From IMG/VR virus record IMGVR_UViG_3300017917_004019, positions 1-24,877 of that record: a stretch of 24,877 nt of DNA, one strand, 5' to 3'. The notes below the pieces were generated by a model. That model was not told the origin of the DNA and did no database searches. It saw nothing but the letters and a program-made list of their open reading frames with translations. Below are positions 1 through 24,877 of this stretch, one piece after another. A program made the translations under genes and the position numbers. This DNA is from a virus. Numbering within the stretch: position 1 is the first letter of the stretch; each line of letters starts with the position of its first letter.

Positions 1-194
1 TCTTCAAAACAAGCAAAAAATGAACCACTATCCATTTCAATATCCATTGAAGGATATCCTAAACGTTGAGCACAAAATTTTGCTACCTTTACAGCATCTG
101 ACTGAAATTGGTAATCATTATCATAAAATCCAAATGGAGTAGCTGCTCCCGGAATAAAAGTAGCAGTTCCTGTCCATAATTGTGAATTAGCCAT
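1..194 (-). CDS. Phage structural protein, N-terminal part (3' end outside window)
   Basis: An open frame starts at ATG 194-192 and runs without a stop off the left edge, giving 64 residues beginning MANSQLWTGTATF. It contains GFYDNDYQFQ and a segment DAVKVAKFCAQRLGYP. The start lies 14 bases downstream of the recurring AT-rich box and 24 bases after the phoH stop. The position after gp23 and phoH in a late cluster, and the soluble non-enzymatic look of the sequence, suggest a virion or neck structural protein. I recall similar N-termini from marine T4-like phage contigs but cannot name the function. Coding is near certain; the role is inference. Confidence 0.75.
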   Translation of the reverse strand, partial: MANSQLWTGTATFIPGAATPFGFYDNDYQFQSDAVKVAKFCAQRLGYPSMDIEMDSGSFFACFE

Positions 195-208
195 ATTATA
201 TCATTTAA

Positions 209-216
209 TATAAATA
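209..216 (-). promoter_or_regulatory. AT-rich box (AATATTTATA on coding strand), candidate late promoter
   Basis: The exact octamer TATAAATA is read on the plus strand, so the minus-strand gene sees TATTTATA within AAATATTTATATT. It directly follows the phoH stop codon and lies 14 bases before the next ATG. It is one of 12 such boxes in the window. Confidence 0.5.
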
Positions 217-218
217 TT

Positions 219-905
219 TTAGTCTCTAAAGTCTTGATATACTTTTAGGATAGGAGCTACAATTTCATGTCTGTGATTAGCTTGAAGTGCAAATACCTTA
301 AATCCTTTTACTTGCTCTTCAATTCTAGTCAAAAATGAAAATCCAGTTTCTTTTTTTACTTTAAGATCGATTTGAGCTAAATCCCCACATATTACCATTT
401 TAGATCCTTTACCTAAACGGCCTAAAACTGTTTCCATTTGATCGTGAGTTACGTTTTGTGCTTCATCTACTATTACAAAGGCATCAACAAATGTTCTACC
501 TCGCATAAAAGCAAATGGTACAATTTCTATATGACCATATTCGATTTCTTTATCTATTTTATCCTTACCATATAACATATATAAGTTATGATAAATTGGA
601 GCTAGCCAAGGATCCATTTTTTCTTTAAGATCGCCTGGTAGAAATCCTAAATCTTCTTTAGCTACAGTAGGTCTTGTTATAATAATTTTTTCTACCTCTT
701 TACTAAACAACATATCTAGTGCTGCTTGTACTGCTACTAACGTTTTTCCGGAACCTGCCATTCCTTTCAGAACAACTACTGGGTTTTCTACAATAAGTGA
801 TTTTGCTTGTTTTTGTTCTTCATTAAGTTGAAGTTGGAACTTAATTGGATTCTTCGGTTTTCTTTTTGGTGTAAAAACCTGATCAGTGTGGTGGTTTGAA
901 GCCAT
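219..905 (-). CDS. phoH: PhoH-like P-loop ATPase
   Basis: This 228-residue protein belongs to the PhoH family of ATPases, which are very common in marine myoviruses. The Walker A motif GMAGSGKT is at residues 48-55 and the Walker B motif VIVDEAQN at about 144-151. The PhoH-typical segments ITRPTV, EDLGFLPGDLKEKMDPW, PFAFMRGRTF and CGDLAQID follow in the expected order. The cellular job of phage PhoH is not settled; RNA-related or phosphate-stress roles have been proposed. Length and motif order look complete. The gene sits directly behind gp23, separated by a terminator, and has its own AT-rich box 22 bases before ATG 905, so it is probably transcribed separately from the capsid gene. No Shine-Dalgarno is visible (leader ACGTTACAAAATGG). 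Confidence 0.95.
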   Translation of the reverse strand: MASNHHTDQVFTPKRKPKNPIKFQLQLNEEQKQAKSLIVENPVVVLKGMAGSGKTLVAVQAALDMLFSKEVEKIIITRPTVAKEDLGFLPGDLKEKMDPWLAPIYHNLYMLYGKDKIDKEIEYGHIEIVPFAFMRGRTFVDAFVIVDEAQNVTHDQMETVLGRLGKGSKMVICGDLAQIDLKVKKETGFSFLTRIEEQVKGFKVFALQANHRHEIVAPILKVYQDFRD

Positions 906-927
906 TTTGTAACGTTTATAAATTTAA

Positions 928-935
928 TATAAATA
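928..935 (-). promoter_or_regulatory. AT-rich box upstream of phoH, candidate late promoter
   Basis: TATAAATA on the plus strand (ATATTTATATT on the coding strand) lies between the gp23 terminator and phoH, 22 bases before the start codon. Its place just after a terminator fits a promoter that restarts transcription. Confidence 0.5.
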
Positions 936-938
936 TGA

Positions 939-967
939 TAAAAAAAGCCTAGCTTTCGCTAGGCTTC
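939..967 (-). terminator. Rho-independent terminator after gp23
   Basis: A perfect 9-bp stem (AAGCCTAGC at 945-953 paired with GCTAGGCTT at 958-966) encloses a four-base loop that reads GAAA on the coding strand, a stable GNRA tetraloop. On the minus strand it is followed by a run of T (946-941). It lies 23 bases after the gp23 stop. Confidence 0.92.
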
Positions 968-989
968 TTTAAAATATTCTAAGTTATTC

Positions 990-2681
990 TTAGATCAAGT
1001 TAGTACCAAGTACTAATACTTTACCATAAAATTCGGGACGTACCATTTTCTTAGCGTAACGAGTCATGATACCTTTTCTTGGAGTAAAAGTATTTGGATC
1101 GTATACTAATGGAGTCATGATAAGTGGAACATATGGAGCATAAACAGCACCTGATTCTAGGAATTGGTTACCTCTAAATCCTAACAAGATAGTATTTTCT
1201 GTCATGTAAGGATTTTTGTAAACTTTATATCTAGAGTTTAATGAACCAATTTTCTGAACACCAAATGCATAGTTCATTTTAGCTGCATCACCGTCTGTAT
1301 CAGCAGCAAATCCTGGGATAGATTCAAGAACAGTTGCTACTGTTGGAGATACTACCATAAAGTTAGCACCACCTCTTAAAGTTCTTTGGTGGATCAAGTT
1401 AGAGATTTTCTGTAGTTTAATTCCTAAAGTTTGGAACCAAGACATTTGAGTGTAATATACACCTGATGTATTAGAAGTAACAGCACCATTTACTACAGAA
1501 TCACCAATTTTAGCTGACCAATATTCAACTTGATTAGTTGGAACGTTTTGGATTAACATATCTAAGATTTCAAGGTCAATCTCTAATGAGATATACTCTG
1601 ATAAGATAGAAGTTAATTCAGCTTCAGCATCAAGTGAATGGAATGCATTTAAATCTTGAGAGAACTCTGGTGTCCATTGTGCTTTTAACTTACGTGTTTT
1701 AGCAACAATAGCTTCTGAACGCATTTGAACGTTAATTTCTGGGATGACGATTGTAGTGTTACTTTCAGCATTTGGATATCCAGCACCTGAAGCATCTTCA
1801 AAGTCACCTCTTGCATTATCTGCAGTTTGTTTACTATAGAATACAGTAGTTAAAGCAGATACTGCTGTTGTAACTTCAGCTTGAGAAGCAGTGAAGAAAT
1901 AAGTGATATTACCAGATACTAAATTTAACTGAGTAAATTGTGGTAATTGTTTAGCTGTTGCTAAAGCACCTGAACCACTTACTGAGAAAGAACGAATAGC
2001 GTTTACATCACAGCTTGGGATACTTGAAGTTGGTAAAGTTAAAGCTCTAATAGTACCTGCAGCTACAGAAGCAGATAAATCAGCATCATAATAAACATCA
2101 GCCCATGAAGCAGAAGCAATAGTAAGAGTTGCTTTTGTAGTACCTGCTCCAGATGGTTGTGAAAGGGTACCACTTGCATGAGATCCTGAGAATTGGTTAA
2201 TTGAGTATCCAAATCTACCTGCACCATATAAACCACCTGCTCTGTCGTTACCGAAGTTAGCTGTTTGATTACCATAAAGTGAGTTAGCACCTGCTGCAGT
2301 TGAGAATGGATCTTTAGAATCTCCATATTGGAAATCTAGGAAGAATACTAAACCAGCTGGTAGGCTCATTGGTTGAACAGAGACGAATTCTTTAGCAGCA
2401 ATTTGACCAAATACTTTACGTACTAATGGTAAAGCTACAGCAGCATATTGCTCACCTGTTCCTGCAGTGAAAGATGCTCCTGTACCAGTGTTTGAAGCTT
2501 CTACTACTAATTGTTTTGCTTGGTTTTCTAAGATGATAGCCATGTTAGACTTATCAGTTTCATTAGAAATACCTTCTAAAAGACCTGACTTAGACCATTT
2601 TCCAGCTAATCTAGCTGCATCTTTTTGTAAAGATGTGTATGGGTTTGCAGTCTCTAATAGTGAATTTACTAAATTTGACAT
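990..2681 (-). CDS. 23: Major capsid protein, T4 gp23-like
   Basis: This 563-residue protein is the main head shell subunit (T4 gp23 is 521). Matches to T4 gp23 include VQPMSLPAGLVFF near residue 105, the block AKTRKLKAQWTPEFSQDL, DAEAELTSILSEYISLEI, and the C-terminal YAPYVPLIMTPLVYDPNTF followed by ITRYAKK-like and KVLVLG segments. The N-terminal 61 residues look like the removed propeptide: QLVVE before ASNTGTG fits gp21 processing, although P3 is V rather than L or I. A Ser/Thr/Ala/Gly-rich stretch at roughly 140-300 does not resemble T4 and probably forms an insertion domain. The leader is A-rich without a Shine-Dalgarno. gp22 lies directly upstream and a strong terminator follows, as expected for the most highly expressed late gene. 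Confidence 0.97.
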   Translation of the reverse strand: MSNLVNSLLETANPYTSLQKDAARLAGKWSKSGLLEGISNETDKSNMAIILENQAKQLVVEASNTGTGASFTAGTGEQYAAVALPLVRKVFGQIAAKEFVSVQPMSLPAGLVFFLDFQYGDSKDPFSTAAGANSLYGNQTANFGNDRAGGLYGAGRFGYSINQFSGSHASGTLSQPSGAGTTKATLTIASASWADVYYDADLSASVAAGTIRALTLPTSSIPSCDVNAIRSFSVSGSGALATAKQLPQFTQLNLVSGNITYFFTASQAEVTTAVSALTTVFYSKQTADNARGDFEDASGAGYPNAESNTTIVIPEINVQMRSEAIVAKTRKLKAQWTPEFSQDLNAFHSLDAEAELTSILSEYISLEIDLEILDMLIQNVPTNQVEYWSAKIGDSVVNGAVTSNTSGVYYTQMSWFQTLGIKLQKISNLIHQRTLRGGANFMVVSPTVATVLESIPGFAADTDGDAAKMNYAFGVQKIGSLNSRYKVYKNPYMTENTILLGFRGNQFLESGAVYAPYVPLIMTPLVYDPNTFTPRKGIMTRYAKKMVRPEFYGKVLVLGTNLI

Positions 2682-2719
2682 GTTTTTTAAATTTTAAATT
2701 TTTGTTGTTTTTAATTTTT

Positions 2720-3703
2720 TTAAATAATTCCTGCAAGTTTTTGCATTCTTGCAACAAAATCGTTGTTTTCAACGATTGGTTTTCTATCAGCAACTCCAGC
2801 TGGTTTAGAAGCAAATGAAAGAGATTCTTTAATTGGATTCTTTGTAGCTTGAGTAGCTGTTAGTGATTCTTGTAATGTTTCAAAAATGTTCTTAGTTTCT
2901 TTAACAGTTTCAGCTCTATCAAAAGCGTTAATAACTTTTACTTTTTGAGCTTCTGTTAAATTTTTAGATTTGAACAACTTGTTAACATAAAGTAATTTTG
3001 CATTTAGAAGATTAACTTCGTTAAGTTCAGAACGTAGTTGAGCGATAGTATTCATAGCTTCTTCAAGTTCTTTATCTTCTTTTTCTTCAATAGCTTCTTC
3101 TTTCATTTCATCCTTATCTGCATCAGCAGCTTCGTCTAATTCAAGTTCAGCTAAAATTTCTTCAAGATTAAGTTCCTCGTCTCCAGCCATTTCTTCTTCT
3201 TCGCCTGTCATTTCTTCTTCTTCGCCTGCCATTTCTTCTTCTCCTGCTTCTTCTGAACTACCTAATAAGTCAGCTACTACATCTCTGATAATATCTTTTA
3301 GATCATCAACTGTAATTTCACTTACTGTTTCGTCGTCTTCAGCTTCAAAGATTTCGTTTTCTTCCATTGGTTGTTCTTCTTCGTAAACTTCTTCAGTTTC
3401 ACCTTCTTCAAGGCCTTCAAGTTCAGCTAGAAGTTCTTCTAATGAAATTTCTTCCATAGATCCAGCATCAGCATCTGAATTGTCTCCTTCGTTAGAAGTC
3501 ATTGCGCCATTTTTGCCTGTGAATTTTTCTTCTAATTCCTCATCTTCTTCAGCTAATGCTTCTAATTTAGAAGACATCATTTCTTTAAGTCTTGGAGTAA
3601 AAGCTTCTTCAAGAGCAAGTTTGGCATTTGCCATAGCGGTTTCTCTAATAGCTTTAGCTTCAGCGATTGCTTCACTAAAGATTTTAGTGTTTTCGTTTGC
3701 CAT
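2720..3703 (-). CDS. 22: Prohead core scaffold protein, T4 gp22-like
   Basis: This 327-residue, very acidic helical protein (T4 gp22 is 269) would form the core on which the capsid assembles and be degraded by gp21. A helical N-terminus is followed by a low-complexity Glu-rich middle (about 50-215) and a C-terminal helical part. The segment LLYVNKLFKSKNLTEAQKVK followed by a conserved helix resembles the gp22 region YINYVQREVALSESVKDLTE of T4. Several gp21-type sites are visible, for example IAE before A16 near the N-terminus. It lies between the gp21 and gp23 genes as in T4. The 5' side has a long leader with two hairpins and two terminator-like hairpins, so it is probably its own transcription unit together with gp23. 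Confidence 0.9.
   Translation of the reverse strand: MANENTKIFSEAIAEAKAIRETAMANAKLALEEAFTPRLKEMMSSKLEALAEEDEELEEKFTGKNGAMTSNEGDNSDADAGSMEEISLEELLAELEGLEEGETEEVYEEEQPMEENEIFEAEDDETVSEITVDDLKDIIRDVVADLLGSSEEAGEEEMAGEEEEMTGEEEEMAGDEELNLEEILAELELDEAADADKDEMKEEAIEEKEDKELEEAMNTIAQLRSELNEVNLLNAKLLYVNKLFKSKNLTEAQKVKVINAFDRAETVKETKNIFETLQESLTATQATKNPIKESLSFASKPAGVADRKPIVENNDFVARMQKLAGII
3183..3245 (-). repeat. Three tandem 21-bp units inside gp22
   Basis: Three units starting at 3183, 3204 and 3225 of the type CCNGYCATTTCTTCTTCTTCG encode repeats of Gly-Glu-Glu-Glu-Glu-Met-Ala/Thr. The third unit is slightly diverged. This is a simple in-frame acidic repeat in the scaffold and probably varies in copy number between relatives. 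Confidence 0.8.
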
Positions 3704-3725
3704 AATAATTTTTGATTGTTTTTGA

Positions 3726-3786
3726 TTACTTATTGAGAAGTAATATAGAATGTTTTGATTATGAGGGAGATTATATTGGGATAATC
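3726..3786 (-). promoter_or_regulatory. Structured 5' leader of gp22 (two small hairpins)
   Basis: Two 6-bp hairpins lie between the AT-rich box and the gp22 start: TTACTT/AAGTAA (3726-3731 with 3738-3743) and GATTAT/ATAATC (3769-3774 with 3781-3786), each with a six-base loop. Both would be in the gp22 mRNA leader. They are weak and AT-rich, so a translational or stability role is only a guess. Confidence 0.4.
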
Positions 3787-3801
3787 TATCATTAAGATAT
3801 C

Positions 3802-3809
3802 CATAAATA
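3802..3809 (-). promoter_or_regulatory. AT-rich box upstream of gp22, candidate late promoter
   Basis: CATAAATA on the plus strand (ATATTTATG on the coding strand) lies just downstream of the terminator hairpin and 98 bases before the gp22 ATG. It has a one-base difference from the exact octamer and the longest leader of the set. Confidence 0.4.
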
Positions 3810-3826
3810 TGATGGGGGAAATAGAA

Positions 3827-3852
3827 AATGCACTCTTTTTAGGGAGTGCATT
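3827..3852 (-). terminator. Hairpin terminator after the small tagged gene
   Basis: A perfect 9-bp stem (AATGCACTC at 3827-3835 with GAGTGCATT at 3844-3852) has an eight-base loop and is followed on the minus strand by TTCTATTT. It separates the HNH/tagged-protein unit from gp22. Confidence 0.8.
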
Positions 3853-3856
3853 AATT

Positions 3857-3876
3857 TTTTGCATAGTTCTGCAAAA
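3857..3876 (-). terminator. Second hairpin in tandem upstream of the terminator
   Basis: A 7-bp stem TTTTGCA/TGCAAAA (3857-3863 with 3870-3876) has a six-base loop and lies 18 bases after the stop codon at 3895. On the minus strand the 3' arm ends GCAAAA and is followed by further A, so alone it is a poor terminator. It may stabilise the 3' end together with the hairpin at 3827-3852. Confidence 0.45.
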
Positions 3877-3894
3877 TCGGGAGAGTATTTTTAA

Positions 3895-4314
3895 TTATTT
3901 TCTTATTATAAATTCTTCAGGTACCATTGATTCTCCTCCATATTGATCATTTCTAGGAACTAGAAATAAAATTGCACCATTACTTAGTTTAATTTCTTTC
4001 CCGGCTTCTTCTTTATTCATAAAATTATCTACACTGTTGTATAAATCTTCAAATTGATTATGTTCTTCTGAGTTATTTAAAGCGCTAAGAAATTCTTGAT
4101 GTCCTTCAAAATCATCTGAGAAGTTTTTTTCTAATTTATCTTTGATTGATCTACTTATTCGGATTAAATAATCATGCCAGTTATATCTCTGTACTTTAGG
4201 TTTTTGATTATTACTTACAGTTAAAAAAAAGTCTTTAACTTGATCAGTCATGTTAGTTTCTTCTTTTAACAATTTCCCTTCAGCAAGATATTTTTTAAAA
4301 TCAAAGTTTTCCAT
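3895..4314 (-). CDS. Small protein with capsid-targeting-like N-terminal tag
   Basis: The 139-residue product has no recognised family. It begins MENFDFKKYLAEGKLLKEE, which contains two T4 gp21-type cleavage sites: LAE before G13 and LKE before E19. Almost the same tag opens the protein at 13844-14248, while the bodies differ completely, so the tag behaves as a module. The rest is polar and mostly helical and ends with LSNGAILFLVPRNDQYGG. It follows the HNH endonuclease, has its own AT-rich box 13 bases before the ATG, and is followed by hairpins. A packaged internal head protein is inferred from the tag only. Confidence 0.85.
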   Translation of the reverse strand: MENFDFKKYLAEGKLLKEETNMTDQVKDFFLTVSNNQKPKVQRYNWHDYLIRISRSIKDKLEKNFSDDFEGHQEFLSALNNSEEHNQFEDLYNSVDNFMNKEEAGKEIKLSNGAILFLVPRNDQYGGESMVPEEFIIRK

Positions 4315-4327
4315 ATTTGTATTTTGT

Positions 4328-4335
4328 AATAAATA
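4328..4335 (-). promoter_or_regulatory. AT-rich box upstream of the 139-residue tagged gene
   Basis: AATAAATA on the plus strand (AATATTTATT on the coding strand) lies between the HNH stop and the next ATG, 13 bases from the start. Confidence 0.45.
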
Positions 4336-4341
4336 TTATAA

Positions 4342-5022
4342 TTATCTATCTCCTTTACTTCTATTTTCTGATTTGTATAGAGGTTGAGTATTTTTATAAT
4401 TAAAACATTTGCTTTGTTGTATAGGGTTAGTTAAATCAAATTTAGAGCAAGGTATTATATGATCAATTTCCCACACCTTACCATGATTATTCCAACTCAT
4501 ATCAGGTTTAAATTGTTTTTCTAGATAAGTTTTATATTCTTCTATATTACAACCTAATAAAGTTAATGCTGAATGATTTTTATTTACTTTACCTCCTTTA
4601 GTATGACGTTTTAAAGCATCAAGTAATCTACCTCTTAATAGTGTTTTAAGCTTAAATTGAGGGTCAGTTTGTTTTTTATTTTTTACCCAATGATTTTCCC
4701 ATTCTCTACCTCCATTTTCTCTCCAATTTAAATTTCTTTCTTTTAAACAAGTTTTACACTCTCCACTTAACCCAAATCTACCTCCTTTTTGTTTATTAAA
4801 CATATTAAAATGAAGTTCTAAGTTACATGAAGAACAAATTTTATGTTTGTCTTTTAAAATTTCAGTTAAGCGTGGGGATTTTTTAGAATGATAATGTTTA
4901 TTATGGTGGGAATGGTTACACTCTCTACATTCTCTTTGTAATCCATCTTTTCGTGTTTTATTCTTATTATAATTTTCTAGAGTTTTTTCTATTTTACAAG
5001 TAGGGCAGGTTTTAGTTTGCAT
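4342..5022 (-). CDS. HNH homing endonuclease with zinc-binding repeats
   Basis: The 226-residue protein has two N-terminal zinc-ribbon-like units, each with paired CxxC knuckles (C6/C9 with C32/C35, and C63/C66 with C89/C92). A C-terminal HNH nuclease domain follows, with WEIDHIIP at about 184-191 (D187, H188) and NYKNTQPL at 208-215. This is the usual design of a free-standing phage homing endonuclease. It lies between gp21 and gp22, genes that are adjacent in T4, so it looks like an intruder. An RNA hairpin directly before its ATG probably controls when it is translated. No frameshift or lost catalytic residue is evident, so it is probably active. Confidence 0.93.
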   Translation of the reverse strand: MQTKTCPTCKIEKTLENYNKNKTRKDGLQRECRECNHSHHNKHYHSKKSPRLTEILKDKHKICSSCNLELHFNMFNKQKGGRFGLSGECKTCLKERNLNWRENGGREWENHWVKNKKQTDPQFKLKTLLRGRLLDALKRHTKGGKVNKNHSALTLLGCNIEEYKTYLEKQFKPDMSWNNHGKVWEIDHIIPCSKFDLTNPIQQSKCFNYKNTQPLYKSENRSKGDR

Positions 5023-5026
5023 AAAG

Positions 5027-5074
5027 GTTGGATTTTATTCTATCAATAAATATTGAAAAAGAACAAAATCCAAC
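5027..5074 (-). promoter_or_regulatory. Hairpin masking the HNH start, with AT-rich box in its loop
   Basis: In the minus-strand RNA the arm at 5074-5061 (GTTGGATTTTGTTC) pairs over 14 bp with 5040-5027 (GAATAAAATCCAAC), with one G-U wobble and no mismatch. The stem ends four bases before ATG 5022. The 20-base loop holds the box AATATTTATT (plus AATAAATA at 5045-5052). The wobble pairs only in the sense RNA. The DNA strand in the other direction has an A-C mismatch, which supports selection at RNA level. Confidence 0.8.
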
Positions 5075-5096
5075 AAAAAATTTCAAAGTCTTATTA

Positions 5097-5720
5097 CTAT
5101 CTTATACAACAAACTCCACTTTGAGAACAAATTATATCAGATATTAAAGTATTTATTTTGGCATACTTAGAAATATCAGTAGTATTAGGATTATAACTTT
5201 CAGATAAACCAACAGGTCTCATAAAGGCACCTTGTGTAGATGGAGTACTTACAAAGTCCCAAGCTAATAGTTCAAAATCATCTTGTACTTCAACTGTACC
5301 TTCTCCTAAGGGTTGAACTGAACCCATACCACGAGAAGAAATACCTACTGTAATTTTATTTAAAAATAATTCTTTTAAAATGTTTCCTGAAGGTGTTGGT
5401 AGTATTTCTACTTTACCCATTAAATCATCTCCATCCCACCATAATTGTTTAATATTGTGGGACACATTTTTTAAGTTAATAACCATTGATTCTGGGTGAT
5501 CTAGTTCGCCTAATGCTCTGTTTTCAGCTACGGGACCTTTGATGTATTTTTCAACTTCACGAGCTAGAATAGTTTTAGGGTAAATTCTACCGTTTTGATT
5601 CTTTGCTTCGGCTCGTTGAATAACACCTTCAACCACTAAGTTTCTATCACCTTTACCTTCAGTTAGTACTTGGGATTGAGGTGTGAATAAAGCGTATTCT
5701 ATTAATAGTGATTTGCTCAT
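5097..5720 (-). CDS. 21: Prohead core protease, T4 gp21-like
   Basis: This 207-residue serine protease (T4 gp21 is 212) would mature the prohead by cutting scaffold, capsid and internal proteins after (L/I)-x-E. Characteristic segments are NQNGRIYPKTIL (41-52), ELDHPE with the catalytic His at residue 75, GISSRGMGS with the catalytic Ser at about 128-129, and LLAWDFVSTPS with D155. Likely self-processing sites are LTE before G22 and LSE before S175. The short tail after the second site is odd in holding three cysteines (198, 204, 205). The ATG follows the previous stop with a one-base gap (TAATATG), so translation is probably coupled to the upstream gene. Confidence 0.95.
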   Translation of the reverse strand: MSKSLLIEYALFTPQSQVLTEGKGDRNLVVEGVIQRAEAKNQNGRIYPKTILAREVEKYIKGPVAENRALGELDHPESMVINLKNVSHNIKQLWWDGDDLMGKVEILPTPSGNILKELFLNKITVGISSRGMGSVQPLGEGTVEVQDDFELLAWDFVSTPSTQGAFMRPVGLSESYNPNTTDISKYAKINTLISDIICSQSGVCCIR

Positions 5721-5721
5721 A

Positions 5722-7158
5722 TTATCCTCTACCTTGGTTTAGATCTTGAATTTTTTTGTTTGAAGCTGCAATTTTAGCTTTTTCAGCTGCTATTTCTAAA
5801 TCTTTAGCTTTTTTTTCTTCTGGTGTATCATCAGCTTCTTGTAATTCTTCTTCATTACCTATCGCTAAAGCACTATCTAAATAATCTTTTGCTCCAGTTA
5901 AATAATTTTTAGCTAAAACAATTTTTGCTTGCCACCAATGAGGAAAATCAACTTCACCCATATTGTCTACAGCATTAATCATTTTATATAATTCAGTAGC
6001 TTTTTTAGCTATTTGATATAATTCACCTTTAATCATGTGTGGTTCATTATCTTGATGACCTAAATCTAGATCTTCAGCCATAGCTTTTTTTATAGCTTTA
6101 TCGCGTGAGCCTTTATATTCTTCTTCAGATGATTCTATTTTACCATCACCATCATAATCTTTTTTTGCTTTTTTAGCTTTAGCTTCAGCGACCATATTTT
6201 TTAGGTTATCTAAAGGAATACCTGCAGCTTCAGCATATCTTTGTAGTACTTCTTCTTGCTTTTCGTTGATTGGGAATGGATTATAAGTTTCGTCTAATTT
6301 ACCTTGAGTACGTGGATTTACATCAGCTACTTTACCAGCATATTGACCATGTTCATCTAAACCTTTATCAGCAACATAATTTCTGAAATCCTCAACATAA
6401 TCGTCTACAGTTTCAAATTTATCACCTGCTTTTTCTAATGAAGTTAAGTATTGTCTAATTTCAGATTCACTACCTACATCATTAAGTGCTTTTAGTATTG
6501 CTCCTCTTGAAACAAACCCTCCTTCAAATACTTCATCTAAACTATTTTGAAATTTTCTTGCTTCTTCTTCAGATTTAAATGTTTTTTCAGTAGTCCCTTT
6601 AGGACCTCTAAAAGTAACTACCCAATAAGCTCCTTCAGGATGAATACTTGACAATTCATTATGGCCTAAATTTCCTCCTTCTCTAATTATATTTTTCTTA
6701 CCTTTACCAATAGCTTCAGTTGATTTTTTGTTAATTTCAACAGTTTCATCACCATCAAATTTAACTTGACCATACATTTTTTCAGTATAATATGAAGGAT
6801 TTTTAGTTAGATTAGCTAGTACTTTTTTCTGTGCTTTAAATACTTTTTCTTCATCTAAATCTCCATCAGGTGCTGGTACATCTACAATATTAAGTTCATA
6901 ATCCATACCAAGAGAATATTCATATGGATTAACCATATCAATAGTTTTAGCTATGATTTCTACATCTTGTTTTCCTGTAGATTCTTTAGAAGCTTTTTCT
7001 GAAATTATGGATTTGTTTTTTAATATCTTAACAACATCATCAAATGAATTGTTAGGTGATATCATGGTAAGATTTTGATCTCTACGTACCTCGTAAAGAA
7101 ACTTTTGTTTAGTTATCTTACCATCTAGATATTGTGTGTATAAATTTTGTACTGTCAT
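5722..7158 (-). CDS. Putative head core protein with EF-hand loop
   Basis: The 478-residue protein is of unknown function. A canonical calcium-binding EF-hand loop, [12 protein letters not shown], lies at 334-345, with Asp at positions 1, 3 and 5, Gly at 6, Ile at 8 and Glu at 12. It is followed by [14 protein letters not shown] second conserved segment, [20 protein letters not shown], is at 405-424. I recognise both modules from other marine T4-like phages, with no assigned function. gp21-type sites occur at IRE before G161, LDE before T291 and LQE before A442, suggesting cleavage in the prohead. It lies between gp20 and gp21, where T4 encodes core proteins gp67 and gp68, so a core or internal role is plausible but inferred. 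Confidence 0.88.
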
Positions 7159-7161
7159 GGG

Positions 7162-7169
7162 TATAAATA
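7162..7169 (-). promoter_or_regulatory. AT-rich box immediately before the 478-residue gene
   Basis: TATAAATA on the plus strand (AATATTTATA on the coding strand) lies only three bases from ATG 7158. If it is a -10 element, the transcript would start at or beyond the ATG, so this copy either gives a leaderless mRNA or has another role. Confidence 0.4.
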
Positions 7170-7171
7170 TT

Positions 7172-7321
7172 TTATCGTCCTTGCCCTCTATATAATTTTT
7201 TATAGTTTTTAGAACTTTTTAATTTAGATGTCTTGCATTTTGAATGGACTCCTGGTCTTTTTCTTCGAGGTTTTTCTACTTTAGTAGTAGTAGAACTAAC
7301 TTTTGTTTTTGCTGCGGCCAT
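7172..7321 (-). CDS. Small basic protein, 49 residues
   Basis: The ORF starts at ATG 7321-7319 and stops at TAA 7174-7172. The product begins [20 protein letters not shown] and continues through [14 protein letters not shown] to end in YRGQGR. About a third of its residues are Lys or Arg. The start overlaps the stop of the upstream gene in the form TAATG, indicating translational coupling. I recall similar short PRRKRPGVH / [11 protein letters not shown] proteins from other marine T4-like phages, without function. High charge and the location between gp20 and gp21 suggest a DNA-binding or core head protein, comparable in position with T4 gp67/gp68, although gp67 is acidic. This is inference. 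Confidence 0.85.
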
Positions 7322-8004
7322 TATTCAGTTAAACCTTTAATTTTGTTATTAATTTCTTGAATTTTTTCGTTTATTTTAAATAATGCGTTATGAGTACGTT
7401 TTAAGTAATTCATTTGATCAGCATCACCTTTTAATTCAGTTCTCATACGAGAAGTAAATTCAACTAATTTGTTAATTTCATCTAATTTACGTTGGATTTC
7501 TTTAACACCCATATGTAATTGCTCTTGTGGCTTTCGATTTTTAGTCTCGTTTTTAAATTGAGAATAACGAACTTCATTAAGTTGTTTTTCTTCATTTTTT
7601 GGAAATTTTTTTGAGTCAACTATTTTAAATTTCACTAGTTCAAAATATTTATCGGGGTTAGGTAAATCTTCGTATCCTGGTTTTGAAGTTTCGTATTGTT
7701 TTTTAGGTTTTTTAAATGCTTTAGGAGTAGCATATCCTATTCTTTCTTCAAGATGTTGTTCTTTCCATAAGTCTTTAGAATTAAGTCTTTCATTAGGTTT
7801 AACAATTCTAAATCCCATTTTCTTATAAACACTACCTGATTTAGGCATTTTTTCAAATCCTGTAGGAGCATTTTTATCTTGGTTTGTAGATTTTCTAACA
7901 AAAGCTTTAGTTAAATAACCACCAGCACCACTAGAAGCTGATTCTTCATCAAGAAGTTCAGCTAGGTGTTTCAGTACTAATTCTTTTAACTTATCTTTAT
8001 CCAT
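7321..8004 (-). CDS. Unknown head-region protein with helical ends
   Basis: The 227-residue product is not recognised. It opens with an amphipathic helix, MDKDKLKELVLKHLAELLDE, ending at LDE before E21, and continues SASSGAGGYLTKAF, so it fits the tagged-protein pattern. A middle region with SGSVYKKMGFRIVKP and KYFELVKFKIV is followed by a probable coiled coil from about residue 160 to the end. It overlaps the upstream gene by eight bases (ATGGATAA) and the downstream small gene by one base, so all three are likely co-translated. The location between gp20 and gp21 suggests a core or internal head protein. Confidence 0.85.
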   Translation of the reverse strand: MDKDKLKELVLKHLAELLDEESASSGAGGYLTKAFVRKSTNQDKNAPTGFEKMPKSGSVYKKMGFRIVKPNERLNSKDLWKEQHLEERIGYATPKAFKKPKKQYETSKPGYEDLPNPDKYFELVKFKIVDSKKFPKNEEKQLNEVRYSQFKNETKNRKPQEQLHMGVKEIQRKLDEINKLVEFTSRMRTELKGDADQMNYLKRTHNALFKINEKIQEINNKIKGLTE

Positions 8005-8851
8005 TATGGATTTTTGTTAATTCACTATGTAATTCTTGATATTGTAATAAAGCAACTATATTATCGTCTTTTATAGTTTTAGATTCTAAAATAGGGTTAA
8101 TAAGATTTATTGTCTCATTCACTTTAATTTTAATTGTAGCATCCTCTATTTTAGGTAATAATTTTAAAAGAGATTCTTTTAATGATGTGAATTTAGTATC
8201 CACATATTTTTTTAAATTGGTTGTATTAGAAATATTATTAATATATTCTTTTAATACTTCTTTTTGCTCGTTAGATAAAGTATTAAACCTTTCATTAAAT
8301 TTTTCTAACATTATTTTATAAACTAATGCACGAGTTCCTTTATCTAAAGTTTCAAACTCACTTACTGAAGGTTGTGGTGTGTTTACAGCATTAGTTTGTG
8401 CTATATGTTCTAAAATATTCATTTTAGAAGTTAAAATATCATCTAAATTTTTAGTAGGATTTGAATTAGCTTCTAGTAAAGTATAAGTTGAAGATAATAA
8501 TTTATAATTATTGATTTTAGCTTTAAAAAAATCATCAATATCAAAATTAGCTTTAATTTCTTTAATTAAATTATATTTTTCTTTAATTAATTTACTTTTA
8601 TCTAATGTTTTACTTACTTCTAAAATTGTAGTAAGAATAGACTCAGCTTTAGCTTCACTAATATTTTGAGATTTTGAAATAGATTGATATAGTTTATTTT
8701 CTTTAGCTAATTCAGTATTAACAAAATACTTTTTAATTAAAGAAACAGCTTTAGAGTCTTGACTGGACATTGTATCTGCCGTAATCTTCCTTACTAGCAA
8801 TTCAAATAGTATTCCTGTATTACGGAATTTATTATGCTTTATATTAGTCAT
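7997..8851 (-). CDS. Unknown helical protein downstream of portal
   Basis: The 284-residue product is predicted to be almost entirely helical and rich in Lys, Asn, Ile and Leu. It starts MTNIKHNKFRNTGILFELLV, followed by RKITADTM. I do not recognise a family with an assigned function. It lacks the N-terminal cleavage tag of its neighbours. It directly follows the portal gene and overlaps the next ORF. An AT-rich box with an exact TATAAATA in the coding orientation lies 23 bases upstream of ATG 8851, so it may start a separate late transcript. A role in portal or core assembly is possible from context only. Confidence 0.85.
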   Translation of the reverse strand: MTNIKHNKFRNTGILFELLVRKITADTMSSQDSKAVSLIKKYFVNTELAKENKLYQSISKSQNISEAKAESILTTILEVSKTLDKSKLIKEKYNLIKEIKANFDIDDFFKAKINNYKLLSSTYTLLEANSNPTKNLDDILTSKMNILEHIAQTNAVNTPQPSVSEFETLDKGTRALVYKIMLEKFNERFNTLSNEQKEVLKEYINNISNTTNLKKYVDTKFTSLKESLLKLLPKIEDATIKIKVNETINLINPILESKTIKDDNIVALLQYQELHSELTKIHNG

Positions 8852-8873
8852 TATTAGATGTATAGTTAACTAC

Positions 8874-8885
8874 TATTTATAAATA
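8874..8885 (-). promoter_or_regulatory. Palindromic AT-rich box, exact late-promoter octamer on both strands
   Basis: TATTTATAAATA is a 12-bp palindrome, so TATAAATA is present on both strands (coding strand at 8881-8874, plus strand at 8878-8885). It lies between the portal stop and the 284-residue gene start at 8851. This copy satisfies the T4 late consensus in the sense direction. Confidence 0.6.
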
Positions 8886-8891
8886 TTAATT

Positions 8892-10823
8892 TTATTTATC
8901 TTCCTTTAAAAGGTTATCTTCATTTAGTAAATTACTTTCATCTTCAAATAATTTTACTTTCTGTTTTGGGAACATATTTTTTAAATTATTTGAGATTTGA
9001 TGATAAACAGCTTGTGTTCCTAAATTCTCTAATGCTAAAGGTGATCCACCTTTATATGCCGTTTTAAATCCTTTAGATTCAGAATCATCATTTTTCATTC
9101 CAACTTTACCTAATCTATCTTTACCTAGTGGATTTTCTTGAGTATTAATATTAGATGCTTTTTCTTTGGGACGACCTAATACTTGATCAGGATAAGTATC
9201 ACTTGTTTCACTATACCCTTTCGGCACACCTTCAGTACCTGGATATCTTCCTGGGCCATAAAGTGTAGCTAATGTATGTGGTGTACCATAGGCTTCACCT
9301 GTTTTCATAGGGTCATTACCTTCAGTTTCAATTTGATCTAATCTAAATTTACGTTTAGCATCTTCAATCATTAAATCTCTATATTCATCATATTGATCTT
9401 CACTGAAGTGGAAAATATTATCATAAATCCAATCTGTAGGTACAATTTTATTTTGAATTAATTCAGTAGCTAATGCAGATTTCTCTTTCATTAAAGCTAT
9501 TTTTTCTTGTTCATATATAATTGATGGAACAGTTAATGATAATTCAAAATTTGTTAAAGCATCTCCATCATACCCTTGTGAGTATAAATGAACTAAAGCA
9601 ATCTTAGTTAGTTCTGAGATTAGTATTTTTTGGATTCTTTCAACTGTACGAGCAAAACGAATATCTTCTGCAGCTAATGTAGCTTTACCTGTTAAATCTT
9701 TTTCAAATCCGAAATAGGCTTTTGGTACTTTTAAAGCAGCAAATAATTTATCTCTTAGATAAGTAACATCTTCAATAGCTGTATAATCTAACCCTTTTGT
9801 GGTTTCAATTCTAGTTGTAGCATCACCTCCTCTAACAGGGATGTAAAAATCTTCTAATATATTTTGAATATTATATTTTAAATTATATTCACCTGTATCA
9901 GGATTAATATAAGGAGTTTTTTTCATTTTGTTGATAGTACGTTGCATGAAGTTTTCTACTTCATTAGGCGGAATATTACCAACATTGATAAAGAAAGTAC
10001 GTTTTTCAGGTGCTCTAACAATACGATGTATTAACATCGCATCCTCCATTAAAGTTAATTGTTTAAATATTTTACGAGCGGGTTCAATAAAACTTCTACC
10101 ATAAGGTAAATAATTAAAATCAGATAATAACCTAAAATGAGCCATTTCATAGTTGTCAAATATTATACCATCATTTGGATTACGGGTATAATTAGACATT
10201 ACTTGAGGTCCTAATGGTGATTGTTGGGATGAGAAAGTAGGATCGTATTTAAATTTTACTTCTTGGGGTTTTTCGGGATTTCTACCTTCCATTCTAATAA
10301 TAGAATAAGAAGAGAATGGTATCACATTATAAACACCAAATTTTTCAGATATTTCTAATTTAAGATAGAAATCACCATACTTACACATATTACGAGTCCA
10401 AGACCAAAGATTAAATTCTATATTAAGAACATCATAAAATAAATTATATAGAATTTTTTGTATAGTTTCATCAGAAGAACGTATTTGTAATACTTCTCCC
10501 ATATCATTTCTCAAACAAGTTTCATCAGCTAATATATCTAATGTAGATGCAATAATTGAATCCCCATCCATTAATTCATAATCAGTATATAATTGAATAC
10601 GAGTAGTAGGATATGATAAATCATTATTATAATTAAAGTTTAGTCCACCAGTTGTAGTGTATACCTTATTATATCTGTCGTAAAGGGAGTTGGTTTGGAT
10701 AGTACCAAGTTGTTGGATACGATCTGTATCCATCACTTTTAATTGATTACCTCCAACATTTCTTATTATAACATCTGTTGAAAATAATCGTTGTAATCTA
10801 CCAAAAAATGAAGTATCTACCAT
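8892..10823 (-). CDS. 20: Portal vertex protein, T4 gp20-like
   Basis: This 643-residue protein would form the dodecameric portal through which DNA is packaged (T4 gp20 is 524). The most diagnostic block is at 259-282, MEDAMLIHRIVRAPEKRTFF followed by INVGN, close to the T4 segment LEDAMLIYRITRAPERRVFY. The conserved ETTKGLDYTAIEDVTYLRDK and KVPKAYFGFEKDLTGKATLA parts of the portal core follow. The extra length is mostly a polar C-terminal tail after about residue 500, which ends in a Glu-rich segment with two gp21-type sites (NLLNEDNLLKEDK), so the tail may be trimmed. It follows gp17 closely, with an AT-rich box 17 bases before the ATG. Confidence 0.96.
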   Translation of the reverse strand: MVDTSFFGRLQRLFSTDVIIRNVGGNQLKVMDTDRIQQLGTIQTNSLYDRYNKVYTTTGGLNFNYNNDLSYPTTRIQLYTDYELMDGDSIIASTLDILADETCLRNDMGEVLQIRSSDETIQKILYNLFYDVLNIEFNLWSWTRNMCKYGDFYLKLEISEKFGVYNVIPFSSYSIIRMEGRNPEKPQEVKFKYDPTFSSQQSPLGPQVMSNYTRNPNDGIIFDNYEMAHFRLLSDFNYLPYGRSFIEPARKIFKQLTLMEDAMLIHRIVRAPEKRTFFINVGNIPPNEVENFMQRTINKMKKTPYINPDTGEYNLKYNIQNILEDFYIPVRGGDATTRIETTKGLDYTAIEDVTYLRDKLFAALKVPKAYFGFEKDLTGKATLAAEDIRFARTVERIQKILISELTKIALVHLYSQGYDGDALTNFELSLTVPSIIYEQEKIALMKEKSALATELIQNKIVPTDWIYDNIFHFSEDQYDEYRDLMIEDAKRKFRLDQIETEGNDPMKTGEAYGTPHTLATLYGPGRYPGTEGVPKGYSETSDTYPDQVLGRPKEKASNINTQENPLGKDRLGKVGMKNDDSESKGFKTAYKGGSPLALENLGTQAVYHQISNNLKNMFPKQKVKLFEDESNLLNEDNLLKEDK

Positions 10824-10840
10824 AAAATTCTATTATATAC

Positions 10841-10848
10841 TATAAATA
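10841..10848 (-). promoter_or_regulatory. AT-rich box upstream of portal gene
   Basis: TATAAATA on the plus strand (AAATATTTATA on the coding strand) lies between the gp17 stop and ATG 10823, 17 bases before the start. Confidence 0.5.
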
Positions 10849-10855
10849 TTTAAAA

Positions 10856-12460
10856 TTAACCGAGAAGCCAACTTAAATCCTCAGTTCCACCTACACCATT
10901 ATCCATTTTATAAGGATTATCATTTTGTGCCTTATATGAAAATATTCCAGATGCTTGTTGATTTGAAACACCAAAACTACCTAAAGTAGCTCTAGTTAAA
11001 TCTAGACCTTGTTGTCTAAAACGTAGGGCTGTATCTCTCAGGAATAAACCAATGGAAAACGACATTACCAAATCATCATTATACCCTGCTTGGGATTGAG
11101 CTTTACCATTTTTCCAAACGAATACTCTTAATTCATCCATTAATCTACGAGATTGAAAAATAACTGATCTTTCTTGAATGTACGAAACTAATTTTGAGAC
11201 GCAAAGTGGTCTTGTTTTCATTGAAGTAGTAAAACCTGGTATCATTCCTTGTCCATTTTCCATTCTTGCTAATTGATTTTCATTAGCACCCATTGTAGTA
11301 TCGGATTTAGAAGAATAATATAAATTTCTATAACCCCTATCTATTAATTGTTCAATTACACTCCATCCAATATTAGCATTTTCTACTACTAATAAAGCAT
11401 CATTATATTCAGTTGCTATTGAAAATAATATATGAGCATAATCTTTAGTTTGAACTTGTGATTTAAATTCAGCTACTTGTTTGGCTTCAGCTACATCAAA
11501 AATATGAAATGCAGAATAATCAGTTCCATCTCCACGAGCAACGTCAGCTACTACCATATATGATTTTGAATAATCAGGTAGTTCCCAAATCCATAAATCA
11601 CCACCAGGTCCTCTCCTTTCAAGAGGATCCGAAATATAAGTTGATTCAAAAAAATTAAGTAAATCGGGTTCAATTACAGTATCCCCTGAGGTACTAAAAT
11701 CACAATCACATTCTTGAGCAGCATGTCTTAATCCTAAAATTTCATCTTGAGCATCTCTCCATGATTGATCTCGTTCAGGATGGACTGTCCAAGGTAATTT
11801 TAAGGGGACAAATTTATTTTCTTTAGCTTGTGCTTTAGTAAAGGTTCTATGAAACCAATTACCGGTACCATATGGGGTAGATAATGCTAAACATTGACCC
11901 CCAGTAGCTAAAGTTTGTTGGGCTGAAGCAAAAATCTCATCAATTCCTTCAATAAAAGCAGCCTCATCAATAATAAGAAAAGAAACGGCTTCTGAACGAC
12001 CTGCATCCGCTGTAGCACCAACTGCTTTAATTTGTGATCCATTAGTTAGTTTAAGTGATAATTTATTATTTTCGGAGGGTTTATCACTTGTTTTTAACCA
12101 TTTAGGTAAATTATCATAAGCGAAACGTACTTTAGTTACCATGTTTTTAGCAGTTTCCTGCTTAGTAGCAATACACAGTACGTTTTTATCTTTATTAAAT
12201 AACATTAACCATAAAGCATAAGCTGAGGCTAACGTTGATATACCTAACTGACGAGATTTATTGATAATAGTATACTCATTCTTTTGTAATTGATATAATA
12301 CCTTTTCTTGGAATGGGTATAAGTTAAACTGAATTCTACCACGTTGTGGGTGTTGAATCCAATAATATTTTTTCATAAAATAGACTGGGTCCTGCGCACA
12401 GCGGACCCACTCTTGTTTTATCATTTCCTTTAAAGGAATTGGATTTTGATTTTCAGACAT
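10856..12460 (-). CDS. 17: Large terminase subunit (packaging ATPase/nuclease), T4 gp17-like
   Basis: The 534-residue protein is the motor that packages DNA and cuts concatemers. The ATPase domain has a Walker A-like motif SRQLGIST at 69-76, Walker B FLIIDEA at 161-167 (D165, E166) and the coupling motif STP at 195-197. The C-terminal RNase H-like nuclease has acidic residues in VVADVARGDGTDYS (D306), VVENANIG (E360) and NDDLVMS (D462/D463). Residue 74 of Walker A is Ile where T4 has Lys. This deviant P-loop, with Gln/Arg earlier in the motif, is common in terminases and not a sign of inactivity. No small terminase (gp16) gene was found in the window. Confidence 0.96.
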   Translation of the reverse strand: MSENQNPIPLKEMIKQEWVRCAQDPVYFMKKYYWIQHPQRGRIQFNLYPFQEKVLYQLQKNEYTIINKSRQLGISTLASAYALWLMLFNKDKNVLCIATKQETAKNMVTKVRFAYDNLPKWLKTSDKPSENNKLSLKLTNGSQIKAVGATADAGRSEAVSFLIIDEAAFIEGIDEIFASAQQTLATGGQCLALSTPYGTGNWFHRTFTKAQAKENKFVPLKLPWTVHPERDQSWRDAQDEILGLRHAAQECDCDFSTSGDTVIEPDLLNFFESTYISDPLERRGPGGDLWIWELPDYSKSYMVVADVARGDGTDYSAFHIFDVAEAKQVAEFKSQVQTKDYAHILFSIATEYNDALLVVENANIGWSVIEQLIDRGYRNLYYSSKSDTTMGANENQLARMENGQGMIPGFTTSMKTRPLCVSKLVSYIQERSVIFQSRRLMDELRVFVWKNGKAQSQAGYNDDLVMSFSIGLFLRDTALRFRQQGLDLTRATLGSFGVSNQQASGIFSYKAQNDNPYKMDNGVGGTEDLSWLLG

Positions 12461-12477
12461 AACTTAGTTTTGTTGGA

Positions 12478-13194
12478 TTAAGCTTCTTCGCCACCCATTA
12501 AATCAGCAGCGCTTAACGCTTTTGGAGTTTTGTATACTTTAGCTTCTAATGATTTTTTTTCAGCAGTCAAATCTTTTAATTGAGCTACAATAGCAGCTTC
12601 TTCAGGAGTACCTTTGGCTGCTTGATAAGCTGGGATTAATGCTTTCATTTCTTTAGTTACTTGAGCTAATTTTTCAGCCGCAGTACCTAATCTTTTACCT
12701 TTTTTAGCAGCAGCAATAGCTTGTTTTTCAGCAGCCATTTCTTCTTCATCTTCACCATCTATAAAAGTTGAAGAAACTGGTTTTTCGTCTGCAGTAGGAT
12801 TAGTAATTTTTAATTTAGGAGATTTTTCTGCTTTTACTTTTGGTTCAGCAGCTGGTTTATCAGGATTTGCTTTTCTACCTCTTTGTCCTACAGTTCTTTC
12901 ACCTTTAGTTAAAGCAATAAATTTGTTAAGTTGATTATCATACAAATCATCACCATCTAAAGCATTAATTACTGCTTGATCACCTTTAATAGCTTTTTTA
13001 AGTGCAAGACCTTCTAAATCAGGATTAGCCGCAATTACAGCTTCAATTGAAGATTTTAAATCACCAACAATTTTAGCCATTTCTTCTAGGGAAGCTTCTT
13101 CAAGAGAATCATTTTCATCTAAAGTAGGCTCATAATTTTCTTTTAATAAAAGATCTCTGTATTTACGTAAATCAAAGTTACTATTAATATTCAT
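12478..13194 (-). CDS. Putative tagged internal or core protein
   Basis: The 238-residue charged protein is unrecognised. It opens with a tag-like helix ending DLLLKE before N20 (L17, K18, E19), and another site SLEE before A34 follows. The middle is Lys/Pro/Ala-rich (about 100-145) with GQRGRKANPDKPAAEPK, and the C-terminal half is Ala/Lys/Glu-rich helix. The composition resembles a disordered or DNA-contacting core protein. It is immediately upstream of gp17, 17 bases away, in the place where T4 has the small terminase, but I see no gp16 similarity. An AT-rich box lies 31 bases before ATG 13194. Confidence 0.85.
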   Translation of the reverse strand: MNINSNFDLRKYRDLLLKENYEPTLDENDSLEEASLEEMAKIVGDLKSSIEAVIAANPDLEGLALKKAIKGDQAVINALDGDDLYDNQLNKFIALTKGERTVGQRGRKANPDKPAAEPKVKAEKSPKLKITNPTADEKPVSSTFIDGEDEEEMAAEKQAIAAAKKGKRLGTAAEKLAQVTKEMKALIPAYQAAKGTPEEAAIVAQLKDLTAEKKSLEAKVYKTPKALSAADLMGGEEA

Positions 13195-13225
13195 TTTGTT
13201 TTTTTTTTAAAATTAGTAGTTTTGA

Positions 13226-13233
13226 TATAAATA
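13226..13233 (-). promoter_or_regulatory. AT-rich box upstream of the 238-residue gene
   Basis: TATAAATA on the plus strand (AATATTTATA on the coding strand) begins inside the upstream gene's TAA stop and lies 31 bases before the next ATG. Confidence 0.5.
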
Positions 13234-13764
13234 TTACAAAGAAATAACTTCTAGTATTTGTTTAATACGTTCCTCAGTTGTTCCTGAGATTGTGTGGAAA
13301 TTATTTATTCTATGTGAATAAGTGTTTAATAAACGTCGTATAGTAAAGTCAATTAAATCTCTATATTGTGCATCAGTTTCACGTACTCCATTATCTTCTA
13401 TTTCTACTCCTAAAGGAGAAACATAAAAAATATAATCATAATCATTAATAAAATTACGAGCATATTCTTCAAATGATACTTTATCAGCTTCTTTAATTGA
13501 TTTAGAAGCATTAGTAAAAGCCATTACATCAATAATAGTTCTATCAGTAATTAAATTTTCATTAAATAATTCACTTACTCGTTCAGCCAAAAATATAGTT
13601 TGACCTTTTAATGTAGAATCAGTATTTAATGGAATACCTAAATCTCTTAAATATTTACTACGTTCAGTAGCAAATTTATAGTCTTTGAATTGTGGTAATT
13701 CCTTTAAAGCATTAACTAAAGTAGTTTTGCCTACAGACACGGTTCCTGTTAGTCCTATTTTCAT
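13234..13764 (-). CDS. NadR-like P-loop kinase/ATPase (AAA_28 type)
   Basis: The 176-residue protein has an N-terminal P-loop GTVSVGKT at 7-14 and a second motif LITDRTIIDVMAFTNASK, in which DRT is typical of nucleoside-type kinases. These are features of the small AAA_28/NadR-like kinase family that includes nicotinamide-riboside kinases. The substrate cannot be read from sequence; phosphorylation of nicotinamide riboside or another nucleoside is possible. It lacks a targeting tag and lies between a terminator and the putative core gene, so it may act in the infected cell rather than in the virion. Length and motif layout look complete. Confidence 0.85.
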   Translation of the reverse strand: MKIGLTGTVSVGKTTLVNALKELPQFKDYKFATERSKYLRDLGIPLNTDSTLKGQTIFLAERVSELFNENLITDRTIIDVMAFTNASKSIKEADKVSFEEYARNFINDYDYIFYVSPLGVEIEDNGVRETDAQYRDLIDFTIRRLLNTYSHRINNFHTISGTTEERIKQILEVISL

Positions 13765-13801
13765 AACTTGTTTTATTAGTTTTGTTTATATAATGTAATA
13801 A

Positions 13802-13818
13802 GGCTCCCTACGGGAGCC
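13802..13818 (-). terminator. Hairpin terminator upstream of the kinase gene
   Basis: A perfect 7-bp GC-rich stem GGCTCCC/GGGAGCC (13802-13808 with 13812-13818) has a three-base loop and lies 26 bases after the stop at 13844. On the minus strand it is followed by TTATTACATT, a weak U-tract. It is likely a terminator or 3' stabiliser. Confidence 0.75.
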
Positions 13819-13843
13819 AAATTAGTTTGTATGTAAGTTTAAA

Positions 13844-14248
13844 TTAATAGTTATATTCATAGACATATATTTTCTCCCCTGCTATAATTTTAGGTTGGGT
13901 ATTTATAGCTTCAGCTTCTTGATCATCAACATCCATACTTTCCCTAGGAAAAGGTTTAAAGCTAGCCATAAATCCAGTATTAATATAGAGGGTTTCTACA
14001 ATAAGTTCAGCACAACCTTCAAAACCTGGAGTTGAAGATAAAAACCATCCTTTAATATAATCTTCATAATCATCTACATTATCATATTCTTCTCCACGTT
14101 CTATACCAGAATTAATTGCAGGCTTAGCTATTTTTTCAAAAGCTTCATCATAGTGTTGGTTTAAAAAATCAACTATATTTCCTTTTTGTTCTTCTTTCAA
14201 TAATTTTCCTTCAGCAAGGAAGGATTTTAAATTAAAATTATTTTCCAT
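13844..14248 (-). CDS. Small protein with capsid-targeting-like tag (sister tag to 3895-4314)
   Basis: The 134-residue product starts MENNFNLKSFLAEGKLLKEE, with gp21-type sites LAE before G14 and LKE shortly after. This tag matches the one at 3895-4314 almost residue for residue and is also similar at DNA level (shared CCTTCAGCAAG core). The bodies are unrelated. The remaining about 115 residues are acidic, with DDYEDYIKGWFLSSTPGFEG, and end in YVYEYNY; no family is recognised. A hairpin terminator follows, and an AT-rich box lies 25 bases before the ATG. A packaged head protein is inferred from the tag. Confidence 0.85.
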   Translation of the reverse strand: MENNFNLKSFLAEGKLLKEEQKGNIVDFLNQHYDEAFEKIAKPAINSGIERGEEYDNVDDYEDYIKGWFLSSTPGFEGCAELIVETLYINTGFMASFKPFPRESMDVDDQEAEAINTQPKIIAGEKIYVYEYNY

Positions 14249-14273
14249 TTTTTATAAATTTATATTTTATGGT

Positions 14274-14281
14274 AATAAATA
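14274..14281 (-). promoter_or_regulatory. AT-rich box upstream of the 134-residue tagged gene
   Basis: AATAAATA on the plus strand (TAATATTTATT on the coding strand) overlaps the region just after the TAA of the upstream gene and is 25 bases before ATG 14248. Confidence 0.45.
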
Positions 14282-14524
14282 TTAAAATCTTGATTTTACT
14301 TGTGGATTTTTATCTGGTGGTACTCCGTTTCTATCTTTACGTGCTTCAACCCATTCATCTTTAGTATATTGGAAACCATATAAATAATATTCATCTTTTT
14401 TCTTTAATTCTTTAGAATACTTTATAGCAGGTCCATCCCAGTTATGAAGTTTACCATTAAAATGCGTAATTGTTCTACCATCGGTAGAAGTAAACGTTCT
14501 TGTTTTATAATCATTATTTTTCAT
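14282..14524 (-). CDS. Small MORN-like repeat protein
   Basis: From ATG 14524 the product is 80 residues, starting MKNNDYKTRTFTSTDG. A longer reading from 14560 would need a TTG start inside the GIY-YIG gene and is unlikely. The segment HFNGKLHNWDGPAIKY followed by YYLYGFQYTKDEW resembles the short phage repeat pattern of the type NGxLHxxDGPA...YYxxGxxhTxxEW, related in look to MORN repeats. The function of such proteins is unknown. It lies 20 bases after the GIY-YIG endonuclease and may be co-transcribed with it. Confidence 0.75.
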   Translation of the reverse strand: MKNNDYKTRTFTSTDGRTITHFNGKLHNWDGPAIKYSKELKKKDEYYLYGFQYTKDEWVEARKDRNGVPPDKNPQVKSRF

Positions 14525-14544
14525 AATATTAAATATAATAAAAT

Positions 14545-15150
14545 TTATTTGTATTTCCAAATAAACCCATAAGAGGTTTTTTGTCTACCTGCTGCACAAT
14601 CAGCTATACTATTACCGGATTTACCTAAACATCTTCCTGCTTCTTGTGCTGATTGGTATTCGTTAATTAAGTTATTTTTTAAGTCGTATTGGAGTATAGG
14701 TTTATAATGGCTTAAATAATTTTTAGGTTTACCTCTAAGAGCATCTCCTATTTTATCACCCCATAATATTTGTCTCCCTTTATTTGCTTTGCTTAATTTT
14801 TCACACCATTCAGGGGTTTTAGGCCTTTTAGTACCAATTTGTCCTTGACTTTGTTTAGTTTTAACTTCATCAGTATAAGACCATTTAGTTCCTCCAGCAG
14901 AATATTGAGTTTGGTTAACTAACTCTATTCCCTGGGATTTATAGGTGTTTATTAAATTATGTTCGTATTCTATAGCTTGATTTTCATCTTCAAAATATTC
15001 AAGAATTTCAGCTTTAAATCCTACTTTATTAACTATATTATTCCACCCCTTATTATTTCTTTTAGTACGAAAAGCTCTATCTTTACATCCTTTCCCAATA
15101 TAAAAAGGAATATTGTTATCTAATCTTAAATGTTGGTATACATAAAACAT
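14545..15150 (-). CDS. GIY-YIG homing endonuclease
   Basis: The 201-residue protein has an N-terminal GIY-YIG nuclease domain: FYVYQHL at 2-8, FYIGKG at 16-21, an Arg-rich stretch RAFRTKRN and an acidic helix AIEYEHNLINTYKS. The C-terminal part, with ILQYDLKNNLINEYQSAQEA, GNSIADCAAGRQKTSYGFIW and flanking residues, looks like a NUMOD/IENR1 DNA-binding module. The middle shows GTKRPKTPEWCEKLSKANKG, typical of NUMOD3-like repeats. It is free-standing between the FAD oxidoreductase and the MORN-like gene. A 12-bp RNA hairpin ends three bases before the ATG, matching the arrangement at the HNH gene. All expected motifs are present, so it is probably functional. Confidence 0.92.
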   Translation of the reverse strand: MFYVYQHLRLDNNIPFYIGKGCKDRAFRTKRNNKGWNNIVNKVGFKAEILEYFEDENQAIEYEHNLINTYKSQGIELVNQTQYSAGGTKWSYTDEVKTKQSQGQIGTKRPKTPEWCEKLSKANKGRQILWGDKIGDALRGKPKNYLSHYKPILQYDLKNNLINEYQSAQEAGRCLGKSGNSIADCAAGRQKTSYGFIWKYK

Positions 15151-15153
15151 AAT

Positions 15154-15202
15154 ATAAGTATTTAATGTCAGGTATAAATATTACCAGAAGTTAAATACTT
15201 AT
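15154..15202 (-). promoter_or_regulatory. Hairpin masking the GIY-YIG start, with AT-rich box in its loop
   Basis: In the minus-strand RNA, ATAAGTATTTAA (15202-15191) pairs perfectly over 12 bp with TTAAATACTTAT (15165-15154). The stem ends three bases before ATG 15150. The 5' arm overlaps the stop codon of the FAD gene. The 25-base loop contains the box AATATTTATA (TATAAATA at 15173-15180 on plus) framed by GGTA/TACC. The layout equals that of the HNH gene. Confidence 0.8.
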
Positions 15203-16518
15203 GATTGTTTTAAAATACTTTCTGCTATATAAATACCCTGCGCACCTGAGACGCTAATACCTCTAGCGCTTAAAGCATCTCCTGCAAAATAAATATTTGG
15301 GTAAGTTGTTAAAGATAAATTATCATAATTTACTAAAGGCTCTGCACTTAAATATTTTACCTCGGGTATATAGATTCCCCAATCATCTTTTAATGTTGGG
15401 AATACTTTTTTCATATCATCAATAAATTCATCTATGTAATTGAAATAACCTTGGAATGTTTTTCTTACACTAGTCATATCAGCATCACTTATTTGAAAAG
15501 CATCTACTAATTCTCCTTCTGAGGTTAATGAGGGTTTGCGAGATGGTGAATAATATAATCCTTTATTATCTCTGGATTGTAGTTGTTTTACAACTTCTCT
15601 ACTCCATTCAAATGGATTTTCAATACCATTTAATTCCATAATAATACCGAAGTTAGTCATGTTGTTTCTATAACGTTCATCTTTTTTAGCATGACCATTG
15701 TAAGTATAGTTTCCGTATGTTTCTTCTACAGCAACATAAGCAGCATTATTATTAGTACAGAATGAACGTAATGATACTCCTTTATCATCAAATTTTCTAT
15801 ATAATTTAAAATCATATGAAATATCGATTAATTTTTGAAAGTGTTTTTGTGGTGCCTCAAAACGAACTCCAATTTGTACTGATTTAGGTTCAGTTGGTAA
15901 GTCATATTCTTCTGCTAATTGTTTACCAAAGTCAATACCTGATTTACCTACAGCAAATATAAGTTCATCATATCTGTATTCTAACTCATGATTTTCTTTA
16001 TTTAGGAATTTACCTAATACTCTTTTATTTTCAAAATCAATAGCATAAACTTTAGCTTCCCATGTAAATTCAACTCCATTATTAACTAAATATTCATACC
16101 AATTTTTACCAATTTCATGTAAATAATCAGTTCCAACATGCCATACAGGAAATAATCTTAAACCAAAGTATGGTTTAATAAAGTCAGGTTCTGCTTCAGG
16201 ATTTGAGCATTGTACTTCTTCAGGTTTAGGGTGAAAACGTTTAAAGTTATTAATAACTTGATCCATTAATTCCATGGCTTTATCTTCACCACAGTATTTT
16301 TTTAATTGACCACCAATAGCTGTGTGGTAAGTAAGTTTGCCATCAGACCAACCTCCTGCACCTAGCATTCCAGTCATTACTTCACTTGGTAATCTCTTAT
16401 AGGGATCTTTCCCCATATCAATAATAGTGATTTTACCTTTAAAATTGTTATCTACTAGTTTAGTCGCAGCATTAATACCTGCTACTCCAGCACCTACAAT
16501 TACAACATTTTTGCTCAT
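15199..16518 (-). CDS. FAD-dependent oxidoreductase (COG2509-like)
   Basis: The 439-residue protein begins with a classic dinucleotide-binding fold, VVIVGAGVAGINAA, and ends with a second FAD-contact motif, IYFAGDALSARGISVSGAQG. In between, ELIFAVGKSGIDF fits the GD/ATG-type motif of FAD proteins. SLRSFCTNNNAAYV occupies the place of the Cys-rich TFCMCPGG segment of uncharacterised FAD-dependent dehydrogenases (COG2509), but without the second Cys. The reaction and substrate are unknown. It has no capsid tag or signal peptide, so it probably acts in the host cytoplasm. A flavoenzyme inside a phage late cluster is unusual. It begins after a terminator, with an A-rich leader (AAACAAAATG). Confidence 0.88.
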   Translation of the reverse strand: MSKNVVIVGAGVAGINAATKLVDNNFKGKITIIDMGKDPYKRLPSEVMTGMLGAGGWSDGKLTYHTAIGGQLKKYCGEDKAMELMDQVINNFKRFHPKPEEVQCSNPEAEPDFIKPYFGLRLFPVWHVGTDYLHEIGKNWYEYLVNNGVEFTWEAKVYAIDFENKRVLGKFLNKENHELEYRYDELIFAVGKSGIDFGKQLAEEYDLPTEPKSVQIGVRFEAPQKHFQKLIDISYDFKLYRKFDDKGVSLRSFCTNNNAAYVAVEETYGNYTYNGHAKKDERYRNNMTNFGIIMELNGIENPFEWSREVVKQLQSRDNKGLYYSPSRKPSLTSEGELVDAFQISDADMTSVRKTFQGYFNYIDEFIDDMKKVFPTLKDDWGIYIPEVKYLSAEPLVNYDNLSLTTYPNIYFAGDALSARGISVSGAQGIYIAESILKQS

Positions 16519-16558
16519 TTTGTTTTATAAATTTTTAATAGGTTATAATATAATGAAG

Positions 16559-16592
16559 AAAATCTGCTTTTCCAAGTAGAATTGCAGATTTT
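16559..16592 (-). terminator. Hairpin terminator at end of the accessory operon
   Basis: A 9-bp stem AAAATCTGC/GCAGATTTT (16559-16567 with 16584-16592) has a 16-base loop. It lies 23 bases after the stop at 16616 and is followed by TTTTCTTC on the minus strand. The opposite strand has a longer T-run, so it could work in both directions. Confidence 0.8.
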
Positions 16593-16615
16593 TTTTATTT
16601 CATTTTAATTTAAAG

Positions 16616-18466
16616 TTATGATACTTTTACAAATACTGAACTTGATTTAGTTGATGAAGAAGCATAACTTAACATATCTGATATTACTTCATTTTGTTTA
16701 TCAGGTTCTAGTGAATTTATTATAAATGCTAGTTTTGTTGATAAATATTTAGAAACTAGCCAATTTAAATCTTTTGATTTTACAAGACTATCAAATACTT
16801 CAGGACTAATATTTTCAACAATAGTAGTATAAGATTGATAAAAATCTTCTAATAGTTTTTGGTTATTAGATTTAAATCCTTCTTGTGCATCTTTAGCAGT
16901 AGGTAGTAATGGTAGATCATTTGATCTTAAAACATCATTAATAGGACCTTGACCTATTTTACCATGAGCTGCTTTTTTACCTTTTATTTCACCTGCAAAA
17001 TTACCTGCAAAATTAAATGTTCTAAATGTAATAGAACCATCATCATAAAGTAAAATTGTATTGTTATTAGTAGGTCTTGAATCGTATCCTTTGTATTGGT
17101 ATAATTTAGTTGCATCTTTATCTAAATTATATACTTTTATTTCTCCTGCTCCAGAAAGTTGTTTTAATGAAACACCAATTAATTTTCTATCGTTATAGAG
17201 TTCAACTAACATTCCGTTTAATTCTTCAAAAGAAGTTGGAAATTCCATTCCTAAAATAGATTCATCTACCATCCAAATATCAGCTGGGTTCCATTTATCA
17301 GAATTTAATGAGCTATCTGCTTTTTTCTTAGCAGCAGCAAATGCACCATAAATTGATTTTACAAATGAAGAGCCTCTATGTTGTTGTAAAGATTTACTTG
17401 GAAATGTTCTTAATAATAAATTTGCAGTATTAACAAATGTTGAAGTCCATTGTTTTTTAGAAGTAACATATTCTATAATAGAATCTAACCCTGCAGAAAC
17501 ATCACTTACAGCATAGGCTGCTGTTAAATTTTCAGGTGTTAAATCTTCAGCACTTATTGTTTTTTCTAAAATTTTATATGCAATAGAATTTACTACACTT
17601 TGTGCTGATTCTTGTATTTCAGTATTTTCAGTTCCACCCCCTTGTCCTGCTCCACTTCCAAATTCAGGTGTTTTTTTAAATGCAGATAATCCATAAGCAT
17701 TACCTTCAGTATCAATAAATACTTTACCTTTACCTAATGTTTTGTAATTTTTAGCTTGTAAGTCTTTAATAGCTTCAGCAGTTGCTTTAGGATCTAAAAC
17801 TATTTGAGTACCATCATTTAATTCAAAAGGTTCTTGATTTTTAATTTTATCTAAAAATCTTTCACCTCTATCATCATATTGATCTTTAAATTCAGATTTA
17901 GAAGTAAATGGTTTTTCTAATTCAGCAGGTGATAAACTTGCCTCTTTAATAAATAATTTTAAGTTTTTTTTTACCCCTTCTTTTACTTCTTCAGGTGCTG
18001 TTTCTTCAGCAGGTGCTTCTTCTGCTGGTGCTTCTTCTTTGGCTCCACCTTGTAAATCAGCTTCATTTTCTTCAGGTTTATTAGGACCTGTACTTCCAGG
18101 TGGTAATCCTAATTCTAATAATTGAGCAATAGAAGTAATAGCAAATTCTTCTTCAGATAAATTTAGTAAATAATATTTTTTACCTGAAATCTTAGCAGTA
18201 TATGCTTTGGGACCATAGATTAAATAAAATTCTTGTCCATTATGAAGTACAATTCTAAAAGTAGTTGGTTTAGGAGCTACAACAAATACACCTGAAATGT
18301 AATCTCTATAATGAGGTGTCATTAGATCTGTCATTGTAGCATCTAATGAAGGATATTTTTGTAGAATAAATTCTAATGGATTACTTTCAAAAGTCAAAGG
18401 TTGAGAATTTTTTAAATCCTCAATTTCTTCTTTAATTAACTGCCTTAATATTGATAATTTAGTCAT
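16616..18466 (-). CDS. Two-part tagged protein, candidate PD-(D/E)XK-like nuclease
   Basis: The 616-residue protein starts MTKLSILRQLIKE, a tag ending at a gp21-type site (I11, K12, E13). A first domain (about 25-125) is followed by an acidic Ala/Pro/Glu linker (130-163). Then comes a second tag-like helix, KKNLKLFIKE, with site IKE before A176, and a second large domain. In that domain a Gly-rich turn with NTEIQESAQS (280-290) precedes KWNPADIW (391-398) and LIGVSLKQL (429-437). The spacing of D396 and SLK (433-435) recalls PD-(D/E)XK nuclease cores, a weak inference. The start overlaps the cupin stop as TAATG. It is the last gene of the operon. Confidence 0.88.
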   Translation of the reverse strand: MTKLSILRQLIKEEIEDLKNSQPLTFESNPLEFILQKYPSLDATMTDLMTPHYRDYISGVFVVAPKPTTFRIVLHNGQEFYLIYGPKAYTAKISGKKYYLLNLSEEEFAITSIAQLLELGLPPGSTGPNKPEENEADLQGGAKEEAPAEEAPAEETAPEEVKEGVKKNLKLFIKEASLSPAELEKPFTSKSEFKDQYDDRGERFLDKIKNQEPFELNDGTQIVLDPKATAEAIKDLQAKNYKTLGKGKVFIDTEGNAYGLSAFKKTPEFGSGAGQGGGTENTEIQESAQSVVNSIAYKILEKTISAEDLTPENLTAAYAVSDVSAGLDSIIEYVTSKKQWTSTFVNTANLLLRTFPSKSLQQHRGSSFVKSIYGAFAAAKKKADSSLNSDKWNPADIWMVDESILGMEFPTSFEELNGMLVELYNDRKLIGVSLKQLSGAGEIKVYNLDKDATKLYQYKGYDSRPTNNNTILLYDDGSITFRTFNFAGNFAGEIKGKKAAHGKIGQGPINDVLRSNDLPLLPTAKDAQEGFKSNNQKLLEDFYQSYTTIVENISPEVFDSLVKSKDLNWLVSKYLSTKLAFIINSLEPDKQNEVISDMLSYASSSTKSSSVFVKVS

Positions 18467-18726
18467 TATTCTTGTATCTGGATTACTAAATCAGTAGTTC
18501 CTTTTATTATTCTATGATAGGTTTGTTTTGGTATAAATATACGGTCTCCTTTTTTAAGTTCCAAGGGTAATTCATTATCTAATTGAAATTCCCAATCTTT
18601 GCCTTCTAAAATAATAACATAGCGATCTTTTTCATCTCTATGCCATACTAATTCTTCTGAATCTACTTCTAAAGTAAATTTTCTTATTTTAATATTATCT
18701 TGTGTAACTTGTTGGTATGGTACCAT
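18466..18726 (-). CDS. Small cupin-fold protein
   Basis: The 86-residue single-domain cupin has WHRDEKDRYVIILEG at 28-42 (H29), ELKKGDRIFIP at 56-66 and HRIIKG at 71-76 (H71), matching the two short cupin motifs. Only some usual metal-binding residues are evident, so metal binding is uncertain. Stand-alone small cupins of this type with a WHRD...HRVIKG pattern occur in marine myoviruses, function unknown. It lacks a tag. Its stop overlaps the start of the 616-residue gene (TAATG) and it begins four bases after the preceding gene, so it is part of the operon. A TATAAATA inside this gene is coding sequence. Confidence 0.88.
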   Translation of the reverse strand: MVPYQQVTQDNIKIRKFTLEVDSEELVWHRDEKDRYVIILEGKDWEFQLDNELPLELKKGDRIFIPKQTYHRIIKGTTDLVIQIQE

Positions 18727-18730
18727 TTTT

Positions 18731-19075
18731 TTAATCTTCAGTTGAATAAGGTGTTCCTTGTTCTTTAAATCCTATTACTCCAGGAATTTTTCTAATACCA
18801 TCAGTAATAATTTTTAAAGTAGTTTCAGAATTAAATTTATTTTGTTTAGCGTATGGATAAGGATCAATTTTAATTTCTAATCTACTTCTAAAATATCTTG
18901 AAGTTGGATCTTGTTCCATTTCTATATTACGTACAACAGTAATAGCAGGTAATGCTCTAATATCTGATAAAATATCTTTTTGGTTTCTCTTTTCGTCATC
19001 TACAATTAATATCCCATCTAAGTGGAATATTTTATCTAGAGTACCTTCATTTAATAGTTTACTTATTGATATCAT
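18731..19075 (-). CDS. Small tagged protein, alpha/beta fold
   Basis: The 114-residue product begins MISISKLLNEGTLDKIF, with the site LNE before G11, so the first ten residues form a complete targeting-like tag. The body carries RNQKDILSDIRALPAITVV, a SRLEIKIDPYPY strand and an IRKIPGVIGF end. This alternation of helices and strands suggests a small ferredoxin-like fold. I recall similar ILSDIRxLPGITVV proteins from marine phages but no function. It is separated from neighbours by four to six bases. Confidence 0.87.
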   Translation of the reverse strand: MISISKLLNEGTLDKIFHLDGILIVDDEKRNQKDILSDIRALPAITVVRNIEMEQDPTSRYFRSRLEIKIDPYPYAKQNKFNSETTLKIITDGIRKIPGVIGFKEQGTPYSTED

Positions 19076-19081
19076 AGTTAT

Positions 19082-19495
19082 TTATTTATCAGTTATTGGA
19101 CCTCCTACAACCCAAGCATCACAAGTTCTAGCTGCTGCACATTTGAATTTTAAGAATCTACAGTATCCTAATTTACCTGCTTCGATTACGTCATATGGAT
19201 CTTCTGATCCTTGGTCAGTTCCTATTCCTTTAGCTATACAATCTAATGTCTTTTTTGTGATATCAAAAGCTGCACAGTTTCCACATAGTGATTGTTTTGC
19301 TTCTTCAACATCATCCAGTTGCCACATTTCAGCTTTTTTAGCCCAAAATTTATCATTAGGTAAATTTGGATTCATAGGGCCATATCCCTGGTTTTCAATG
19401 GCGTTTTGTCTATTTTTTAGATTAAGGTTTATATCTTGTGTAGGTTCAGGACATTTACTTTCTACTTCTTTTAATATATCTTGTAATTTAATCAT
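19082..19495 (-). CDS. Cys-rich tagged protein, possible metal-binding
   Basis: The 137-residue product begins MIKLQDILKE before V11, the tag with an LKE site. A conserved body follows: EPTQDINLNLKNRQNAI, YGPMNPNLPNDKFW, then LCGNCAAFD with C71 and C74, C86, GYCRFLKFKC with C112 and C119, and RTCDAWVVGGPI with C125. Six cysteines in the C-terminal half, in spacing reminiscent of small iron-sulfur proteins such as HiPIP, suggest a metal site, but disulfides or zinc are equally possible. I recognise this domain as recurring in T4-like marine phages. It overlaps the upstream ORF by eight bases. Confidence 0.88.
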   Translation of the reverse strand: MIKLQDILKEVESKCPEPTQDINLNLKNRQNAIENQGYGPMNPNLPNDKFWAKKAEMWQLDDVEEAKQSLCGNCAAFDITKKTLDCIAKGIGTDQGSEDPYDVIEAGKLGYCRFLKFKCAAARTCDAWVVGGPITDK

Positions 19496-19961
19496 TTTTT
19501 AGTCGTTGAGTTTTCTTTTTAGATGCTTCTTTTTTTGCTGTAATATAATCTAATCCTTTTTTTAAACGAGATTTTACTTCAGGATTTTTTGCTTTATTAT
19601 AAGCTGCTCTAACACGTTGATGAATTAAATTAATAATTTGTGATTGACGAGCGTGTGATTTGGATTTAAATGTAGTTTTAGATAATGTATTTTTTATATC
19701 TTGAGCTGTTTTAAATTTTACACTTACTGTATCTGTTGGATCTTCATCTGTGTATAATCTACGAGATGATCCTTTTGGTTTTTTACCTGTACCTACTTTA
19801 GGATCTGCTTCAACTATATTTTGTTCTAAATATCCTTTTTTAGTAGCAACTTCTGGATCATTAGTAAAAGTATCAGAAGCTTTATATCTTGTTTTTCCTA
19901 CCATATTAGCTTTATATGGAGGATACATCATTTCATTTAATATGTCTCTGAGTTTAATCAT
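19488..19961 (-). CDS. Basic tagged protein, unknown
   Basis: The 157-residue basic protein begins MIKLRDILNE before M11, almost the same tag as the neighbouring 137-residue protein (MIKLQDILKE). The body contains KPKGSSRRLYTDEDPTDTVS and VKFKTAQDI, a module I recall from other marine phages, then a Lys/Arg-rich helical tail ending in KKKTQRLKND. The positive charge would suit a protein packed together with DNA in the head. It overlaps the preceding gene by four bases (ATGA) and the following one by eight, so translation is coupled. Confidence 0.87.
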   Translation of the reverse strand: MIKLRDILNEMMYPPYKANMVGKTRYKASDTFTNDPEVATKKGYLEQNIVEADPKVGTGKKPKGSSRRLYTDEDPTDTVSVKFKTAQDIKNTLSKTTFKSKSHARQSQIINLIHQRVRAAYNKAKNPEVKSRLKKGLDYITAKKEASKKKTQRLKND

Positions 19962-20341
19962 CCTGATGTTTTACCCCAAGTTTTACCTTTTCCTTTTCTT
20001 TTACATCCTGCAGGAGTAGGTCTACAAGCAGGATATTTAGCACGTTTTTCACCTTTTTGTCTTCCGCAAGGTTTACATTTAGTTTTACCATCTACTTCAC
20101 GACAAGTATTACAATCAACCCATCCACCTACTTTACCAGGAGCTCCTTTACGTTTAAACCAAGTACGTAATGTTTCTTTTTGTGCTTCATTTAGATTTTC
20201 AAATATTTCTTTAATTCCTTTCCAAATGTCACCCTTTCTACATCTAACAATAGCACCTGATTTATAAGCAGAAGGTTTATCGTATTTACGATCTGCAATA
20301 CGTTTACATCTATCTGCTTTTTTCTCGTTTAAATTACTCAT
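19958..20341 (-). CDS. Very basic Cys-rich protein, two fused modules
   Basis: From ATG 20341 the product is 127 residues; a start at 20347 would be TTG and is not needed. ATG overlaps the upstream stop as TAATG. The N-terminal module, LNEKKADRCKRIADRKYDKP then SAYKSGAIVRCRKGDIWK, and the C-terminal module, LRTWFKRKGAPGKVGGWVDC then KCKPCGRQKGEKRAKYPACR, are both familiar from T4-like marine phages, where I believe they also occur separately. Eight cysteines in the second half suggest zinc binding. The strong positive charge fits DNA contact in the virion or a nucleic acid role. No classical tag is seen at the N-terminus. Confidence 0.87.
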   Translation of the reverse strand: MSNLNEKKADRCKRIADRKYDKPSAYKSGAIVRCRKGDIWKGIKEIFENLNEAQKETLRTWFKRKGAPGKVGGWVDCNTCREVDGKTKCKPCGRQKGEKRAKYPACRPTPAGCKRKGKGKTWGKTSG

Positions 20342-20988
20342 TACCAATACCCGCTAAAGTTTTTACTTCCACCTAATGATTTCCAATAACGACCTATGTT
20401 ACAAGCCCAATATCCTGGTTTAGTTCTATCTTTTTTCTGATCACAATTTTGACGAGCAGCAAATGCTTTTCGTGCTTTAGGATTATTTATTTTGGTAGAA
20501 AGGCCTGTTGTATCTCCAAAATTTACCTTTTTAATTTTTTTAGTTTTAGGATCTTTTACGTAAACATAGAATTTTTTAGATCCACCACGTTTTGGTTTAC
20601 CTAATTGGACTTTTTTACCTTGATACTCAGCTTCATTTAATTGTTCTTCTTCAATAAAAGGTACGTCTAAGGGTACAAATTGACCTTCATATAAACCATA
20701 ATTTCCAATGTCAGTATTTTCAACTAACCATCTATCTTCAGGATTCAGATATAATTTACCTTCATTATAAAGAGTTCTAACTTCTTTAAATAATTTAAGT
20801 TGAGCCTCAGTACCATATCTAAAAGCATTCTCATGCAATGGAATGTTTTTATCTAAATGGTATTGAAGGTTTTTAGAGACTTTATCTTCAACTAATAAAA
20901 TATTTTCTTGAAGCTGTTTTGAATTATCTTCTTGTAATATTAGTTCTAGAGTTTCTCTAATTAATGATTTTATATCTGAAATATTCAT
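20341..20988 (-). CDS. Tagged protein with internal cleavage site before conserved C-terminal domain
   Basis: The 215-residue product starts MNISDIKSLIRE, with site IRE before T13 and another LQE before D21. A linker domain to about residue 118 is followed by EEEQLNE and AEYQGKKVQLGKPKRGG. LNE before A is a perfect gp21-type site placed at the start of the conserved basic domain. That domain continues KFYVYVKDPKTKKIKKVNFG and QNCDQKKDRTKPGYWACNIG, a module common in marine T4-like phages and of unknown function. Cleavage would release the C-terminal domain as a free basic peptide, much like T4 internal proteins. It starts 12 bases after the previous gene. Confidence 0.88.
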   Translation of the reverse strand: MNISDIKSLIRETLELILQEDNSKQLQENILLVEDKVSKNLQYHLDKNIPLHENAFRYGTEAQLKLFKEVRTLYNEGKLYLNPEDRWLVENTDIGNYGLYEGQFVPLDVPFIEEEQLNEAEYQGKKVQLGKPKRGGSKKFYVYVKDPKTKKIKKVNFGDTTGLSTKINNPKARKAFAARQNCDQKKDRTKPGYWACNIGRYWKSLGGSKNFSGYW

Positions 20989-20999
20989 ATTATTTTAAA

Positions 21000-22676
21000 T
21001 TAATCTTCACTTGATTCAGCATCTGAAGGTAGTAAAGCATCATAATCATCCATTGATAAAATATCTTGTTGTTTATTTAATGAAACAGCGTTTTCAGCTA
21101 CATCATGCAAATCAACATCTGCAGAAGCATCTTCTCTAGCATATTCTAACATACGAATGAATAAAGGAACGTCCATAGTGATAGTATCAACGGTATCTCC
21201 TTCTTCAACCTCATTTAAATCAATATCATATCTTTTAGCTAAACCTGTTCTAGCTTTTTGGTAGGCTTGTTTAAGAATATTAATAGCATCTTGTCCTAAA
21301 CCCTTTAATAATTCTTTAGCAGGAATTTCATCTAATGCTCTCATTAACTCTTCATTAGACATACCTTCTTCACCTTCAGCTAATTTTTTAGCTTTAGCAG
21401 TAGCAATAGCATAAGTTTTAGAATCTTTTGAAGCTCCTTGTTTAGCCATTGCTTTTACAATATCTTCTTTTTTATTTTTTTCAGCTTTAGTTAATTTCTT
21501 CTCTTGAAGAACTTCCATTACAGCTTTTTTAATCTGATCTTTGATTGATTCTTTCATTGAATTATATGGGGGAAAATCTTCTTCTTCCATTCCTGCTGAG
21601 ATTCCGTAAGTTATAGCGGCTAATCTAAATTGTTCAGCATGTCCTTTTTCGCCTCTATCGTATTTAATTTTTCCTATTTTGTAAAAATTTATTGCTTCTT
21701 CAGCATCTTTTGAATTTTGAGATTTATTTTTAAATAAATTAGAAATGTTTTCTTTCATAGGTTTTTTAGGTTGTGATGCTATAAATTGTAAAGCAGATGC
21801 TATTAAGTTTTTCTTTTGTGAATCTGTTATATCAGATACAATAACTTTAGCACCATCTAATTCGGTTTTAGGGGCAAAATCTTTAGGAATTAGCTTCATA
21901 AATTTTTTCGCTAATTCAGGTGTATCAAATGTTTTAACAAAGTTTATTTTTTCAACTGCACCTTGAGAATTTGAAGCAGTGGTTGGTTGATCATCTGATT
22001 CTTTTTGAGATATGCTATATTGTAGTTTAGCATTACCCATTATAGTTTTAAGTACTTTAGTTAAGTAATCTTTAGTTTCAAATGGGTTTTTCTTTTGTGG
22101 GAAAACAATTTTATCACCATCAACTACAAAATCTTTATCTTTAGCCATTACACCACTGTACTTTTTCAAGTTATCAGGTGTTTTCATTGGATAAAATGTA
22201 GAAGCATATTTACCAAAAAATTCCATTGGTAATTCAGAAGCATTTAAACTGATGATAAATTCATTAAATGAGTCATTATCGTTTTCGATTGACCATTCAT
22301 CAAATTTACCTTTTAGTTTTTCTTCTACTTTAGCCCATTCTTGAGGTGCTCTGTTTTTGATGTCGATTACTTTAGAATTTTTCTCAGTATCATTCATCGA
22401 ATCCCAAGTTTCTTTAGCTACTCTACCTTTAGTTGCAGGTACAGATGGACCAAATATTTTAGTAATAACTTTAGGATCTCTTAAGTTATTAGCATAAATA
22501 CCGTAATTTTTAATATCGGATAATGCTGCTAAAGCAGCTTGTAAATCAGCAGGTTCAAGTACTAAATCATACATGATTTTTTCAAATCCTGCTTGTTTTT
22601 CTTCTTCACCACCTTCAAGTTCTTCTTTAATTAACTTATAAAGGTGAGTTTTTAAAAGTTCAAGATTATTTGTCAT
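21000..22676 (-). CDS. Large multidomain tagged protein, unknown
   Basis: The 558-residue protein begins with a tag-like helix ending KLIKE at E18. An N-terminal domain to about 310 is unrecognised. An internal tag-like segment, PMKENISNLFKN, follows, then a further helix SMKESIKDQIKKAVMEVLQE. After that come LTKAEKNKKEDIVKAMAKQG with SKDSKTYAIATAKAKKLAEG, a module I recall from other marine phages, and a C-terminal TITMDVPLFIRMLEYAREDA / MDDYDALLPS module, also recurrent. The repeated start-like helices between modules look like a string of fused tagged proteins. It overlaps the upstream gene by 11 bases. Confidence 0.87.
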   Translation of the reverse strand: MTNNLELLKTHLYKLIKEELEGGEEEKQAGFEKIMYDLVLEPADLQAALAALSDIKNYGIYANNLRDPKVITKIFGPSVPATKGRVAKETWDSMNDTEKNSKVIDIKNRAPQEWAKVEEKLKGKFDEWSIENDNDSFNEFIISLNASELPMEFFGKYASTFYPMKTPDNLKKYSGVMAKDKDFVVDGDKIVFPQKKNPFETKDYLTKVLKTIMGNAKLQYSISQKESDDQPTTASNSQGAVEKINFVKTFDTPELAKKFMKLIPKDFAPKTELDGAKVIVSDITDSQKKNLIASALQFIASQPKKPMKENISNLFKNKSQNSKDAEEAINFYKIGKIKYDRGEKGHAEQFRLAAITYGISAGMEEEDFPPYNSMKESIKDQIKKAVMEVLQEKKLTKAEKNKKEDIVKAMAKQGASKDSKTYAIATAKAKKLAEGEEGMSNEELMRALDEIPAKELLKGLGQDAINILKQAYQKARTGLAKRYDIDLNEVEEGDTVDTITMDVPLFIRMLEYAREDASADVDLHDVAENAVSLNKQQDILSMDDYDALLPSDAESSED

Positions 22677-23226
22677 CTTTTTTCTCTTTCTTTTCTTTTT
22701 TAGGAGAAGATTTTTCTAATGCTGCTTTTAATTTTTCTAAAACTTGTTCAGCTTTTTCTAATTTAGCAGTATAGTTTGATAATTCACCTCTCATTTCAGG
22801 ATTATCAATTAATTTAGCCATTTCAGCTTTTAAATCAGCTACTTGTTTTTCTAAACCACTTACTTTTTCATGTCCTTTTTTAACATTTTCTTTCATTAAA
22901 GCCTCTTTAGCTTTAACTACTTTTTTAGCAGCACTCATAGCAGCAGCTTCATTTAGATAAGCACCTTCATATATTCCTTCACCTATTAGTTCCATTAATG
23001 GTTTTTTTTCAACTAAATCTTTTTCAGTAGATTCATTCATTGCTTTTTTAACTAAATAGATATGACTATCTTTAGTTACTTTGTCTTCAAACATTAAGCC
23101 TGGGGTAGATGATAATGATTCTTTTTTAGGTTCTTCAGTTATTTCTTCTTCGTTAACTGAATTTAATTCTGATAAATAATCAGAGATACTTTCTTTAATT
23201 ATGTTTTTTAGTTCTAGTTTCTTCAT
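22666..23226 (-). CDS. Tagged coiled-coil protein, unknown
   Basis: The 186-residue product begins MKKLELKNIIKE before S13, a typical tag with an IKE site. The middle has further site-like segments (NESTE, MELIGEGIYEGAYLNEA with LNE before A). The C-terminal half, VSGLEKQVADLKAEMAKL onward, is a probable coiled coil and ends in a Lys-rich tail KKEKKEKKDDK. No family is recognised. It precedes the 558-residue gene with an 11-base overlap and has an AT-rich box 17 bases before its ATG, so an internal promoter may sit here. Confidence 0.86.
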   Translation of the reverse strand: MKKLELKNIIKESISDYLSELNSVNEEEITEEPKKESLSSTPGLMFEDKVTKDSHIYLVKKAMNESTEKDLVEKKPLMELIGEGIYEGAYLNEAAAMSAAKKVVKAKEALMKENVKKGHEKVSGLEKQVADLKAEMAKLIDNPEMRGELSNYTAKLEKAEQVLEKLKAALEKSSPKKEKKEKKDDK

Positions 23227-23243
23227 GAGAGGTTAATTTTTGA

Positions 23244-23251
23244 TATAAATA
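23244..23251 (-). promoter_or_regulatory. Palindromic AT-rich box upstream of the 186-residue gene
   Basis: The 16-bp palindrome ATATAAATATTTATAT (23243-23258) gives TATAAATA on both strands. It directly follows the upstream TAA stop and lies 17 bases before ATG 23226. Confidence 0.55.
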
Positions 23252-23252
23252 T

Positions 23253-23822
23253 TTATATTTCTAGGTTTCTTAATCGTTTTATATTATCTTTGATCATTTT
23301 AATAACCTCAGGATCAATACTTCCACCATCCCACTTTTCTATATCACCTGCTTCAGTAACGTAAGTTGTATTTTTAGAATTAAAATACTCATCAAACATC
23401 TGTTCAGCATCATCTATAGTAGCATTTTTATTAGCATTTAGCATTTTTTTCTCGTATGATTCGTATTCACCTGTTAATCTTAATTTACCTTCCATTTCAA
23501 TAACACAATCAAAACATTTTTGATGTATATTATACATTTTTCTATTAATTGAAATATCTTTCATTGGTTTAGAACAACATGGACAAGTAAGTGGAAATTC
23601 AACCATTGCCTTTAAAGCATCGTGTTTGGTGACGGTTTGTTTAATACCGTTGTGAATAGTCCAGGTTTTACCGTTTTCTTCCCATATATCACCTTCACTA
23701 TAAGTAACTTTATTTTTACTATAACCAGCTTGAATTCTAGTAACTTTTCCAGTTTGACCTGAAATAATGTTACGCATCCTTTGGATGTCTCTTTCTTCAA
23801 ATTCTCTATTTAATTGTGTCAT
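23253..23822 (-). CDS. Conserved phage protein with CxxC zinc knuckle
   Basis: The 189-residue product is a type I recall from T4-like marine phages, function unknown. A helical N-terminus is followed by SEGDIWEENGKTWTIHNGIK (42-61). Then CPCC (C80, C83) and CFDC (C103, C106) likely bind one zinc. GKLRLTGEYESYEKKM and an acidic end with YVTEAGDIEKW follow. No targeting tag and no nuclease motif are visible. It starts three bases after the HAD gene and is followed by an AT-rich box. Confidence 0.88.
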   Translation of the reverse strand: MTQLNREFEERDIQRMRNIISGQTGKVTRIQAGYSKNKVTYSEGDIWEENGKTWTIHNGIKQTVTKHDALKAMVEFPLTCPCCSKPMKDISINRKMYNIHQKCFDCVIEMEGKLRLTGEYESYEKKMLNANKNATIDDAEQMFDEYFNSKNTTYVTEAGDIEKWDGGSIDPEVIKMIKDNIKRLRNLEI

Positions 23823-23825
23823 AAC

Positions 23826-24365
23826 TTATATTCCTAATTGTTTTAAATCATTTATTGCTTGATCTGTATTTTTATATAAAATTCCAATACCATTTTTAGC
23901 TTTCCAACTCATAATAGTATCTTCTCTATCGTCAATTAATATTTTATTTGGACCTGCTAAATCAGCTTTTTGTTTAGCTTGTTTAAATATTATTTTAGTT
24001 CCTGGAATGTGGTCTTGTACCCATAAGGTTTTTCCTATACGACTCGAATCATGGTATGAAGGGGCAGTAAGTAGAGTTGGGTTGTAAGGTTTAATATAAT
24101 CCCATAATTCTTTACCTCCAGGCATCCAAGGAATACCTCTCCAAAATCTCACTCCAATTTCAGTATCAATAAGTTTCCAAAACATATCTACAGCTTTTTT
24201 CTCACCGTATTTTTGGGTCATTTCAGCTCTATATTGGTCAGGAGTCATTCCTGTAAAATGTTCAAAACGACCTTCAAAATCTGCTATAACACCATCCATG
24301 TCACAGTAGATTTGATAATTTATTTTTGGTTTATCTTCTTCAAATAATTTACTTAGTGATATCAT
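23826..24365 (-). CDS. HAD-family phosphatase, 5'(3')-nucleotidase-like, with N-terminal tag
   Basis: The 179-residue protein has HAD motif I DMDGVIADF at 22-30 (nucleophile D22, acid D24), motif II LLTAPS at 97-102, a Lys in IIFKQAKQK (about 125-132) and motif IV ILIDDRED at 141-148. The order and size match 5'-nucleotidase C or deoxyribonucleotidase-like enzymes, so dephosphorylation of a nucleotide is likely. The first ten residues, MISLSKLFEE, are not part of the HAD fold and match the tag on other proteins here (LFE before E10). An enzyme with a head-targeting peptide is notable. The ATG directly follows the upstream TAG stop. Confidence 0.9.
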   Translation of the reverse strand: MISLSKLFEEDKPKINYQIYCDMDGVIADFEGRFEHFTGMTPDQYRAEMTQKYGEKKAVDMFWKLIDTEIGVRFWRGIPWMPGGKELWDYIKPYNPTLLTAPSYHDSSRIGKTLWVQDHIPGTKIIFKQAKQKADLAGPNKILIDDREDTIMSWKAKNGIGILYKNTDQAINDLKQLGI

Positions 24366-24877
24366 CTATTCAAATATTTCAGGATTTTCACGTCCAAATT
24401 CTCTCATTATTACTCCAGCTAATGCATTAGCCTCATTTTCTATATTAGAACCATCTTCTCCATTTAATTCTTCACCATTTAAATTTTGCATATGATGAAC
24501 TAATTCATGAGCTAATGTTCTTAGAATATCAGCCATATTTCGATTATGTACTACTACTTTTATTTCTTGTTCTTGTGGATAATATCCTCCAAAGCTTTTA
24601 TGTTCTTGTGAATATGTTGGAGAATTAATAACAAAAACTTTAGGTTTATCTATATTTAATCTATCACAAGCATAATCAACAAATCTACTCATTAATGGAG
24701 CTTTTTGTGGGGTAAAAGTTTCTAATAAAATATTTGTTTTAAAGGGTATGTTATATGATTCTGATAGTTGTTTTCTTATGTTATATTTTTTTAATGTAGA
24801 ATTTCTTTCAGATTTACTTTTAGAAAAAATATCTCCATTTTTAAAATAATTTAAAGCTTGAGAGTATGATTCATTCA
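24366..24877 (-). CDS. HExxH metalloprotease-like protein (5' end outside window)
   Basis: The C-terminal domain, read from the in-frame Met at 24692, has KSFGGYYPQEQEIKVVVHNR, then the zinc motif TLAHELVHHMQN (H62, E63, H66 in that numbering), then EDGSNIENEANALAG with E85 or E87 as a likely third ligand, ending FGRENPEIFE. This domain recurs in T4-like marine phages. The frame stays open upstream of 24692 to the window edge, adding about 61 residues including IRKQLSESYNIPFKTNILLE, so the real start probably lies at or beyond 24877; the last two bases could even complete an ATG. It is not clear whether a targeting tag exists. Confidence 0.82.
   Translation of the reverse strand, partial: NESYSQALNYFKNGDIFSKSKSERNSTLKKYNIRKQLSESYNIPFKTNILLETFTPQKAPLMSRFVDYACDRLNIDKPKVFVINSPTYSQEHKSFGGYYPQEQEIKVVVHNRNMADILRTLAHELVHHMQNLNGEELNGEDGSNIENEANALAGVIMREFGRENPEIFE

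Follow-up and report, generated by a model that had tools for sequence, protein, structure and literature searches.

In the GIY-YIG endonuclease I-TevI, encoded within the td intron of phage T4, a hairpin hides the translation start on the long early and middle RNA, and a late promoter lies immediately upstream, yielding a late RNA whose short length keeps the inhibitory structure from forming (PMC2988022, PMC3014915). The same hairpin/promoter switch operates in I-TevII, I-TevIII, segB and mobE, and so spans both GIY-YIG and HNH enzymes (PMC2988022, PMC3014915). The start sites of the T4 late genes e and soc are also sequestered in an RNA helix, and for gene e the long early RNA is blocked whereas the RNA from a nearby late promoter is free (PMC3014915). 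Late promoters of T4 and KVP40 carry the box TATAAATA, and those of cyanophages NATAAATA.

Here, we examine a leader of this kind in a viral fragment of 24,877 bases (IMGVR_UViG_3300017917_004019; 30% GC), hereafter the window, in which almost all genes lie on the minus strand. Its T4-type terminase, portal, prohead protease, major head protein and PhoH genes mark it as T4-like, and its closest annotated relatives are the Flavobacterium phages immuto, with a terminase identity of 61%. By gene content and similarity, the window is a piece of a T4-like phage genome, kin of Flavobacterium phage immuto, and Bacteroidota bacteria are its probable hosts, since the nearest annotated phages infect Flavobacterium. 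A nucleotide search found no close relative of the window among phage records, and the window has no Rfam match. Two GC-rich stem-loops on the minus strand (13767-13843 and 906-970), upstream of the thymidylate kinase-like and PhoH genes, resemble ordinary terminators of the preceding genes.

Leader hairpins of two endonuclease genes

The gene at 14545-15150 (minus strand) encodes a GIY-YIG homing endonuclease of 201 aa with a C-terminal NUMOD1 DNA-binding repeat, its family membership being given by Pfam matches to GIY-YIG (9e-5) and NUMOD1 (6e-8) and a PHROG homing endonuclease match (2e-16). It sits between an upstream FAD/NAD-dependent dehydrogenase-like gene (15199-16518, minus strand) and a downstream gene at 14282-14560 on the same strand. 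A first-pass annotation had described a perfect 12-bp stem ending three bases before the ATG, with a 5' arm beginning at the stop codon that ends the upstream gene, and both features are confirmed: the 5' arm ATAAGTATTTAA (15191-15202, minus strand) pairs without mismatch over 12 bp with the 3' arm TTAAATACTTAT (15154-15165, minus strand), which is followed by three bases (ATT) and the ATG at 15150, and the 5' arm begins one base ahead of the dehydrogenase TAA (15201-15199), thereby overlapping it. The annotation also placed a box in the loop. The box AATATTTATA (15173-15182, minus strand), which we infer to be a late-promoter element, is indeed enclosed by the stem, but both of its ends are paired in an inner stem (UC/GA plus GGUA/UACC; 15168-15188, minus strand) that closes a 7-nt loop, leaving ATATTTA alone as the true loop.

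This leader folds at -15.1 kcal/mol (z = -5.0), a value that none of 200 shuffles matches. Perfect stems of at least 12 bp ending no more than 10 nt from the ATG arise in 1 of 2000 dinucleotide shuffles of the leader, and among 721 gene starts of relatives no perfect stem reaches 12 bp and a single one reaches 10. When the 29 genes of the window are ranked by perfect stem, the two endonuclease genes come top, with 12 and 10 bp, and the next has 7. By computation, the hairpin occludes the start on read-through RNA, the modelled opening energy of the start region being 13.0 kcal/mol there versus 2.7 kcal/mol in the box-initiated RNA.

The second of these genes (4342-5022, minus strand) encodes an HNH (endonuclease VII-like) homing-type endonuclease of 226 aa (PHROG endonuclease VII, 8e-27); 50 contigs of relatives searched with Pfam HNH_3 gave zero matches. 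Its leader has the same layout, with a hairpin at 5027-5074 (minus strand) whose outer stem pairs 5060-5074 with 5027-5041 and is followed by four bases and the ATG at 5022, and with the box AATATTTATT (5045-5054, minus strand) inside. The 15-bp stem, which includes G-U pairs, begins about 23 nt past the upstream stop and folds more stably than the GIY-YIG leader, at -20.8 kcal/mol (z = -7.4).

The hairpin at occupied and empty sites

In the relatives L207 and L017, the former being the nearest with an empty site, a homologue of the gene at 14282-14560 directly follows the dehydrogenase gene. Homologues of the GIY-YIG gene are inserted behind the same dehydrogenase gene in L003-L006 (70-84% identity) and L236 (67% identity), and the site is empty in about 40 relatives, which identifies the endonuclease gene as a mobile insertion. 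None of these roughly 40 relatives lacking the insert has the hairpin after the dehydrogenase gene; the hairpin therefore belongs to the mobile gene.

Among the GIY-YIG homologues, L003, L004 and L006 retain both the box and the hairpin, the latter with changed bases in its stem; the inner stem is reshaped, and still present, in L003 and L004, and the box is identical in L004 and L006 and changed in its final base in L003. L005 has the box and a weak stem. L236 has neither stem nor box, and its start overlaps the upstream dehydrogenase stop (TAATG); this homologue (L236:1501) likely uses translational coupling instead of a hairpin. The HNH homologues L096 and L097 also keep the hairpin, the latter still folding at -19.2 kcal/mol with many stem positions changed. 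Paired changes occur in the stems of L003, L004 and L006 on the GIY-YIG side and of L096 and L097 on the HNH side, with the layout kept. Formal covariation is modest because homologues are few, with 47 to 117 of 500 shuffles reaching the observed scores, counts that come from small alignments and are suggestive, not decisive.

Across relatives, the hairpins follow two designs. The box lies within the hairpin in both window genes and in L003, L004, L006, L096, L097, L118 and L164. In an HNH subgroup (L100, L252, L254, L255 and L257), the box itself forms the 5' arm and the AUG lies in the 3' arm, and base pairing of CATATTTATA with the AUG region (TATAGATATG) is predicted to impose a block of 10-15 kcal/mol on read-through RNA. 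As modelled, RNA started at the box would be without the 5' arm in either design. If the second design is real, a single sequence would be both promoter and inhibitor, and the promoter's own transcript would leave the inhibitor behind. The combined proposition, that unrelated endonucleases of Bacteroidota T4-like phages repeatedly built gating on a lineage-specific box and that in the HNH subgroup this box doubles as promoter and AUG-pairing inhibitor arm, we judge about evenly poised.

The box as a candidate late promoter

The sense-strand sequence ATATTTATA clusters 20-29 nt upstream of ATGs in relatives at every distance tested, and its reverse complement shows no such concentration before ATGs in these relatives. 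For example, the largest gene set has the box 20-29 nt before the ATG in 76 of 650 genes and nearly none elsewhere. Within the examined parts of immuto, TATTTATA stands ahead of 16 of 63 structural genes and 3 of 111 others (Fisher p = 8e-6). The window's sense-strand box is TATTTATA, not the T4-type consensus TATAAATA, which stands before no genes of the closest relatives and is a minority form in more distantly related phages. Judged by its distribution, the TATTTATA box acts as expected of a late promoter in this lineage, its promoter activity being putative. The box in the GIY-YIG leader is of this late-gene-associated type and is well placed, since a transcript begun there would not include the 5' arm.

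The literature searched, largely open-access papers, contained no description of TATTTATA as a late promoter in Bacteroidota phages. A search for a gp55-type sigma factor turned up, in two relatives, weak matches to sigma-70 region 2 that neither PHROG nor a solved structure confirms; these possible sigma-factor-like ORFs (L269:1126-1827 and L270:1111-1827, both minus strand) are candidates for a late sigma factor. Within the window, the gene at 5722-7158 has a box (7162-7171) just three bases ahead of its ATG, so that either the real start lies further inside or the mRNA would be leaderless.

Predicted start-site occlusion in endonuclease and ordinary genes

To set the leaders of endonuclease genes beside those of ordinary genes, 434 genes of the window and relatives with a non-coding box upstream were compared, comprising 36 endonuclease and 398 other genes. 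Block was taken as the opening energy of the start region (-12 to +3) in read-through RNA minus that in box-initiated RNA, modelled as beginning 5 nt after the box; the resulting figures are energy-model output, and the homologues are partly dependent. The median read-through-specific block is 5.6 kcal/mol for endonucleases versus 1.65 kcal/mol for the others (Mann-Whitney p = 8e-14). The opening energy in read-through RNA is 6.8 versus 3.1, and in box-initiated RNA the two classes of these 434 genes do not differ (0.95 versus 1.22). Strong hairpins are thus far from equally frequent before box-led ordinary genes, the block reaching at least 9 kcal/mol in 10 of 36 endonuclease genes versus 1 of 398 others.

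The difference persists after clustering at 50% identity (13 endonuclease versus 165 other protein clusters, p = 2.7e-6) and when the two families of the window are removed (11 versus 165 clusters, p = 1.8e-5); at 30% identity, where the endonucleases form two clusters only and power is little, p = 0.025. With box distance and GC as covariates in a regression, the endonuclease class still accounts for 4.4 kcal/mol. The result stands when start-point offset, region, distance and GC are taken into account, and a separate screen using arm-to-arm pairing energy agrees. In roughly seven further endonuclease genes with a box, the block is small; these models thus suggest that hairpin gating of such genes is common, not universal.

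The earlier argument that a shared layout without shared stem sequence speaks for function is supported by these tests and by the stems kept in homologues, with the qualification that some endonuclease genes have no hairpin and that T-even phages already provide known cases of one hairpin/late-promoter design shared by the GIY-YIG and HNH families.

The box is also surrounded by a strong hairpin at two non-endonuclease genes (L230:374 and L206:5838); a homologue of the former (L038:13047) is without a strong one. Additionally, leader structure encloses the box, in two relatives, at a gene for a small predicted membrane protein with a GAWRFYE motif (L021:7037 and L024:258).

Proposed mechanism and alternative readings

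We propose, with a probability of roughly 80%, that the leader gates translation and that this gate is tied to a late promoter, in the manner of T4 I-TevI. Transcripts from upstream promoters would contain both arms and fold, burying the region adjacent to the AUG, so that the endonuclease would not be produced from read-through RNA. Late in infection, the phage polymerase would initiate at the AATATTTATA box within the hairpin, and the resulting RNA, beginning past the 5' arm, would not fold and would be translated. The hairpin would move with the endonuclease gene, which could thus occupy an operon and yet stay silent when the operon is transcribed. Since the neighbours here are partly late genes, the gate may shield the endonuclease from all read-through, beyond early RNA. 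This proposal draws on features read from the DNA, namely the hairpin, the box and the way it tracks late genes and start sites, the link to endonucleases and the absence at empty sites; from these we infer promoter activity, the start point and the effect on translation. Points against a gate include that a ribosome finishing translation of the dehydrogenase gene would sit over the 5' arm and might unfold the hairpin, and that the homologues in L005 and L236 manage with a weak stem and with none.

The palindrome could instead be a DNA operator over the promoter, bound by the endonuclease to repress its own gene, as I-TevI does from a binding site overlapping its late promoter (PMC2988022). 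That the palindrome contains the box fits such a role; however, members of the GIY-YIG family differ in stem sequence yet preserve the pairing, and what the unrelated families have in common is start-site pairing, not sequence, making an operator in place of the gate improbable. It could work alongside an RNA gate.

Alternatively, the hairpin might bridge stop and AUG, allowing terminating ribosomes to reinitiate. In the window, L003, L004 and L006, the stem does have the stop at one foot and the start at the other, and the start overlaps the stop in L236, but the arrangement is missing in the HNH genes and the box-as-arm subgroup, and a promoter-like box inside the stem would go unexplained; we consider such coupling very improbable.

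Nor is the stem easily read as a terminator of the dehydrogenase gene, or as its 3' end, with the next ATG nearby by accident. It begins at the dehydrogenase stop codon, yet it is A-U rich, has no U-run after it, looks unlike the clear GC-rich terminators of the window and is missing from dehydrogenase genes without a downstream endonuclease, and the HNH hairpin begins well past its upstream stop; such an origin is scarcely credible.

A chance palindrome, for which the AT-rich genome and a partly self-complementary box might speak, is rejected by the shuffle and gene-start counts and by conservation in homologues, and is the most far-fetched account.

Comparison with known systems

The gating principle itself is already known from T-even phages, for GIY-YIG and HNH endonucleases alike. 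By anatomy, the window leader is an I-TevI-type switch, with a putative promoter and a predicted translational effect, and it resembles I-TevI in the arrangement of a predicted start-hiding hairpin and a putative late promoter. I-TevI, however, is intron-borne, with a hidden Shine-Dalgarno sequence and the box TATAAATA, whereas the window gene is free-standing, with no clear Shine-Dalgarno sequence and the box TATTTATA. In being free-standing between phage genes, it is closer to mobE (Aeromonas phage Aeh1, HNH) and segB (T4, GIY-YIG), which differ in phage lineage and box and resemble it in design. T4 e and soc show the same start sequestration in phage genes rather than mobile endonuclease genes.

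What is new here is the phage lineage, the box TATTTATA in place of TATAAATA and the HNH subgroup with predicted box-AUG pairing; the lack of an evident Shine-Dalgarno sequence in the window leader is a further difference. As in other T4-like phages, a short AT-rich box stands shortly before late genes, in this lineage the sense-direction TATTTATA instead of TATAAATA or NATAAATA, which names a candidate late-promoter element for a little-studied group. Because the stems of the unrelated families share no sequence, the leaders are a candidate for the repeated origin of one regulatory design. Taken together, the comparison suggests that the silencing of mobile endonucleases until late infection is not a T-even peculiarity and recurs in another large T4-like group, with another promoter box and in hosts that may initiate translation differently.
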